64,000 nucleotides of DNA, taken from NCBI RefSeq assembly GCF_023023025.1, contig NZ_CP095481.1, positions 930,001-994,000 on the forward strand, in the 5' to 3' direction. The first letter of the stretch is position 1. Every line of letters begins with the position of its first letter. Made by a program: the position numbers and the translations under genes. The notes beneath the pieces are model-generated. The model made no database searches and was not told the DNA's origin. It saw only the letters and a program-made list of their open reading frames with translations. Source of the DNA: Amycolatopsis sp. WQ 127309. Its GTDB lineage: Bacteria; Actinomycetota; Actinomycetes; Mycobacteriales; Pseudonocardiaceae. Shown here piece by piece: positions 1 to 64,000 of this stretch.

Positions 1-374
1 GTTACCTCGGTTATCTCGGCGTCAAAGCGCTCGTCGCCGCGTGGCGGGGGGACTACCGGGCCCTCGCCGCCGGCGCGCCCCGCGGTGGGCGGCGGTGGCG
101 TGAGGGCTTTCTCTGCAACCTCACCAACCCGAAGGTCCTCGTCTTCTACCTCTCGATGCTGCCGCAGTTCCTCACGCCGGACTCGACCGTCGCCGAAGCG
201 CTGGTGCTCGCCGGGACCGTCGGGGTGCTCGCGACGCTGTGGCAGCTCGTCATCGTCGCCGGGGTGCAGCGGATTCGCGCGTGGCTGCTGCGGCGCCGGG
301 TCCGCCGCACCCTCGACGGTGTCACCGGCGCCGCGCTGCTCGGTTTCGGGGCCGCGCTCGCCGTCGAAAGCTAG
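1..374 (+). CDS. LysE/RhtB-family amino-acid exporter, C-terminal part
   Basis: Open at the left edge, so only the last ~124 residues are present. They read YLGVKALVAAWRGD, then FLCNLTNPKVLVFYLSMLPQF, then two hydrophobic helices. The N-P-K block with the following SMLPQF is typical of LysE/RhtB translocators, which export amino acids or their analogues across the cytoplasmic membrane; the substrate cannot be told. The TAG stop at 372-374 interlocks with the stop of the convergent hydrolase gene (371-373). The start and the neighbouring regulator lie outside the window. Confidence 0.85.
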   Translation, partial: YLGYLGVKALVAAWRGDYRALAAGAPRGGRRWREGFLCNLTNPKVLVFYLSMLPQFLTPDSTVAEALVLAGTVGVLATLWQLVIVAGVQRIRAWLLRRRVRRTLDGVTGAALLGFGAALAVES

Positions 375-1561
375 AGCGTGCGGTCCAGCCAGTCGTAGAC
401 GCGGCCGGTCGCGAGCCGCTGCGCGCCGACGTGGCAGTGGGCGTCCGCGCCTTCCTCCGCCGTGAACGTCAGCAACGTCTTCGGCGCCGTCACGTGCTCG
501 TACAGCCGGCGCGGCTCGGTTTCCGTCTCACCGGCGAAGAACAGGTCGTCCGCCGCTTCGCAGATCAGCGTCGGGCACGTGATCTTCTCCGCGATGCCGC
601 CTTCGAGGGTGTACTCGAGGTACTTCGCGACGAACTCGCGGTCCGTCGCCGCGCCCAGGACGTACCGGCCGTGGTCGCACGCCCAGCGCAGGGTCGAGCT
701 GGCCTGCCGGCCGGCGGCGAGCAGTGCGTCGAACTCCTCGTCGTGCTCGGCGTTGGCGCGGCGGACGATCTCGTCGCGGTCCCACGGCAGCATCGACGTC
801 ACCGCGGAGCCCGCGTCGTAGACGCCGTCGACCGCGATCACCGCCGCCAGCCGCGGCTCGAACGCCGCCGCGCGCGGCGCGAGCTCGCCACCCAGGCTGA
901 CGCCCAGCAACGCGATCCGCGCCGGGTCGACGCCGTCGAGGCCGAGCACGAAGTCCACCACCGGCGTGACGGCGTGCTCCCAGTCCGGCCGGAACACGAG
1001 CTTGTCGCGGTGCATCGCGCTCGGCTGGCCGGGACCGTCGAAGGTCAGGACGTGGTAGCCGCGCTCGGCGCCGGACGCCGCGCCGAAGAAGTGGAGTTCC
1101 TCGGCGCTGCCGTCGAAACCGCTGTGCATCACCAGGACCGGCTTCGGCCCGGCACCGGGCGCGCGGTAGAAGTAGCCCTGCAGCACCGTGCCCTCGTACG
1201 GGATTTCGACCGGCTCGGCGACGCCCGCGCGGCGGAAGCACTCGACGCTGCGGTCGTACGCCGCCGCGATCCGCGGGTCCGCCGGGTCGCCGTGCAGGAA
1301 GAAGTCCGCCGAGAAGTAGTACGTCGACGCGCGCAGCAGCAGATCGCGCGCGGTGACCGGGCTCGCGTCGGCCGCTTCGGCGTACAGCCGGTCGGCCAGG
1401 GCGCGGTAGGCGTCGTGCCAGCTGTCGTAGTCGCCCGGCGTCACGGTCGACGCCGCCGCGAGCACCTCGCCGAAGTCCGAACCGCCGTAGGCCGCGTGGC
1501 CGAACAGGCGCAGGGTCTCGAACCAGAACTGCGGGTCCTCGGTGAACATGAGCTGCTTCAT
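371..1561 (-). CDS. Alpha/beta hydrolase (FrsA/DHPON-hydrolase-like), 396 aa
   Basis: The start is the ATG at 1561, which overlaps the stop of the upstream gene as ATGA; the frame stays open further upstream, but that part lies inside the preceding gene. The protein has a helical N-terminal region (FETLRLFGHAAYGGSDFGEV), a strand with VLVMHSGFDGS (oxyanion loop), and the nucleophile elbow GVSLGG with Ser at about residue 222. A late Asp and a His in EEGADAHCHVG would complete the triad. The long N-terminal helical part before the core fits the 2,6-dihydroxypseudooxynicotine hydrolase/FrsA type of hydrolase rather than short esterases. It is the last gene of a three-gene operon with an NmrA-like protein and a SnoaL-like protein, probably under the divergent TetR regulator. 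The substrate is unknown. Confidence 0.85.
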   Translation of the reverse strand: MKQLMFTEDPQFWFETLRLFGHAAYGGSDFGEVLAAASTVTPGDYDSWHDAYRALADRLYAEAADASPVTARDLLLRASTYYFSADFFLHGDPADPRIAAAYDRSVECFRRAGVAEPVEIPYEGTVLQGYFYRAPGAGPKPVLVMHSGFDGSAEELHFFGAASGAERGYHVLTFDGPGQPSAMHRDKLVFRPDWEHAVTPVVDFVLGLDGVDPARIALLGVSLGGELAPRAAAFEPRLAAVIAVDGVYDAGSAVTSMLPWDRDEIVRRANAEHDEEFDALLAAGRQASSTLRWACDHGRYVLGAATDREFVAKYLEYTLEGGIAEKITCPTLICEAADDLFFAGETETEPRRLYEHVTAPKTLLTFTAEEGADAHCHVGAQRLATGRVYDWLDRTL

Positions 1562-2376
1562 CGGATTTCCTCCTCCACGAACGTGCGGAACGAACGAGCG
1601 GGCCGGCCGGTGACCTCTTCGACGGCCGGGGTGACGCGGTCTTCGGTGCCGCGGCGGATGTCCTCGTCGAGCGCGGCGAGAACGGCGGCGAACTCGGCGG
1701 GAATCCCGGACGCGGTAACCAAAGCGGCGAACTCGGCGGTGCTCACCGCGCGGTGCCGCACCGGACGTCCGGTGTGCGCGGCGACGATCTCGGCGGCTTC
1801 GGCGTAGCTGACCGCCGAAGGGCCGGTCAGGACGTGTTCGGTGTTGTGCGGTTCGGCGTCGGTCAGCGCGCGGACGGCGACCGCCGCGATGTCGCCGGCG
1901 TCGACGAACGCCACCCGGCCGTCCCCGGTGGCGGTGACGATCTCGCCGTCCCGCACGCCCTGGGCGACCAGGTGCTCGCCGGTGAAGTTCTGCATGAACC
2001 ACGACGGCTTCAGCACGGCGTACTCCGGCGCGGCGCGCACCAGGCGCTGCAGCTCGCCGAGGCCGGGCGAGTCCGCGGTGACGGCCGACGAGCTGAGCAG
2101 CACGACCCGCCGGACGCCGGCGTCGAGCGCGTCCGCCAGGAACGGTTCGACAAGCCGCGCGGGCTCGGCCTCGCCGATCGGGGCGAGCAGGTACACGGCG
2201 GAGACGTCGTGCAGCGCGGCGGCGTGGGTGGCGCGGTCGGTCCAGTCGAAGCGCACCTGGCCGGGTTCGCTCACCTTGCGCGTGGCGGCCCGCGCTGTGA
2301 CACCGAGGGCGCGCAGGCCCGCGACGACCCGGCCGCCGGTGGTGCCGGTGCCGCCGAGGACCAGGACGTCAGCCAC
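1558..2376 (-). CDS. NmrA-family NAD(P)-binding protein, 272 aa
   Basis: Begins MADVLVLGGTGTTGGRVVAGL, a Rossmann GGTGTTG dinucleotide-binding loop, followed by VYLLAPIGEAEP and VVLLSSSAV. This is an atypical short-chain dehydrogenase of the NmrA/QOR2 (NAD(P)H-binding) group. Such proteins either reduce small quinones or act as redox sensors; the sequence does not decide between these. The start overlaps the end of the SnoaL-like gene by 8 bases and the stop overlaps the start of the hydrolase by 4, so the three are translationally coupled. Confidence 0.85.
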   Translation of the reverse strand: MADVLVLGGTGTTGGRVVAGLRALGVTARAATRKVSEPGQVRFDWTDRATHAAALHDVSAVYLLAPIGEAEPARLVEPFLADALDAGVRRVVLLSSSAVTADSPGLGELQRLVRAAPEYAVLKPSWFMQNFTGEHLVAQGVRDGEIVTATGDGRVAFVDAGDIAAVAVRALTDAEPHNTEHVLTGPSAVSYAEAAEIVAAHTGRPVRHRAVSTAEFAALVTASGIPAEFAAVLAALDEDIRRGTEDRVTPAVEEVTGRPARSFRTFVEEEIR

Positions 2377-2806
2377 GGTCGCTCCCGGCGAACGCCGCCG
2401 TCAGCTCGTCGACGCCGCCCATCAGCTCGGCCGCGGCGAGCGGGCTCCAGTAGTCGCGGTAGCGCCGGATCTCGCCGTCTTCGACCGTCAGCACGGCGAT
2501 GTAGGACAGCTCGTACGGCTTCCGCGACGCGACGACGACACCGGCCGCGGTCATCTCCACGACCACCACGCCCGGGTCGGCGGTCTCGTGCACGGTCTTC
2601 GCCGTGATCGCCCGGACGTCGAGCAGGTCCGGGTAGCCCCGCAGGTAGTCGGCGATGGCGTCCCGGCCCTCGACGCGGGCCGGGTAGCCCGCCGCGGCGA
2701 ACGGGAACTCGAGGACGCCGTCCTCGGCCCACAGCCCGGCGAACCCGGCCATGTCGTGCTTCACCAGCAGGTCGAGCGCGTGCTCGACGAGTTCGCTCGG
2801 TAGCAC
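2369..2806 (-). CDS. SnoaL/NTF2-like small protein, 145 aa
   Basis: I take the GTG at 2806, preceded by AAGGAGG at a spacing of five bases. A longer frame upstream would run through the operator region and is unlikely. The residues LVEHALDLLVKHDMAGFAGL and DGVLEFPFAAAGYPARVEGR, and the later RRYRDYWSPL, match the cone-shaped NTF2/SnoaL fold. Members include polyketide cyclases, isomerases and many proteins of unknown role. It is the first gene of the operon with the NmrA-like protein and hydrolase, and faces the TetR gene across two palindromes. Confidence 0.8.
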   Translation of the reverse strand: MLPSELVEHALDLLVKHDMAGFAGLWAEDGVLEFPFAAAGYPARVEGRDAIADYLRGYPDLLDVRAITAKTVHETADPGVVVVEMTAAGVVVASRKPYELSYIAVLTVEDGEIRRYRDYWSPLAAAELMGGVDELTAAFAGSDRG

Positions 2807-2832
2807 GGATGCCTCCTTGAACGTTTGGACGA

Positions 2833-2844
2833 GACGGTACCGTC
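2833..2844. promoter_or_regulatory. TetR operator candidate 1
   Basis: A perfect 12-bp palindrome, GACGGTACCGTC, in the gap between the SnoaL-like gene and the divergent TetR gene. The core ACGGTACCGT is repeated at 2865-2874, 31 bp downstream, about three helical turns. This fits cooperative binding of a local TetR dimer pair; binding is inferred. Confidence 0.65.
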
Positions 2845-2858
2845 CCGACGTCACTGTA

Positions 2859-2880
2859 GACGGGACGGTACCGTTCCGTC
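2859..2880. promoter_or_regulatory. TetR operator candidate 2
   Basis: A 22-bp inverted repeat centred on ACGGTACCGT with one mismatched pair (positions 2864/2875). It lies 21 bp upstream of the TetR start codon, where binding would repress both that gene and the divergent operon. Confidence 0.65.
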
Positions 2881-2900
2881 CACCCGCTAGACTGCGCGTC

Positions 2901-3494
2901 ATGGCACGCACCCCGACCGGCGCCGCGGTCCTCCAGCCCGAAGTCACCCAGGCCATCACGGACGCGGTGCTGCACGAGCTCGCCGAGCAGGGTTACGGGC
3001 GGCTGTCGATGGAAGCGGTGGCGAAACGGGCCGGGGTCGGCAAGAGCGCGCTGTACCGGCGGTGGACGTCGAAGCACGAGATGATCACCGCGGTCGTCGC
3101 GGAGTTCAGCGTGTCGCGCGCGGTGCTCGAAGACACCGGCTCACTGCGCGGCGACCTGCGCGTGACGCTGCAGGCGATGATCGACTGGCTCACGCACCCG
3201 GTGTTCTCGCGGATCCTGCCGGACCTCGTCGCCGAGGGCGCGCGGAACCCCGAGATGGCCGAAAGCGCGCGCACCAGCATCGGCGGCCCGCGCCGCGACC
3301 GCGCGGAGGTAATGCTGCGCCGCGCGATGGACCGCGGCGAGCTGCCGGCGGACCTCGACGTCGAGATGGCGATGGACGTCCTGGGCGCGCCGATCTACTG
3401 GCGCATGGTGGTCCGCCGGGCCCCGGTGGAGCCGGACTACCTGGACCGGCTGGTGGAGTACGTCCTGCGCGCGCTGGGCGCGCAGGACGTGTGA
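2901..3494 (+). CDS. TetR-family transcriptional regulator, 197 aa
   Basis: The N-terminal helix-turn-helix reads GYGRLSMEAVAKRAGVGKSALYRRWTSK at about residues 32-59, classic TetR. The C-terminal part resembles the TetR_C_11-type ligand domain (DLVAEGARNPEMAE, RRAMDRGELPADLDVEMAMD). It is transcribed away from the SnoaL/NmrA/hydrolase operon, and the shared gap of 94 bp contains two ACGGTACCGT palindromes, so autorepression and repression of that operon are likely. The inducer is unknown. Confidence 0.9.
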   Translation: MARTPTGAAVLQPEVTQAITDAVLHELAEQGYGRLSMEAVAKRAGVGKSALYRRWTSKHEMITAVVAEFSVSRAVLEDTGSLRGDLRVTLQAMIDWLTHPVFSRILPDLVAEGARNPEMAESARTSIGGPRRDRAEVMLRRAMDRGELPADLDVEMAMDVLGAPIYWRMVVRRAPVEPDYLDRLVEYVLRALGAQDV

Positions 3495-3498
3495 CGGC

Positions 3499-4773
3499 TC
3501 AGGTGCGGTCGGGCTCGCCGCTGACGCGCTCGATGCGCGCGCCCAGGCGGTTCAGGTTCTCGACGAAGTGCGGGTAGCCGCGGTCGATGTGGAAGACGTC
3601 CCAGACCTCGGTGACGCCGTCCGCGCACAGCCCGGCCAGCACCAGCCCGGCGCCCGCGCGGATGTCCGACGCCCAGACCGGCGCGCTGGAGAGCCGTTCG
3701 ACGCCGCGGACCACCGCGTGGTGGCCGTCCGTGCGGGTGTCGCCGGAGAGCCGGATCATCTCCTCGATGAACCGGAACCGGGCCTCGTAGACGTTCTCCG
3801 TGATCATCGACGTGCCCTCGGACACCGCTGACAGCGCGACCGCGAACGGCTGCAGGTCGGTCGCGAAGCCGGGGTACGGCAGCGTCACCCAGTCGACCGC
3901 CTGCGGCCGCTCGGCCTGCACGATGCGGAAGCCCTTGTCGCCGAACGTGGTGACCTCGGCGCCGGCCAGCTGGAGCTTGTCCAGCACCAGGTCGAGGTGG
4001 TGCGGGTTGACCCCGCGCACGGTCAGGTCGCCGCGGGTCATCGACGCCGCGAACGCCCAGGTGGCGCCCACGATCCGGTCGCCGATCACGCTGTGCTCGG
4101 TGGGGTGCAGCTGCTCCACGCCGTGCACGGTCAGCGTCGACGTCCCGGCGCCTTCGACCTTCGCGCCCATCTCCACGAGCATCGTGCAGATGTCGACGAT
4201 CTCGGGCTCGCGCGCGCAGTTGTCGATCACCGTGGTGCCCTCGGCGAGGACGGCGGCCATCAGGATGTTCTCGGTCGCGCCGACGCTCGGGAAGTCCAGC
4301 CAGATCTGCGCGCCGACCAGCGTCTCGGCCTTCGCGACGACGCAGCCGTGCTCGATGGTGCTCGTCGCGCCCAGCTTGCGCAGGCCGTTCTGGTGCATGT
4401 CCAGCGGCCGCGAGCCGATCGCGTCGCCGCCCGGCAGCGCCACGACGGCCTGCTTCAGCCGGCCGACCAGCGGTCCCAGCACGCAGACGGACGCGCGCAG
4501 CTTGCCCATCGCCGCCGAGTCGGCGCGGTGGGACAGCTCGGCCGGCGTGGTGATCGTGGCCGTGTCGCCCTCGATGACGACCTCGCAGCCGACGCTCCGC
4601 AGCACGTCGCCCATCAGCGGGACGTCGAGGATCTGCGGGCAGTTCGTGATGGTCGTGGTGCCCTCCGCGAGGAGGGCCGCGGCCATCAGCTTCAGCACGC
4701 TGTTCTTGGCCCCGACCACGTCGACCTCGCCGACCAGCCGGGCTCCGCCATGCACGTCGAAGTGCTCGCTCAT
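3499..4773 (-). CDS. murA: UDP-N-acetylglucosamine 1-carboxyvinyltransferase MurA, 424 aa
   Basis: First committed step of peptidoglycan synthesis: transfers enolpyruvate from PEP to UDP-GlcNAc in the cytoplasm. The protein starts [17 protein letters not shown] and has [41 protein letters not shown] and DLQPFAVAL. The position that is catalytic Cys115 in E. coli (LPGGC) is Asp117 here (LPGGD), as in mycobacterial MurA, and this exchange is known to make the enzyme insensitive to fosfomycin. I chose the ATG at 4773 over a TTG at 4782 because its N-terminus matches known MurA proteins. No ribosome binding site is visible; a CATGAT at 4787-4782 ends eight bases before the ATG, so the message may be leaderless. 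Confidence 0.96.
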
Positions 4774-4834
4774 GGCCGCCAATCATGCCCTCTCGCCCGG
4801 ATTCGACCCGGGCGGGGGCCGCTATGGTGGCTTC

Positions 4835-5410
4835 ATGGTCGTTCGCATCAACCGCGTGTACACCAAGGTCGGCGACAACGGCACGACGGCGCTCGGCGAC
4901 GGGTCGCGCGTGCCCAAGACATCGCCCCGGCTGGGCGCCTACGCCGACACCGACGAGGCGAACTCCGTCATCGGGCTGGCCGTCGCGATGGGCGCGCTGC
5001 CGGCCGAGATCACGGACGTCCTGCGCGTGCTGCAGAACGACCTCTTCGACGTCGGCGCCGATCTCTGCCTGCCGATCCAGGACGACCCGCCCTACCCGCC
5101 GCTGCGCATCACCGAGAAGTACCTCGAACGGCTCGAGGGCTGGTGCGACGACTTCAACGACCGCCTGCCCAAGCTGACGTCGTTCATCCTGCCGGGCGGC
5201 ACCCCGGGCGCGGCGTTCCTGCACCAGGCGCGCACGGTGTCCCGCCGCGCGGAGCGGAGCGCGTGGGAGCTGTACGAAGCCGAGCCGGAGAGGACGAACC
5301 CGATCGCGGTGAAGTACCTGAACCGGCTGTCGGACCTGCTGTTCATCCTCGCCCGGCTGGCCAACCCCGAGGGTGACGTGCTGTGGCAGCCGGGCGGGCA
5401 GCCCTCCTAG
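4835..5410 (+). CDS. ATP:cob(I)alamin adenosyltransferase, PduO type, 191 aa
   Basis: Makes adenosylcobalamin from cob(I)alamin and ATP. The N-terminal VYTKVGDNGTTALGDGSRV is the PduO-type ATP-binding loop. ARTVSRRAERSAWEL and YLNRLSDLLFILARLAN carry the conserved Arg and Asp residues of the helical bundle. The same gene sits beside murA in mycobacteria, so this is inherited order. No Shine-Dalgarno sequence precedes the ATG; TATGGT at 4823-4828 ends six bases before it, suggesting a leaderless message. The TAG stop interlocks with that of the convergent aroA-like gene in a shared CTAG. Confidence 0.93.
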   Translation: MVVRINRVYTKVGDNGTTALGDGSRVPKTSPRLGAYADTDEANSVIGLAVAMGALPAEITDVLRVLQNDLFDVGADLCLPIQDDPPYPPLRITEKYLERLEGWCDDFNDRLPKLTSFILPGGTPGAAFLHQARTVSRRAERSAWELYEAEPERTNPIAVKYLNRLSDLLFILARLANPEGDVLWQPGGQPS

Positions 5411-6645
5411 ATCCCCCAGCTCTCCCGCAGCGACCCGAGGGCCTGGTGGAAGCCGGGGAACGTCTTCTTCACGCACTCCGGGTCGTCCAGCGTGATGCCG
5501 TCGACCAGCAGGCCGGTGATGCTGAACGCCATCGCGATCCGGTGGTCGCGGCGGCACTTGACCAGGGCACCGGCGGGCGCGCCCGGCTGGATCTCGATCC
5601 AGTCGCGGCCCGTCTCGACCGCCACCCCGAGCGCGCGCAGGTTCTCCTCGCACGCGTCCAGGCGGTCGCACTCCTTGATGCGCGTGTTGTAGACGTCCTC
5701 GATGCGCACCGGCCCGGCCGCGAACGGCGCGATCGCCGCCAGCGTCGGGACCGTGTCGGAGATGTCGCGCATGTTCACCGTGACGCCGCGCAGGCCGTCC
5801 GACGGGCCCGCGACCGTCACCGAGTTCTCTTCCAGCTGCACGTGGGCGCCCATCTGCTCCAGGACGTCCACGAACAGCACGTCGCCCTGCAGCGCCGTCG
5901 AACCCAGGCCGGGGATGGTCACCGTGCGGCCGGTGACCGCCGCCGCGGCCAGGAAGTAACTGGCCGTCGACGCGTCGGGCTCCACCGGGTAGTCGCACGC
6001 CTGGTACGGCTGCGGCGGGACGACGAACGTCTTGCCCTCGCGGCGGACGTCGACGCCGAAGCGCCGCATCATCTCCAGCGTGATCTCGACGTAGGGCACC
6101 GACACGAGGTCGGTCACGGTGATCCGCAGCCCCTCCGCGGTCAGCGGCCCGAGCAGCAGCAACGCCGTCAGGAACTGCGACGACAGGCCCGCGTCCAGGG
6201 TCAGGTCGCCGCCCTTGACGCCGTTCGCGCGGACGGTCAGCGGGTGGTGACCCGGCTCGCCCTCGAAGGTCAGGTCGACGCCCAGCTCCTGCAGCGCGTC
6301 GGTGAGCGGACCCAGCGGACGCCGGCGCATCTGGTCGGACGCGTCGAAGTGGAAGGTGCCGGCGCCGGCCGCGGCAAGTGCGGGCAGGAAGCGGGCCGTG
6401 GTGGCGCCGTCGCGGCAGAAGACGTCGGCGGACGCCACGCCCGGCCCCGACGGCCGGCCCTCGATCGTCCAGGCGTCCGGCTGCCTGTCAACCTGGTAGC
6501 CGAGCTTCACGAGCCCCTCGGCGAAGCCCTCCGTGTCGTCCGAATGCAGCGGACGGCCGAGCACGGTGGTGCCGCGCGCGGCGGCGGCCAGGAACAGGCC
6601 TCGGGCGGTGACGGACTTGGAGCCGGGGATGTCGACGAGAGTCAC
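5407..6645 (-). CDS. aroA: 3-phosphoshikimate 1-carboxyvinyltransferase (EPSP synthase), probably a second copy, 412 aa
   Basis: EPSP synthase of the shikimate pathway. PGSKSVTAR holds the Lys/Ser/Arg that bind shikimate-3-phosphate. Also visible are QMRRRPLGPL, SSQFLTALLLLGPL, EPDASTASYFLAAAA, SDTVPTLAAIAPFA, RIKECDRL and DHRIAMAFS, so the catalytic Asp, Glu and Arg residues are kept. The N-terminus is short: the GTG at 6645 leaves only seven residues before PGSK, whereas primary actinobacterial AroA proteins usually have 15-20. The canonical NAGTAMR loop is replaced by CRDGATTARFL. It lies 10 bp behind an ABM-domain gene and away from rsgA, its usual neighbour. I therefore suspect a paralogue, possibly tied to secondary metabolism; only the full genome can tell. 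Confidence 0.85.
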   Translation of the reverse strand: MTLVDIPGSKSVTARGLFLAAAARGTTVLGRPLHSDDTEGFAEGLVKLGYQVDRQPDAWTIEGRPSGPGVASADVFCRDGATTARFLPALAAAGAGTFHFDASDQMRRRPLGPLTDALQELGVDLTFEGEPGHHPLTVRANGVKGGDLTLDAGLSSQFLTALLLLGPLTAEGLRITVTDLVSVPYVEITLEMMRRFGVDVRREGKTFVVPPQPYQACDYPVEPDASTASYFLAAAAVTGRTVTIPGLGSTALQGDVLFVDVLEQMGAHVQLEENSVTVAGPSDGLRGVTVNMRDISDTVPTLAAIAPFAAGPVRIEDVYNTRIKECDRLDACEENLRALGVAVETGRDWIEIQPGAPAGALVKCRRDHRIAMAFSITGLLVDGITLDDPECVKKTFPGFHQALGSLRESWGI

Positions 6646-6655
6646 GAACCCCAGT

Positions 6656-6976
6656 TTAGTGGGGCGCGATCTCGGCCATCGGGCCCCAGTCGGAGGCGTC
6701 CTGGACGTTGATGATCTGCGGGTTGTCCGAGATGTAGGCACCCAGGTTCGCGACCGCCCACTTGAAGTGGTCGGAGCCGACGTGCGCGACGGCGGCGTCC
6801 TGGCCTTCGAAGCCCTCGACCAGCACGTAGGTGTTCTTGTCTTCGAGACTGCGGGACCACTCGAAGAACCGGTTGCCCGCTTCGGCGCGGGTATTCGTGG
6901 TGTAGTCCGCCACGATGTCCGGCCAGGCTTCGGCGTGCTCCGGTTTGACCGGGAACTTGACCACGATGAAGATCAT
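6656..6976 (-). CDS. ABM-domain (antibiotic biosynthesis monooxygenase-like) protein, 106 aa
   Basis: A ferredoxin-like ABM fold: MIFIVVKFPVKPEHAEAWPD at the start, then FFEWSRSLEDKNTYVLVEGF and a C-terminal strand. Similar small proteins (YgiN, putative quinol monooxygenases) oxidise quinols or anthrones without cofactors, and others have no known activity. It ends 10 bp before the aroA-like gene on the same strand, so both probably share one message. A functional link is not established. Confidence 0.8.
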   Translation of the reverse strand: MIFIVVKFPVKPEHAEAWPDIVADYTTNTRAEAGNRFFEWSRSLEDKNTYVLVEGFEGQDAAVAHVGSDHFKWAVANLGAYISDNPQIINVQDASDWGPMAEIAPH

Positions 6977-7048
6977 GCGCTCAACCGTAGGCCAAAACGG
7001 CGGCCCTGGCTGTCTCGGTTTGAGACAGCGGAGTGAGACAGGGGCAGG

Positions 7049-7483
7049 TCAGGACGCGCGCGGGAGACGTCGCCCGGGAGGAGCGGATTCGAGCCAGGAG
7101 AGGAACCCGGTGAGCGCGCCCGGGCCCATGGCGATCTCGATCGCTTCCTGGGTCTCGGACTCGCAGCGCAGCACGATGGCGCCTTCGGGAACCGCGTAGG
7201 CCTCACTGCCGGAGGGGTCACGGCGGTCGGCGATCTGCATGCTCGCGCGCTGGAAGACGCGGTCCGGGCCGCTGCGCAGGCTCCACACCCGGTACCAGAC
7301 GAACTCGTCACCCTCGTAGCGGCCGAGCCCCAGGTGCCAGCTGGCCCGCGCACTGTCCGGACGCCACCGCAGCGCGACGCTCACGCCCCCACCGCGGCGC
7401 ATCCGGATCCACCGCTGGCCGTACCAGCCGACCAGCACCACGAGCACGATCAGGAGCCCGACTACCACCACGGTGATCTGCAC
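7049..7483 (-). CDS. DUF2550 membrane-anchored protein, 144 aa
   Basis: One N-terminal membrane helix (VVVVGLLIVLVVLVGWYG, residues 5-22), then a soluble domain with WHLGLGRYEGDEFVWYRVWSL. DUF2550 proteins are found directly after atpC in actinobacteria (Rv1312 in M. tuberculosis), and the position is the same here, 25 bp behind atpC. The function is unknown; the location suggests a link to membrane energetics or merely co-transcription. Confidence 0.85.
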   Translation of the reverse strand: MQITVVVVGLLIVLVVLVGWYGQRWIRMRRGGGVSVALRWRPDSARASWHLGLGRYEGDEFVWYRVWSLRSGPDRVFQRASMQIADRRDPSGSEAYAVPEGAIVLRCESETQEAIEIAMGPGALTGFLSWLESAPPGRRLPRAS

Positions 7484-7508
7484 GGCCCGGCTCCTGCCCG
7501 TCGCTCGC

Positions 7509-7874
7509 TCAGACCGACTGACCTGCCGCGCGGAGCTGGGCCGAGGCCCTGGTCCGCTCGGTCTCGTCGTCGGCGGTCAAGGCCGCCTTCGCCGCGTCGA
7601 CGTCGATTTCGTCGGAAAGCTCGGCACTTTCGGCGAGGATGCTCACCCCGGTGCCGGTGACCGACAGGAAACCGCCGTGCACGGCCGCGCAGACCGTTTC
7701 GCCGTCGGTGGTCGTCACCTTGACCACGCCACCCTCGACGAGCTGCCCGAGCACGGGCTCGTGACCGGCCATGATGCCGATCTCACCCTCGGTGGTCTGG
7801 GCCACCACGAAAGTGGCGGTACCCGACCAGAGACGGCGCTCGACGGCCACCAGCTCCACGGACATCTCAGCCAC
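7509..7874 (-). CDS. atpC: F1 ATP synthase epsilon subunit, 121 aa
   Basis: Part of the rotor stalk; regulates rotation and ATP hydrolysis. The start is the GTG at 7874 with AAGGAG six bases upstream; earlier in-frame codons lack such a site. The protein begins [20 protein letters not shown] and contains [16 protein letters not shown] and [20 protein letters not shown], close to mycobacterial AtpC. The C-terminal helical part is short, as in other actinobacteria. It is separated from atpD by 113 bp holding a hairpin, the largest gap after atpB. Confidence 0.95.
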
Positions 7875-7937
7875 GTAGCACTCCTTCGCTCGGGGTGTTG
7901 CCACCGAGTGTAATAGGTCTGTATCCCGGTATGAGAA

Positions 7938-7977
7938 CGGCGGGGGCCCGAGTCCACAATGGACACTGCCCCCGCCG
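7938..7977 (-). terminator. Hairpin between atpD and atpC
   Basis: Ten-base arms CGGCGGGGGC (7938-7947) and GCCCCCGCCG (7968-7977) enclose a second stem, GTCCA/TGGAC (7952-7964). There is no T-run, so it is more likely an RNA-processing or attenuating stem inside the atp message than a full terminator. Confidence 0.6.
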
Positions 7978-7987
7978 CCTCAGGAGA

Positions 7988-10362
<2,375 letters not shown>

Positions 10363-10373
10363 GAGCTATCAGC

Positions 10374-12014
10374 TCACTTCTTCGGGGCGGGCTTGTTGAC
10401 CTTGACGGTCTCCTGCCCGACCTTGTCGGCGTCCATCGCGTCGGCGTCCACCCCGACCAGGGCGTTGCCGTCGGCGGTGGTGAACTCCTTCTTGAACTCG
10501 TTCACCGCGGCGACCAGCTTCTCGGCGGTCGCGTCCTCGAACTTCCCGGAGTCGCGGATCGCGCCCAGGACGTCGTCGTGCTTGCGGCGGGCCGAGTCGA
10601 GGAACTCGTGGTTGAAGCGGCGCACGTCCTCGGTCGGGACCGAGTCGTAGTGGCCGTTCGTGCCCAGCCACACCGTGCAGACCTGCTCCTCGACCGGGAT
10701 CGGCGAGTACTGCGACTGCTTGAGCACCTCGTACAGCCGGGCACCGCGCTCGAGCTGCGCCTTCGAGGCGTCGTCAAGGTCCGAGGCGAAGGCGGCGAAC
10801 GCCTCCAGCTCGCGGTACTGCGACAGGTCGATGCGGAGCGAGCCGGAAACCGACTTCATCGCCTTGACCTGCGCGGCACCACCCACGCGGGACACCGAGA
10901 TGCCCACGTCGATGGCCGGGCGCTGACCGGCGTTGAACAGGTCCGACTGGAAGAAGCACTGGCCGTCGGTGATCGAGATGACGTTCGTCGGGATGTAGGC
11001 CGACACGTCGTTGGCCTTCGTCTCGATGATCGGCAGCCCGGTCAGCGAGCCGGCGCCCAGCTCGTCCGAGAGCTTCGCGCACCGCTCGAGGAGACGGGAG
11101 TGCAAGTAGAAGACGTCGCCGGGGAAGGCCTCGCGGCCCGGCGGGCGGCGCAGCAGCAGCGAGATCGCGCGGTACGCGTCGGCCTGCTTGGTCAGGTCGT
11201 CGAACACGATGAGGACGTGCTTGCCCTCGAACATCCAGTGCTGGCCGATGGCCGAGCCGGTGTACGGGGCGATCCACTTGAAGCCGGCCGAGTCCGAGGC
11301 CGGGGCGGCGACGATGGTGGTGTACTCCATCGCGCCCGCGTCCTCGAGGGACTTCTTGACCGCGGCGATCGTGGAGCCCTTCTGGCCGATCGCGACGTAG
11401 ATGCAGCGGACCTGCTTCTTCTCGTCGCCGGTCTCCCAGTTGGACTTCTGGTTGATGATCGTGTCCACGGCGACGGCGGTCTTGCCCGTCTTGCGGTCAC
11501 CGATGATCAGCTGGCGCTGGCCGCGCCCGATCGGCGTCATCGCGTCGATGGCGGTGATGCCGGTCTGCAGCGGCTCCGACACCGGCTGGCGCTCGACCAC
11601 CGAAGCGGCCTTGACCTCCAGCGGACGGCGGTCGGTGGTCTCGATGTCGCCGAGGCCGTCGATCGGGGCGCCCAGCGGGTTGACGACGCGGCCGAGGTAG
11701 CCGTCGCCGACCGGCACGGACAGGACCTGGCCGGTGCGCTTGACCTGCTGGCCCTCTTCGATGCTTTCGAAGTCGCCGAGGATCGCGGCACCGATGGAGC
11801 GCGCGTCCAGGTTCAGTGCGACGCCCAGGACGCCGCCGGGGAACTCGAGCAGCTCGTTGGCCATGGCCGAGGGGAGGCCCTCGACGTGGGCGATACCGTC
11901 ACCCGCGTCGATCACGACGCCAACTTCTTCCCGGCTCACGTCCGGGGCGTAACTCGAGACGTAGTTCTCGATCGCGCTACGGATCTCATCCGAGGAGATC
12001 GTCAGCTCGGCCAT
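10374..12014 (-). CDS. atpA: F1 ATP synthase alpha subunit, 546 aa
   Basis: Non-catalytic nucleotide-binding subunit of the F1 hexamer. The P-loop reads [13 protein letters not shown] (GDRQTGKT in most bacteria), with [29 protein letters not shown] and the arginine region [15 protein letters not shown]. The C-terminal tail is about 30 residues longer than in E. coli and ends in a Lys/Pro-rich stretch (KVNKPAPKK). Mycobacterial alpha subunits also have a C-terminal extension, shown there to suppress ATP hydrolysis; whether this tail does so is inference. Confidence 0.97.
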
Positions 12015-12071
12015 GTCTTTCCCGCTCTCGCTTCGTTCTTGCCAGTATGCAAAGTCTTGTGTGGCCGGGGA

Positions 12072-12896
12072 CTAGGCCCGGGCCAGCCGCCTGCGCAGGG
12101 CAGCGAGCTGACCCGCCGCGCTCCCGTCGATGATCTCGTCGCCGACGCGGACGACGAGCCCGCCGCCGAGGCTGGGATCGACCTCGACGTGCAGCGCGAT
12201 CGACCGCCCGTAGAGGGTGTCGAGCTTCTCGCCCAGCCGGGTGGTCTGCTCGTCGGTCAGGGGGCTCGCGCTGGTCACGTAGGCGACCGAGCGCTGACGG
12301 CGTTCCGCGGCCAGCTTGACCAGCGCGTCGAGCCCGGCGCCGACACCACGGCCCTTGGCCCGGCGGACGACCTGCTCGACGAGGGTCTCGGTGACCACGT
12401 CCACCTTGTCGGCGAACAGCCCGCGCACCAGCGACCGCTTCGCGTCCGCCGGACCGGCCAGGTCCGCCAGTGCGGTCTCGAGCTCCGGGTGGTTGGCCAC
12501 GACGCGCGAGACCTGGAACAGCTGGGTCTCGACGGCGTCGATGTTGCCGGTCTTCTCGGCGGCGGTCAGCAGCGCGGAGTGCCCGAGCGACTCGAGCCCG
12601 TCGACCAGCTGACGAGGGCTGGACCAGCGGCTGCCCGCCACGGCGTCGAGCACCTTCAGCGCCGGTTCGGACAGCTTGCCGTCGAACAGCCGGCGCACCA
12701 GCGTGGTGCGCGACTCCGGCGTCGCCGAGGCGTCACTCACCGCCCGGCGCAGACCGATCTCCCGGTCCAGCAGGTCGACGACCGAGAGCAGCTCGTCGCC
12801 GACCGTGGCCGCGTCGGCTCCCGCGTCGGCCAGAACCTCGCCGAGGCGTTCCTCGGCGAGGCCGAGCGCTTCACGGCTCGCAGCATGCAGCGTCAT
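12072..12896 (-). CDS. atpH: ATP synthase delta subunit, 274 aa
   Basis: OSCP-type subunit linking F1 to the peripheral stalk. The C-terminal two thirds carry the typical RFVVNHPELETALADLAGPA-like segment and the end VDPSLGGGLVVRVGDEIIDGS. At 274 residues it is longer than the ~180 of E. coli because of an N-terminal extension (ASREALGLAEERLGEVLAD). Unlike the mycobacterial fused b-delta protein it has no membrane helix. It lies 6 bp behind atpF. Confidence 0.94.
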   Translation of the reverse strand: MTLHAASREALGLAEERLGEVLADAGADAATVGDELLSVVDLLDREIGLRRAVSDASATPESRTTLVRRLFDGKLSEPALKVLDAVAGSRWSSPRQLVDGLESLGHSALLTAAEKTGNIDAVETQLFQVSRVVANHPELETALADLAGPADAKRSLVRGLFADKVDVVTETLVEQVVRRAKGRGVGAGLDALVKLAAERRQRSVAYVTSASPLTDEQTTRLGEKLDTLYGRSIALHVEVDPSLGGGLVVRVGDEIIDGSAAGQLAALRRRLARA

Positions 12897-12902
12897 TCCG
12901 GT

Positions 12903-13463
12903 CTACTTCCCCGCTCCACCAGCGGCACCGGCGGTGTCCAGCTCCGCGAGGAACCGGTCGACGGTGCCACGACGGCGCGCCTCGTCTTCGAGCGACTCGC
13001 CGACGATGCGGCTGGCCAGCTCCACGGCGTTGCGGCCCATGTCGGCCCGCAGCTCGGCGATGATCTGCGCCTTCTGGGCCTGCAGCTGAGCCTGGCCCTG
13101 GGCGACGATCCGCTGGGACTCGGACTCGGCCTCGGCCCGCAGTTCCGCCTTGATCTGCTCGGCCTCGAGCCGGGCGTCGTCGCGGATCTTCGCGGCCTCG
13201 CCACGAGCTTCCTTCAGCTGCGCCTGGTACTCCGCCAGCGCGGCTTCGGCCTGGGCCTGAGCCTTCTCGGCCTTCTCGATGCCACCCTCGATCTTCTGCG
13301 CACGCTCTTCGTACGCGGCCTCGAAGCGAGGGACGACGTACTTCTTGAGGATGAACAGCAGGATCAGGAAGGCGACGATGCCGAGGATCAGCTCCGAGAT
13401 GTCGGGGATGATCGGGTTGTGCGTCTCGCCTTCAGCGGCGAGGAGCATTGCACTCTTCAGCAC
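12903..13463 (-). CDS. atpF: F0 ATP synthase b subunit, 186 aa
   Basis: Peripheral stalk. One membrane helix (ELILGIVAFLILLFILKKYV, residues 24-43) and a long alanine/glutamate-rich coiled coil (EKAEKAQAQAEAALAEYQAQ). The GTG at 13463 is preceded by AAGGAG at five bases; an internal ATG at 13448 lacks this. Confidence 0.95.
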   Translation of the reverse strand: MLKSAMLLAAEGETHNPIIPDISELILGIVAFLILLFILKKYVVPRFEAAYEERAQKIEGGIEKAEKAQAQAEAALAEYQAQLKEARGEAAKIRDDARLEAEQIKAELRAEAESESQRIVAQGQAQLQAQKAQIIAELRADMGRNAVELASRIVGESLEDEARRRGTVDRFLAELDTAGAAGGAGK

Positions 13464-13492
13464 GGCGTCTCCTTAAGCGATGAGCTGCTGAC

Positions 13493-13756
13493 TCAGGCGG
13501 CGGAGGCGATGAAGTAGATGACGATGCCGATCAGGGCCAGAACCTCGGTCAGCACGAAGGTCGAGAAGCCGATGCCCTGCAGCTTGCCCTGGGCCTCCGG
13601 CTGACGCGCGGTGCCGTTGATGACGGCGGCGAAGATCAGACCCACACCGATGCCCGGGCCGATCGCGCCGAGGCCGTAACCGATGGCGGCGAGGCCGGGG
13701 TTGATGTTGACGGCGGCTTCGGCGGCCTGGGCCAGAACGATGTTGCTCACGTGCAT
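13493..13756 (-). CDS. atpE: F0 ATP synthase c subunit, 87 aa
   Basis: Proteolipid of the rotor ring: two membrane helices joined by a polar loop with [10 protein letters not shown]. The first helix has the glycine repeat [14 protein letters not shown] and the second holds the proton-binding Glu in [17 protein letters not shown]. The segment before the first helix ([14 protein letters not shown]) is a normal actinobacterial N-terminus. Confidence 0.97.
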
Positions 13757-13805
13757 TTCCCTTCACTTCGGTCCACGCGCTCGCGTGGATCGGGGGCTTG
13801 TGTTC

Positions 13806-14591
13806 TCAGTGCTCCGACGCCAGCGCGGCGCCGATGTACCCCGCCGAAAGCAGGGCGAAGATGTAGGCCTGCAGCACCTGGATGAAGGCCTCGAGGAAAG
13901 TCATCCCGATGGCGAAGATCCACGCCACCAGCGAAACCGGCTTCAACGCCCAGCCCGAGGTCTCGGTCAGCAGGAAGGTGCCACCGAGGGTGAACACGGC
14001 CAGGATGAGGTGGCCGGCGAACATGGCGGCGAAAACACGGATGGCGAGCGTGAGCGGGTTGAGAAAGAACTTCTCCGCGAACTCGATCAGCGAGAAGAGC
14101 GGCAGCACCGCCTTGGGCACACCCGGCGGCGCGAGTTCCTTCTTGAAGTACCCGGCGAAACCGTGCCGCTTGAAGCCGGCGTAGTGGTAGACCGGGTAGA
14201 CCACGAGGACCGCCAGCGCGACCGGGAAACCGAAGCGCGCCATGGTCGGGAACTGCAGAACGGGGATGATCCCGTAGAGGTTGTTCACCAACACGAAGGT
14301 GAACAACGAGAAAACGAGCGGCACGTACGGCTTGAAGTCCTTCGAGCCGATCTGCTCGCGCGCGATGTTGTTGCGGCTGAAGTCGTAGATGGACTCAGCG
14401 ACGAACTGCCCCTTGCTCGGAACGACCTTCAGCTTGCGGGTCGCCAGCAGGAAGTACGTCGCGATGATGACCACCGAGAGCACGACGAGCACCATCGGCT
14501 TGGTGACGCCGCCGAACAGCGGCGGCAACTCGAAGCTTCCGGCACCGGGCGGTGCGAACACCGCACCCTCGGCCAATACCAGCGCGCCCAC
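13806..14591 (-). CDS. atpB: F0 ATP synthase a subunit, 261 aa
   Basis: Stator proton channel. The essential Arg is in NPLTLAIRVFAAMFAGHL, and there are about six membrane segments. The GTG start at 14591 has AAGGAG four bases upstream. It is the first gene of atpBEFHAGDC; upstream lies a 531-bp gap before atpI, so a main atp promoter may be located there. Confidence 0.96.
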   Translation of the reverse strand: MGALVLAEGAVFAPPGAGSFELPPLFGGVTKPMVLVVLSVVIIATYFLLATRKLKVVPSKGQFVAESIYDFSRNNIAREQIGSKDFKPYVPLVFSLFTFVLVNNLYGIIPVLQFPTMARFGFPVALAVLVVYPVYHYAGFKRHGFAGYFKKELAPPGVPKAVLPLFSLIEFAEKFFLNPLTLAIRVFAAMFAGHLILAVFTLGGTFLLTETSGWALKPVSLVAWIFAIGMTFLEAFIQVLQAYIFALLSAGYIGAALASEH

Positions 14592-14662
14592 TGGGCTCCT
14601 TCCGGTTCTCCCGGCCGGCGTTCACTCCGCCGGGGGAATCGTCACGATCTGGACTTAACGTA

Positions 14663-14678
14663 CCCGATACGTATCGGG
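14663..14678. promoter_or_regulatory. 16-bp palindrome upstream of atpB
   Basis: CCCGATACGTATCGGG, perfect and AT-containing at the centre in a GC-rich surrounding. The position, 72 bp before the atpB start codon, suits an operator. No regulator is known to me for this sequence. Confidence 0.5.
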
Positions 14679-14935
14679 ACGTCGGAGGCGGCTGCCCCAC
14701 TGTGCGATGAACACGGCTTCACGTTCTGCACATGGGGTTGTCTCGCGTGAACACTGCCCTGCGGTCTACTTCGGACCAGCGGCGGAAGGCGGAACTACAC
14801 GGTCGCCACACTGCTGATCGCGGTTCGTCTCAGGAAGCGCGCGGCCGAGGCCGCCACCCTTGACGCGGACCATACCAGCAGGTCAATCAGTGCCGTACAG
14901 GCGTACTCCATACCAACCGATCAGCCCAGGACTTA

Positions 14936-14957
14936 GGTCCCGGGTCGACCCGGGACC
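14936..14957 (-). terminator. 22-bp palindrome downstream of atpI
   Basis: GGTCCCGGGTCGACCCGGGACC, perfect over 22 bp, 165 bp beyond the atpI stop in the direction of transcription. No T-run follows, so any termination would be of the actinobacterial hairpin-only type. Confidence 0.4.
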
Positions 14958-15122
14958 CAGGTCCGGCGGGGGCCGGGACCCTCCCGGGAACGTCGCAGGC
15001 GAGCCGTCCGGGACCCTTTTCGAGGTCCGCGCGAAAGCGCACGGCCGTGACGCCGGTCACACTCGGGTGGCCGCAGGCCGGTTCACCCTGGGTAACGGAA
15101 CACCCCGGCGAACCGGACGGCG

Positions 15123-15572
15123 TCAGGAGGGGATGATCGTCGGGATCTTGGTCTTGCGGAAGGCGGCGAACTCGGCCGCGGCGGCCAGCAGGATGGCCAC
15201 GATCATGGTGATGCCGAGCGACATCGGGTGCAGCGCGGAGACGCCCTTCAGCAGCGTCAGCGCGCCGAACAGCAGGACGACCTTCACGACGTACCCGCCG
15301 AGCGCGATCACCATGACGAACATCGGGTCCTGGCCGGCGCTGAAGCGCATCATGCCCAGGGTCGAGAGCGACGCCAGCATCGCCAGCGCCCCGCCGACGA
15401 GCGAGCCCCAGAAGCCCGGCATGCCGTTGAGGACGCTGAAGAGCACGATGCAGACGAGCACCGCCGGCGGGGTCACCAGCAGCGAAGCCTTCGTCATGGC
15501 GCGGGCCGCCTGCAGCACCACCTTGGCGTGCGGGTTCTCCTGCGCTTCGGTCGAAGTCTCGGTCTCGCTCAC
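15123..15572 (-). CDS. atpI: AtpI-like four-helix membrane protein, 149 aa
   Basis: Four hydrophobic segments (LLVTPPAVLVCIVLFSVL, GSLVGGALAMLASLSTLG, FVMVIALGGYVVKVVLLFGA, LGITMIVAILLAAAAEFAAF) after a soluble acidic N-terminus. The position between wecA and atpB corresponds to Rv1303 of M. tuberculosis. AtpI proteins assist c-ring assembly in some bacteria; here that role rests on position and topology. GTG start with GGGAG six bases upstream. Confidence 0.85.
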   Translation of the reverse strand: MSETETSTEAQENPHAKVVLQAARAMTKASLLVTPPAVLVCIVLFSVLNGMPGFWGSLVGGALAMLASLSTLGMMRFSAGQDPMFVMVIALGGYVVKVVLLFGALTLLKGVSALHPMSLGITMIVAILLAAAAEFAAFRKTKIPTIIPS

Positions 15573-15620
15573 AGCTGGCTCCCTGCTCGGTTCGACACCG
15601 AGTGTAGAGAACCCCGCGGA

Positions 15621-16778
15621 CTAGGTACGCGGCTGGTGGCGTGAGCGCAGCCGCGGGATGACCGAGACCCCCACCGCGAACACCAGGCCGACGCCGATGA
15701 TCCAGAGCGCGGCGGCGTCGTCGAACAGGGTCACCGAGACCGCGCCGAACGCCAGGATGCCGGCCCACAAGTAGATCAGCAGCACGGCGCGGCGCTGGGA
15801 GTGGCCGATCTCCAGCAACCGGTGGTGCAGGTGCATCTTGTCCGCGGCGAACGGGCTTTCGCCGCGGCGGGTGCGGCGCACGACCGCCATGATCAGGTCC
15901 AGCATCGGGACGAACAGCACCGCCGCCACGACCACCAGCGGGGACAGCAGCGCGATCGCGTCCTTGCCGCTGAACTGCGGGTAGGGCACGCGCCCGGACG
16001 CCGACGTCGTCGCGCCCGCGAGCACCAGGCCGATCATCATCGAGCCCGAGTCGCCCATGAATATCTTGGCGGGCTGGAAGTTGTACGGGAGGAACCCCAG
16101 ACACGCGCCGGCGAGGGTGGCCGCGATCAGCGCCGGCGGGTACGTGCCGACGTCGCCGCCCGAGCTGTCGAGCAGTCCCAGGGAAAACGCGCACGTGGCC
16201 GCCGCCGCGATGAAACCGAGGCCGCCGGCCAGGCCGTCGAGGCCGTCGACGAAGTTCATCGCGTTGACCATCACCACGACCATCACGACGGTGAGCAGCG
16301 CGCCCTGGTTCTTGTCGAGCACCAGCACCGAGCCGAACGAGGCGCCGGTGCCGCCCCACGGCACCCAGAACGACACCCACTGCACGCCGAAGATGACCAG
16401 GATCCCGGCGCACATGACCTGGCCGGCCAGCTTCGTCCAGGCGTCCAGCTCGAACCGGTCGTCGAGCGCGCCGATGAGCGAGATGACGCCGGCGGCGAGC
16501 AGCACGCCGACCGAGTCGAACGAGGCGTCGAAGCCGTGCGACAGCGCGGGCAGCTGGTGGGCCAGGCCCATCGCGGCGGCGACGCCGAGGTAAATGCCGA
16601 TCCCGCCCATGCGCGGGATCGGCGCGACGTGCACGTCGCGCGCGCGGGGGTTCGCGATCGCGCCGACGCGGATCGCGATCCGGCGCACGACGCCGGTGAG
16701 CAGGTAGGTCACGGCCGTCGCGGTCAGCGCGACGAGGATGTATTCCCGGATCGGGAGAAGACCGGATGTGGGCGGCAC
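15621..16778 (-). CDS. wecA: Undecaprenyl-phosphate GlcNAc-1-phosphate transferase (WecA/Rfe), 385 aa
   Basis: Polytopic membrane enzyme that loads GlcNAc-1-phosphate onto the polyprenyl carrier; in mycobacteria this begins arabinogalactan linker synthesis. The motifs of the MraY/WecA family are present: ALDDRFELD, NAMNFVDGLDGLAGG (metal-binding Asp residues), AKIFMGDSGSM and the basic MHLHHRLLEIGHSQRRA loop. The GTG start at 16778 is supported by similarity of the N-terminus. Upstream sua5 ends 74 bp away on the same strand. Confidence 0.93.
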   Translation of the reverse strand: MPPTSGLLPIREYILVALTATAVTYLLTGVVRRIAIRVGAIANPRARDVHVAPIPRMGGIGIYLGVAAAMGLAHQLPALSHGFDASFDSVGVLLAAGVISLIGALDDRFELDAWTKLAGQVMCAGILVIFGVQWVSFWVPWGGTGASFGSVLVLDKNQGALLTVVMVVVMVNAMNFVDGLDGLAGGLGFIAAAATCAFSLGLLDSSGGDVGTYPPALIAATLAGACLGFLPYNFQPAKIFMGDSGSMMIGLVLAGATTSASGRVPYPQFSGKDAIALLSPLVVVAAVLFVPMLDLIMAVVRRTRRGESPFAADKMHLHHRLLEIGHSQRRAVLLIYLWAGILAFGAVSVTLFDDAAALWIIGVGLVFAVGVSVIPRLRSRHQPRT

Positions 16779-16852
16779 GGGTGCGTCACGCTCGCGGGGT
16801 CGGGGTCACCCGCGACACGCTATCGTGCCGCGCCCGGCGCCTTGATCCGGCT

Positions 16853-17503
16853 TCACGCCAACGATTCCGCGGGGACACCGAGCACCTCCGCGATGGCGTC
16901 CTTGCTCACGGCGCCTTCGCGCAGCACCACCGGTTCGGTGCCGGTGAGGTCGACGATGCTCGACGCGACGGCCTCGCCGCTGGAGCCGCCGTCGAGGTAC
17001 ACCGCGACCGAGTCGCCGAGCTGCTCCTGCGCCTCCTGCGCCGTGCTCGCCGGCGGCCGGCCGGAGACGTTCGCGCTCGAGACGGCCATCGGGCCGACGT
17101 CGCGCAGCAGCTCCAGCGCCACCGGGTGCAGCGGCATCCGCAGCATCACGGTGCCGCGGGCGTCGCCGAGGTTCCACTGCAGGCTCGGCGCGTGCGGGAG
17201 CACAATGGACAGATCGCCGGGCCAGAAGGCTTCGATGAGCGCGCGGGCCTGCGGCGGCACGCCGAGCACCAGACCGTCCACAGTGGACCACGAGCCGACG
17301 AGCACGCCGACCGGCATGTCCGGGCCGCGGTTCTTCGCGCGCAGCAGCGCCTGGACGGCGCCAGCGTCGAACGCGTCGGCGCCGATCCCGTAGACCGTGT
17401 CGGTCGGCAGGACGACCAGCCGGCTCGACCGGACCGCGCCGGCCGCGGCGGCCAGCCCGTCCGCCCGGGAGTCCCGCTTGCTGCAGTCGTAGACCACGCT
17501 CAT
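16853..17503 (-). CDS. L-threonylcarbamoyladenylate synthase (Sua5/TsaC), 216 aa
   Basis: Makes the precursor of the t6A37 tRNA modification from Thr, bicarbonate and ATP. LVVLPTDTVYGIGADAF, KNRGPDMPVGVLV and GPMAVSSANVSGRPP are the Sua5/YrdC signature. It is of the short form, without the C-terminal Sua5 domain. The start at 17503 gives an N-terminus matching Rv1301. The sequence at 17276-17288 encodes STVD through a recurrent 13-bp palindrome. Confidence 0.93.
   Translation of the reverse strand: MSVVYDCSKRDSRADGLAAAAGAVRSSRLVVLPTDTVYGIGADAFDAGAVQALLRAKNRGPDMPVGVLVGSWSTVDGLVLGVPPQARALIEAFWPGDLSIVLPHAPSLQWNLGDARGTVMLRMPLHPVALELLRDVGPMAVSSANVSGRPPASTAQEAQEQLGDSVAVYLDGGSSGEAVASSIVDLTGTEPVVLREGAVSKDAIAEVLGVPAESLA
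17276..17288. repeat. 13-bp palindrome GTCCACWGTGGAC, copy 1
   Basis: Inside sua5, where it encodes Ser-Thr-Val-Asp (TCC ACT GTG GAC on the coding strand). Identical sites lie in hom (32396-32408) and the MCE gene (55914-55926). Confidence 0.8.
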
Positions 17504-17526
17504 GGCGCCAAGGGTAGCCCCGCGCG

Positions 17527-17558
17527 CCGGAGGGGCCCGCCGCGGCAGGCCCCTCCGG
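17527..17558 (-). terminator. Hairpin terminator of the M6-like protease gene
   Basis: Perfect 11-base arms CCGGAGGGGCC (17527-17537) and GGCCCCTCCGG (17548-17558), 22 bp beyond the protease stop and before the sua5 start. GC-rich without a T-run, as is common in actinobacteria. Confidence 0.65.
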
Positions 17559-17579
17559 GTCGTGGTCACGAGGTGCGCG

Positions 17580-19550
17580 TCAGAAGCCGAACGCCGTGCA
17601 GCTCGCGGTGGCCGTCTTCGACGGGTCGCTCACCGACGTCGCCGTGAGCTTCACCCGGGCGGCCAGGTCACCGCCACTGCGCTTCGCGAAGGCGGGCACC
17701 TTCACGAACTGACCGAACTTCGCCGTGGCCAGCTCGTTCGGCAGCCGGACCTGCCAGCCCTTCGCGTCGGTCGACGCGCTCAGTCGGTAGGTATCGGTGT
17801 CGTACGGCGCCTTCGCGCCCTTCGCCGAACCGGTGTTGAACAGGCCGAAGTCGCAGGTCGCGAGCCCGCCGCGGGCGAACGCCGGCAGCGCCGGGGTCAC
17901 CGCGGCGCCGCGCGCCTGGCTGCCCGAGCCGTCCAGCGACGCGACCGTGACGGTGTACGAGAGCACGCCCTTGCGATCGCGGGCGAGGTCGGTGATCAGG
18001 AACTTCAGCCGGTTCGCCTGGTCGGTGTACTCGTACGGGCTCGCCGCCTCGGTGCCCGCCTTGAACAGCGCGTCGTTGAGCTGGCGGTAGTCGCCGATGG
18101 TGATCTTCACCGGCGTGCCGTCCGGCTTGGTGTAGTCGGTGATGCCGATGTCGGCCGGGTTGGCGTCGATCACCCACTCGAAGGGCGCGTTGTCCTTGTC
18201 CTTCGTCTTGGCGAGCAGCACGCCGGAGTCCGGCGAGAACGAGTCCGCGCCCATCCGGTCGACGACCTCGACGGTGTAGTTGTCGTAGCCACCGCCGTCG
18301 CAGAACGGGTCGGTCGTCTTGTCGCACTTCGGGCTCTTGTCGCCGCCGGTGAGCTTGATGTTCAGCCCGGTGAACGCGCCGGGCTGCGCGTCCGCCTCGC
18401 GCGCGGTGATGCGCGCCGACACCGGCCCGGACGCCGCCAGCTGGTTGCGGTCGAGCTGCAGGACGTCGGCCGGGTCGACGATGCCGAGCTTCATCTTGTT
18501 GCGCAGCATGTGCTGGGCGCCCATCGAGCTGCCCTGCGTCGCCGGGATCTGCCAGCGCGTGTGCGGGCCGCCGGGGCCGTTGAACGTGCCGCGGGACAGC
18601 ATTTCCCAGGCACCGGAGTAGTCCCGCCACGGCGGGATCCCGAACGGGTTGTTGTAGTTGTCGCCGATGCCGAGGATGTGGCTGAACTCGTGGGCGTAGG
18701 TCGACTGCCCGGAGCTCTCGGCCTGCACCGAGCTGCCGTTCCCGGCGTTGGGCCAGATGCTGGCGGCCGACGCCCACGACGTCCACGGGACGTACCGGGT
18801 GGCGGCGTAGTTGGGCAGGTCGTGGTTCGGCGGGCCGAACGCGTCGGGCACGTTCTCCTTGGTGCCGAACTTCATCTCGCCGAACTCCTGCCAGGTCGAG
18901 CTCTCGTCCTGGCCGGCGGAGAGGTAGAAGACGAAGTCGAACTGGTTCGCCGTGTCGCCGACGTCGGCGCGCCAGGCGTTCCCGGCGTCCGTGCGGATGT
19001 CGCGGTCGCAGTTCGCGCTCGGCGGGCAGGCGTTCGGCTGGAACTCCATGCCGTACTCGAAGGACTGGCCGGGCATCCGGTACGGGCCGAACGCCGTCAG
19101 CTGCACGCCGAAGCGGCCGCCGGAGTCCTCCATCCAGTACTCGTTGATGGTGTGCCCGTTGTTGAGGGCTTCGGGCTTGTTGAGGAAGTCCTGGTAGTAC
19201 TGCGCGACGCCCGCCCGCGGGATGTTCGAGGCTTCGGGACCGGGATTGCCGAACACGGTCGACTTCGGCGGCTGCGTGACGACGAAGTCCTGGTCGGGGT
19301 AGTCGGCGAGGACGACGGCGCCCTTGAAGACGCGCTGCGTCGGCTTCAGGGCGGGGTCGGCCCAGTTCGTCCCGGGCACCTTGCGGTAGTCGGACCACGT
19401 CATGTGGTCCTGGTTCTCCCAGTGCGCGGCGTCGATCGGGGCGGGCCAGCCACGGGTGAGCGGCTCGGCGGCCGCGGTCCCGGCGCCGAGCCCGGTCAGG
19501 ACCGTGACGGCGGCGAGCAGGGCGAGCGCTTTCGGGGTTCTGGCGCGCAT
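17580..19550 (-). CDS. Secreted M6-family (immune inhibitor A-like) metalloprotease, 656 aa
   Basis: The ATG at 19550 has AAGGAG six bases upstream and gives a signal peptide (MRARTPKALALLAAVTVLTG, cut after TAAAEP-like AAA). The zinc motif HEFSHILGIGD is at about residue 287, followed by NPFGIPPWRDYSGAWEMLS and the Met-turn region. The C-terminal third (from about residue 420) contains beta-rich domains and paired Cys residues (CDKTTDPFC, CDFGLF, ASCTAFGF). M6 peptidases are exported zinc proteases; the target is unknown. The gene interrupts the conserved sua5-prmC order, so it is a lineage-specific insertion. Confidence 0.87.
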   Translation of the reverse strand: MRARTPKALALLAAVTVLTGLGAGTAAAEPLTRGWPAPIDAAHWENQDHMTWSDYRKVPGTNWADPALKPTQRVFKGAVVLADYPDQDFVVTQPPKSTVFGNPGPEASNIPRAGVAQYYQDFLNKPEALNNGHTINEYWMEDSGGRFGVQLTAFGPYRMPGQSFEYGMEFQPNACPPSANCDRDIRTDAGNAWRADVGDTANQFDFVFYLSAGQDESSTWQEFGEMKFGTKENVPDAFGPPNHDLPNYAATRYVPWTSWASAASIWPNAGNGSSVQAESSGQSTYAHEFSHILGIGDNYNNPFGIPPWRDYSGAWEMLSRGTFNGPGGPHTRWQIPATQGSSMGAQHMLRNKMKLGIVDPADVLQLDRNQLAASGPVSARITAREADAQPGAFTGLNIKLTGGDKSPKCDKTTDPFCDGGGYDNYTVEVVDRMGADSFSPDSGVLLAKTKDKDNAPFEWVIDANPADIGITDYTKPDGTPVKITIGDYRQLNDALFKAGTEAASPYEYTDQANRLKFLITDLARDRKGVLSYTVTVASLDGSGSQARGAAVTPALPAFARGGLATCDFGLFNTGSAKGAKAPYDTDTYRLSASTDAKGWQVRLPNELATAKFGQFVKVPAFAKRSGGDLAARVKLTATSVSDPSKTATASCTAFGF

Positions 19551-19868
19551 CTGCGGCTCCTTCACTGGGAACCGGCGGGGTCGCGGTGTCCCGTGATCGA
19601 CCGTATTGAGCCGCGCTGTCGCGGTTCTGCCCCGAAGCGAGGGTTTACCCGCTTGCCCCACGACGAAAGTCTGGCCGGTTTGTCAGGCCCCGAGCGCCCC
19701 AATGTGGCGTTGGGTGCATCTGACGCACCGAACGCCACATTGGGTGCGTTGGACGCACCCAACGCCACATTGGGGCGTTTGCCCGGCACTGTGGACAAGT
19801 CCGGCCCCGCGCGCGGCGGGCACCGGGAACTGTCGGTGGCCGGCGGTAGCGTGGAATTCGGGGGCTGC
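19551..19868. other. 318-bp gap between prmC and the protease gene
   Basis: Contains the protease leader with its promoter (not identified with confidence) and, at 19695-19777, a three-unit palindromic repeat that probably ends prmC transcription. No coding region is supported. Confidence 0.6.
19695..19777. repeat. Three-unit interspersed palindromic repeat (AATGTGGCGTT family)
   Basis: The unit at 19695-19717 is the exact reverse complement of 19755-19777 (23 bp). A third, near-identical unit in the second orientation lies at 19725-19747. Each contains the core AATGTGGCGTT or its complement AACGCCACATT. The first arm can pair with either of the other two, giving alternative hairpins. The spurious peptide it encodes reads like ALGASDAPNATLG. 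I recall similar strings between genes of Amycolatopsis; a genome search would confirm a family. Confidence 0.8.
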
Positions 19869-20735
19869 TCAGCCCAGCCGCTTCGCCGTGACGAAGCGCG
19901 CGCGGCCCGCCAGGTCGTTGTGGCCCTCGACGGCCGTCAGCACCCGGCGCGCGCGGACCAGCGCCGGGACCGCCGAGCCGTGGGTGTCGTCGTGCTCGAT
20001 GGCCAGGCCGCCGCCCGGGCGCAGCAGCCGCGCGCCCGCCGCGATCGCGTGGCGGATCACCGCCAGGCCGCTCTCCTCGGCGAACACCGCGCGCGGTGGG
20101 TCGTGCTCGGCGACCTCGGGCGGCACCGGCGTGCCGTCCGGGACGTACGGCGGGTTGCACAGCACCAGGTCGACCAGGCCGTCGAGCTCGGCGAACATCG
20201 TCGGGTCGCTGATGTCGCCGGAGTACAGCCGGATCGGGGTGTTGCCGGCGTCGGCGTGGACGTCCGCGTTGTGCCGCGCCCAGGCCAGCGCCTGCGGGTC
20301 GACGTCCACCGCGTAGACGACGGCGTCCGGGCGCGCGTGCGCGACGCCGAGAGCGAGTGCCCCGGAGCCGGTGCACAGGTCGACGACGACCGGGAACTCC
20401 CGGCCCTGCAGGAACTTGACGCCCCATTCGAGCAGCAGCTCGGTCTCCGGGCGCGGCACGAACACGCCGGCCCCGACCGCGACGGTGATGTCACCCAGCG
20501 CGGCCCAGCCGGTCAGGTACTGCAGCGGGATCCGCTTCGCGCGTTGCTGGACGAGCTGGCCGATGGCCTCGATGACGGGCGGGTCGACCAGGGGCACCAT
20601 CGGCAGCCGCCCGCGTTCGACCCCGAGCACGTGCGCGGCGATCACTTCGGCGTCGAACCGCGGCGAAGCGACGCCCGCCCGCCCGAGAATGCGGGTGGCC
20701 TCCATGATGGCCAGGCGCAGCGGCTGCCGATTCAC
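19869..20735 (-). CDS. prmC: Release factor glutamine N5-methyltransferase PrmC (HemK), 288 aa
   Basis: Methylates the Gln of the GGQ motif of release factors with S-adenosylmethionine. VPRPETELLLEW, VVDLCTGSGALALGVA (SAM binding) and LVLCNPPYVPDG (catalytic NPPY at about residue 191) are diagnostic. In mycobacteria it follows prfA directly; here 5.5 kb of extra genes lie between them. Its target, prfA, is at 26278-27357 on the same strand. Confidence 0.95.
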   Translation of the reverse strand: MNRQPLRLAIMEATRILGRAGVASPRFDAEVIAAHVLGVERGRLPMVPLVDPPVIEAIGQLVQQRAKRIPLQYLTGWAALGDITVAVGAGVFVPRPETELLLEWGVKFLQGREFPVVVDLCTGSGALALGVAHARPDAVVYAVDVDPQALAWARHNADVHADAGNTPIRLYSGDISDPTMFAELDGLVDLVLCNPPYVPDGTPVPPEVAEHDPPRAVFAEESGLAVIRHAIAAGARLLRPGGGLAIEHDDTHGSAVPALVRARRVLTAVEGHNDLAGRARFVTAKRLG

Positions 20736-20832
20736 TCGTCGTCCTTCACCTCGTCAAGCCTGGCACACCAGGCGGAACTCCCCCGTCAGGACACGCGCCG
20801 GTCCCACGCCGTGCAGCGTATCGAGCGAGCGG

Positions 20833-21183
20833 TCACCCGCCCTCCTCGGTCAGGTACCCGGCCAAGGTGCTGCGACGACGCTGGAGCGTCCCGATCCGGT
20901 CGTCCATCGCCGTCAGCTCGCGGTGCAGCAGCTGCGCGAGCTCCGGGCAGAGGTCGAGGTGGGCCTCCTCACCGCTCGCGCACTGCAGCGCCGACGCGAT
21001 GACCCCGGTGGTCAGCCCGGCTTCGAGGAGCCGGCGGATCTGCCGCACCCGGACGACGGCGTCCTCGCCGTAGCACCGGTAGCCGTTGCGGTCGCGCGAC
21101 GCCACCAGCAGACCCTGTTCCCCGTAGTAGCGCAGCAGGCGCGTGCTGACGCCCGTCCGTTCCGCGAGCTCGCCGATCCGCAT
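20833..21183 (-). CDS. MerR-family transcriptional regulator, 116 aa
   Basis: The N-terminal winged helix MRIGELAERTGVSTRLLRYY, then GLLVASRDRNGYRCYGEDA and a dimerisation coil. The effector part is short, with one Cys (DLCPEL), so it is not a typical metal sensor. It faces the hydrolase gene, with a 52-bp gap holding a MerR-type promoter with a long spacer and an inverted repeat in the spacer. Confidence 0.9.
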   Translation of the reverse strand: MRIGELAERTGVSTRLLRYYGEQGLLVASRDRNGYRCYGEDAVVRVRQIRRLLEAGLTTGVIASALQCASGEEAHLDLCPELAQLLHRELTAMDDRIGTLQRRRSTLAGYLTEEGG

Positions 21184-21196
21184 GTGTCCCCCGGAC

Positions 21197-21228
21197 TTGA
21201 CCTTCACACTGATGTGAAGACCTAACGT
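21197..21228 (+). promoter_or_regulatory. MerR-type promoter with spacer operator
   Basis: -35 TTGACC (21197-21202) and -10 TAACGT (21223-21228), spacer 20 bp. The spacer holds CTTCACA-CTGA-TGTGAAG (21202-21219), a perfect 7-base inverted repeat. A lengthened spacer centred on an operator is the MerR activation layout. The predicted start of transcription falls on or beside the ATG at 21236, so the message should be leaderless. Confidence 0.75.
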
Positions 21229-21235
21229 CGCCGGC

Positions 21236-22006
21236 ATGACCGAACATTTCCACCACGTCGTCCGCGGCACCGGCCCGGGCCTGCTGCTCGCCCACGGCGG
21301 GGGCGGCAGTGTCGAGGGCAACTTCGGCGCCATCCTCGGCGACCTCGCGCGGACGCGCACCGTCGTCGGCCCGGACTACCCCGGCTCGGGCGCAACGCCC
21401 CGCAGCGCGACCCCGCTGGACCTGGACGAGCTCGCCGACGAGCTGGTCGCGATCGCCGTCGGCGCCGGGCTGGAGCGGTTCGCGATCCTCGGCTACTCCC
21501 TCGGCACGGCCGTCGCGGTCCGCGCCACCACGCGGCACCCCGATCGGGTCACCGGGTTGATCCTGACCAGCGGTTTCGCCCGGCTCGACAACCGGATCCG
21601 GCTCGCCGTCGACGTCTGGGCCGCGTTGCTGCACGACGACCCGAAGCTGCTCGCGAAGTTCCTCACGCTGGTCGCGACCGGCCGCGACCACCTCGAAGCC
21701 CTGACGCCCGGGCAGCTGGAGACGGCCGTCGACCAGCTCGCCGCGTTCGTCCCCGACGGCAGTCCCGAGCACGTCGCCCTCGTCGCGAGGGTCGACACCC
21801 GGGCCGAGCTGGCCGGGATCGCCGTGCCCGCGCTCGTCGTCGCCACCACCCTCGACGGGCTCGCGTCGCCCGCGCTGTCCCGGGAACTCGCGGACGGCAT
21901 TCCCGGCGCCGAACTCGTCGAGGTCGAAGCCGGGCACAACATCGGCGCCGAAGCCCGCGACGAGTGGCTCGCCGCGATCGAAAAGTTTCTCGGGAGGCTG
22001 TCGTGA
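21236..22006 (+). CDS. Alpha/beta hydrolase, 256 aa
   Basis: The oxyanion region is LLLAHGGGGSVEGNF, the nucleophile elbow ILGYSLGTAVAV (Ser at about residue 89) and the late catalytic His is in VEVEAGHNIG. There is no Shine-Dalgarno sequence before the ATG; the promoter -10 ends seven bases upstream. It overlaps the following LLM oxidoreductase by four bases (GTGA). Likely controlled by the divergent MerR protein; the substrate is unknown. Confidence 0.87.
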   Translation: MTEHFHHVVRGTGPGLLLAHGGGGSVEGNFGAILGDLARTRTVVGPDYPGSGATPRSATPLDLDELADELVAIAVGAGLERFAILGYSLGTAVAVRATTRHPDRVTGLILTSGFARLDNRIRLAVDVWAALLHDDPKLLAKFLTLVATGRDHLEALTPGQLETAVDQLAAFVPDGSPEHVALVARVDTRAELAGIAVPALVVATTLDGLASPALSRELADGIPGAELVEVEAGHNIGAEARDEWLAAIEKFLGRLS

Positions 22007-22791
22007 ACCTGGAAGTCGTACTGCCGAACGAGCAGCCGGACCTGCCGCCCGGCCGGCCCGCCGAGCTGGCGCGGCTCGCCGAGGACCTCGGCTACCGCAC
22101 GGCGTGGCTGCCCGACCACCTGATCCCGCCCGGCGCGTTCGGCGACGTCTTCGGCGGGGTCTACGAGCCGCTCGTCACCCTCGCCCACATCGCCGCGCTG
22201 ACGAGCCGGATCCGGCTCGGGACGTCGGTGCTGATCGTGCCGCTGCGGGAGCCGTTCGCGCTGGCCAAGCAGGTCGCGACCCTCGATGCGCTCTCGGGCC
22301 ACCGGTTCGACCTCGGCGTCGGCACCGGCTGGAACGAGCCGGAGTTCGCCGAGGTCGGGGCCGACTTCGCCGGCCGTGGGAAGCGGACCGACACCACTCT
22401 CGACCTGCTCGCGGAGCTGTTCCGCGCCGGCCGCGGCCCCGGCGGCGGCCACTTCGAGCCGCGGCCGGCGGGATCGGTGCCGATCACCGTCGGCGGCAAC
22501 TCCGCGATCGCGCTGCGCCGCGCCGCCCGCGTCGGTTCGGCGTGGCAGAGCGCCGGGCTGTCCCCCGCCGAGTTCGGCGAGCGGGCCGGGAAGCTCGGGG
22601 AGCTGGCCGCCGGCCGCGACGTGCGGGCCACCGCCCGGATGGAGTGGGACGGGACCGATCTCGACGCCGCCGTCGCGCGGTTCCGGGCGTATATCCTGGC
22701 CGGGGCGGACGCGGTGGCCGTCCACTTCGGCCCGGCCGAGGCGTTCGACCGGCGGATGACCGCGTTCGCCGAGGCCGTCGCCGGTCTTTAG
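22003..22791 (+). CDS. LLM-class flavin oxidoreductase, probably F420-dependent, 262 aa
   Basis: GTG start within the preceding stop, with GGGAGG five bases upstream. A luciferase-like barrel: LARLAEDLGYRTAWLPDHLI, TSRIRLGTSVLIVPLREPFALAKQVATLD, HRFDLGVGTGWNEPEF and PITVGGNS. These match the F420-type LLM subfamily common in actinobacteria. Co-expressed with the hydrolase, which suggests joint breakdown or modification of a small molecule. Confidence 0.85.
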   Translation: MNLEVVLPNEQPDLPPGRPAELARLAEDLGYRTAWLPDHLIPPGAFGDVFGGVYEPLVTLAHIAALTSRIRLGTSVLIVPLREPFALAKQVATLDALSGHRFDLGVGTGWNEPEFAEVGADFAGRGKRTDTTLDLLAELFRAGRGPGGGHFEPRPAGSVPITVGGNSAIALRRAARVGSAWQSAGLSPAEFGERAGKLGELAAGRDVRATARMEWDGTDLDAAVARFRAYILAGADAVAVHFGPAEAFDRRMTAFAEAVAGL

Positions 22792-22823
22792 GATGCCCGA
22801 GACGCCGAACCCCGGGAGCGCCA

Positions 22824-23807
22824 GTGCCGACAGAGCCGACCACGCGCCGCCGGGTCGCGTTCATCTTCCCGATCTACAACGAGGAAGGGAACATCGAGCT
22901 GCTGCAGCGCACGGTCGACGAGGTCACCGCGCCGCTGGCCGGGAAGTACGACTTCAGCTTCATCTACGTCGACGACGGCAGCAAGGACGGCTCCCTGGCC
23001 GCGCTCACCGGGCTGAGCGCCCGCGACGGCCGGATCACGGTCATCGAGCTGTCCCGCAACTTCGGCCACCAGATGGCCGTCACCGCCGGGCTCGACCTGG
23101 TCGACGCGGACGCCGCGATCATCATGGACAGCGACCTGCAGGACCCGCCGCGGGTGGCGCTGGAGCTCATCGAGAAGTGGGAGGAGGGCTTCGACGTCGT
23201 CTACGCGCAGCGGCGGTCGCGCCAGGACTCGCCGTTCAAGCGGCTCACCGCGAGCGCGTTCTACTGGTTCCTCGGCAAGATGGCCGCCGTCGACATCCCG
23301 AAGAACACCGGCGACTTCCGGCTGGTCGACCGCAAGGTCGTCGACGAGCTGCGCAAGTACCGCGAGCGCGACCGGTTCCTGCGCGGCCTGGTCAGCTACA
23401 TCGGGTTCAAGCAGACGGCGGTGCTGTTCGACCGCGACAAGCGCCACACCGGCGCCACCGGCTACCCGCTGACGAAGATGATGCGGTTCGCCGCCGACGG
23501 CATCGTCGGGTTCTCGACCACGCCGCTGCGGATGATCACGCGGATGGGCTACCTGTTCTCGCTGCTGAGCTTCCTCGGCGTGCTCTACGTCATCGGCGTC
23601 AAGCTGTTCGCGCCCGCGACCGCGGTGCCCGGCTGGGCGTTCATCACCATCGCGATGTTCTTCCTCGGCGGCGTCCAGATCATCATGCTCGGCGTGCTCG
23701 GCAGCTACATCGGCCGGACGTACTCGCAGGTGCAGAACCGGCCGCTCTACAGCGTCGCGTCGGTGCGGACGGGCGCGAACGAGGACAGCCGGAGCACCGT
23801 CCGATGA
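22824..23807 (+). CDS. Family 2 glycosyltransferase of the GtrB/DPM-synthase type, 327 aa
   Basis: Transfers a sugar from a nucleotide donor to a polyprenyl phosphate on the cytoplasmic face. VAFIFPIYNEEGNIELL, FIYVDDGSKDGS, IELSRNFGHQMAVTAGL and IIMDSDLQDPP (DXD) are the GT2 core. Two C-terminal membrane helices and the GVLGSYIGRTYSQVQNRPLY end mark the GtrB subgroup. The GTG start has GGGAG upstream. It overlaps the next gene (GtrA) by ATGA; the two form the donor and flippase half of a three-gene glycosylation set. Confidence 0.92.
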   Translation: MPTEPTTRRRVAFIFPIYNEEGNIELLQRTVDEVTAPLAGKYDFSFIYVDDGSKDGSLAALTGLSARDGRITVIELSRNFGHQMAVTAGLDLVDADAAIIMDSDLQDPPRVALELIEKWEEGFDVVYAQRRSRQDSPFKRLTASAFYWFLGKMAAVDIPKNTGDFRLVDRKVVDELRKYRERDRFLRGLVSYIGFKQTAVLFDRDKRHTGATGYPLTKMMRFAADGIVGFSTTPLRMITRMGYLFSLLSFLGVLYVIGVKLFAPATAVPGWAFITIAMFFLGGVQIIMLGVLGSYIGRTYSQVQNRPLYSVASVRTGANEDSRSTVR

Positions 23808-24235
23808 GGCTCGTCACCGCCACGCAGGTGCGCTTCGGCATCGTCGGGATCGGCAACACGCTGGTCGACGTCCTCGGGTACGCGCTGCTGGCCACGCTCG
23901 GCGTGCCGACGTTCGTCGCGAACTTCATCTCCACGACGGTCGGCATGCTGCTGTCGTTCACGTTGAACCGGAACTTCACGTTCCGGGCGAAGGACGGCGA
24001 CGTCCGCCGCCAGGCCGTGCTGTTCTTCGTGGTCACCGCGTTCGGGCTCTGGGTGGTGCAGTTCCTCGTCATCACCCTGGTGAACCACCTGTTCCCGGGG
24101 ATCAACCTGCTGGTGCCCAAGGGCGCCGCGATCGTCGTCGGGCTGTTCTGGAACTACCTGCTCTACCACTACGTCGTCTTCCGCCACCGGCCGGTGACGC
24201 CGGTACCCGGTGCGGCACCCGCCGACTCAGCGTGA
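23804..24235 (+). CDS. GtrA-family membrane protein (putative polyprenyl-sugar flippase), 143 aa
   Basis: Four membrane segments, with QVRFGIVGIGNTLVDVLGYALL at the start and LSFTLNRNFTFR in the first loop, the GtrA signature. Such proteins are thought to flip the polyprenyl-linked sugar made by GtrB. It is translationally coupled to the GT2 gene and followed 18 bp later by a large membrane protein. Confidence 0.88.
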   Translation: MRLVTATQVRFGIVGIGNTLVDVLGYALLATLGVPTFVANFISTTVGMLLSFTLNRNFTFRAKDGDVRRQAVLFFVVTAFGLWVVQFLVITLVNHLFPGINLLVPKGAAIVVGLFWNYLLYHYVVFRHRPVTPVPGAAPADSA

Positions 24236-24253
24236 TCTCGTACGCTGACCTGC

Positions 24254-25720
24254 GTGCGATCCCGTGAACTGCGCTTCGGCCTGGGCGTCTTCGTCCTTTC
24301 CCTGGGCGTCCTGCTGCTCCGGTTCCTCGTGCCGAGGCCGGTCGGGATGGCCGACAACGGCGACGGCTGGCGCCTGCTGTGCGACCTCGGCGGCCGGCAC
24401 CCGGAGCTGAAGCCCGAGTTCTACGTCCACTTCAGCTACGGGCCGGGTTCGGCCTGCAAGAGCGACTACATCTCGAGCCAGGCGTGGCTCGACTGGTTCG
24501 CGAGCAAGCTCGGGCACGTGCTCGGCTCGTCGGCCGAGCTGAACCTGCTGGTGCTCGGCGCGATCACGTGCGTGCTGGTCGCCGTGGGCGTCGCGGCCAC
24601 CGTGCTGGGCCTGGACCTGAGCCGCCGCAACCGCGTCATCGCCGCCGTCCTGCTGCTGCTCGTGATGGCCGACTCGGCGTTCTTCGGCTACTTCGCCTCG
24701 GTGCTCAGCGAAGGCGCCGGGTTCGTCGGGATGCTGCTGACCGCGGGCGGGCTGCTGCTGATGCACCGCACGGGCGCGTGGCGCTACTGGGGCGCGGCGC
24801 TGACCGTGGTGGGCGCGCTGATCGGGATCAACGCGAAGTCGCAGACGCTGCTGCTGATCCCGCTGTTCGTGATCGCGCTGGCCCTGGTCCGGCCGCTCGG
24901 CGCGAAGGGCCGCGCGCGGTGGCTCGTGCCGCTGGGCGTGCTGGTGATCGTCGGCGCCGGCACGGCGATGGTGCAGTCGAAGGGCGACCCGGCCAACGCC
25001 GAGTACCGCGAAGCCAACATGTTCCACGTGGTGTTCGACAGCATCGTGGACGGCAAGCACGACACCGACGCCGACCTGACCGCGCTGGGCCTCCCGCCGG
25101 ACGCGAAGAAGTTCATCGGCAAGGGCTGGTGGGAAGCGAGCCCCTGGACGGACCCGGGTTACAACACCTACCGCGACAAGATCAGCCGCCGCAACGTCGT
25201 GCAGTACTACGCGTCCCACCCGACCCGCACGCTGCAGGTCCTCCAGCAGGGCGCGGTCGACACGCTCACGGCCCGCCCGTCGCGGCTGGGCAGTTTCGCC
25301 GAGTCGGCCGGCTACCCGCAGATGGCCCAGGAGTACCGGGTGCCGGTGCTGTCGGGCCTGTCCGCGCTCGCCGCGCCGCTGGGCCTGTTCGCGCTGGTCC
25401 CGTTCTGGCTGCTGATCGGCTGGGCGGGCATCCGCGCGTTCCGCCGGAAGGCGCGCGAGTACGGGACCGTGGTGTTCTTCCTGCTGCTGTTCGCGATCGG
25501 CCAGTTCGGGCTGTCGGCCCTCGGCGAGGGCGTCGAAGGCGTGAAGCACCAGCTGCTGACGCTGTTCCCGACGTTCCTGGCCTTGGTGTTCGCGGTGCTG
25601 AGCTTCTTCCCGCGGCCGTCCCGGGTCGTTCCGGAAGACGCCGGGGAAGAGCCGGAGTCCGAGGCCATGACCGAGGTCTTCGACGCCTTCCGGGAGCCGG
25701 AGAAGCCCGCGGTCCGCTAA
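24254..25720 (+). CDS. Polytopic membrane protein, probable GT-C glycosyltransferase, 488 aa
   Basis: About ten hydrophobic segments. After the first helix comes VGMADNGDGWRLLCDLGG, where acidic residues in the first outer loop resemble the catalytic loop of GT-C enzymes, and a large outer loop at about residues 240-350 (KFIGKGWWEASPW). The cytoplasmic tail is acidic. No family is certain, but its place after GtrB and GtrA, where phage and actinobacterial clusters place the acceptor-specific transferase, suggests it moves the flipped sugar onto a wall polymer or protein. It recalls WsfD-like hexose transferases. Confidence 0.65.
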   Translation: MRSRELRFGLGVFVLSLGVLLLRFLVPRPVGMADNGDGWRLLCDLGGRHPELKPEFYVHFSYGPGSACKSDYISSQAWLDWFASKLGHVLGSSAELNLLVLGAITCVLVAVGVAATVLGLDLSRRNRVIAAVLLLLVMADSAFFGYFASVLSEGAGFVGMLLTAGGLLLMHRTGAWRYWGAALTVVGALIGINAKSQTLLLIPLFVIALALVRPLGAKGRARWLVPLGVLVIVGAGTAMVQSKGDPANAEYREANMFHVVFDSIVDGKHDTDADLTALGLPPDAKKFIGKGWWEASPWTDPGYNTYRDKISRRNVVQYYASHPTRTLQVLQQGAVDTLTARPSRLGSFAESAGYPQMAQEYRVPVLSGLSALAAPLGLFALVPFWLLIGWAGIRAFRRKAREYGTVVFFLLLFAIGQFGLSALGEGVEGVKHQLLTLFPTFLALVFAVLSFFPRPSRVVPEDAGEEPESEAMTEVFDAFREPEKPAVR

Positions 25721-25798
25721 ACCGTTCCGGCCTCCCGGGCGTGGGGAAGGCGGTGGTCCGGGAACAGCCCGGACACCGCTTACCTGTGGGAGGCAAGT

Positions 25799-26239
25799 GT
25801 GCGGTCAGCAGTACGGAAGTTCGCCGTCGTCGCCGGTGTCGTCGTGGCGGCGGCTCTCGTCGCGGTGCCCGGCGCGGAAGCCGCGCCGGTGACGACCTGT
25901 CCGGGCACCGAACTCCACAAGGAGGGCTTGCCCAAGTCGCTGACCAACCGGCTCGGCGAGGCGGCCGGCACGCTCCACCTCTGGTACTCCAGTGCGAACG
26001 GCGGCACCAACTGCGCGAAGGTCTACGACGACGCGTCCGGGTCGCACTCCATGTCGGTCAGCATCCGGACGGACACCTCTGCCACGGTGACCGACTCCGG
26101 CACGTTCTCCACCTACGCCGGCGGAGTGGTGGTGACCGGGACGAACGGCCACTGCATCTACGTCTCCGGCAGCCTCTCGCTGGGCACCGGCCAGGTCAAC
26201 CAGTTCCGCGCCTCGGCCGGACCGGTCGCCTGCGGCTGA
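25799..26239 (+). CDS. Small secreted protein resembling spore-associated protein A (SapA), 146 aa
   Basis: GTG start with GGGAGG five bases upstream. Signal peptide (KFAVVAGVVVAAALVAV, cut near AEAAP), mature part of about 115 residues with four Cys (34, 72, 119, 145) that could form two disulphides. TLHLWYSSANGGTNCA and GTFSTYAGGVVVTGTNGHC recall SapA-type proteins of actinomycetes. The function is unknown. A strong hairpin follows the gene. Confidence 0.7.
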   Translation: MRSAVRKFAVVAGVVVAAALVAVPGAEAAPVTTCPGTELHKEGLPKSLTNRLGEAAGTLHLWYSSANGGTNCAKVYDDASGSHSMSVSIRTDTSATVTDSGTFSTYAGGVVVTGTNGHCIYVSGSLSLGTGQVNQFRASAGPVACG

Positions 26240-26245
26240 CGTGCC

Positions 26246-26279
26246 GAGCCCGCCGTCCGCCGAGCGGGCGGCGGGCCTC
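26246..26279. terminator. Bidirectional terminator hairpin
   Basis: GAGcCCGCCG..CCGC loop CGA GCGG..CGGCGGGCcTC: stem of about 14 pairs between the convergent SapA-like gene and prfA. It reaches the last bases of prfA, so it can serve both directions. Confidence 0.75.
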
Positions 26280-27357
26280 AGCCGGACTGCGAGGCCAGGC
26301 GCTCTTCGCGGTCCGCGGTCGCCAGGGCGTCCAGGACGCCGTCCAGTTCGCCGTCCAGGACCTGGTCCAGGTTGTACGACTTGTAGTTCACCCGGTGGTC
26401 CGAGATGCGGTTCTCCGGGAAGTTGTACGTCCGGATGCGCTCCGAGCGGTCGACCGTGCGGACCTGGGAGCGGCGGGCGTCGGACGCCTTGGCCGCGGCC
26501 TCCTCCTCGGCGACCGCCTGGAGGCGGGCCTGCAGGACCTGCAGCGCGCGGGCGCGGTTCTGGATCTGCGACTTCTCGTTCTGGCACGAGACGACGATGC
26601 CGGTCGGCAGGTGGGTGATCCGCACCGCCGAGTCGGTCGTGTTGACGCTCTGGCCACCCGGGCCCGACGAGCGGAAGACGTCGATGCGCAGGTCGTTCGG
26701 GTCGATCTCGACCTCGACCTCTTCGGGCTCCGGGTAGATCAGCACCCCGGACGCCGAAGTGTGGATCCGGCCCTGCGACTCGGTCGCCGGCACACGCTGG
26801 ACGCGGTGCACGCCGCCCTCGAACTTCAGGCGCGACCAGACGCCGTCGACGACCGCCGACTTCGTCTTGATCGAGAGCGTGACGTCCTTGAAGCCGCCCA
26901 GGTCGGAGTCGACCGAGTCGAGCACCTCGGCCTTCCAGCCGTGCCGCTCGGCGTAGCGCAGGTACATCCGCAGCAGGTCGCCGGCGAACAGCGCCGACTC
27001 CTCGCCGCCTTCGCCGGACTTGATCTCCATCACGACGTCGGAGCCGTCGTACGGGTCGCGCGGCAGCAGCAGCTCGGTGAGCTTCGACTCCAGCTCGGGG
27101 ATCCCCGAAGCCAGCTCCTCGGCCTCCGCGGCGAACCCGGAGTCCTCCGCCGCCAGCTCGCGCGCGGCCACGAGGTCTTCACGGGCGGTGTCGAGCTGGT
27201 GGACGGCGCGCACCACGGGCGTCAGCTCGGCGTAGCGGCGGCCGAGCTTGCGGGCGCGCGCCTGGTCGGCGTGCACCGCCGGGTCCGCGAGCTGGGTCTC
27301 CAGCTCCGCGTGTTCGGCGAGCAGCCCCTTGAGCGAGCTCGAATCCACCTCTGCCAC
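26278..27357 (-). CDS. prfA: Peptide chain release factor 1, 359 aa
   Basis: Reads UAA and UAG stops. The catalytic GGQ is in [20 protein letters not shown], the anticodon-like region is around [15 protein letters not shown], and the C-terminal [19 protein letters not shown] is typical. Full length. The upstream gene is rpmE, separated by a strong intrinsic terminator, so prfA probably has its own promoter. Confidence 0.97.
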
Positions 27358-27386
27358 CTCTCAGGCCCGGTTTTTCAGACAAAGAA

Positions 27387-27420
27387 ACGGCGCCCACCCG
27401 AACGTGCGGGTGGGCGCCGT
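27387..27420 (-). terminator. Intrinsic terminator of rpmE
   Basis: Perfect 14-base arms ACGGCGCCCACCCG (27387-27400) and CGGGTGGGCGCCGT (27407-27420) with a six-base loop. In the direction of rpmE it is followed by TTTCTTTGT, the best classical terminator in the window. Confidence 0.9.
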
Positions 27421-27428
27421 CGACCAAG

Positions 27429-27659
27429 CTACTTGGCTTCGGCGTCCTTCTTCTGACGCTTGCCGTAGCGAGCCTCGAAGCGCGCGACGCGGCCACCGGT
27501 GTCCATGATCTTCTGCTTGCCCGTGTAGAACGGGTGGCAGTTGGAGCAGATCTCGACGTGGATGGTGCCGCTGGTCTTCGTGCTACGCGTGGTGAAGGTG
27601 TTACCGCAGTCGCAGTCGACGTTCGTGACCACGTACTCGGGGTGAATGCCGCTCTTCAT
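27429..27659 (-). CDS. rpmE: Ribosomal protein L31, zinc-binding form, 76 aa
   Basis: [20 protein letters not shown] and [19 protein letters not shown] contain the CxC/CxxC zinc ligands, so this is the C+ (zinc-holding) paralogue rather than the zinc-starvation form. It lies between rho and prfA as in other actinobacteria. Confidence 0.96.
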
Positions 27660-27798
27660 GGTGTCCTCTCTCGTTGGCTCCGGGTCCCCAGTCTTCGAGC
27701 GGGGTGAACCGGTGCCGGACTTCAGCGGGTGATTCTGCCAGACAAGCTGACGACTACTTGAACAGACCCCGTTGACCTGGTATTCCCGGCCGGGAAAG

Positions 27799-27849
27799 CC
27801 GTGAAGGCCCCCTTCCCGGCCATAAGAGCCGGTAAGGGGGCCTTCACGG
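27799..27849. repeat. Dispersed palindrome (GTGAAGGCC..CCTT family), copy 1; rho terminator
   Basis: Perfect 16-base arms (27799-27814 and 27834-27849), an inner CCGGC/GCCGG stem and the loop CATAAGA. It sits 17 bp beyond the rho stop. A second copy with the same arms lies at 38538-38596, with the loop region (GGCCATAAGAGCC) in reverse orientation. Confidence 0.85.
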
Positions 27850-27865
27850 ATGTTCGACCGGAAAC

Positions 27866-29974
27866 TCAGTCGTCCTCGTTGCCGCCGAGGGCAGTCTTCG
27901 AGACCTGCATGAGGAACTCGGTGTTCGTCTTCGTCTTGCGCAGCCGCGAGATCAGCAGGTCGATGGCCTGCTGCGAGTCGAGCGCGTGCAGCACCCGGCT
28001 CAGCTTCACGGTCACGGCCAGCTCGTCCGGGTTGAGCAGCAGCTCGTCCTTGCGGGTACCCGACGGGTTGACGTCGACGGCCGGGAACACGCGGCGCTCG
28101 GCGATCTTGCGGTCGAGCTTGAGCTCCGCGTTACCGGTGCCCTTGAACTCTTCGAAGATGACCGTGTCCATCGTCGACCCGGTCTCCACCATCGCCGTGG
28201 CGAAGATGGTCAGCGAGCCGCCGTTCTCGATGTTGCGCGCCGCGCCGAGGAACCGCTTCGGCGGGTAGAGCGCGGTCGAGTCGACACCACCGGACAGGAT
28301 CCGGCCGGACGCCGGGGCCGCCAGGTTGTACGCACGGCCGAGACGCGTGATCGAGTCGAGCAGCACGACGACGTCGTGGCCCATCTCGACCAGGCGCTTG
28401 GCCCGCTCGATGGACAGCTCCGCGACCGAGGTGTGGTCCGCCGGCGGCCGGTCGAAGGTGGAGGAGATGACCTCGCCCTTCACCGAGCGCTGCATGTCCG
28501 TGACCTCTTCCGGACGCTCGTCCACGAGGACGACCATCAGGTGGCACTCGGGGTTGTTCGTCGAGATCGCGTTCGCGATGTCCTGCATGATCGTGGTCTT
28601 ACCGGCCTTCGGCGGCGACACGATCAGGGCGCGCTGTCCCTTGCCGACCGGCATGATCAGGTCGATCACGCGGGTCGTGAGCTTGTGCGACTCGGTCTCG
28701 AGGCGCAGCCGCTCGTTCGGGTACAGCGGGGTCAGCTTGGTGAAGTCGGGGCGGCGCTTGGCCTCGTCCGGCTCCAGCCCGTTGATCGAGTCGACGCGCA
28801 CCAGCGGGTTGAACTTCTGCCGCTGCTGCTCGCCGTCCCGCGGCTGACGCACGACGCCGGTGATGGCGTCACCACGGCGCAGGCCGTACTTGCGGACCAG
28901 CGAAAGCGAGACGTACACGTCGTTCGGGCCGGCGAGGTAGCCCGACGTCCGGACGAACGCGTAGTTGTCGAGCACGTCCAGGATGCCCGCGACGGGCAGC
29001 AGGACGTCGTCCTCGCGGATCTCGGTGTCCGGCGAACCGCCGACCTCGCGCTGGCCACCGCCGGTGCCCCTGCGACGACGGTCGCGGAAGCGACGGCCGC
29101 GACGGCCGCCTTCCTCGTCGTCGTCCTGCTGCTGCTGGGCGCGGTTGTCACGGTCACGGTCGCGGTTGTTGTCCTGCCCGCGGCTGCCACCGTCCTGCTG
29201 GTTGCGCTGACGGTTGCCGTCCTGGCCCTGCCGGTTGTCGTTCCGGTTGCCCTGACGCTGGTCGCGCTGCTGACGGTCGCCGCTCTGCTGGCGGTCACCG
29301 CCCTGCTGACGCTCGCCGCTGCCCTGACGCTCGCCACCCTGCTGGCGGTCGCCACCCTGCTGGCGGTCGCCACCCTGCTGGCGGTCGCCACCCTGCTGGC
29401 GGTCGCCGCCGTTCTGGCGGTCACCACCCTGCTGGCGGTCGTTCTGGCGGTCGGCGCCGTTCTGGCTCTCGGGCGCACCGGCGGCGCGGTTGGAACCGCG
29501 GCGACGTCGGCTGCGGCCGCCCTCCTCGGGCGCGCCGTCCTGGCCCTGCTGGCCGTCCTGCTTGTCCTGCTGCGGGCGCTCGGCCTGCGGCTGGGTGTCC
29601 GCGACGGGCGCAGCCGGCGCCTCGACGGACGCCTCCGGGACCACGGCCTTCTTCGGCTCCGGCTTGGTCGCCGGGGCCGCGGCCTTGGCCTCGCTCTTCG
29701 GGGCCGCCTTGGGCGGTTCGCCGACGCCTTCCAGAGGCAGGGTCTCGTTCGCCGCACGCTTGCGAGACTTGCCCTGACGCTCACGGATCGCGGCGATCAG
29801 GTCGCCCTTGCGCATACCCGTCGTCTCGCCGACGCCGAGCTCCCCAGCCAGCGAACGCAGTTCGGCCACAGTCTTGCCGGTCAACCCGCCGACCGTCTTC
29901 TTGGGAGCGGGGGCCGTGCCGTTCGACTCTGCGGCGCCGTTACCCACGTCGCTCAAAAGATCGGTGTTGCTCAC
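27866..29974 (-). CDS. rho: Transcription termination factor Rho with long disordered insertion, 702 aa
   Basis: Hexameric RNA-dependent ATPase. The GTG at 29974 has AGGAAGG six bases upstream and gives the N-terminus [13 protein letters not shown]; the frame continues upstream only into the leader. Order: SAP-like/Rho_N helices ([20 protein letters not shown]), about 240 residues of low-complexity sequence rich in Gln, Gly, Arg and Asp (GGDRQQ repeats, later [14 protein letters not shown]), the RNA-binding cold-shock domain ([19 protein letters not shown]), then the ATPase with Walker [13 protein letters not shown] and [13 protein letters not shown]. Such insertions are normal in actinobacterial Rho and linked to RNA binding and condensates; this one is long and carries a tandem repeat. 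Confidence 0.97.
29333..29404. repeat. 18-bp tandem repeat inside rho
   Basis: Four exact copies of GCCACCCTGCTGGCGGTC, with degenerate copies on both sides. On the coding strand it encodes the hexapeptide DRQQGG. The exactness at DNA level suggests recent slippage expansion, so the copy number may vary between strains. Confidence 0.9.
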
Positions 29975-30384
29975 ACATGTCCTTCCTGACCGATCCACGC
30001 CTCCAGGCGGATCAGCGGACTGCCGCTCGCTTCTGATCGCGAACCGGCGTAACTGCCCCCCGATACGGGAGATGAGCTCTTCGGCCGTGCGAAACACAGC
30101 TGGAGCGCCTCCACCACAGGGGTTTGCGTCCTCCATTCGGAGGATGCGGAATCCGACACCGCCGAGACCGGAAACCCGCCTGCGTCCCTCCGCGTTACCC
30201 CGCTTGCCAGGCGGTGCGGATCTGGCGGATCGACGAAGGATGCGATCCGGGAAACTCCCCTGGACCGGCATCGGGTGCGGAAACGCACGGTGATCGAACG
30301 CCCCCGAGGGTAGACCGCACCGGTGCCGGGTGCAACAACCACCCCCCGCGTGGCGGCCCCCACCGCAGGCACGTGACCCAGCCT
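29975..30384. other. 410-bp gap between thrB and rho, mostly rho leader
   Basis: No supported gene. A good promoter for rho lies at 30307-30335, which makes the untranslated leader about 325 bases long. Several short inverted repeats are present (for example CCTCCATTCGGAGG near 30129). Long leaders of rho genes are often autoregulatory; no known riboswitch is recognised here. Confidence 0.6.
30307..30335 (-). promoter_or_regulatory. Predicted rho promoter
   Basis: On the - strand: -35 TTGCAC (30335-30330), spacer 17 bp, -10 TACCCT (30312-30307). The predicted start of transcription is near 30300. Confidence 0.55.
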
Positions 30385-31272
30385 TTACTGAGCCGCAACC
30401 TGCACACCCGCGAGATCCGCGGGCAGCTCGCAGACGTCGAAACCCTCAACACCGGCCCCTGGCGGCAATATTCCCGTCGTGGTCAGCGCGAGCACCGTCG
30501 GGCCCGCGCCGGAGATCGCCGCGGCCACGCCTTGTGCACGGAGCGTGTCCACCAGCGCGGTGCTCGCCGGGTAAGCGGGCGCGCGGTAGAGCTGGTGCAG
30601 GCGGTCTTCGGTGGCCGCCAGCAGCAGCTCCGGTTTCGCCGTGAGCGCGTGCACGGCGAGGGCGGCGCGACCGGCGTTGTGCGCGGCGTCGCGGTGCGGC
30701 ACCGTCGCCGGCAGCAGGCCGCGGGTGGTCGCGGTGGCCGAGCGGACCGCCGGGACCGCGACGACCGGCCGGATCCCGGCGTGCGGGGTCAGCCGCTCGG
30801 CGTGGAACACCGTGCCCTCGCACCAGGCCAGCACGAGCCCGCCGAACAGGCTCGCGGCCGCGTTGTCGGCGTGGCCCTCGAAGCCCGCGGCCAGCTGCAG
30901 GGCGTCGAATTCGTCGATTTCCCGGCCCGCCAGCGCGTACCCGGCGGCGACGCCGGAGACCACCGCGGCGGCCGACGACCCGAGCCCGCGCGCGTGCGGG
31001 ATCGCGTTGTAGCAGCGCAGGTGCAGGCCGGGCGGGTCGACGCCGAGGTGCGCGCAGGTCCGCCGGATCGCCCGCACCACGAGGTGGGACTCGTCGGTGG
31101 GCACGTCGGCGACACCGCCCGCGCCCGCGTCGATCACCTCGACCTTGAGGCCTTCGTCGGTGACCTGCACCTCGACGACGTCGTAGAGCGCGAGCGCCAT
31201 CCCGAACGCGTCGAAGCCCGGCCCGAGGTTCGCCGTCGACGCCGGGACCGTGACGCGGAAGGCGCCGCTCAC
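30385..31272 (-). CDS. thrB: Homoserine kinase, 295 aa
   Basis: GHMP kinase that phosphorylates homoserine. [18 protein letters not shown] at the start and the ATP loop [16 protein letters not shown] are diagnostic, with [10 protein letters not shown] near the end. The GTG at 31272 overlaps the thrC stop as GTGA. Last gene of hom-thrC-thrB. Confidence 0.96.
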
Positions 31273-32330
31273 CGCAGGTCCAGCGCCGCCGCGACCGCCG
31301 AGGGGTCCACGGCCAGCGGCTCGACCTCGACGTTGCCCGCCAGCGCCGTCTGCGGGTCCTTCAGGCCGTGGCCGGTGACGGTGCAGACGACCGTGGCGCC
31401 CTTCGGCAGCCGGCCGTCGGCGGCCGTCGCGAGCAGGCCGGCCACGCTGGTGGCCGACGCCGGCTCGACGAACACGCCCTCGCGCCCGGCGAGCAGCCGG
31501 TAGGCCTCGAGGATCTTCTCGTCGGTGACGGCTTCGAAGAGCCCGTGGGACTCGTTCTTCGCCTTGACCGCGGCGGTCCACGACGCCGGGCTGCCGATCC
31601 GGATCGCGGTGGCGATCGTGTCCGGGTCGCGCACCGGTTCGCCCAGCACCAGCGGCGCCGCGCCGGCCGCCTGGAAGCCGAACATCCGCGGGGTGTTCTT
31701 CACCACACCGTCGGCCGCGTACTCCGAGTACCCCGCCCAGTAGGCGGTGATGTTGCCCGCGTTGCCGACCGGCAGGCAGTGGATGTCCGGCGCCCGGCCG
31801 AGCGCGTCGCAGACCTCGAACGCGGCGGTCTTCTGGCCGGCGATGCGCACCGGGTTGACCGAGTTGACGAGCGTGACCGGGTAGTCGGCCGCGGTCTTGC
31901 GGGCCAGCTCGAGGCAGTCGTCGAAGTTGCCGTCGACCTGCAGGATCCGCGCGCCGTGCAGCACGGCCTGGGCGAGCTTGCCCATCGCGATCTTGCCCTG
32001 GGGCACCAGCACGGCGCAGGTGAGCCCGGCGCGCACGGCGTAGGCGGCGGCCGAGGCCGAGGTGTTGCCGGTCGACGCGCAGATCACCGCCTTGAGCCCG
32101 CTGGCGAGCGCGTGCGTGATGGCCACGGTCATGCCGCGGTCCTTGAACGAGCCGGTCGGGTTGACGCCCTCGACCTTGAGGTGGACGTCGCAGCCGGTCA
32201 GCTCGGACAGGTAGCGGGCGGGCAGCAGCGGGGTGTTGCCCTCCCCGAGCGTGATCACCCGCGCGCCGTCGGGGACCGGGACGCGGTCCCGGTAAGCCTC
32301 GATGATGCCGGGCCAGGCCTTGATACTCAT
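31269..32330 (-). CDS. thrC: Threonine synthase, 353 aa
   Basis: PLP enzyme converting O-phosphohomoserine to threonine. The PLP lysine is in [28 protein letters not shown] and the [12 protein letters not shown] phosphate loop follow. The ATG overlaps the hom stop by four bases. Confidence 0.97.
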
Positions 32331-33637
32331 GCGTCTTCGCCTTCCACCCGCATCACACTGACAACATGGTGGACGACGTCGAGCCGCCCGATCTCGTCCA
32401 CAGTGGACCGCAGGGCCGCGTCGGGGGCCTGGTGCGTGACGACGACCAGGCTCGCGCGGTCGTCGACGTGGAGCTGGCGGACCGCCGCGATGCTCACGCC
32501 GTGGGCGGCGAACGCCTGCGCCACCTGGGCGAGCACCCCGGCGCGGTCGGCCACGGAAAGGCTTACGTGGTACCGGGTCGGGGTCTGGCCCATCGGCCGC
32601 ACCGGCAGCGCCGCGTGCGCCGACTCGCGCGGGCCGCGGCCGCCGGCCACCTGGTTGCGGGCCACCGCGACCAGGTCGCCGAGCACCGCGCTCGCCGTCG
32701 GCGCGCCGCCCGCGCCCTGGCCGTAGAACATCAGCTCGCCGGCGGCGTCGGCCTCGACGTAGACGGCGTTGAACGCGCCGCTCACGCCGGCCAGCTGGTG
32801 GCTGCGCGGGATCATCACCGGGTGCACGCGGGCGGACACCGACTCGACGCCGTCGTCGTCGGTCACCCGTTCGCAGATGGCCAGCAGCTTGACCGTGCGG
32901 CCGAGCACGCGCGCCGCGCCGAGGTCGGCGGCGGTGACGTCGGCGATGCCCTCGCGGTGCACGTCCGAGGCCGTCACCCGGGTGTGGAAGGCGAGCGAGG
33001 CGAGGATCGCGGCCTTGGACGCGGCGTCGTAGCCGTCGACGTCGGCGGTCGGGTCGGCCTCGGCGTACCCGAGCCGGCTGGCCTCGTCGAGCGTCTCGGC
33101 GTAGCCCGCGCCGGTCGAGTCCATCGCGGACAGGATGTAGTTCGTGGTGCCGTTGACGATGCCCATCACGCGGGTGATCCGGTCACCCGCCAGGGACTCG
33201 CGCAGCGGTCGCAGCAGCGGGATCGCCCCGGCGACGGCGGCCTCGAAGTAGAGGTCGACACCGGCGGCGTCGGCCGCCTCGAACAGGTCGGCGGAGTGCT
33301 CGGCGAGCAGCGCCTTGTTCGCGGTGACCACGGACTTCCCGGCCTTCAGCGCGGCCAGCAGCCAGCTGCGCACCGGCTCGATCCCGCCGACGAGCTCGAC
33401 CACGACGTCGACGTCGTCGGAGGTCACGAGCTTCTCGGCGTCGGCGGTCAGCAGCTCCGGGGGCAGCTCGGGGTGCTTGTCCGGGCGGCGGACGGCGATG
33501 CCGGCCAGCTCGACCGGCGCGCCCGCCCGGGCGGCCAGCTCGCCGGCCTGCTCGGTGAGCAACCGGGCGACCTCGCCGCCCACGGTCCCGCAGCCGAGCA
33601 GGGCGACCCTGATCGCTCGAGGTTCAGCAGCAGACAC
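32327..33637 (-). CDS. hom: Homoserine dehydrogenase, 436 aa
   Basis: Reduces aspartate semialdehyde to homoserine. NAD(P) loop [12 protein letters not shown], catalytic region TNKALLAEH and [14 protein letters not shown], and a C-terminal ACT domain ([19 protein letters not shown]) for threonine feedback. GTG start six bases after the lysA stop. Contains the second GTCCACWGTGGAC site. Confidence 0.96.
32396..32408. repeat. 13-bp palindrome GTCCACWGTGGAC, copy 2
   Basis: Inside hom, encoding Ser-Thr-Val-Asp with the same codons (TCC ACT GTG GAC) as in sua5 and the MCE gene. Confidence 0.8.
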
Positions 33638-33643
33638 GGTTTC

Positions 33644-35074
33644 TCAGACCTCCAGGCGCAGCATGTCGTCGGTCGTCTCACGCCGCAGCAGCAGCCGGGC
33701 GCCGCCGTTGCGCACGGCGACCACGGCCGGGCGCGGCTGCCGGTTGTACGTGCTCGCCATCGAGTAGCAGTAGGCGCCGGTCGCCGCGACGGCCACCAGG
33801 TCGCCCGGAGCCAGCGTGTCGGGCAGCCAGCAGTCTCGTACGACGATGTCGCCGGACTCACAGTGTTTTCCCACGACCCGGGACAGCACGGCGTGCACCG
33901 GCTCTTCGTTGTCGCTCGCGGAGCGGGAAACCAGCCGGACGTCGTACACCGCGTCGTAGAGCGCGGTGCGGATGTTGTCGCTCATCCCGCCGTCGACGCT
34001 CACGTACCGGCGCACGGCGTTGTCGCCGAGCGCGACGTCCTTGATGGTGCCGACCTCGTAGAGCGTGATCGTGCCCGGCCCGGCGATCGCGCGGCCCGGC
34101 TCGCCGGCGATGCGCGGCACCGGGAGCCCGGCGTAGGCGCACTCCTTGCGGACGATCTCGCGGATCTGCGTGATCATCTGCGCCGGCGGCGGCGGGTTGT
34201 CCTTGTCGGTGTAGGCGATGCCGAAGCCGCCGCCGAGGTCGACCAGGTTCAGCTGGTCGAGCAGCTCGGGGCCGTGTTCCTTGGCCAGGTCGGCGAGCAG
34301 CCCGACGACGCGGCGGGCGGCGACCTCGAAGCCGTCGGCGTCGAAGATCTGCGAGCCGATGTGGCTGTGCAGGCCGGTCAGCTTCAGCGACGGCGCGTTG
34401 AGCACCCGCCGCACCGCCTCCGCGGCGTCCCCAGCCGCCAGCGAGAAGCCGAACTTCTGGTCCTCGTGGGCCGTCGCGATGAACTCGTGGGTGTGCGCCT
34501 CGACGCCGACGGTCACCCGGATCAGCACCGGCTGCACGACGTCGTGGCGCGCGGCGGTGTCGGCCAGCCGGGCGATCTCGTAGTAGGAGTCGAGCACGAT
34601 CGTGCCGACGCCCGCGACGACCGCGGCTTCGAGCTCCGCCGGCGACTTGTTGTTGCCGTGGAAGGTGATCCGCTCGGCCGGGAAGCTCGCGCGCTGCGCC
34701 ACGGCGAGCTCGCCGCCGCTGCAGACGTCCAGGCTCAGCCCCTGCTCGGCCACCCAGCGGGCGATCTCGATGGAGAGGAAGGCCTTGGACGCGTAGTGCA
34801 CGAGCGCCGGGTCGTCGAACGCCTCGGCGTAGTCCGCGCAGCGGGACTTGAAGTCGGCCTCGTCGACGACGAACAGCGGCGTGCCGTGCTGCTCGGCCAG
34901 CTCGCGCACGTCGACGCCGGCGATCCGCACGACGCCGTCCGCGCCGCGGAAGGTGTTGCGGGGCCAGACCTTCGGGTAGAGCCGGTCGAGCTCGTCGCCG
35001 CTCGCGGGCGGGAACCCGGAGGAGTCGGCGTGGGGGTAGACGTCGGCGTGCCGTGGGCCCGCGGGGTGCGCCAT
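33644..35074 (-). CDS. lysA: Diaminopimelate decarboxylase, 476 aa
   Basis: Last step of lysine synthesis. PLP lysine in [12 protein letters not shown], then [23 protein letters not shown] and the GGGFGIAY and CESGDI motifs. ATG at 35074, three bases after the argS stop. First of the aspartate-family genes; argS-lysA-hom-thrC-thrB look like one transcription unit. Confidence 0.97.
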
Positions 35075-35077
35075 CGA

Positions 35078-36742
35078 TTACATCCGTTCCGGAGCAGAAA
35101 CACCGAGCAGGGCGAGGCCGTTGGCCAGGACCTGGCGGGCCGCTTCGCACAGCGCGAGCCGCGCGTGGGTCAGCGGGGTCACCTCTTCGTCGCCCTGGGG
35201 CAGCACACGGCCCACGGTGTAGAACTTGTGGTAAGCGCCCGCGAGTTCTTCGAGGTAGCGCGCGATCCGGTGCGGCTCCCGCATGTCGGCGGCCCGACGC
35301 ACCATTTCCGGGAACTCGCCGATGGTGCGGATCAGGTCGCCCTCGGCGGGCAGCGTGAGCAGTCCGAAGTCGACGTCCGAAAAGGACTCGGCGGACTTGA
35401 TGCCCAGGTCGGCAGCATTGCGCTGCAGGGACGCCAGCCGCGCGTGGGCGTACTGGACGTAGTAGACCGGGTTGTCGTTGGAGTGCTTGCGCAGCAGGTC
35501 CAGGTCGACGTCCAAAGTGGAGTCGACGGAGTAGCGGATCAGCTCGTAGCGGGCCGGGTCGACGCCGACCGCCTCGACCAGGTCCTCCATCGTGATCACG
35601 GTACCGGCGCGCTTGGACATCCGCACCGGCTTGCCGTCGCTGACCAGGTTCACCATCTGGCCGATCAGCACCTCGACCGTGGCCGGGTCGTCGCCGAACG
35701 CCGCCGCGGCCGCCTTGAGCCGGGCGATGTAGCCGTGGTGGTCCGCACCGAGCATGTAGATGCAGAGGTCGAAGCCGCGGTTGCGCTTGTCCTTGAAGTA
35801 GGCCAGGTCGCCGGCGATGTAGGCCGGGTTGCCGTCCTGCTTGATGACGACGCGGTCCTTGTCGTCGCCGTACTCGGACGACTTCAGCCACCAGGCGCCG
35901 TCCGCGAAGTAGAGGTTCCCGGAGTCCTTCAGCTGCTGGACGGCGGCGTCGACCGCGCCCGACTCGTGCAGCGAGTTCTCGTGGAAGTAGACGTCGAAGT
36001 CGGCGCCGAACTCGTGCAGGCTGTCCTTGATCTCGGTGAACATCAGGTTGATGCCGATGCGGCGGAACGTCTCGTGCCGCTCCTGCTCCGGCAGCGACAG
36101 CGCGCTCGGCTCGGCCTTGATGACCTCGGCGGCGATGTCGTTGATGTAGCCGCCCGCGTAGCCGTCCTCCGGCGCGGGCTCGCCCTTCGCGGCGGCGATC
36201 AGGGACCGGACGAACCGGTCGATCTGCGCGCCGGCGTCGTTGAAGTAGTACTCGCGGGTGACCTCGCCGCCCTGCGCGCCGAGCACGCGGCCCAGCGCGT
36301 CGCCGACCGCGGCCCAGCGGGTGCCGCCCAGGTGGATGGGGCCGGTCGGGTTGGCCGAGACGAACTCGAGGTTGATCTTGGTGCCGGCCAGCGCGTCCCC
36401 GCGGCCGAAGGCGGCGCCGGCCTCGATGACCTGGCGCACGATGTCGCCCTGCGCGGCCGCGGCCAGGCGGAAGTTGAGGAATCCCGGGCCCGCGACCTCG
36501 GCCGAAGCGACCCCGTCGGCCGCCGCGACCGCCGCGGCCAGCGCCTCGGCGAACTCACGCGGCTTCAGGCCGGCCTTCTTCGCCACCTGCAGGGCCAGGT
36601 TCGTCGCGTAGTCGCCGTGGTCGGGGTTGCGCGGGCGTTCGATGGTCACCTGCTCCGGCAGCACGGTGTCGTCGATGCCGCGTGCGGTCAGTACCTGCAC
36701 GGCGGAGCTGCGGACCAGGTCGGCGAGAGCGGCGGGAGTCAC
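35078..36742 (-). CDS. argS: Arginyl-tRNA synthetase, 554 aa
   Basis: Class I synthetase. [13 protein letters not shown] is the HIGH-like motif, [14 protein letters not shown] the KMSKS-like one, and the N-terminal tRNA-binding domain ([21 protein letters not shown]) is present. The GTG at 36742 has no ribosome binding site, but TAGAAT at 36755-36750 ends seven bases before it, so a leaderless message is likely. The open frame continues further upstream without support. A matching tRNA-Arg gene lies 4.2 kb away. Confidence 0.95.
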
Positions 36743-36957
36743 TCGTCGAATTCTAGGTGTGCCCAGGTCGGGCGCTTCCGGCGGTCTCGGCGACGTCACG
36801 GCGGGCATCCACAGACCGCTTTTCGGGGGTTCCGGGTGGCGGAGCCCTCGGCCCTCGGTGGGCACTGTGTGAGGTGTTAACGGTGATCAGACGCGTGGTC
36901 TCTACACTGGCCCGGGCGGGAATCCGTCCGCAGCCAGCAGAGGAGAACGCGGGAGCC

Positions 36958-37809
36958 ATGGCGAACCGGACAACTGGGAAAAAGGGGTCGGCCGTGAAGG
37001 CGGCCCGCGGTTCCGTGGTCAGCAAGAAGGGCACGCCGTGGGGCACGATCATCGCGGTCGTGGCCATCGTCGCCCTCGCCGCCGCCGTGATCACCTACTA
37101 CATGGTGGCGTCCGCGCCGAAGCGTGACCAGGCGAGCCGCGAAGAGGCCGCCGCCGCGTTCGCGCCGACCGCGTCCGACCCGGATCCCTCGAAGCGCATC
37201 CCCGGCGTCATCACCGCGACCTACACCGGCAGTGTCCACGTCCTGCCGACCGAGCGCGTCGCCTACGACAAGACCCCGCCGTTCGGCGGCCCGCACGACC
37301 AGACGTGGGCCACCTGCACCGGCATCGTCTACCCGAACGCCGTCCGCACCGAGAACATGGTGCACGCGCTGGAGCACGGCTCGGTGTGGATCGCCTACAA
37401 CCCGCAGCAGATCTCGGGTGACGCGCTGAACCTGCTGAGCGTGCGCGCCAAGGACAAGCCGTTCACGATGCTGTCGCCCTACCCCGGTCTCGACAAGCCG
37501 ATCTCGCTGCAGTCCTGGGGCCACCAGCTGAAGCTGGACAGCGCCGACGACCCGCGGATCGACGAGTTCATCGCGGCCCTGCGCAGCAACCCGAACGGCG
37601 TCTACCCCGAGGTCGGCGCGTCCTGCGACGCGGTGCCCGGCTCGTTCGACCCGGACAACCCGCCGCCGTTCGACCCGTCGAAGCCGGGCCCGGACGCGAA
37701 GCCGATGGACTACAAGGGCAGCACCGCCGCGCAGGGTGAGCAGGGCGCCCCCGGCGGCGTGCCGACCGCTCCCGCGTCCGCCCCGGCCTCGGGCGCGCCG
37801 TCCCAGTGA
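36958..37809 (+). CDS. DUF3105 membrane-anchored protein, 283 aa
   Basis: A basic N-terminus, one membrane helix (GTIIAVVAIVALAAAVITYYMV, residues 27-48) and an outside domain with PPFGGPHDQTWATCTGIVYPN and HALEHGSVWIAYNP, the DUF3105 core with conserved His and Cys residues. The tail is a Pro/Ala/Gly-rich disordered stretch. Its stop overlaps the next gene by GTGA; DUF3105 and DUF305 proteins are often paired and may bind copper, which is inference. Confidence 0.85.
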   Translation: MANRTTGKKGSAVKAARGSVVSKKGTPWGTIIAVVAIVALAAAVITYYMVASAPKRDQASREEAAAAFAPTASDPDPSKRIPGVITATYTGSVHVLPTERVAYDKTPPFGGPHDQTWATCTGIVYPNAVRTENMVHALEHGSVWIAYNPQQISGDALNLLSVRAKDKPFTMLSPYPGLDKPISLQSWGHQLKLDSADDPRIDEFIAALRSNPNGVYPEVGASCDAVPGSFDPDNPPPFDPSKPGPDAKPMDYKGSTAAQGEQGAPGGVPTAPASAPASGAPSQ

Positions 37810-38528
37810 GTTCCGGAGCCGACCTCGACGACCTCGAAACCGATGAGGTCGTCGAGCAGCCGACGTGGTCGCGCTGGGTGATCATCGGCGGGACGCTGCT
37901 GGCGGTCCTGCTGATCGGCGGCGTCGCGGGGATGTTCGTCACCCGCGCCGTCGACGACCCGGCGGCCACGGCCACACCGGCCCGCGACTCCGTCGAGGTC
38001 GGCTTCGCGCAGGACATGTCGACGCACCACCTGCAGGCGGTCACGATGTCGGGCATCGCCCGCGACCGCACGACCGACCCGGAGATCAAGCAGCTCGCGT
38101 TCGACATCGAACGCACGCAGCTCGAGCAGGTCGGCCGCATGAAGGGCTGGCTCATGCTGTGGGACCAGCCGGAGCAGGCGATCGGCGCGCCGATGAAGTG
38201 GATGACGGAACCGATGTCCGGCCACGACGGCATGTCGATGGCCCCGTCGTCGCTGTCGCCGTCGGGCGGCGCGTTGATGCCGGGCATGGCGACCGACACG
38301 GAGCTGACGAAGCTGCGCTCGCTGTCGGGCCGCCCGTTCGACGTCTACTTCCTGCAGCTGATGCTCCGCCACCACCAGGGCGGCACGTCGATGGCGCAGT
38401 ACGCGTCGGAGCACTCGAACCTGCCGGCGCTGAAGGCCCTGGTGAACAGCATCCTCACGTCCCAGGGCGCGGAGATGGACCAGATGAAGCTGATGCTCGC
38501 CGGCCGGGGCGCCCAGCCGCTCCCCTGA
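37806..38528 (+). CDS. DUF305 membrane-anchored protein, 240 aa
   Basis: One N-terminal membrane helix (WVIIGGTLLAVLLIGGVAGM), then a ferritin-like helical domain with FAQDMSTHHLQAVTMSG and LQLMLRHHQGGTSMA, the two His-His motifs of DUF305. A Met/His-rich stretch between them (EPMSGHDGMSMAP, LMPGM) would suit copper binding outside the membrane. Start codon GTG inside the stop of the DUF3105 gene. Confidence 0.85.
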   Translation: MSSGADLDDLETDEVVEQPTWSRWVIIGGTLLAVLLIGGVAGMFVTRAVDDPAATATPARDSVEVGFAQDMSTHHLQAVTMSGIARDRTTDPEIKQLAFDIERTQLEQVGRMKGWLMLWDQPEQAIGAPMKWMTEPMSGHDGMSMAPSSLSPSGGALMPGMATDTELTKLRSLSGRPFDVYFLQLMLRHHQGGTSMAQYASEHSNLPALKALVNSILTSQGAEMDQMKLMLAGRGAQPLP

Positions 38529-38537
38529 CGGTTCCGA

Positions 38538-38596
38538 AAAGCCGTGAAGGCCTCCTTACCGGCTCTTATGGCCGGTAAGGAGGCCTTCACGGCTTT
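38538..38596. repeat. Dispersed palindrome (GTGAAGGCC..CCTT family), copy 2; bidirectional terminator
   Basis: Perfect 26-base arms (38538-38563 and 38571-38596) with a seven-base loop, between the convergent DUF305 and CDF genes. The arms match copy 1 at 27799-27849 over GTGAAGGCC-CCTT and CCGGC; the loop is inverted. In either direction the stem is followed by a few T residues (CTTTCGG, CTTTTCGG). Confidence 0.88.
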
Positions 38597-38617
38597 CGGG
38601 GGCTGGGGCGGCGCGAG

Positions 38618-39538
38618 CTACCAGGAGAGTTCCTGGCAGCGGCGCGCGCAGTGCGGTGCCTCCACCTGCAGGGTCGCGTGCTCGATCGCGTAGCGCGTCG
38701 AGAGCAGGTTCTGAGCCTCGGTCAGCACGTCCGATTGCTGCGCCGGCGGCGCGAGCGTCAGGTGCGCGGACGCCACCTCCATGCCCGACGTCAGGGTCCA
38801 GACGTGCAGGTCGTGCACGTCCGCGACGCCCGGGAGAGCCGACAGCTCCGCGCTGATCGCGCCGACGTCGACGCCCTGCGGGGCGTGCTGGAAGAGGATG
38901 CGCAGCGCGCGGCGGGCCAGGGTCCACGTGCGGGGCAGGACGAACAGGCCGATCGCGACGCCGATGATCGGGTCCGCGTAGCGCCAGCCGGTGAGCAGCG
39001 TCAGCGCGCCGCTGACCAGCACACCGACCGAGCCGATCAGGTCGGCCAGCACCTCGAGGTACGCGCCGCGGACGTTGAGGCTCTCCTTCGCCCCCGAGCG
39101 CAGCACCGCGAACGACACGATGTTCGCCACCAGGCCGGCCGTCGCGGCCAGCAGCACCGGCAGGCCGGCCACCGCGGGCGGGTCGCTGATCCGGCCGACG
39201 GCCTCGACGAGGACGTACCCCGCGACGCCGAACAGCAGGATCGCGTTGCCCAGCGCCGCCAGCACCTCCGCGCGGTAGAGGCCGAACGTGCGGCTGACGG
39301 TGGGACCGGAGCGGCGGGCCAGGATGATCGCGGTCAGGGCCATGCCGACGCCGAGGACGTCGGTGAACATGTGCGCCGCGTCCGAGATCAGCGCCAGCGA
39401 GCCGGTCGCGAAGCCCACGACGAACTCCAGCACCATGAACCCGGCGCCGATGCCCAGGGCGATCGTCAGGCTCCGGACGTACCGGCCCGACGCGCTCGCC
39501 GGCGCGGCCGCCTGGCCGTGCCCGTGTCCGTGCCCCAT
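38618..39538 (-). CDS. Cation diffusion facilitator metal transporter, 306 aa
   Basis: Proton-driven efflux of Zn or a similar divalent metal. The His-rich N-terminus is MGHGHGHG; helix 2 has SDAAHMFTD (Asp53, His56, Asp60). Helix 5 has LEVLADLIGS, so the usual His of the HxxxD pair is Glu162. Six membrane segments and a C-terminal cytoplasmic domain (DVHDLHVWTLTSGMEVASAH). The upstream region has an AT-rich patch around 39573-39599 that could bind a metal-responsive repressor; none is encoded nearby. Confidence 0.9.
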   Translation of the reverse strand: MGHGHGHGQAAAPASASGRYVRSLTIALGIGAGFMVLEFVVGFATGSLALISDAAHMFTDVLGVGMALTAIILARRSGPTVSRTFGLYRAEVLAALGNAILLFGVAGYVLVEAVGRISDPPAVAGLPVLLAATAGLVANIVSFAVLRSGAKESLNVRGAYLEVLADLIGSVGVLVSGALTLLTGWRYADPIIGVAIGLFVLPRTWTLARRALRILFQHAPQGVDVGAISAELSALPGVADVHDLHVWTLTSGMEVASAHLTLAPPAQQSDVLTEAQNLLSTRYAIEHATLQVEAPHCARRCQELSW

Positions 39539-39715
39539 TTCGCCTCCGTTCCCGGTTCACCGTCGAGACCCAACATATAGTCGGATGCGCATATATGCAA
39601 CAGAGGGCAGCCTAAGTTCACCCATCCGAAAAGTACCCCGCACGCGCGCGCCGACCAATCCACCAGGAGGGGTTTCCCGCCTGGCGGACCGATTACGCTT
39701 CGGCGCTTCTTCCGG

Positions 39716-40816
39716 CTAGCGCACCAGCCGGAAGAAGCCGCGGACCTGCTGGACGAACAGCTCGGGCTGCTCCAGCGCGGCGAAGTGACCGCCGACGGGC
39801 AGCGTTTCGAACCACCGCAGGTCGGCGTAGCGCTGCTCCGCCTGCCGCCGCGACGGCCGCACGATCTCCTTGGGGAACACCGAAACCCCGGCGGGCACGG
39901 TGATCGGGGACAGGTCGCGGTCGGTGTTCTCCCAGTACATCCGCGCCGACGAGGCGGCCGTCGCGGTGAACCAGTAGACGGAGATCGCGTCGAGGAGCCG
40001 TTCGCGGGCGATGGCGTCCTCGGGCTGTCCCTTGTGGTCGGTCCAGGCCCAGAACTTCTCGGCGATCCAGGCGGCCTGCCCGGCGGGCGAGTCGGTCAGG
40101 CCGTAACCGAGCGTCTGCGGCCGGGTGCCCTGCTGCGCGGCGTAGCCGCTGCCGGTCCGCCGGAACTCCGCCAGGTCGGCGCGGGCCTGCCCTTCCTGCT
40201 CCGTCGGGTCGTCCCGGTCCAGCGACACGGGCGCGTAGTTGACGTGCACCCCGGCGACGCGCTCGTACCGCGCGAGCGCGTTGGTGACGGCGGCACCCCA
40301 GTCGCCACCCTGGGCGCCGTAGCGCGCGTAGCCGAGCGACGTCATCAGCGCGTCCCACAGCTCGGCGACCCGCGGGATCTTGAGCGCGGGCTTGTCACTC
40401 CACCCGAACCCGGGCAGCGACGGCGCGACGACGTGGAAGGCGTCGGCCGGATCCCCGCCGTGCGCCCGCGGATCGGTCAGCGGCCCGAGCACGTCGAGGA
40501 ACTCGGTGACGGACCCGGGCCAGCCGTGCGTGAGCACGAGCGGCAGCGCGTCCGGTTCGGGCGACCGGACGTGCAGGAAGTGCACGCCGACGCCGTCGAC
40601 GGCGGCCCGGAACTGCGGGAAGGCGTTGAGCCGGCCGGCGAAGCCGAAGTCGTACTCTTCGCCCCAGAACCGGCAGAGCTCCCGCACGTAGGCGAGCGGC
40701 GCCCCCTGCGACCAGTCGCCGACGGTCTCGGCCTCGGGCCACCGGGTCCGCCGCAACCGCTCCCGCAGGTCGGCGACGTCGGCCTCATCGAGCGGTACCC
40801 GGAACGGCTCAACCAC
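39716..40816 (-). CDS. Epoxide hydrolase (EHN plus alpha/beta hydrolase), 366 aa
   Basis: The N-terminal EHN domain (FRVPLDEADVADLRERLRRTRWP) precedes the hydrolase core with LTHGWPGSVTEF, PSLPGFGWSDKP and the nucleophile Asp in GAQGGDWGAAV (about residue 171). The late PVGGHFAALEQPE carries the catalytic His. This matches the microsomal/juvenile-hormone-type epoxide hydrolases. The GTG at 40816 with GAAGGAG five bases upstream is chosen. Stand-alone gene; substrate unknown. Confidence 0.9.
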   Translation of the reverse strand: MVEPFRVPLDEADVADLRERLRRTRWPEAETVGDWSQGAPLAYVRELCRFWGEEYDFGFAGRLNAFPQFRAAVDGVGVHFLHVRSPEPDALPLVLTHGWPGSVTEFLDVLGPLTDPRAHGGDPADAFHVVAPSLPGFGWSDKPALKIPRVAELWDALMTSLGYARYGAQGGDWGAAVTNALARYERVAGVHVNYAPVSLDRDDPTEQEGQARADLAEFRRTGSGYAAQQGTRPQTLGYGLTDSPAGQAAWIAEKFWAWTDHKGQPEDAIARERLLDAISVYWFTATAASSARMYWENTDRDLSPITVPAGVSVFPKEIVRPSRRQAEQRYADLRWFETLPVGGHFAALEQPELFVQQVRGFFRLVR

Positions 40817-40964
40817 GACAGCTCCTTCAGGTGGGCCTCCCACGCTATCGAGACGCCCACGAATGGATCAACTTCAGCCCCCTGACCAGCAAATTCGTTT
40901 TGCGGCGCCCTGCCCGCGCGGGTCACGGGGGATGCGCTAAGCTTCTGACGTCGCCCAGCGATGG

Positions 40965-41037
40965 GCCCTCGTAGCTCAGGGGATAGAGCACTGCCCTCCG
41001 GAGGCAGGTGTCGCAGGTTCGAATCCTGCCGAGGGCA
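40965..41037 (+). tRNA. tRNA-Arg (anticodon CCG)
   Basis: A full cloverleaf of 73 nt: acceptor GCCCTCG/CGAGGGC, D-arm with TAGCTCAGGGGATAGAGCA, anticodon stem CTGCC/GGCAG with loop CTCCGGA (CCG), T-arm with GGTTCGAATCC, discriminator A. CCA is not encoded. Reads CGG codons. Confidence 0.97.
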
Positions 41038-41058
41038 CCCAGATCCATTGCGCAAGAC

Positions 41059-41091
41059 CGGCCTCTACCAGCGAGAACGCGGTAGAGGCCG
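41059..41091 (+). terminator. Terminator after tRNA-Arg
   Basis: Perfect 11-base arms CGGCCTCTACC and GGTAGAGGCCG with an 11-base loop, 21 bases beyond the tRNA, followed by ACTCATTTCCTCC. Confidence 0.8.
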
Positions 41092-41145
41092 ACTCATTTC
41101 CTCCTCCGTGCCCCCCTGCAGCCGACCCGTCTCGGCTTGACAAGT

Positions 41146-41154
41146 TGTGGACAA
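41146..41154 (-). other. Consensus DnaA box, single
   Basis: TTGTCCACA on the - strand, in the gap after the tRNA and before the peptide gene. Only one box is present, so it is not an origin; it may titrate DnaA or be coincidental. Confidence 0.4.
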
Positions 41155-41204
41155 CCCGGCCCAGACCCGCCGCTGGACGGTTCCCGTGGGGTATGTCCCT
41201 CATG

Positions 41205-41210
41205 CATAAT
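41205..41210 (+). promoter_or_regulatory. Candidate -10 of the peptide/HExxH operon
   Basis: CATAAT, 36 bp before the GTG of the small peptide gene. The matching -35 (TTCCCG, 41181-41186, 18-bp spacer) is weak, so this is only a suggestion. Confidence 0.35.
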
Positions 41211-41245
41211 GGAACAACGCGATCGCGATAGGGAGGCTGGTCGGC

Positions 41246-41416
41246 GTGAGGTCAACCGATTCAGAGGTACACACGGAATTGCTCGATCTCACCGGAGTTC
41301 CCCTCGGGGAACTCCGCACGCTCCACACTCCATCGCTGAACACGGCAATCAGAAAAGTGTTCGACCGCTCCAGGCGAGTCGACGTCGACGAGATTCAAGG
41401 ACAGATTTCGATCTGA
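41246..41416 (+). CDS. Small FxSxx-like (FxsA-type) precursor peptide, 56 aa
   Basis: GTG start with GGGAGG nine bases upstream. Residues 12-39 read LLDLTGVPLGELRTLHTPSL and TAIRKVF, the arrangement typical of FxSxx-COOH precursor peptides (hydrophobic L-x-D-L-x-G-x-x-L-x-x-L leader then a helix). The tail is RSRRVDVDEIQGQISI, which lacks the terminal F-x-S-x-x. The following gene on the same strand, 74 bp on, is a HExxH peptide-modification protein. I infer a RiPP-like substrate whose acidic tail (Asp46, Asp48, Glu49) may be hydroxylated. No homology search was possible; a chance frame cannot be excluded. Confidence 0.6.
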   Translation: MRSTDSEVHTELLDLTGVPLGELRTLHTPSLNTAIRKVFDRSRRVDVDEIQGQISI

Positions 41417-41490
41417 TCCACGACGGACGATCCTGCGCCTGAATCTCCGTGATTCGCTTCAGGCGAACCGGCGAAAAGGAGCACAATCGA

Positions 41491-43275
41491 ATGCAGGCCG
41501 AACTGCCGCGTCACCGGCTGCCGTGGTCGTTCTTCGTCCAGCTCTGCACCGGGCCCGCATCGGCCGCCGTCATCGAAAACCTGCGCTCCGGGCAGCTCAG
41601 CCGGCGGAAACTGCAGGCTCGCGCACTGACGGAACTCCTCGCCACCAGGCCGGACAGCCCGGCGCACGCCTGGTCCGTCCTGGTCGCGGCCGACCGGCGC
41701 GATCCCGGCCTGGTCAACGAACTGCTGCTGCACCCCTCGGCCGGTGTCTGGCTCACCCGGACGCTCCGGAAATTGTCCGGAGCGGCCACGGACAGCACGC
41801 CGCTGCGGACCGACCTGGACTACCTCGCCTCGATCGCCGGTGCGGCGGCGACGCGCTGCGGGCTACCCTGCACGCTGGAAGTACCGGTGGTGCACGGGGT
41901 GATCACGCTGCCGACCGTCGGCCAGGTCACCCTGCCCTCGGCGTTCCCCGCGGGCCGCGCGGTCCTCGAAGTCTCGCCGGACGGCGCGGCGGCCGTGCGG
42001 ACACTCACCTCGAGCGCGTCTGTCACGTTCTCCGCACCGGAACCCAGCCCCGGATTCGCGCCCGTCACCCGGCACACCGCGACTTCGCACCGGCTCCGCC
42101 TTTCGATCGAAGTCGACGACCGCGGGCCCTACCGGACCTTTTCAGCGCCGATCGGCCCTCGCCCGCTCGACCCGCTCGAGTACGCCGAATGGACCAAACT
42201 GCTCGACGAGGCGTGGGACATCCTCACCACGCACTACCGGGGATTCGCCGAAGAACTGTCCACCGGTATGTCCACACTCGTTCCGCTGGAAAGCGAGAAC
42301 TCCATCACCGGCGCGTCTTCGTCCATCGCGTTCGGCGCGATCGCGATGACCCCGAAATATTCGGCCGTCGACTTGGCCGAAGCGCTCGTCCACGAACTCC
42401 AGCATTCGAAGCTGAACGCGCTGTTCGATCTCGTCGAACTGCACGACCCGGACTGCGATGAACTCTTCTACGCGCCGTGGCGTGACGATCCGCGTCCGAT
42501 CGGCGGCCTGCTGCACGGCGCCCTCGCGTTCGTGACGGCCGTGGAATTCTGGCGGGTGCAAGCCGAGCACGAACAGGACGACGAGCTGTACGCGCAGTTC
42601 AACTACGCCTACCGGCGACGGCAAGTGCGGCAGACGGCCGAGACGCTGCTCGCGTCGCCGGCGCTGACCGGGTTCGGCCGCCGGTTCGTCGCCTCGATCG
42701 CCGAGCGGTTGTCGGCCGTCGAAGACAGCGCGGTCACCGACGAGGTACGAGAAGTGGTGGCGAAGGTCGCGGACGAACACCAGGCCGCGTGGCGACTCCA
42801 GCACCTGCGCCCCGATGAGAACCAGGTCCTCGCCCTCGCGAAAGCCTGGTCGACCGGCGCCCAGGAACCTCCCGGCCCGCTCGGACCGGCCGTCGTCGTC
42901 CCGTGCCACCGGTCACTCACCCGGTCGCCTCGCTCCGATCTGCTCAAGCTGCGATTCCTGGGCCAGGAGAACGCGGTCCCACCCGCGCGAACGCGCAACC
43001 TGTCCACGGCCGACCTGCACTACGTGGCGGGAGACCGCGACCAGGCCCGGGCGGCCTACACCGCCACAATCCGCGCGAGCCCCCAGGACGACCAGGCATG
43101 GCTCGGGCTGGGGCTCACATCGCCGGCCGAAGCCGACGGGACGCGCAGCATCCTGCTCACTTCGCCGCACGTCGTCCTCGCCGTCCGGGACAAGTTGCTC
43201 GCCCGTAACCACCGGCTCGACCGGCCGGTCGAGCTGGTGCGCTGGTTGAACACCGCTTCCGTGCCCGCCGATTAA
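41491..43275 (+). CDS. HExxH-type putative peptide beta-hydroxylase, 594 aa
   Basis: The ATG at 41491 has AAGGAG eight bases upstream. The N-terminus HRLPWSFFVQLCTGPASAAV and LSRRKLQARAL is the usual start of HEXXH-motif proteins found with FxSxx and other RiPP precursors. The metal motif is LAEALVHELQHSKLNALFDL, with His301-Glu302 and His305. Acidic and His residues that could complete the site follow in LVELHDPDCDELFYAPWRDD. The C-terminal part has one TPR-like unit (LHYVAGDRDQARAAYTATIR). Databases name this group aKG-HExxH-type peptide beta-hydroxylase, so alpha-ketoglutarate and iron dependence is expected from the family rather than seen. The 3' end shares a hairpin with the convergent operon. 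Confidence 0.8.
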   Translation: MQAELPRHRLPWSFFVQLCTGPASAAVIENLRSGQLSRRKLQARALTELLATRPDSPAHAWSVLVAADRRDPGLVNELLLHPSAGVWLTRTLRKLSGAATDSTPLRTDLDYLASIAGAAATRCGLPCTLEVPVVHGVITLPTVGQVTLPSAFPAGRAVLEVSPDGAAAVRTLTSSASVTFSAPEPSPGFAPVTRHTATSHRLRLSIEVDDRGPYRTFSAPIGPRPLDPLEYAEWTKLLDEAWDILTTHYRGFAEELSTGMSTLVPLESENSITGASSSIAFGAIAMTPKYSAVDLAEALVHELQHSKLNALFDLVELHDPDCDELFYAPWRDDPRPIGGLLHGALAFVTAVEFWRVQAEHEQDDELYAQFNYAYRRRQVRQTAETLLASPALTGFGRRFVASIAERLSAVEDSAVTDEVREVVAKVADEHQAAWRLQHLRPDENQVLALAKAWSTGAQEPPGPLGPAVVVPCHRSLTRSPRSDLLKLRFLGQENAVPPARTRNLSTADLHYVAGDRDQARAAYTATIRASPQDDQAWLGLGLTSPAEADGTRSILLTSPHVVLAVRDKLLARNHRLDRPVELVRWLNTASVPAD

Positions 43276-43291
43276 CGGCGAGCACGGAAGC
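43255..43291. terminator. Shared terminator hairpin enclosing a stop codon
   Basis: GCTTCCGTGC (43255-43264) pairs with GCACGGAAGC (43282-43291), and CGCCG (43266-43270) with CGGCG (43276-43280). The loop ATTAA contains the TAA stop of the HExxH gene. It lies 8 bp from the stop of the convergent TPR gene and should end both messages. Confidence 0.75.
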
Positions 43292-43298
43292 GTGTGCG

Positions 43299-46200
43299 TC
43301 AAAGCTGCATGGTGTCGGTGTCGCAGTTGGCCCGCTCGGATTTGACCGCCGCGGCCACGGCCTGGTGCTGCTCGCCGAGGGCCTTGCGCAGTCCGGCGAG
43401 CGTGTTCGCGTGCAGGATCGTGGCCTCGTCCTCGCGGCCCATGGCGCGCATGTCGATCGAAAAGTTCAGGGCGATCGCCAGCGTGGCGGGGTGTTCCGTC
43501 CCGAGTACCCGGCCCGACCGCTCCAGGTTGGCGACGTCGAGTTCGTACGCTGCCTCGGTCTCGCCGAGCGCTTCGAGGTCGCTGGCCAGGTTGGTCACGC
43601 ACACCATGGTGGATGGGTGGTCGTGGCCGAAGACCCGCTGCAGCGCCGCGCTCGTCCGCTCGTCGATCAGCCGCGCCTGCTCGATGTCACCCATCAAGCG
43701 GAGGGTGATCCCCAGGTTGATGGCGGACACCAACGTGAACGGGTGTTCCGCGCCATGGGTATCGACGAACAGCTGGTGACTCGACTCGCCGAGCTTGCGA
43801 GCACCGGCCAGGTCACCCAGGTGCCGCAGGTCGGCAGCCATGCAGGTTTCCGACGTGATCGTGTCGAGGTGGCGGTCACCGTGCCGTCGGCGGTAGCGCT
43901 CGACGCATTCCTGCGAAAGCTCGAACGCCCCCGTGTGGTCGCCGGCCTTCCGCCGGGCGACGGCGAGGTTGCGCATCGCACCGATCGTGCGCGGGTGGTC
44001 GTCGCCGACGACCTCGCGCTGCCGCTTCAACGTGCCTTCCTGAAGCTCGCACGCCTCGACGTACTGGCCGCACTCACGAAGATCCATGGCCAGCGCGTTC
44101 AGGGTCAGGAACGTGTCGATGTGCTCCTCGCCCAGCGCGATCTTCTTGCGCCGCCAGACGTCTTCGTCGAGATCCCTCGCCTCGAAGAACTTGCCGACCA
44201 GGCGGAGCGTGCTCGCCAGGTTGCCGCCGGCGGCCAAGGTTGCCGGGTCGTCCTCGCCGAGCACCCGCCGCGACCGCTCGAGGATGTCCTCGCCCATTTC
44301 CAGTTCCCGGTCGAACCGGCCGAGGGACCGCATGTCCTGCCGCACGGTGCCGGCGACGTTCAGGAAGAGCTCGTTGTCCTCCCCCACGGTCTCCCGCACC
44401 AGATCGTAGGTGCGGTTGTTGAGCGCCCGGGCCTCTTCCGTTTGGCCGAGCCGCCACAGTGAGACACCCTGCAGCCGGGCCATGGCCAGCGTGTCGGGGT
44501 CACTCTCGCCGAACATCTCGGTCCACTTGGTCAACGCCTGCCGCGAAGTTTCGCGCGCGCCCTCGTAGTCACCGTAGCTGACGAGGTAGCGGACCAGATT
44601 GATCATCATCCGGCGCACCCACGCGTCGGACTGGCACTCCATCATCCGCGACACCATGGCGTGCGGGAGCAGCTCGGAGTACGTCTTCCAGTTGGCCGAG
44701 TTCTCCGGGTCGTTCGGGTCGCCGTGCACCAGGAGGATGTGGACGGCGTGCCGCATCACGTCGTGCTCGGCGTCGTCCAGTTTGTTCTTGAGCACGGTCT
44801 GGACCAACCGGTGCAGCTGGAGGGTGTTGCTCCGGTGGTCCAGCCGGGCCAGGCTGTACCGGCTGATCTCGCGGATCGCCAGGTTGAGCTTGATCGGCTG
44901 GCTGAACGCGGTGGCGAGATCATCGGGCACCGGCACGCCGCGCACCGCGGTGAACAAGTTCCGCGAGATGGGTTCCGGCCCGAAGAAGGCACACACCTGG
45001 AGCAATTGGAGCGCGGCCGGGTGCGACGCGCGAAGCTTGGCCAGCGGGACGTTCCACGCCGCGGCCACGGATCGCTGGTAGTCGGCCGAGCCTTCGCTCT
45101 CCGTCATCTCGGCCAGGTTCTGGTCGAGCAGTTCCAGGTATTCGGCGACGGGCATACCGGTTTGCGCGCGCCACGCCGCCGCCTGCTCGATGGCCAGCGG
45201 CAGGTCTCCGAGTGCCTCGGCGAGCCGGTCGGCGTCACCGTCGTTGATCTCGCCGCCGGCGCGGCGAAGCAGTTCTTTGCTCTCTTCGCGGGTGAAAAGG
45301 TCGACCTCGACCGTCCGCGCCACTCCGGACCATTGGGAGTTCCGGGAAGTCACGACGATATGCCCGGTTTCGCCGGCGACCGCCGGGAAGAACGGGCTCA
45401 CGATCTCCGGCCGGTCCGCGTTGTCGAAGACCAGTAACCAGCGTGAATAGGGATCGCCCTTGCGCAGTGCTTCCAGAACACTGGGCACCGCCGCGTCCGC
45501 CGTACCCGGAACTTGCAGGCCGAGCCGTTTGGCCAAGTCGACCAAGCTGCTCGAGATCTGCGACGGGTGCTCGGCGGGAATCCACCAGATGACGTCGTAG
45601 TCGTTGGCGTGGCGGTAGATGTACTCGACCACGGTCTGCGACTTGCCGACACCACCCATGCCGTGCAAGGCCTCGGGGAGCACCGCCGTCGCTCCGCCGG
45701 CCTGGACGAGCCGGGCCCTGAGCTGGTCCAGCAGATCGATCCGGCCGACGAAATCCGGGTTGCGCAAGGGAATCGTTCCCCAGATCTGCGGCCGTGATGT
45801 TCGCAGTGGACCTGAGGCGGCCGGTACAGGCGAGGCGGGAACTGTCACGGCGTCGTCTCCTCCGGAGGGGGTGGTGGTACCCGCGGGCTCACCCGACGAG
45901 GTCCGGGTGTCGGTCGTGGTCAAGGCGTGGTCCTCGAGGTCGGGTCCGGATTTCTGAATTGATCCAGAAACAGTGTCAAATACCACATTAGGGGCTCCGG
46001 AGGTACGGCCGCTCATCGCATCTGTGTGCGGAGCCAGATCCGCCTCGAGTTTCTTCGCGCGGCGCGCGTACCTGCCCGAGAGCGCGCGGAATACAGCTTC
46101 CTGAACACGCAGGTAGGGCACGTTTTCCGGAGAGGCGTCAAGCAACGACGCGGCATCCGGGTCGTCGACCGCGTCGCGGTAGTTCCGCAACGCCGCGATC

Positions 46201-47756
46201 CGGGCACCGGCGTACTGACCGAGAACACGAGCGACTCTCACAGTGGTGTCACGCCGCTCGCCGGAAAGGAGTTCCGCCCGGACTCCGTCCCGGAATTCGA
46301 AAGTCACTTCCGACGGATCGGCCGCGGCATGGTTTCGCGAGACCCGGTGGAGCAAACCGCCGAGGAGCACCTCGGCCAGCGCGGGAAGTCCGGAACCCGG
46401 GAGCAGCACGCGTTGCACGAGCCGCATGATCGGCAGGTTCAGGGGCGCGGCCGCGAGCAGGCCCGCCAGCTGGAAGGCCTGCTCGGACGCGTAAGTACGG
46501 AAGCGGAGCACCTGGTTCCGTGGCGTCACTTCTTCGGGTGGCTCGACTTGGCCCGCGGTGTCCAGCAGCCGCTTGCGGTGGTCGGGGTGGGCGAGCACGG
46601 CGGTCGTCTCGATCGTGGTCGCCGTCGAAACCAGTTTGGCCCAGTCCCGCAACCAGGCTTCCGACAAGGTCAGGACCGGAACGGCGACCGCGCCCTCGGT
46701 CGCCGCCGAAGGCATATCGCCGGCCGCGGGCGCGCCGGAGCCCTTGGTGTGGACCCGCAACCGGCGGTTGGGCACGCCAGGAGCGGACGCCGACAGCCGC
46801 AGCCTGCTGGGGGAAAGCCCACCCCACATCCACAGCCGCTGCGGGAGCATGTGCGCCACGGCCACGGGCATCTGCTCGGACCACCGGGCCAGCATTTCGT
46901 GGGCAACGCCGTCGTGCCAGGTCGTGCCGATCGCATCCGTCATGACCATGATCAACCTGCGCCCGGTCGGATCGGCGAGGTCCTTGGCCCGGTAGACCGC
47001 CCCGCCATTCCCTTCCGCGCGCAGAATGGGATCGCCGGCCGACGGCTCCGAACTGTCCATCAGGTGCACCCGCACGTCCCGGAAGGCTCCCTGCCTGCGG
47101 GCCAGGTTCCGGAACTCGCCGACGGTGTGCTGCCAGAGCTCCATCGACGGCGCGGTGTCCACCACGAGCGCGAGTTCGAACCGGTGCCACAGGTCCGGCT
47201 TCCAGACCGGTAACCACATCCCGTCGTCGGCGGCTCGAGTGGCGGTGGCTTCCTCGTCGAGGATCGTCGCCCACGGCGAGGGCGACGACCGCATGAGCGG
47301 CCGGAGCGCCCGGCTGATTTCCCGCGCCTGTGGCAGCGCGGGCGCGGTCGGCCAGTTCAGCGGCGCGGTCTCCCGGCCGTCGTCCGCTGTCACGCCCGCG
47401 GCGTGGACGAACCGGGTCGGCCCCGGCAGCCAGTCCTGCCTGCGCAGTGACGACGCCCCCGGGTCCGGTGGGGCATTCCCTCCCGCCGGACCGGTGTTGT
47501 CCGTGTCGTCCGGTTGCCGGGGAGCAGCGCCGGTGTCCGGCGTTTCGGGCGGTGCTTGGTCTGTCCCGTCGACCGCCGGCGGCGGATCCTTCTTGCCAGG
47601 CCTCGCCGGTTTCGCCGCCGCTCGCGGCACACCGAGCCGGCCGGCCAGCCACAAGATGTCCCGGGCCTCCCGCCACGAGAGGTCCCGCACGCGCAGCACC
47701 GGCTCAGCCGCGCCCGGTTCCCGGGGCGGCTGAGCTCCACTGGGCGTCGCGGTCAC
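43299..47756 (-). CDS. vWA-NB-ARC-TPR protein of the FxSxx system (FxsT-like), 1485 aa
   Basis: Starts at the GTG 47756 inside the MoxR stop (GTGA). Residues about 20-45 form a short helical segment (VRDLSWREARDILWLAGRL), followed by a proline-rich linker. A vWA-like domain lies at about 185-360, with a MIDAS-type loop LALVVDTAPSMELW (the SAV_2336 N-terminal type). The NB-ARC ATPase has Walker A GMGGVGKSQ at about 698-706, Walker B RWLLVFDNADRPE at about 773 and IVVTSRNSQW. From about 1040 to the end there are some ten TPR units of the LGxxHPxTL kind. STAND proteins of this type sense a trigger and oligomerise. It is last in the VMAP-MoxR operon. Confidence 0.85.
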   Translation of the reverse strand: MTATPSGAQPPREPGAAEPVLRVRDLSWREARDILWLAGRLGVPRAAAKPARPGKKDPPPAVDGTDQAPPETPDTGAAPRQPDDTDNTGPAGGNAPPDPGASSLRRQDWLPGPTRFVHAAGVTADDGRETAPLNWPTAPALPQAREISRALRPLMRSSPSPWATILDEEATATRAADDGMWLPVWKPDLWHRFELALVVDTAPSMELWQHTVGEFRNLARRQGAFRDVRVHLMDSSEPSAGDPILRAEGNGGAVYRAKDLADPTGRRLIMVMTDAIGTTWHDGVAHEMLARWSEQMPVAVAHMLPQRLWMWGGLSPSRLRLSASAPGVPNRRLRVHTKGSGAPAAGDMPSAATEGAVAVPVLTLSEAWLRDWAKLVSTATTIETTAVLAHPDHRKRLLDTAGQVEPPEEVTPRNQVLRFRTYASEQAFQLAGLLAAAPLNLPIMRLVQRVLLPGSGLPALAEVLLGGLLHRVSRNHAAADPSEVTFEFRDGVRAELLSGERRDTTVRVARVLGQYAGARIAALRNYRDAVDDPDAASLLDASPENVPYLRVQEAVFRALSGRYARRAKKLEADLAPHTDAMSGRTSGAPNVVFDTVSGSIQKSGPDLEDHALTTTDTRTSSGEPAGTTTPSGGDDAVTVPASPVPAASGPLRTSRPQIWGTIPLRNPDFVGRIDLLDQLRARLVQAGGATAVLPEALHGMGGVGKSQTVVEYIYRHANDYDVIWWIPAEHPSQISSSLVDLAKRLGLQVPGTADAAVPSVLEALRKGDPYSRWLLVFDNADRPEIVSPFFPAVAGETGHIVVTSRNSQWSGVARTVEVDLFTREESKELLRRAGGEINDGDADRLAEALGDLPLAIEQAAAWRAQTGMPVAEYLELLDQNLAEMTESEGSADYQRSVAAAWNVPLAKLRASHPAALQLLQVCAFFGPEPISRNLFTAVRGVPVPDDLATAFSQPIKLNLAIREISRYSLARLDHRSNTLQLHRLVQTVLKNKLDDAEHDVMRHAVHILLVHGDPNDPENSANWKTYSELLPHAMVSRMMECQSDAWVRRMMINLVRYLVSYGDYEGARETSRQALTKWTEMFGESDPDTLAMARLQGVSLWRLGQTEEARALNNRTYDLVRETVGEDNELFLNVAGTVRQDMRSLGRFDRELEMGEDILERSRRVLGEDDPATLAAGGNLASTLRLVGKFFEARDLDEDVWRRKKIALGEEHIDTFLTLNALAMDLRECGQYVEACELQEGTLKRQREVVGDDHPRTIGAMRNLAVARRKAGDHTGAFELSQECVERYRRRHGDRHLDTITSETCMAADLRHLGDLAGARKLGESSHQLFVDTHGAEHPFTLVSAINLGITLRLMGDIEQARLIDERTSAALQRVFGHDHPSTMVCVTNLASDLEALGETEAAYELDVANLERSGRVLGTEHPATLAIALNFSIDMRAMGREDEATILHANTLAGLRKALGEQHQAVAAAVKSERANCDTDTMQL

Positions 47757-48793
47757 TCCGACTCCAAGGACGACAACGGGTGCCAAATCGCTTCGAGGAG
47801 TTCGGTCCAGTCGCCGTCGCGCTGGTACGCCCCCGAAGTCGCGAGTTCGGCGGCCATGTGGACGGCGTTCAGCAATTGGTCGGCCGCCAAGCCGCCCACG
47901 CGTTCACTGCGTTCGAGGAACTGCTCGATGAGCAGCCGGATGTCCAGGCCGTCGGTGTCGCCGAACTGGGCCGCCACCATCAGCCCCAGTTGCTCGAACG
48001 TGGGCGGCCGCATTTCGAGTTTCAAGCACCGGCGGAGAAATGCGGGCGGGAAATCCCGTTCTCCGTTGCTCGTGATGATGACGATCGGAAAGGCCCGCGG
48101 CCGGACGCGGCCGTCCTTGACCACAGCCGTACCGCCGCGGTCGTGCGTGAGCACGGTGACTTCCGACCGCAGTTTCGCGAGACGGACGAGTTCCGGAATT
48201 TCGTATTCGCCGTCTTCGAACACGTTCAGCAGATCGTTCGGCAGGTCGATGTCGCTCTTGTCGAGTTCGTCGATGAGCAGGACCCGCGGTTTCTCGAACG
48301 GCAGCAGAGCGGTGCCGAGCGGGCCCACACGGATGTAGTCGCCGATGTCGGCCGGTTCGGCGTGGTGCTCGCCCGCCGCCTGGACGCGGCCGATCGCGTC
48401 GTAGAGGTAGAGCCCGTCCTTCAGGACCGACCGACTGGAGATGGGCCACTTGAGCACCGGACCGAGCCCGAGTTCCGTGGCCACCAGGTAGGCCAGGCTC
48501 GATTTCCCGGTACCCGGACGACCGGTGACCAGCAGCGGGCGCCGCAGGTAGATGGCCGCGTTGACCATCGCGACCTCTTGCCGGTCCGAGACCCGGGCCT
48601 GGCTGCGCAGCCGTCCGATCCGGCGTTGCCCGTCACCGCCGTCGTCGGGCGGCAGGGTGACTGGCCCCTCACCGCCGAACTCACGCCAGGGCGGCGGGTC
48701 CGGCAGCGAGACCTCCCCGGTTCCGGCGGGAAGCCCGGTTCCCCGGTAGACCTGCCAGTCACGTTCGTGGTTTTCCGATTCGGCACCGGTCAT
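47753..48793 (-). CDS. MoxR-family AAA+ ATPase, 346 aa
   Basis: Walker A is VTGRPGTGKSSLAYL at about residues 89-103, Walker B VLLIDELDKSDIDLPNDLL at about 169-187, sensor 1 region FPIVIITSNGERDFPPAFLRR. The ATG at 48793 overlaps the VMAP stop (ATGA) and its own stop overlaps the start of the TPR gene. MoxR proteins work with vWA partners to remodel targets; the partner here is the vWA domain of the next gene. Confidence 0.88.
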   Translation of the reverse strand: MTGAESENHERDWQVYRGTGLPAGTGEVSLPDPPPWREFGGEGPVTLPPDDGGDGQRRIGRLRSQARVSDRQEVAMVNAAIYLRRPLLVTGRPGTGKSSLAYLVATELGLGPVLKWPISSRSVLKDGLYLYDAIGRVQAAGEHHAEPADIGDYIRVGPLGTALLPFEKPRVLLIDELDKSDIDLPNDLLNVFEDGEYEIPELVRLAKLRSEVTVLTHDRGGTAVVKDGRVRPRAFPIVIITSNGERDFPPAFLRRCLKLEMRPPTFEQLGLMVAAQFGDTDGLDIRLLIEQFLERSERVGGLAADQLLNAVHMAAELATSGAYQRDGDWTELLEAIWHPLSSLESE

Positions 48794-50286
48794 ACGCTCG
48801 ACACCGCCTCGGGTGCGGTCGGGCGCTGCGGTACCACCATGCGTTCGGGGTCGTCCCACAAGATCGCCAGCCGGCTGCCGACGTGACTTCCTTCCGGCCC
48901 TTCGGCGAACGCGGACAGCCTGATGAGCCGAAGGCGTTCCAGCAGGTGGTGCGGGTCTTCGGCGTGCAGTAGCTCTTTCACGGTGTGGGAAAATTCCTCC
49001 GAACGGCAGTCTTCTCGATGCCAGACCATGACGGGAAAGCCGGCGCGCAGGCCCACGGCGATCTCGTCGCTTTCCACGGTGAACGGACGAGGCGGCTCAC
49101 TGAGCACGAAGGCGACGAGATCCGGTTTCGCCTCGAACCACGCCGTCAGCTCACGTAAATTCCGCGCCTCGTCCCGCGGGCTCCAGAACCCGGATTCGGG
49201 CGCGATCGAGCCACCGCCCCCCGCCTGCGCTTTGAGTTCTTTCCACCGCACGTACCAAGCACGGTGCCATTTCCTTGCCTTCATTCTTTCCAGACTTCGC
49301 ACCCCCATGGGAAAATGGCAACCGAGCGGTTCCGGAATGCTGGTCTCGACTTCCCACTGCCATTGGTCGACGTCCAGGTGCAACAGGTCCCGGGAAAGGA
49401 TGAAATCGAGCCGGATGTCCGGATCGTACGGCGCCCACTCGCCTTCGACCTTCTCGGCCAGTTCGGCGACTTTGCGCCGCACCTCTTCAAATCCACCGAA
49501 GAAGTCGGGCCCGCGTTCCGGGTACCAGCCACCGGAGACGTCAAGCTGCCGCCAGTGCGACAACAGATAGCCGTCGCCGGTCGGCCCGTCGGGCTGCAGC
49601 AGGAAAACCAGGTAGGCCTCCGACCGGGGTTTCGGCGGATCCACCAAACGGGCTACACCCTTGATCTGATTACGGAAACCTTCGAGTTCCTTGACCAGAT
49701 CCATCCGGCGGGCCTTCTCGTCCACCCATCCCCGGATCTCCGCGGCCAGGTCGAACCGAAGCCGCGCGGCGACGTGCTCGACGAGCATCAAGCTCTTCGG
49801 CACCCCGTCCGGACCGCAGTTCAGGGTCTCCAGCAGCAAAAACGCCTGCTCCAGCTGCGCTTCGGGCGGCAGTGGGGGCGCACCGGTACCGGCGACGTGC
49901 GCGTAGATGTCGGTGACGTCGGACGCGGTCACGCCGGACAACAGGCCGAACAACTGGTGCCGCTCCTCGGCCGTCCAGGCCTGCAGCGACGTCAGGTCGA
50001 GAATTATCTGCCGGACCTCTGTCAGCGCGATGGTGCCGGGCTCCACGCTCTCCAGCACACCGAGGAGGACGAGCAAGCCGTCCGGCCGCTGCCGGCACGA
50101 GTCGACGATCGCGAGCAAATGCAAGTTCGTCTGCGAATATTCGTTAACGGGCAACAAATAGCCCAGTTCGTCGGAGAGCAACCGGAGGACCAGCCGACGG
50201 CTGTTGGGGTCGCTCAGGCACGACACGCCCTGCAATGCCTGGACCAGAGACCACAGGGCACCCGCGCCCGGTGTCTCACCCATCAT
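48790..50286 (-). CDS. VMAP-C protein with N-terminal EAD2-like domain, 498 aa
   Basis: The ATG at 50286 is preceded by GGAGG at seven bases. Residues 8-95 (LWSLVQALQGVSCLSDPNSR, RLVLRLLSDELGYLLPV, VEPGTIALTEVRQIILDL) look like effector-associated domain 2, a helical adaptor that recruits effectors with a matching domain. The C-terminal half (from about 230: PYDPDIRLDFILSRDLL, DQWQWEVETSIPEPLGCHFP, VRSLERMKARKWHRAWYVRW) fits the vWA-MoxR-associated protein C domain. First gene of the three-gene operon; no EAD2 effector is encoded in the window. Confidence 0.75.
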   Translation of the reverse strand: MMGETPGAGALWSLVQALQGVSCLSDPNSRRLVLRLLSDELGYLLPVNEYSQTNLHLLAIVDSCRQRPDGLLVLLGVLESVEPGTIALTEVRQIILDLTSLQAWTAEERHQLFGLLSGVTASDVTDIYAHVAGTGAPPLPPEAQLEQAFLLLETLNCGPDGVPKSLMLVEHVAARLRFDLAAEIRGWVDEKARRMDLVKELEGFRNQIKGVARLVDPPKPRSEAYLVFLLQPDGPTGDGYLLSHWRQLDVSGGWYPERGPDFFGGFEEVRRKVAELAEKVEGEWAPYDPDIRLDFILSRDLLHLDVDQWQWEVETSIPEPLGCHFPMGVRSLERMKARKWHRAWYVRWKELKAQAGGGGSIAPESGFWSPRDEARNLRELTAWFEAKPDLVAFVLSEPPRPFTVESDEIAVGLRAGFPVMVWHREDCRSEEFSHTVKELLHAEDPHHLLERLRLIRLSAFAEGPEGSHVGSRLAILWDDPERMVVPQRPTAPEAVSSV

Positions 50287-50304
50287 CGCAAGTCCTCCAC
50301 CTCA

Positions 50305-50320
50305 CTATGGGCATAGCCCA
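50305..50320. promoter_or_regulatory. Palindrome upstream of the VMAP operon
   Basis: Overlapping inverted repeats CTATG-GG-CATAG (50305-50316) and TGGGC-ATA-GCCCA (50308-50320), 19-34 bp before the VMAP start, in a gap of unusually low GC (50287-50521). Possible operator or leader hairpin; no dedicated regulator is adjacent. Confidence 0.45.
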
Positions 50321-50521
50321 GGCCATCTTAGCGAGGTTCTGCAACAAACTTGCTCATCCTTGCCGTTTTAGTCCGATTGGGCTCACTGTTCGACCCGGCC
50401 CAACAAACTCGACAGCCACCGAAATGAGCCTGACCAGCCAATATTCGAGGCTTTCCCGAACTTGTCACCGATAGCGATCCCCCGCGAGAATGACTTGTTC
50501 GTCAAGATAACGAACGAAAGA

Positions 50522-51403
50522 TCATTTACGACCGGAGCTCGAGCGGTATGTGCCGGGCGCGACTTCGAACTGGCGTTTGAACGCGTGCGAGAAGGTGAAC
50601 GGCGAGCCGTAACCGATCTTCGACGCGATCGACGGCAGCGGCAGGTCCGTGTCCTGCAGCAGCCGGGCCGCCGTGGTCATGCGCCACCACGTCAAGTACG
50701 CCATCGGGGGGCGGCCCGTCAACGCCGTGAAGCGGCGGGCCAGTGTTGCGCGCGACAGGCCGACCCGGGCCGCGAGGTCCTCGATGCGCCACGGGGCCGC
50801 GGGATTCTCGTGCAACGCCGCCAGTGCGGCCGCGATCTCGCGGTCCCGCAAGGCTTCCGGCCAGCCCGGGTGCTCCGTCGAAGCCAGCCAGGCCCGGACC
50901 AGGTACACCAGCAGCAGGTCCAGCAGGCCCGTCACCACGGTGTCCCGGCCGGGGCGGGACGCCGCAACCTCGCCGCCCAGCAGGTCGATCGCCGCCCGCA
51001 GCTCCGGGTGGTGGCCGATCCTCGCGGGGAGGTGGACGACCTCCGGGAGGGCCGCGAGCACCGGGTGCTGCCGCGCGCGGTCCAGGCGGTACTTGCCGCA
51101 CAGGAACTCCGTGCGGCCGTCCGGCTCGGGCACCGCCGTCTCGAACGGCACCGCGCCGGCGGCGTCCGGGGCGGACGACAGCGTGTGGGCGCTGCCGTGC
51201 GGGACCAGGACCACGTCGCCCGCGCCCAGGGGCACCGGCTCGCCGGACGAAGGGACCAGCCAGCCGCTCCCCCGCAGCAGCACGTGGAACCCCGCGCCCT
51301 CGTACGGCGCGAAGCGGTAGCACCACGTCGAGCCGGCGCGCAGGCGGTTCGACGTCGGCTGCCCGATCCGCATCGCGGCGATCGCGTCGCTCAGGAGGTC
51401 CAC
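50522..51403 (-). CDS. AraC-family regulator with cupin domain, 293 aa
   Basis: The N-terminal cupin (CYRFAPYEGAGFHVLLRGSGWL, GDVVLVPHGSAHTLS) precedes a double helix-turn-helix (WRIEDLAARVGLSRATLARRF and LPLPSIASKIGYGSPFTFSHAFKR). The GTG at 51403 gives the usual start (VDLLSDAIAAMR) with AGGAGG inside codon 3-5 rather than upstream. It is divergent from the MBL hydrolase gene, which it probably regulates. Confidence 0.9.
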   Translation of the reverse strand: MDLLSDAIAAMRIGQPTSNRLRAGSTWCYRFAPYEGAGFHVLLRGSGWLVPSSGEPVPLGAGDVVLVPHGSAHTLSSAPDAAGAVPFETAVPEPDGRTEFLCGKYRLDRARQHPVLAALPEVVHLPARIGHHPELRAAIDLLGGEVAASRPGRDTVVTGLLDLLLVYLVRAWLASTEHPGWPEALRDREIAAALAALHENPAAPWRIEDLAARVGLSRATLARRFTALTGRPPMAYLTWWRMTTAARLLQDTDLPLPSIASKIGYGSPFTFSHAFKRQFEVAPGTYRSSSGRK

Positions 51404-51490
51404 GAGTCCATCGTAACCGTGAGACGATCGCGCATTCAGACGAGCATTTCGGCCATGGAAACACTCACGTGAACGTCTTAGCGTGGAGGC

Positions 51491-52411
51491 ATGCAGATCG
51501 GTGACGTCGAAGTGCTCAAGGTCGTCGAGTGGCAGGGCGAGATCGCCCCGCTGCGGACCATCGTGCCGGACAGCCCGGCCGGACTCCGGCGGGACAACGC
51601 ATCCTGGCTCTCCCCCGACCACTGGCACCCGGAGACCGACGGCTACCACGCCGCCGTCCAGACGTGGGTGCTGCGCAGCGAGGGGAAAGTCGTCCTCGTC
51701 GACACCGGCGTCGGCGACGACCGGCAGCGGCCGCAGATCCCGCTGTTCGACCACCTGAAGACCGGCTTCCTGGACCGCCTCGCCGAAGCCGGGGTGCGGG
51801 CCGACGACGTCGACGTCGTCGTCAACACCCACATCCACTACGACCACGTCGGCTGGAACACCCTGCTGCGCAACGACGAGTGGGTGCCGGCCTTTCCCAA
51901 CGCCACCTACGTGATCCCCCGCGCCGACCAGACGTACTTCGACCCGCGCAACGCCCACCGCCGCCCGGCGCCGCGCACCGAGCAGGAGCAGTTGCGCCGC
52001 GACGGCAGCCTTCTCGTCTACGCCGACAGCATCGCCCCGGTCCTCGGCCGGGCCGTGCTGTGGGAGACGAGCCACCGCATCGACGGCAACCTCACGCTCG
52101 AGCCGGCGCCCGGCCACACGCCCGGCTCGGCGCTCGTGCGCCTGACGTCCGGTGCGGACCGCGCCGTGTTCGTCGGCGACCTGCTGCACAGCCCGGTGCA
52201 GATCCTCGATCCCCGCCACAGCAGCTGCTTCTGCGAAGACCCGCGCCAGGCCGCCGCCACTCGCCGGAGCGTGCTCGAACGCGCGGCCGACAACCGGGAA
52301 CTCGTTGTGCCGGCGCACTTCGCGGGCCCCGGCGCGGCCGAGATCCGCCGCGACGGCAGTCACTTCGCGATCCACCGCTGGGCGGATACGGTCGCGGAGT
52401 GCCGGAACTGA
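51491..52411 (+). CDS. MBL-fold metallo-hydrolase, 306 aa
   Basis: The metal motif is NTHIHYDHVGWNT, with GHTPGSALV and FVGDLLHSP further on, and a C-terminal His (VPAHFAGPG). This is the lactonase/quorum-quenching-like branch of MBL proteins; the substrate is unknown. The only purine-rich site (GGAGG) is one base from the ATG, too close, so initiation may be leaderless. Overlaps the GNAT gene by 13 bases. Confidence 0.85.
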   Translation: MQIGDVEVLKVVEWQGEIAPLRTIVPDSPAGLRRDNASWLSPDHWHPETDGYHAAVQTWVLRSEGKVVLVDTGVGDDRQRPQIPLFDHLKTGFLDRLAEAGVRADDVDVVVNTHIHYDHVGWNTLLRNDEWVPAFPNATYVIPRADQTYFDPRNAHRRPAPRTEQEQLRRDGSLLVYADSIAPVLGRAVLWETSHRIDGNLTLEPAPGHTPGSALVRLTSGADRAVFVGDLLHSPVQILDPRHSSCFCEDPRQAAATRRSVLERAADNRELVVPAHFAGPGAAEIRRDGSHFAIHRWADTVAECRN

Positions 52412-52872
52412 TCACGCCCACCGCGGACCGTCGCACCGCCTGGCTGGACGCGCACGCCGAGTGGGGCCCCGGCCGCCACGAGGACGGCTTCGGGCTGCTC
52501 CCCGCCGACGAGGTCGCGACGCCAGCCGGATTCGCGGCCTGGCTGACGCGGCTGACGACCGACGAGTCCACCGAGTACTGGTGGATCGTCGACGGCGAGC
52601 GCGTGCTCGGCGGGATCGCGCTGCGCCGCCGGGACGCGGGTGCCGGGCACATCGGCTACGGCGTCCGGCCGTCCGCGCGCCGGCGTGGGCTCGCGGGCTG
52701 GGCCCTGGCCCGCGTGCTCGACGAGGCGCGCGCCCGCGGGATGCCCGAGGTGGTCCTCGTCTGCGAGCCGGGCAACGTCGCCTCGGCGAAGACCATCGAG
52801 CGGCACGGCGGCGTCCGCGAAGACGGGTCGTGGCGGTACCGCGTCACCCTGGTTCCTGTCGAAAAGCTGTGA
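52399..52872 (+). CDS. GNAT-family N-acetyltransferase, 157 aa
   Basis: GTG start at 52399 within the end of the MBL gene. IGYGVRPSARRRGLAGWALARVLDEARARG is the acetyl-CoA pyrophosphate loop, and CEPGNVASAKTIERHGG the later helix. Looks like the RimJ/RimL-type or small-molecule acetyltransferases. Co-transcribed with the MBL hydrolase. Confidence 0.85.
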   Translation: MPELITPTADRRTAWLDAHAEWGPGRHEDGFGLLPADEVATPAGFAAWLTRLTTDESTEYWWIVDGERVLGGIALRRRDAGAGHIGYGVRPSARRRGLAGWALARVLDEARARGMPEVVLVCEPGNVASAKTIERHGGVREDGSWRYRVTLVPVEKL

Positions 52873-52940
52873 AACCGGACAGACCTGGCACTCTCCGCCA
52901 CCCCCGCGCGTTCATCGGGTAGCAAGACGGAGGAGGACCG

Positions 52941-53216
52941 ATGGGTGCGTTGGGGACGTTGCTGGGGTTCGCGCTGACCCTGTACATGCTCGTGCTGATC
53001 GCGCGGATGGTGCTGGACTGGGTCGGCATGGTGGCCGACAGCCCGCCGTGGACCCGGCGGGCTCGCGGGCTGGCCTACGCGGCGACCGAGCCCGTGATCG
53101 GGCCGGTGCGACGGGTGGTGCGGCCGGTGCGGCTCGGCGGGATCTCGCTCGATCTGGCCTTCACGCTGGTGTTCGTCGCCGTGCTGGTGCTGCGGTCAAT
53201 CGCCTTCAGCCTGTAG
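52941..53216 (+). CDS. YggT-family small membrane protein, 91 aa
   Basis: Two hydrophobic segments (LLGFALTLYMLVLIARMVLDW and LDLAFTLVFVAVLVLRSIAF) flank ATEPVIGPVRRVVRPVRLGG, the YggT loop. AGGAGG lies nine bases before the ATG. The main YggT gene of actinobacteria sits in the division cluster, so this is likely a paralogue. Its last 21 bases overlap the convergent TetR gene. Confidence 0.82.
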   Translation: MGALGTLLGFALTLYMLVLIARMVLDWVGMVADSPPWTRRARGLAYAATEPVIGPVRRVVRPVRLGGISLDLAFTLVFVAVLVLRSIAFSL

Positions 53217-53861
53217 CGTGCCGCGGAAGCTCGCGGACAGCCGGTCGACGCCGCGCTCCAGCTCGGCGCGGACGCCGCGCAGGTCGATGCCGTCCGGGTC
53301 GATCAGGGCCTGCATCGAGATCCCGCGCAGCTGGGCGAGCAGGGCGGACGCGTACGCGTCGGCGTCCCGGACGCCGGTGATGCTGCCGTCCGCGACGCCG
53401 CTGGCGACGGTCTGGGCGATGGCGAAGCGGAACCGGCGGTCGGCCTCGGTGAGGGCGGCGCGCATGGCCGAGCTCTCCGCGGACGCGTCACCCCAGAGGG
53501 CCAGGAACGCGTGGTTGAGCGTCGGCATCGTCGTGATGAGCTCGAAGATGATGTCCAGCAGCGCCCGCAGCATGTCCATCGGCGTCGCGGTGGCGGACCC
53601 GGTCCGGGCCGCCACCGCTTCGCTGTAGGCGTCGGTGAACTCTTCGACGGCGTACTCGACCAGCTTGCCGCCGAGGCCGTCCTTGTCGCCGAAGTGCTGG
53701 TAGATCACGGACTTCGCGTACCCCGAGCGCGCGCAGACACCGCCGAGCTTCATCCGGCCGAAGCCGTCCTCGGCGATGAGGTGCGCGGCGGCGTCCAGAA
53801 TGCGCGCCTCGACGGCCTCGTCGGCGTCTTCCTGGATCCGGCCTGCGGCGGAACGGTCCAC
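53196..53861 (-). CDS. TetR-family regulator, 221 aa
   Basis: Helix-turn-helix GFGRMKLGGVCARSGYAKSVIYQHFGDKDGL at about residues 33-63. The C-terminal domain (IFELITTMPTLNHAFLALWG) is of the general TetR_C type. GTG start. Overlaps the YggT gene tail-to-tail. Target genes are not evident; the flavin monooxygenase 360 bp away on the other strand is a candidate. Confidence 0.87.
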   Translation of the reverse strand: MDRSAAGRIQEDADEAVEARILDAAAHLIAEDGFGRMKLGGVCARSGYAKSVIYQHFGDKDGLGGKLVEYAVEEFTDAYSEAVAARTGSATATPMDMLRALLDIIFELITTMPTLNHAFLALWGDASAESSAMRAALTEADRRFRFAIAQTVASGVADGSITGVRDADAYASALLAQLRGISMQALIDPDGIDLRGVRAELERGVDRLSASFRGTLQAEGD

Positions 53862-53928
53862 CGCGCCATGCTAACCACTGGAACCGGACATCACCGGCCA
53901 ACTGACGCCTTACCCGGCTGACCTGCGG

Positions 53929-54114
53929 TTACTCGACGAACCGGCCGGCGAGCTCGGCGAACTCCGTCGTCCCCGGGTTCTTCAGCTGCCGCTCGCAGGT
54001 GGCGTGCGCGATGGCGTGCGGCACCTGGTGGCCGTACTCGCCGGAGATGACGAGCATCGGCCCGCGGTCGGGGTCGAGGTTGTCGGCCTTGACCTCGGTG
54101 CGCGGGTTCCGCAC
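53929..54114 (-). pseudogene. Remnant of an alpha/beta hydrolase C-terminus
   Basis: The 61 codons read NLDPDRGPMLVISGEYGHQV, PHAIAHATCERQLKNPGTTE and FAELAGRFVE. They match the segment before the catalytic His of common actinobacterial alpha/beta hydrolases (SGEKDHTVP..I..A..Q..NPG.TE..E..GRGHS), but the frame stops at GRFVE just before the GHS. The nucleophile half is absent. I read it as a decayed fragment. Confidence 0.65.
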
Positions 54115-54222
54115 GGCTTACGGCGTGCTGCCCAGCGAGTGGCGCCGCCGTCAGTGAACGGTGCGCGGGTCGTCAGCGGCGGCACGCAGTCTTCGGTCAT
54201 CACCGACCGAGAGGAACTCCCG

Positions 54223-55413
54223 ATGACCGCCAAGACCGTGCTCGTGTCCGGGGCCAGCATCGCCGGCCCGTCCGCGGCCTACTGGCTGCACCGCAGCGGC
54301 TACCGCGTCACCGTCGTCGAGACCGCGCCGGAGCTGCGGCCCGGCGGCCAGGCCGTCGACTTCCGGGGTGAGCAGGTGAAGCTGCTGGCCGCGATGGGCG
54401 TCCTCGGCGACGTGCGCCGGTTCGAGACGGCGATGGGTGAGCAGACCGTGCTCGGCCTCGACGGGAAGCCGCAGCTGAGCGTGCCCGGCGCCGCGTGGAG
54501 CGGCGAGGTCGAGATCCTGCGCGGTGACCTCGCCCGCGTCCTGTACGAGCACACCCAGGACTACACCGAGTACGTCTTCGGCGACCGCGTCACGAGCCTG
54601 ACCGAACACGCGGACGGCGTCGAGGTCACCTTCCGGCGCGGGGCGCCGCGGAAGTTCGACCTGGTCGTCGGGGCCGACGGCGTGCACTCGGGGGTGCGGG
54701 CCGCCGCGTTCGGCCCGGAGCGGGACTTCCGCCGCGACCTCGGTTTCGGCATCGCCGGATTCACCGCGCCCAACCACCTCGGGCTCGACCACACGAGCGT
54801 GCTCTACAACGAGCCCGGCCGCGGCCTGATGGTCGGCAGCCACCGGCACGCCGACCGGCTGCACGTCGGGCTGGTCTTCGCCGCCGACGACGTCGAGTTC
54901 CGCCGCCGCACCGCCGACGAGCAGCGGGCGCTCGTCGCGCGGCTGTTCGCGGACACCGGCTGGGAGACGGCGAAGCTGCTCGAAGCGCTGCCCGCGGCCG
55001 ACGACCTCTACGTCGACTCGATCAGCCAGATCCACCTGGACCGCTGGTCGACGGGCCGGGTCGTGCTGCTCGGCGACGCCGCGTGGTGCGCCGGGCCGGG
55101 CGGGTCCGGCACCGGGCTGGCGATGATGGGCGCCCAGGTGCTGGCCGGGGAGCTCGCGGCGGCCGGCGGCGACCACACGGCGGCGTTCGCGAAGTACGAG
55201 GAGCGGCTGCGCAAACCCGCCGCGGTCGGGCAGAAGAACGGCAAGGGCTCGGGCAACTTCCTCGCGCCGCGCACGACCAAGAAGATCCGCAACCGCAACC
55301 GCGCCTACAAGATGCTGAGCACGCGGCTGTTCGGTGGCATCTTCCTGCGGATGACCGACCGGGCGGCCAACGCGCTGGAGTACCGCGAATACCCGCTGCT
55401 CACATCGGCGTGA
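54223..55413 (+). CDS. FAD-dependent monooxygenase (PHBH fold), 396 aa
   Basis: FAD motif VLVSGASIAGPSAAYWLHRSG, DG motif VVGADGVHSGVRAA and GD motif VVLLGDAAWCAGPGGSGTGLAM, as in aromatic-ring hydroxylases of group A. The C-terminus is basic (TTKKIRNRNRAYK). GAGAGGA lies seven bases before the ATG. No partner gene is evident; such enzymes serve catabolism, drug inactivation (TetX-like) or natural-product tailoring. Confidence 0.88.
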   Translation: MTAKTVLVSGASIAGPSAAYWLHRSGYRVTVVETAPELRPGGQAVDFRGEQVKLLAAMGVLGDVRRFETAMGEQTVLGLDGKPQLSVPGAAWSGEVEILRGDLARVLYEHTQDYTEYVFGDRVTSLTEHADGVEVTFRRGAPRKFDLVVGADGVHSGVRAAAFGPERDFRRDLGFGIAGFTAPNHLGLDHTSVLYNEPGRGLMVGSHRHADRLHVGLVFAADDVEFRRRTADEQRALVARLFADTGWETAKLLEALPAADDLYVDSISQIHLDRWSTGRVVLLGDAAWCAGPGGSGTGLAMMGAQVLAGELAAAGGDHTAAFAKYEERLRKPAAVGQKNGKGSGNFLAPRTTKKIRNRNRAYKMLSTRLFGGIFLRMTDRAANALEYREYPLLTSA

Positions 55414-55458
55414 CGCGGCGATCTTCGCCTCTTCGGGGGACCCCACTGGCGGCCCGGC

Positions 55459-55472
55459 GTGACGTGCGTCAC
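55459..55472. promoter_or_regulatory. Inverted repeat upstream of the MCE gene
   Basis: GTGACG-TG-CGTCAC, ten bases before the ATG at 55483. Operator candidate; no Shine-Dalgarno sequence is seen here. Confidence 0.4.
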
Positions 55473-55482
55473 CCTTGACGCC

Positions 55483-56397
55483 ATGTCAATACGCCGGGCC
55501 GACGCCGCCCCGGTCCGGACGGCGCTCGCCGGCCTGGCGGTGCTGACCCTGGGCGTGGTGACCGCGATGAACGCCCGGTCCCTGCCGGTGATCGGCGACG
55601 GGACCACGTATTCCGCCGAGTTCGGCGAAGCCGCGGGCCTGTTCGCGGGCAACGACGTCCGGATCGCCGGTGTGCGGGTCGGCCGCGTCTCGGACATCCG
55701 GCTGGCCGGCGACCACGTCCTGGTGTCGTTCCAGGCGAAGGGCGCGTGGCTGGGCGACACGACGAGCGCGGCGATCCGGCTGAAAACCGTGCTGGGCCAG
55801 AAGTTCCTGGCCCTCGACCCGCAGGGCGACGCCACGCTCGACCCGGACGAGCCGATCCCCCGCTCGCGGACGACCGTCCCGTACGACGTCCTCGCCGCGT
55901 TCGGCCGGCTTTCGTCCACTGTGGACAGAATCGACACCGCGCAGCTGGCGAAGAGTTTCGACACGCTGTCCGCGACGCTCGCGAACACCCCGCAGGACGT
56001 CCGCGCCGCGCTCACGGGACTGTCGCGGCTCTCGGACACGCTCGCCGCGCGCGACGGCCGGCTCTCGACGTTGCTCGCCAACACCCGGACCGTGTCGCAG
56101 ACGCTCGTCGACCGCGACGCCGCCCTGCTCGACGGTTCGCGGCAGCTCGCGACCGAGCTGTCCGGGCTGATCGAGGACGACGAAGGGCAGCTCGGGCCGC
56201 TGCTCACCCAGCTCGACCAGCTGACGTCGATGCTGCAGCGCAACCAGGACGCGCTCGCCGCCGGGATCCGCGGGTTCGCGCCGCTGGTCCGCCTCGGCGT
56301 CAACCTCTCCGGCAACGGCCGGTGGCTCGACGGTTACCTGTGCGGGCTGCTGCTGCCGTCGTTCGGTCCGCTGAACCAGGAAGGCTGCTACGGCTGA
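55483..56397 (+). CDS. Orphan MCE/MlaD-family protein, 304 aa
   Basis: An N-terminal membrane helix (ALAGLAVLTLGVVTAMNARS), then the MCE domain: TYSAEFGEAAGLFAGNDVRIAGVRVGRV and LKTVLGQKFLALDPQG. A long helical region follows (VDRIDTAQLAKSFDTLSATL to QLDQLTSMLQRNQDALAAGI). MCE proteins form lipid tunnels with YrbE permeases, normally in clusters of six; here neither YrbE nor other MCE genes are nearby. Contains the third GTCCACWGTGGAC site. Confidence 0.85.
   Translation: MSIRRADAAPVRTALAGLAVLTLGVVTAMNARSLPVIGDGTTYSAEFGEAAGLFAGNDVRIAGVRVGRVSDIRLAGDHVLVSFQAKGAWLGDTTSAAIRLKTVLGQKFLALDPQGDATLDPDEPIPRSRTTVPYDVLAAFGRLSSTVDRIDTAQLAKSFDTLSATLANTPQDVRAALTGLSRLSDTLAARDGRLSTLLANTRTVSQTLVDRDAALLDGSRQLATELSGLIEDDEGQLGPLLTQLDQLTSMLQRNQDALAAGIRGFAPLVRLGVNLSGNGRWLDGYLCGLLLPSFGPLNQEGCYG
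55914..55926. repeat. 13-bp palindrome GTCCACWGTGGAC, copy 3
   Basis: Inside the MCE gene, again encoding Ser-Thr-Val-Asp with TCC ACT GTG GAC. Confidence 0.8.
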
Positions 56398-56418
56398 GCC
56401 GCGTGGCATGCTGACCGC

Positions 56419-56769
56419 ATGCGATACCTGCTCCTGCTCGCCGGTGACGAATCCGCGGAGGCGGCCGCCGGCCCCGAGATGGCTCAGCGCTGCCACGAAT
56501 GGGGCGCCGAGCTGGCGCGGCGCGGGATCCGGCAGACCGGCACGGGCCTGCGTCCGCCGGCCGAAGCGAAGACGCTGCGGGTGCGCGACGGCGACGTCCT
56601 GCTCACCGACGGCCCGTTCGCCGAGACCAAGGAGCAGATCGGCGGCTACGTCATCCTCGACTGCCCGGACCACGAGACGGCCGTCGAGGTCGCGTCGCGG
56701 CACCCGTGGGCCGAGGCCGGCGCGCTCGAACTGCGCCGGATCGCCGACGGACCGCCTACACCTTCGTGA
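56419..56769 (+). CDS. YCII/DGPF-domain protein, 116 aa
   Basis: MRYLLLLAGDESAEA at the start and LLTDGPFAETKEQIGGYVIL (DGPF motif) are typical of YCII-related proteins. They are often encoded beside ECF sigma factors, but none is present here. Function unknown. Ends in a 14-base overlap with the convergent methyltransferase gene. Confidence 0.85.
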   Translation: MRYLLLLAGDESAEAAAGPEMAQRCHEWGAELARRGIRQTGTGLRPPAEAKTLRVRDGDVLLTDGPFAETKEQIGGYVILDCPDHETAVEVASRHPWAEAGALELRRIADGPPTPS

Positions 56770-57577
56770 TCTTCACCGTGACCTGGTTGTCGTTGTAGGT
56801 GTAGGCCACGTACTCGAACTCGACGCCGGTGCGCTCGACGTACTCCGTCCAGGCGCGGTATTCGTGCCTCTTCCAGCCGGGGAAGTTGAAGAACTCGTCG
56901 AAGTGCACGATGCTGCCGGCGTGCAGCCGCGGCCCGCAGAGGTCAAGGACGGTCTTGGCGGAGCTGTAGAGATCGCCGTCCACGTGCAGGAAGTCGACGT
57001 GGCCCGGGTGCCCGTCCAGAAACCCGGGGAGGCTGTCGGCGAACAGGCCGACGACCAGCTCGGCGCCCGGGACGTCCGGCAGGTCGTCGCGGGCGAACGC
57101 GCCGGCGGGCATGCCGTTGAGCCACGCCTCGGGCAGGCCGTCGAACGAGTCGAAGCCGTAGACCTGCTCGCTGTTGCGAGCGCGGGTGATCGTGCGCAGC
57201 GTGTTGCCGGACGCGACGCCGAACTCCAGTGCCATTCCGCCTTGCGGCGCCAGGGAAAGCGCGTACTCGAGTGTCTGCTTCGGACGGCCGAAGTGCGGGG
57301 CGCCGACCAAGTGCTCGCGGGCGAAGACGTTGCTCTCCAGCGCGGCGTCCTGGTCGCCGGCGTAGACGATGTCGCGGCGGCTGCGGATCTCGAACTCCAC
57401 CACCCGATCGAGGAGCCGGTCACCCTGGCGGACGATCTCCTCACGCAGTTCCGTGCGCATCCGGTTCAGCTGATCGGTGTACGGGTCGTGCACTTTCGAG
57501 GCCACCCGGAACAACAGCCTGCCCAGCGTGCGCCTCAAGGTTTTCGCTGCGGACGAAGGGCTTTCCGTCTGGTTCAT
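56756..57577 (-). CDS. TylF-like class I methyltransferase, 273 aa
   Basis: SAM loop LEFGVASGNTLRTI, then VYGFDSFDGLPEAW and VDFLHVDGDLYSSAKTVL, and IVHFDEFFNFPGWKRHEY with metal-binding Asp residues, as in the macrocin O-methyltransferase (TylF) group. The ATG at 57577 is chosen; the frame runs on upstream without support. Such enzymes methylate sugars in antibiotics or glycans; no cluster is seen here. Confidence 0.83.
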   Translation of the reverse strand: MNQTESPSSAAKTLRRTLGRLLFRVASKVHDPYTDQLNRMRTELREEIVRQGDRLLDRVVEFEIRSRRDIVYAGDQDAALESNVFAREHLVGAPHFGRPKQTLEYALSLAPQGGMALEFGVASGNTLRTITRARNSEQVYGFDSFDGLPEAWLNGMPAGAFARDDLPDVPGAELVVGLFADSLPGFLDGHPGHVDFLHVDGDLYSSAKTVLDLCGPRLHAGSIVHFDEFFNFPGWKRHEYRAWTEYVERTGVEFEYVAYTYNDNQVTVKITKV

Positions 57578-57630
57578 CCCGGGACGGTACCCGACACGGC
57601 CCCCACCCCACCGAGGTAGTTCACGCCCGC

Positions 57631-58362
57631 TCAAGCGACGACGAGCCGGAAGCCCGCGTCCCACTCCGGGAGGTCCAGCAGATCCCGGTGCGCCTCGTGC
57701 CAGCGACCCGACGCCAGGTCCGCGCGCAGCCGGGCGATGCCGCGCGCCACGGCGTCAGGTGCCGTCTGGGCCAGGGCCGAGCACGCCTGCCGCACCGCCG
57801 GGTCGAGGTAGGCCTCCGGGCGCCGCCAGTGGGCCGGGAAGACGCCGTCGGTGAAGTCCCACGGCACCGGCAGCGGGACGACGCTCCGCGCGCCCAGGAA
57901 AGCCGCGACGTCCGACGCCGACGGGCGTGACCGCTCCAGCTCCGCCACCTCCGGCACGTACTCGCGCACCAGCCAGAAGTCGTTGTGGCGCCCGGTGTCG
58001 TAGGCCAGGACGACCTGCCGCCGCGCCACCCGGCGCAGTTCGGCGAGGCCGCGCCGCCACCCGGGCCAGTGGTGCACGGTCAGCACCGCGAGCGCGGCGT
58101 CGAACGTGCCCGCCGCGAACGGCAGGGCCTCCGCGACCGCGCGCACCACCGGCGCGGCGCCGGGAGGGCGTTGCCGGATCATCTCCGCGGACGGCTCGAC
58201 GGCGGTGACCCGCCGCCCGGGCGGCTCGTAGGATCCCGTGCCGGAGCCGACGTCGAGCACCGTGCCCGCGTCCCCCAGCGCGTCGAGCAGCGGCGCGAGC
58301 CAGCGCGGGTCGGTCCGCCGGCCCAGCGCGTAACCGACGCCGATGCGGTCGTAGGTCGCCAT
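57631..58362 (-). CDS. Class I SAM-dependent methyltransferase (methyltransf_11), 243 aa
   Basis: YDRIGVGYALGRRTDPRWL and TVLDVGSGTGSYEPPGRRVTAVEPS (motif I), LAVLTVHHWPGWRRGLAEL (motif III). Similar to UbiE-like small-molecule methyltransferases; the substrate is unknown. The ATG at 58362 is divergent from the NAD(P)-binding protein gene across an 83-bp gap. Confidence 0.85.
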   Translation of the reverse strand: MATYDRIGVGYALGRRTDPRWLAPLLDALGDAGTVLDVGSGTGSYEPPGRRVTAVEPSAEMIRQRPPGAAPVVRAVAEALPFAAGTFDAALAVLTVHHWPGWRRGLAELRRVARRQVVLAYDTGRHNDFWLVREYVPEVAELERSRPSASDVAAFLGARSVVPLPVPWDFTDGVFPAHWRRPEAYLDPAVRQACSALAQTAPDAVARGIARLRADLASGRWHEAHRDLLDLPEWDAGFRLVVA

Positions 58363-58445
58363 CGCCCACCCCCAGGTCGAAGCCGATTTCCTTGCGGTAA
58401 CCGGCACCCCCGAGCCTAGTTTCACCGGCGACGGAAGGGGATTCC

Positions 58446-59051
58446 ATGAGCAGGATCATCGTGTTCGGCGCCGGCGGCCGGGCCGGACAGCGTGTCGTCG
58501 CCGAGGCGACCAGGAGGGGCCACCAGGTCACCGCGGCGGTGCGCGACCCGGGTCGCCACGAGGGGGTCGCGGCCGACGTCACCGACGCGGACAGCGTCGC
58601 GGAGGTGGTGGCCGGGCACGACGCGGTCATCAGCGTGGCCTACGCCGCCGGAACAGCGTCGGGCGAGTTCTTCCCGGCCGCCGCCCGCGCGCTGGCGGAC
58701 GGCCTGAAGCGGGCCGGGGTGAGCCGGCTGGTCGTCGCCGGGATCGGGACGACGCTCGAGACGGCACCCGGCGTCGCGGTGCACGACGCGCCGGACTTCC
58801 CGGCCGAGCACCGCGCGTTCTCGCTGGGGCACGCGGCCGAACTGGCGGTGCTGCGCGAGAGCGGCCTGGACTGGCTGGTCGTCGCGCCGCCGCCGGTCGT
58901 GCTGGGCGAGGGCGGCGGCACGGGCTCCTACCGCACAGCCGTCACGACGCTCCTCCCGGCGGAGACGTTCGCCTACGCCGACTTCGCGCTCGCGCTGGTC
59001 GACGAGGCGACGACGCCGAAGCACTCGCGGGTGCTGCTGGCCGTGGCCTAA
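58446..59051 (+). CDS. NAD(P)H-binding protein (atypical SDR), 201 aa
   Basis: RIIVFGAGGRAGQRVVAEATRRGH is the dinucleotide loop, with LVVAGIGTTLETAPG and LDWLVVAPPPVV further on, as in the YwnB/NAD(P)H-binding group. GGAAGGGG lies before the ATG. The TAA stop interlocks with the TAG of the convergent PAC2 gene (CTAA, 59048-59051). Confidence 0.87.
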   Translation: MSRIIVFGAGGRAGQRVVAEATRRGHQVTAAVRDPGRHEGVAADVTDADSVAEVVAGHDAVISVAYAAGTASGEFFPAAARALADGLKRAGVSRLVVAGIGTTLETAPGVAVHDAPDFPAEHRAFSLGHAAELAVLRESGLDWLVVAPPPVVLGEGGGTGSYRTAVTTLLPAETFAYADFALALVDEATTPKHSRVLLAVA

Positions 59052-59998
59052 CGCTCCGGGGTCTCGCCGCCGTTCTGCTCGGCGAGGAACCGCTCGAACT
59101 GCGTCCCGAGCTCCTCGGCGGTCGGCATGTGCTCGACGGACTCGGCGAGCAGGCTGCCCTTCTCGGACGCCTCGACGAACGCGTCGTACTGCCGCTCCAG
59201 CGCGCGGACGACGTCGCCGGCGTTCTCGTCGGACGCGGCGATCTGCCGTTCGATCTCGGCGGCGGCGAGGTCCGCGGCCCCGCGCAGCTCGCCGACGGTC
59301 AGGTTCAGTCCGGTGGCGCGGCCCAGCGCGTCGAGCAGGTTGAGCGACGCGGTCGGGTAGGCCAGCTGGGCGAGGTAGTGGGGCACGTGCGCGGCGAAAC
59401 CGACCGCGTCGTGCCCCCACTCGCCGAAGCGGTACTCCAGCAGCGCGGCGGCGCTGCCCGGCACCTGCAGCCGGTTGGGCAGCGGCTGGTGCTCGCCGAC
59501 CAGGTCCTGGCGGGTGGCGTGCGCGGTGACGCCGAGCGGGCGGGTGTGCGGCGCGCCCATCGGGATGCCGTGGAAGCCGGCGGTCAGCCGGACGCCCCAG
59601 CGCTCGACCAGGTTCCGGACAGCGGCGCAGAACCGCTCCCAGTCGTGGTCCGGCTCCGGGCCCGCCAGCAGCAGGAACGGCGTCTCGTCGGCGTCGTGCA
59701 GCAGGTGGACGACCAGTTCCGGCGCGTCGTAGTCCTCCCAGTGGTCCACCGCGTAGGTCATCGTCGGGCGCCGCGAGCGGTAGTCGATGAGGCGGTCGAC
59801 GTCGAAGCGCGCGACCACCCGGTGCTCCCCGCTCAGCAGGTGCTCGGCCAGCAGCCGACCCGCCGAACCCGCGTCCATGAACCCCTCGAAGTGGTGCAGC
59901 AACACCGCCCCGGTCAGGTCGGGGACGTCCGAGTCCACCTCGTACAGGTCGTCGGGATCGAATCCCACCGGATCCTCCTGCTCACTGCTCTCCGACAC
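59048..59998 (-). CDS. PAC2-family protein, 316 aa
   Basis: AVLLHHFEGFMDAGSAGRLL, ARFDVDRLIDYRSRRPTM, ELVVHLLHDADETPFLLLAGPEPDHDW and LTAGFHGIPMGAPHTRP are conserved in actinobacterial PAC2 proteins, named after a proteasome assembly chaperone. The C-terminus is helical and acidic. Actinobacteria have proteasomes, but a chaperone role is unproven for this branch. I chose the GTG at 59998 (AAGGA nine bases upstream); an ATG at 60043 would add 15 residues. Confidence 0.83.
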   Translation of the reverse strand: MSESSEQEDPVGFDPDDLYEVDSDVPDLTGAVLLHHFEGFMDAGSAGRLLAEHLLSGEHRVVARFDVDRLIDYRSRRPTMTYAVDHWEDYDAPELVVHLLHDADETPFLLLAGPEPDHDWERFCAAVRNLVERWGVRLTAGFHGIPMGAPHTRPLGVTAHATRQDLVGEHQPLPNRLQVPGSAAALLEYRFGEWGHDAVGFAAHVPHYLAQLAYPTASLNLLDALGRATGLNLTVGELRGAADLAAAEIERQIAASDENAGDVVRALERQYDAFVEASEKGSLLAESVEHMPTAEELGTQFERFLAEQNGGETPER

Positions 59999-60152
59999 GT
60001 ATGTGAATCCTTCAAGCACAACACACCCCGACGGGGATTCCATTCCACCGGCTGTGCCCGGGATCGTAACGGCATGCGATCGAGCCCGGACCGGATCGGC
60101 ATCGTGACACTTGTCCTGGGCACGCAAGCCACCGATCGGGCACGCTGAAGCA

Positions 60153-60662
60153 GTGAGCGAGCACACCGAGAGTACGGCCCTGCGGCTGCGGCCGCCGGCA
60201 CACCGGGTCAGCCCCCGGGCCATCGGCTACTGGACGACGACCGCCGCGATCCTCTGGATCGTGCTGATCGGGGTGCAGACGCTCATCGTGGCGACCAGCG
60301 ACGACGCACCCGCGTTCCTCGACGTGACGCTGGTGATCTCGTGCGTGCTCGGCCCGCTGCACCTGATCGTGATGCCGCAGTGGCGCTACCGCGTGCACCG
60401 CTGGGAGGTCACCGGGGAAGCCGTCTACACGCAGGCGGGCTGGCTGAAGCAGCAGTGGCGGATCGCGCCGATCTCGCGGATCCAGACCGTCGACATCGAG
60501 CGCGACCCGTTCGAACAGCTCTTCGGGCTGGCGAAGATCACGGTGACGACGGCGTCCGCGGCCGGCCCGCTGCGCATCTCGGGCCTGCGGCACGACCGCG
60601 CGCTGGAGCTGGCCGACGAGCTCACGAAGACGACCCAGGCGATCCGGGGGGACGCGACATGA
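60153..60662 (+). CDS. Bacterial PH-domain membrane protein (YdbS-like), 169 aa
   Basis: Two membrane helices (IGYWTTTAAILWIVLIGVQT and VTLVISCVLGPLHLIVMP) and a bPH2 domain with HRWEVTGEAVYTQAGWLKQQ, RIAPISRIQTVDIERDPFEQ and LFGLAKITVTTASAAGP. Coupled by ATGA to the larger PH-domain gene; such YdbS/YdbT pairs form a membrane complex of unclear function. Confidence 0.88.
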   Translation: MSEHTESTALRLRPPAHRVSPRAIGYWTTTAAILWIVLIGVQTLIVATSDDAPAFLDVTLVISCVLGPLHLIVMPQWRYRVHRWEVTGEAVYTQAGWLKQQWRIAPISRIQTVDIERDPFEQLFGLAKITVTTASAAGPLRISGLRHDRALELADELTKTTQAIRGDAT

Positions 60663-62206
60663 GCAGCACCGCGGACACCGAGACGGCCGTGGTCCGGCCC
60701 GCCGAGGGCACGCAGGACGCGCCGTGGCACCACCTCGACCGGCGCATGCTGCTCATCCGGCCGGTGCTGGACCTGGTGAAGTCGCTGCCGGTGCTGCTGG
60801 GCGCGCTGCTGTTCGGCCACGGCGAGCCGTGGCAGTGGATCGGCCTGGCCTTCACCGCCATCGCCGTCTTCACCGGCGTCTCGCACGTACTGACGTCGCG
60901 CTACCGCATCACCGAGTCGCAGGTCGAGTGGCACACCGGGCTGCTGCTGCGCAAGCAGCGGGCCATCCCGCGCGACCGGATCCGCACGGTCGACGTCACC
61001 TCCGAGCCCAAGCACCGGCTGTTCTCGCTGGCCGCGACGCGGATCGGCACCGGGCGGCACAACCACGGCAAGGGGCCGAACAAGGACGAACTGGTGCTCG
61101 ACGCCGTCACGGTCGCCGAGGCCCAGCGGCTGCGGACGCTGCTGCTGCACCGGAAGGCCGTGGCTGCTCCGTCTTCGACGGAAGCCGCGCCCGCCGCGCC
61201 GACGGAGCAGCTCGTCGCCGCCGTCGACAAGCGGTGGCTGCGGTACGCGCCGTTCACGCTGTCCGGGCTGGCGGTGGTGGGTGCGGCCGTCGGCACCGTC
61301 TACCACTTCGCGCACGAACTGCACTTCGACCCGGTCCAGTTCTCGCTGGTCCGGACGGTTGTCGGGCACTTCGCCGACACCCCGGCGTGGGTGAGCGTGG
61401 TGCTCGCCGCCGTCGGGCTGCTGCTGCTCGTGTCGGTGCTGTCGGTCGGCGGCTACATCCTGTCGTTCTGGAACTTCCGGCTCACCCGCGAGCCCGCCGG
61501 CACGCTGCACATCCGGCGCGGCCTGATCACGACGCGCTCGGTGTCGATCGAAGAGGACCGGCTGCGCGGCGTCGAGGTCCGCGAGCCGCTGCCGCTGCGC
61601 CTGGCGGGTGGCGCCCGCTGCGTCGCCATCGCGGGCGGCCTGCGCGAGGGCAAGGGCGCGGACAAGAGCGGCGGCCTCCTGCTGCCCCCGGCGCCGGTCG
61701 CCCGCGTCCACGAGGTCGTCGCGGCGGTCCTCGGCGAAGACCCCGCGGCGACGCCGCTGGTGCGGCACCCCCGCCGGGCGCTCTACCGCCGGCTGACCCG
61801 CGCGGTGATCGGCGTGCTCCTGCTGGGAGCGGCGCTCTACGCCCTGGCGTGGCTCGCCGGCTGGCCGGACTGGCCGTGGCAGGTGGCCGTGGTGCTGCTG
61901 CCGTTCGCGGCGTTGGTCGGCTGGGACCGCTACCGCGGCCTGGGCCACGCGCTCACGGGCCGCTACCTGGTGACGCGGTCGGGCTCACTGGACCGCGGCA
62001 CGGCGGTGGTCCGGTGCGACGGCATGACGGGCGTCGTCGTCGAGCGTTCGTTCTTCCAGCGCCGCGCGGGCTTGGTCACGGTGATCGCCCCGGTGGCCGC
62101 GGGCAAGGGCCACTACAAAGTGCTGGACGTCGGCGAGACGGACGGGCTGACACTGGCCGACGAGGCACTTCCGGGGCTGCTGACGCCGTTCCTGGAGCGT
62201 CGTTGA
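60659..62206 (+). CDS. Large PH-domain membrane protein (YdbT-like), 515 aa
   Basis: Several bPH2 units, for example SRYRITESQVEWHTGLLLRK with RIRTVDVTSEPKHRLFSLAA, then FWNFRLTREPAGTLHIRRGL with EEDRLRGVEVREPLPLRLAG, and a third degenerate one near the end (LTGRYLVTRSGSLDRGTAVV). Six or so membrane helices separate them. Partner of the small protein upstream. Confidence 0.88.
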   Translation: MSSTADTETAVVRPAEGTQDAPWHHLDRRMLLIRPVLDLVKSLPVLLGALLFGHGEPWQWIGLAFTAIAVFTGVSHVLTSRYRITESQVEWHTGLLLRKQRAIPRDRIRTVDVTSEPKHRLFSLAATRIGTGRHNHGKGPNKDELVLDAVTVAEAQRLRTLLLHRKAVAAPSSTEAAPAAPTEQLVAAVDKRWLRYAPFTLSGLAVVGAAVGTVYHFAHELHFDPVQFSLVRTVVGHFADTPAWVSVVLAAVGLLLLVSVLSVGGYILSFWNFRLTREPAGTLHIRRGLITTRSVSIEEDRLRGVEVREPLPLRLAGGARCVAIAGGLREGKGADKSGGLLLPPAPVARVHEVVAAVLGEDPAATPLVRHPRRALYRRLTRAVIGVLLLGAALYALAWLAGWPDWPWQVAVVLLPFAALVGWDRYRGLGHALTGRYLVTRSGSLDRGTAVVRCDGMTGVVVERSFFQRRAGLVTVIAPVAAGKGHYKVLDVGETDGLTLADEALPGLLTPFLERR

Positions 62207-62357
62207 ACACCGTTGTGCTACAACAAAAATCACTTCGGCGAGCGCAAGTGGGAATCTGACCGGGATTCGGAAATGCTGGCTTTCGTTTCACGCAACGTGC
62301 TAATTTATTCACCCCGTGTGATAGCGAAGGTCGTTTTTGTCTCACCGAGAGGTCATG

Positions 62358-63143
62358 ATGACGCCTGCCGTCAGTGCCGTCGACGGTTCCGCCACCACTT
62401 CCCCCCGCCGTACCCCCGGGGCCAGCAGTTCCCGGAAGGTCCTGCAGCTGCTGCTCGCGTTCTCCGAGCGCCGGTGGGAGGCCAGCGTGGCCGAGCTCGC
62501 CGCCACGATCGGCACCCCGGTCGCGACGACCTACCGCTACGTCGCCCTGCTCAAGGAGCTGCAGCTGCTCGAAGAGGGCACCGCCGGGCACTACCACCTG
62601 ACCAGTCAGGTGATGCCGCTCGCGCGGGCCGCGCAGCTGGCGAACGACCTCGTCCGGCTGGCGAAGCCGGCCATGGAGGAAGCGGCCCGCGAACTCGGCG
62701 AGACCGTGATGCTGTTCCAGCAGTTCGGTGACGCCGCCGTGTGCGCGGACCGCGTCGAGTGCGACCGCGCCATGCGGTTCACCTTCGAGCCCGGGCATTC
62801 GGTGCCGCTCGGGCTCGGCGCGTCCGGCAAGATGCTGCTCGCGCTGCTGCCGGAGATCGAACGCGACCGGCGGCTGCCGCCGATCATCGACCAGTACGGC
62901 ACCGGTGTGCGTGACGAGCTGAAGTTCGCGCAGGAGAACAGGTTCTCGGTCAGTTCCGGCGAAATCGACGAAGGTGTCTGGGCTTGTTCGGTCCCGGTGC
63001 CGACGATGGGCAGGCGGCCGACGGTGCTGACCGTGGCCGGTCCCGCCGCCCGGATCTCCGAAGGCGCCCGCGACGACGCGATCACGGCGTTGCGCGGCTA
63101 CGCCGACCGCATCCAGCGGACGATTTCGTCGTACTCGCTGTAA
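62358..63143 (+). CDS. IclR-family transcriptional regulator, 261 aa
   Basis: Winged helix at about residues 25-80 (ASVAELAATIGTPVATTYRY, VALLKELQLLEEG) and the IclR effector domain (PAMEEAARELGETVMLFQQF, HSVPLGLGASGKMLLALL, GVWACSVPVP). The ATG at 62358 has GAGAGG five bases upstream. The 150 bp before it are AT-richer than the surroundings and hold GTTTCACGCAACGTGC, a possible operator. The regulated genes are not evident. Confidence 0.88.
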   Translation: MTPAVSAVDGSATTSPRRTPGASSSRKVLQLLLAFSERRWEASVAELAATIGTPVATTYRYVALLKELQLLEEGTAGHYHLTSQVMPLARAAQLANDLVRLAKPAMEEAARELGETVMLFQQFGDAAVCADRVECDRAMRFTFEPGHSVPLGLGASGKMLLALLPEIERDRRLPPIIDQYGTGVRDELKFAQENRFSVSSGEIDEGVWACSVPVPTMGRRPTVLTVAGPAARISEGARDDAITALRGYADRIQRTISSYSL

Positions 63144-63186
63144 AAATGCCGCGCGCCGGAGCCGGCGCGCGAGTAGGAATGCGCGG

Positions 63187-63690
63187 GTGATCCGGCTCGC
63201 GCGCCCCGACGACCTGCCCGCCCTGATCGACGTCGAACGCGAGGCCGGGCAGCTCTTCCGCGACCTCGGCATGGCCGCGATCGCCGACGACGACCCGGGC
63301 TCGGTCGCGGAACTGTCGGTCTACCAGGCCGACGGCCGCGCCTGGGTGAGCGTCGACGCCGACGACCGCCCGGTCGCCTACCTCATCGCGGAGGTCGTCG
63401 ACGGACGCGCGCACATCGAACAGGTCTCGGTCCGGCCGAGCCACGCGCGACGCGGCCTGGGCAGCGCGCTGATCGAGACGCTCGCCGAGTGGGCGGCCGA
63501 GCGCGGTCTGCCGGCGCTCACGCTCACGACGTTCACCGAGGTGCCGTGGAACGCGCCCTACTACGAACGGCTGCGGTTCCGGGCCGTCGAGGACGCCGAA
63601 ATCGGCGACGGGCTGCGTGACATCCGCCGCTCCGAGGCCGCCCGCGGCCTGGACACCTGGCCGCGCGTCGCGCTGATCCGTCCGCTCTGA
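63187..63690 (+). CDS. GNAT-family N-acetyltransferase, 167 aa
   Basis: VIRLARPDDLPALIDVEREA at the start, IEQVSVRPSHARRGLGSALIETLAEWA (acetyl-CoA loop) and FTEVPWNAPYYERLRFR (helix and beta-bulge). GTG start 43 bases after the IclR gene. A strong hairpin with a T-run lies 75 bases beyond the stop. Confidence 0.88.
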   Translation: MIRLARPDDLPALIDVEREAGQLFRDLGMAAIADDDPGSVAELSVYQADGRAWVSVDADDRPVAYLIAEVVDGRAHIEQVSVRPSHARRGLGSALIETLAEWAAERGLPALTLTTFTEVPWNAPYYERLRFRAVEDAEIGDGLRDIRRSEAARGLDTWPRVALIRPL

Positions 63691-63765
63691 CCTGCACAAA
63701 TGCCCTTTTCTCCCCTACCTGGGGGATCCACTGGCGCGACCAGTCGAACATGTGTTCTACTGTGC

Positions 63766-63811
63766 GGGCCGGTCCCGGAGGGGGAAGCTCCGCGGGCCGG
63801 CCCAATCTTTT
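63766..63811 (+). terminator. Hairpin with T-run upstream of the last gene
   Basis: GGGCCGG (63766-63772) pairs with CCGGCCC (63797-63803), with further inner pairing CCCG/CGGG and GAG/CTC, then AATCTTTT. A good intrinsic terminator for the GNAT gene; being only 22 bases before the next start codon it could also act as an attenuator. Confidence 0.7.
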
Positions 63812-63833
63812 CGGGGAGTTCTGAGGAGGCAGC

Positions 63834-64000
63834 GTGGCGGTCAAGATCACCCACCTGGCGAACGGCCAGCAAGTGCGTTTCGCGAACGCGGACGGCGCCC
63901 GCCGCTACGCCGAGATCATGGGCGGCGGCGTCGACAAGTGGCGGTTCACGGTGGTGCCCGAAGACCTCGCGCTCCGGAAAATGTCGGACTCGGTCGTTAA
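63834..64000 (+). CDS. Unknown protein, N-terminal part
   Basis: GTG at 63834 with GAGGAGG four bases upstream; the frame is open to the window edge (55 codons). It reads VAVKITHLANGQQVRFANAD and GARRYAEIMGGGVDKWRFTV and then VPEDLALRKMSDSVV. No family is recognised; it looks like a small soluble protein. Confidence 0.6.
   Translation, partial: MAVKITHLANGQQVRFANADGARRYAEIMGGGVDKWRFTVVPEDLALRKMSDSVV

Follow-up and report, generated by a model that had tools for sequence, protein, structure and literature searches.

The locus at positions 41,246 to 50,286 of the window (the whole stretch of 64,000 nucleotides that was analysed, G000:C1:930001-994000, from the 11.13 Mb single-contig genome of the soil bacterium Amycolatopsis sp. 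WQ 127309) carries five genes that we read as an actinobacterial VMAP-MoxR-vWA ternary conflict system, with VMAP-C, a MoxR-type ATPase and a vWA component all present. In this reading the vWA component is linked to an NB-ARC/TPR sensor and accompanied by a two-gene peptide arm, namely a short precursor peptide and a putative HExxH oxygenase. Taken jointly with the four-step working proposed below, we hold it to be probable, by a modest measure. If true, a bacterial NB-ARC-TPR receptor, whose domain plan is similar to that of plant and animal immune receptors, would be partnered with a genetically encoded, enzymatically modified peptide. The peptide tail classes described below offer a cheap, concrete test of the pairing between peptides, enzymes and receptors.

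Table 1. Features of the locus, with positions counted from the first letter of the window
Feature	Position	Strand	Remarks
Precursor peptide, FxSxx-type leader and DEIQGQISI tail	41246..41416	+	56 aa, GTG start, TIGR04268
Tail motif (D/N)x[IV]QxQ (DEIQGQ, residues 48-53), predicted core/recognition element	41387..41404	+	
Putative alphaKG-HExxH-type peptide oxygenase, 594 aa	41491..43275	+	C-terminal region with sub-threshold TPR match
HELQH, expected iron-binding (H315-H319, 41449 numbering)	42391..42405	+	
WRDDPRP signature	42478..42498	+	ChlH has WREDLRP at the aligned position
vWA (SAV_2336 N-terminal type)-NB-ARC-TPR receptor/effector protein, 1485 aa	43299..47756	-	GTG start
SAV_2336-type vWA region, degenerate MIDAS-like motif DTAPS	46197..47678	-	NF041121
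NB-ARC/AP-ATPase region, P-loop GMGGVGKS	44757..45773	-	Pfam
TPR region, proposed peptide-binding part	43317..44669	-	NCBIfam and Pfam
MoxR-type AAA+ ATPase, 346 aa, P-loop GRPGTGKS	47753..48793	-	Pfam
VMAP protein (EAD2, VMAP-M0, VMAP-C), 498 aa	48790..50286	-	Pfam
tRNA-Arg(ccg), left border of variable interval	40965..41039	+	sole tRNA in the window

The initial annotation had placed a peptide gene and a HExxH gene on the plus strand, converging on a coupled minus-strand operon, and this layout was confirmed, with all five genes lying where it had put them and the MoxR and vWA starts shifted. The likely MoxR start is ATG 48793, which overlaps the VMAP stop (ATGA), and the likely start of the vWA-NB-ARC-TPR gene is GTG 47756, which overlaps the MoxR stop (GTGA); such 4-base overlaps between consecutive genes are probably those of translational coupling. 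On the plus strand the HExxH open frame spans 41449-43275, and its start was placed at ATG 41491, which AAGGAG shortly precedes. A scan of 41040-41500 for promoters and terminators found none.

Profile searches likewise bore out the proposed families, with TIGR04268, TIGR04267, NF041121, NF040586, PF20028 and PF19956 all above their cut-offs. The vWA-NB-ARC-TPR protein reached 420 bits with NF041121 (SAV_2336 N-terminal; cut-off 200) and 881 bits with NF040586 (FxSxx_TPR; cut-off 300), and in Pfam NB-ARC (PF00931), DUF7779 and TPR families were all above cut-off. Its vWA component, with zero Pfam vWA matches, was assigned via NF041121, and the MIDAS is degenerate in the window's clade, DTAPS being found in 3 of the 80 systems compared below. 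The MoxR-type protein passed the cut-offs of PF00004 (29.5 bits) and PF07728 (26.4 bits); its label denotes AAA membership and context, a MoxR-specific model being absent among the matches. The VMAP protein matched PF19956, PF19916 and PF20028 above cut-off (161 bits for the last, cut-off 27). A search of PADLOC 2.0.0 (2023 library) returned no match for four of the five proteins and, for the MoxR-type one, weak and partial matches to ATPases, led by IetA at 20.2 bits, a result still compatible with the role in defence that the locus may have.

The HExxH protein scored 172 bits against TIGR04267 (cut-off 40), and H315, E316 and H319 are present in all 80 systems. The HExxH motif is intact in 129 of 129 genes (91 convergent, 22 near a radical SAM (rSAM)-like frame and 16 other), and the W[RK]x[DE]xRP signature is missing in 3 of the 91 convergent and 6 of the 16 other genes. 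The fold matches ChlH (PDB 8s5f) and SjiH (22nu/22ob) over residues 23-442, a comparison that speaks solely to the families among the matches listed. Judged by family, WRxDxRP signature and fold, the protein is an alphaKG-HExxH oxygenase, with predicted catalysis. Kaur et al. (eLife 2020, PMC7159879), the sole source among the matches listed to tie such enzymes to VMAP systems, called theirs a metallopeptidase and proposed that it frees a C-terminal toxin or signal peptide. We consider a zincin-type peptidase of this kind unlikely and set it aside as the main reading, since family, signature and fold all place the protein among the alphaKG-HExxH oxygenases and the characterised members, in the available portions of the reports, are Fe/alphaKG oxygenases. 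With the supposed 'peptidase' read as an oxygenase, chemists should seek a different product.

The HExxH enzyme had also been supposed to act instead of a radical SAM enzyme. At the window locus this held: a same-strand search reaching 4 kb from the HExxH gene found no CxxxCxxC frame of more than 300 aa, as for the radical SAM partner FxsB, and the family model NF040587 gave 120 bits, under its cut-off of 225. It did not hold as a rule, as four loci (L146, L148, L149 and L150) combine an rSAM-like gene with a HExxH gene and a fused receptor, their peptides having AGF-type tails with the stretches AGFQNRI, AGFDSNM, AGFEAVI and AGFQSGM, respectively. FxSxx peptides, according to Kaur et al. (PMC7159879), go with vWA components that have TPRs alone fused; because these four loci have both, rSAM presence and receptor fusion are separable, against that pattern.

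The window peptide scored 29.1 bits against TIGR04268 (FxSxx-COOH; cut-off 28) over profile positions 1-37 of 44, and had zero Pfam matches. The FxSxx C-terminus is missing from it: the peptide ends DEIQGQISI and leaves the last 7 profile positions unmatched. The gene is kept in relatives, with a dN/dS of about 0.36-0.39 (dN and dS from three pairs). Neither a terminal RxD nor four contiguous acidic residues are found in the peptide (the longest acidic run is DE), and its internal RVD at residues 44-46 occurs in 0 of the 7 other QxQ systems and is retained by some close homologues. In defining the RxD type, the text of Kaur et al. leaves the position of the motif unspecified, and given the internal RVD the window peptide may still belong to this published type.

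We compared the peptides of 80 systems, each consisting of a fused receptor, a convergent HExxH gene and a peptide that a regular expression picked out at a fixed spacing ahead of the HExxH domain. By patterns of our own making, with L125 (SSSVAGSQPS) put into GGH by hand and the L024 peptide re-chosen, their tails fall into RxD (48), QxQ (8, the window among them), GGH (7), CDxK (6) and other (11), frequencies that are no population estimate, 74 of the 80 systems having been picked via HExxH or peptide matches in one family and many being close kin. D14, L15, A34, Q51 and Q53 are invariant across the 8 QxQ peptides, which were themselves picked by a Q-pattern. A profile made from these peptides retrieved 57 proteins, of which 7 end in RxD/E and 50 carry QxQ, preceded by I or V in 49 of them; these counts serve as description and not proof, as the profile itself contains the motif. 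The named sources of QxQ tails are Amycolatopsis, Kibdelosporangium, Saccharothrix, Actinosynnema, Umezawaea and Saccharopolyspora, and the background rate of [IV]QxQ was 17 in 8005 short frames.

Support for the QxQ class that is independent of this motif-containing profile comes from the protein trees, which were quick searches with SH-aLRT support alone. The class forms one clade in the HExxH tree (SH-aLRT 100, end branches about 0.2 to 0.9) and again in the TPR, NB-ARC, vWA, MoxR and VMAP trees (100, 99, 99, 94 and 98, respectively). Because long branches met in the first HExxH tree, L043/L043b among them, the analysis was re-run with a mixture model on 41 rows and with L043 and L091 removed, and the clade again received 100. 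For the second L043 system, whose own MoxR and VMAP fall beyond the end of the stretch, those of the first were substituted, the MoxR tree holding 77 rows and the VMAP tree 79.

Past the QxQ lie 1 to 15 residues (49 proteins), as for a discarded piece, and the accessible part of the PflC/PosC report (PMC12636437) offers a precedent for oxidative backbone cleavage, at ARMD, that yields a peptide with an amide end along with a short piece of the C-terminus. That the window enzyme cleaves near its tail motif in the same way, the released piece being the ligand, nevertheless seems doubtful to us: inspection of the post-QxQ stretch by eye found no small residue conserved at a fixed position, and endings like ARMD are a feature of the RxD class rather than of QxQ.

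TIGR04267 is present in 146 of 297 genomes of the family, and our neighbourhood survey covered 139 usable stretches (from relatives and the genome itself) plus the window. Among the 110 fused vWA-NB-ARC proteins in these stretches 91 have a convergent HExxH gene beside them, in keeping with the co-occurrence that the initial annotation expected, and the share is 79 of 82 where the stretch was picked via HExxH or peptide matches; the support was weaker among receptors picked via the vWA gene (40 stretches, giving 28 fused receptors at thresholds that we set), with a convergent HExxH gene at 12 of 28. Any HExxH gene lies in the stretch at 17 of these 28 and none at 11, so the peptide arm is not obligatory. 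Outside the 80-system set stand 19 of the 110 receptors, which lack a convergent HExxH gene, and 11 of the 91 that have one but for which no peptide was found. Among these 11 are L134, which has a likely peptide, and the four systems with an rSAM gene, the peptides of which are encoded upstream of that gene.

The two arms meet tail to tail, with a median stop-to-stop gap of 5 bp (range -118 to 802; 80 systems with peptide), and in the sampled systems the five-gene module is inherited as one unit. Pairwise distances between the parts gave Spearman correlations of 0.72-0.89 (76 systems, linkage and shared ancestry left in), with HExxH-TPR highest: HExxH distances match those of TPR at 0.89, NB-ARC at 0.84, vWA at 0.83, MoxR at 0.78 and VMAP at 0.81, roughly declining along the locus. 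The co-inheritance of HExxH and TPR would be the pattern expected of a ligand-making enzyme and its receptor, but the two genes are also adjacent, so that linkage may explain it.

In the window and in G194 the system is bracketed by an epoxide hydrolase/tRNA-Arg flank and an AraC flank, with ~9.4 kb between the matched flanks. In G316, which has two RxD-class systems elsewhere (L090), ~0.7 kb separates the flanks and the intervening DNA has none of the system's domains, and in G317 they enclose other genes; in G340, the nearest at the tRNA flank (94%), that flank is followed by other genes, those for a CRP-type regulator and for a vWA protein among them, and no match to the AraC flank was found. 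In Amycolatopsis iheyensis, the sole named relative found, the system lies ~26 kb from the matching flank, and a search for related loci using the HExxH protein gave one, L006. The tRNA noted beside the system in the initial annotation is a tRNA-Arg(ccg) that borders this variable interval, and tRNA-Arg also adjoins the L031 system. A tRNA-integrated element was rejected, no tRNA gene being present at the other 11 of 12 loci scanned, and we treat the tRNA-Arg as a border and not as part of the mechanism. The variability of the tRNA-Arg/AraC interval, together with the vWA-picked receptors that have no HExxH gene in the stretch, would suit a scenario in which the five genes share just a defence-island-like site and the peptide and ternary arms are functionally unlinked; we judge this improbable, however, in view of the fixed tail-to-tail order in many genomes, the loci free of tRNA genes and the concordant gene trees.

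On the effector side, the genome has at least three EAD2 domains (150 of 173 candidates scored), in the window VMAP, in the VMAP of a second system and in a 350-aa protein. The second system (L015) lies about 88 kb off and has peptides that end RVE, and the 350-aa protein adjoins it. The model of this protein (pLDDT 72, six alignment rows) had 81 matches in the PDB at E <=0.001, and the best 50 of the 81 are all cyclases, with TM-scores over the target of 0.15-0.74; these matches point to a class III nucleotide-cyclase-like protein. In each of six further QxQ-system genomes EAD2 matched 2 to 4 times, and one or more of these matches lay outside the QxQ-system VMAP. In the part of Kaur et al. 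(2020, PMC7159879) available, EAD2 is proposed to recruit signalling domains, and cNMP cyclases are listed for VMAP.

The working that we propose has four steps. The 56-aa peptide, likely the substrate of the HExxH enzyme, would be made in the cytosol and its leader would dock onto the oxygenase. With Fe(II), alpha-ketoglutarate and O2, the enzyme would then hydroxylate the tail, as PflC/PosC do on Gln elsewhere, most likely at one or both Gln of (D/N)x[IV]QxQ, and the QxQ could instead be a docking element rather than the modified site. The modified peptide would stay inside, where the TPR superhelix of the receptor would bind it and set the receptor's on or off state, and in this way the TPR protein may sense the peptide as a signal or an effector. 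A flip of that state would lead the NB-ARC to oligomerise and the MoxR to remodel the vWA part, and the VMAP, via EAD2, would recruit an EAD2-linked signalling enzyme encoded elsewhere, the candidate being the cyclase-like protein beside the second system.

As a variant to which we lend rather little credence, the hydroxylated peptide would act inside the cell as an 'all is well' token, or as an alarm, that the TPR part reads, with the receptor guarding the oxygen/2-oxoglutarate state or the enzyme, and each lineage would fit the tail of its peptide to its own enzyme and receptor in a private code (QxQ, RxD, GGHxS, CDxK). A RiPP-like precursor beside a tailoring enzyme would also fit an exported RiPP (a signal or bacteriocin), the ternary system merely protecting the maker or sensing outside peptides. 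This we find very improbable, given that the five-gene block has no space for a transporter or protease and that the parts are co-inherited, and we retain the internal, receptor-bound peptide as our reading.

The architecture of the module has been known since 2020, when Kaur et al. (PMC7159879) described a vWA fused to AP-ATPase/TPR beside peptide and HExxH genes in two of four peptide types, and the fusion of vWA to a STAND/TPR receptor, which the initial annotation had offered as a new link between two systems, is thus already published. Their VMAP-ternary RxD/acidic peptide type shares with the window VMAP, MoxR, a vWA-AP-ATPase-TPR fusion, a HExxH gene and a small diverging peptide gene; the window differs from it in having a (D/N)x[IV]QxQ tail, without the terminal RxD or a run of four acidic residues, and a HExxH protein judged to be an alphaKG oxygenase. 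With the FxSxx-COOH/FxsB RiPP systems (TIGR04268, NF040587) the window shares the peptide leader family, the HExxH domain family and the receptor family NF040586, but it has neither a nearby radical SAM gene nor the FxSxx tail. ChlH and SjiH (8s5f, 22nu/22ob) resemble the window enzyme in fold and HExxH, and ChlH also in WRxDxRP; in the available parts of these sources, however, ChlH forms the HExxH domain within a radical SAM fusion and 22nu carries the name of a radical SAM core protein, whereas the window enzyme has no rSAM partner and carries an extra C-terminal region. PflC/PosC (PMC12636437) and PesO (PMC13060819) are, in the accessible parts of the two reports, stand-alone alphaKG-HExxH enzymes whose substrates are short precursor peptides, as the window enzyme is predicted to be, and PflC/PosC beta-hydroxylate Gln; in contrast to the window, their precursors end ARMD or R(V/T)DN, the pfl and pes clusters have transporters, and a ternary system goes unmentioned in those parts. 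Against these known systems, what appears to be new is the QxQ tail class, unlisted like GGH and CDxK in the text of Kaur et al., whose source data may hold such tails, together with the proposed oxygenase re-reading of the enzyme and the exceptions to the published fusion rule.

The MIDAS-like motif in the vWA region of the window's fused vWA-NB-ARC-TPR receptor reads DTAPS, and because this form occurs in just 3 of the 80 systems (the window's own counted), with wide variation of the motif in the others, metal binding by this region is doubtful. In four systems (L146, L148, L149 and L150), all with AGF-type peptide tails, genes for an rSAM-like protein, a HExxH protein and a fused vWA-NB-ARC-TPR receptor occur together, and these systems constitute an exception to the published rule that, with FxSxx peptides, the vWA component has TPRs alone fused to it (Kaur et al. 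2020, PMC7159879).

Coordinates of the loci discussed
Locus	Coordinates	Content
Window	43299-47756	vWA-NB-ARC-TPR gene (- strand)
L015	G000:C1:1052000-1071900	second peptide/HExxH/VMAP system, same genome
L016	G000:C1:7217455-7220491	tandem array of three HExxH genes
L189	G340:C1:5134500-5144500	CRP-type regulator and vWA protein; close relative, same tRNA-Arg flank
L190	G317:C1:4763000-4772200	same interval, another relative

L189 also encodes a protein with no Pfam match which, on visual inspection, resembles a cyclase, and L190 encodes proteins that, judged by eye alone, resemble gas-vesicle proteins. A search of the 20-kb stretch of L016 found no peptide, vWA, MoxR or VMAP genes.

L015 encodes two peptides, both ending in RVE, together with a 931-aa standalone NB-ARC-TPR protein; a nucleotide-cyclase-like protein linked to EAD2 is also encoded there. 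RxD-class ends, as in L015 and L020 (ERID, AKRVD/E), are similar to those of characterised alphaKG-HExxH substrates, given as ARMD and R(V/T)DN in PMC12636437 and PMC13060819, and this resemblance suggests a recognition element common to both.
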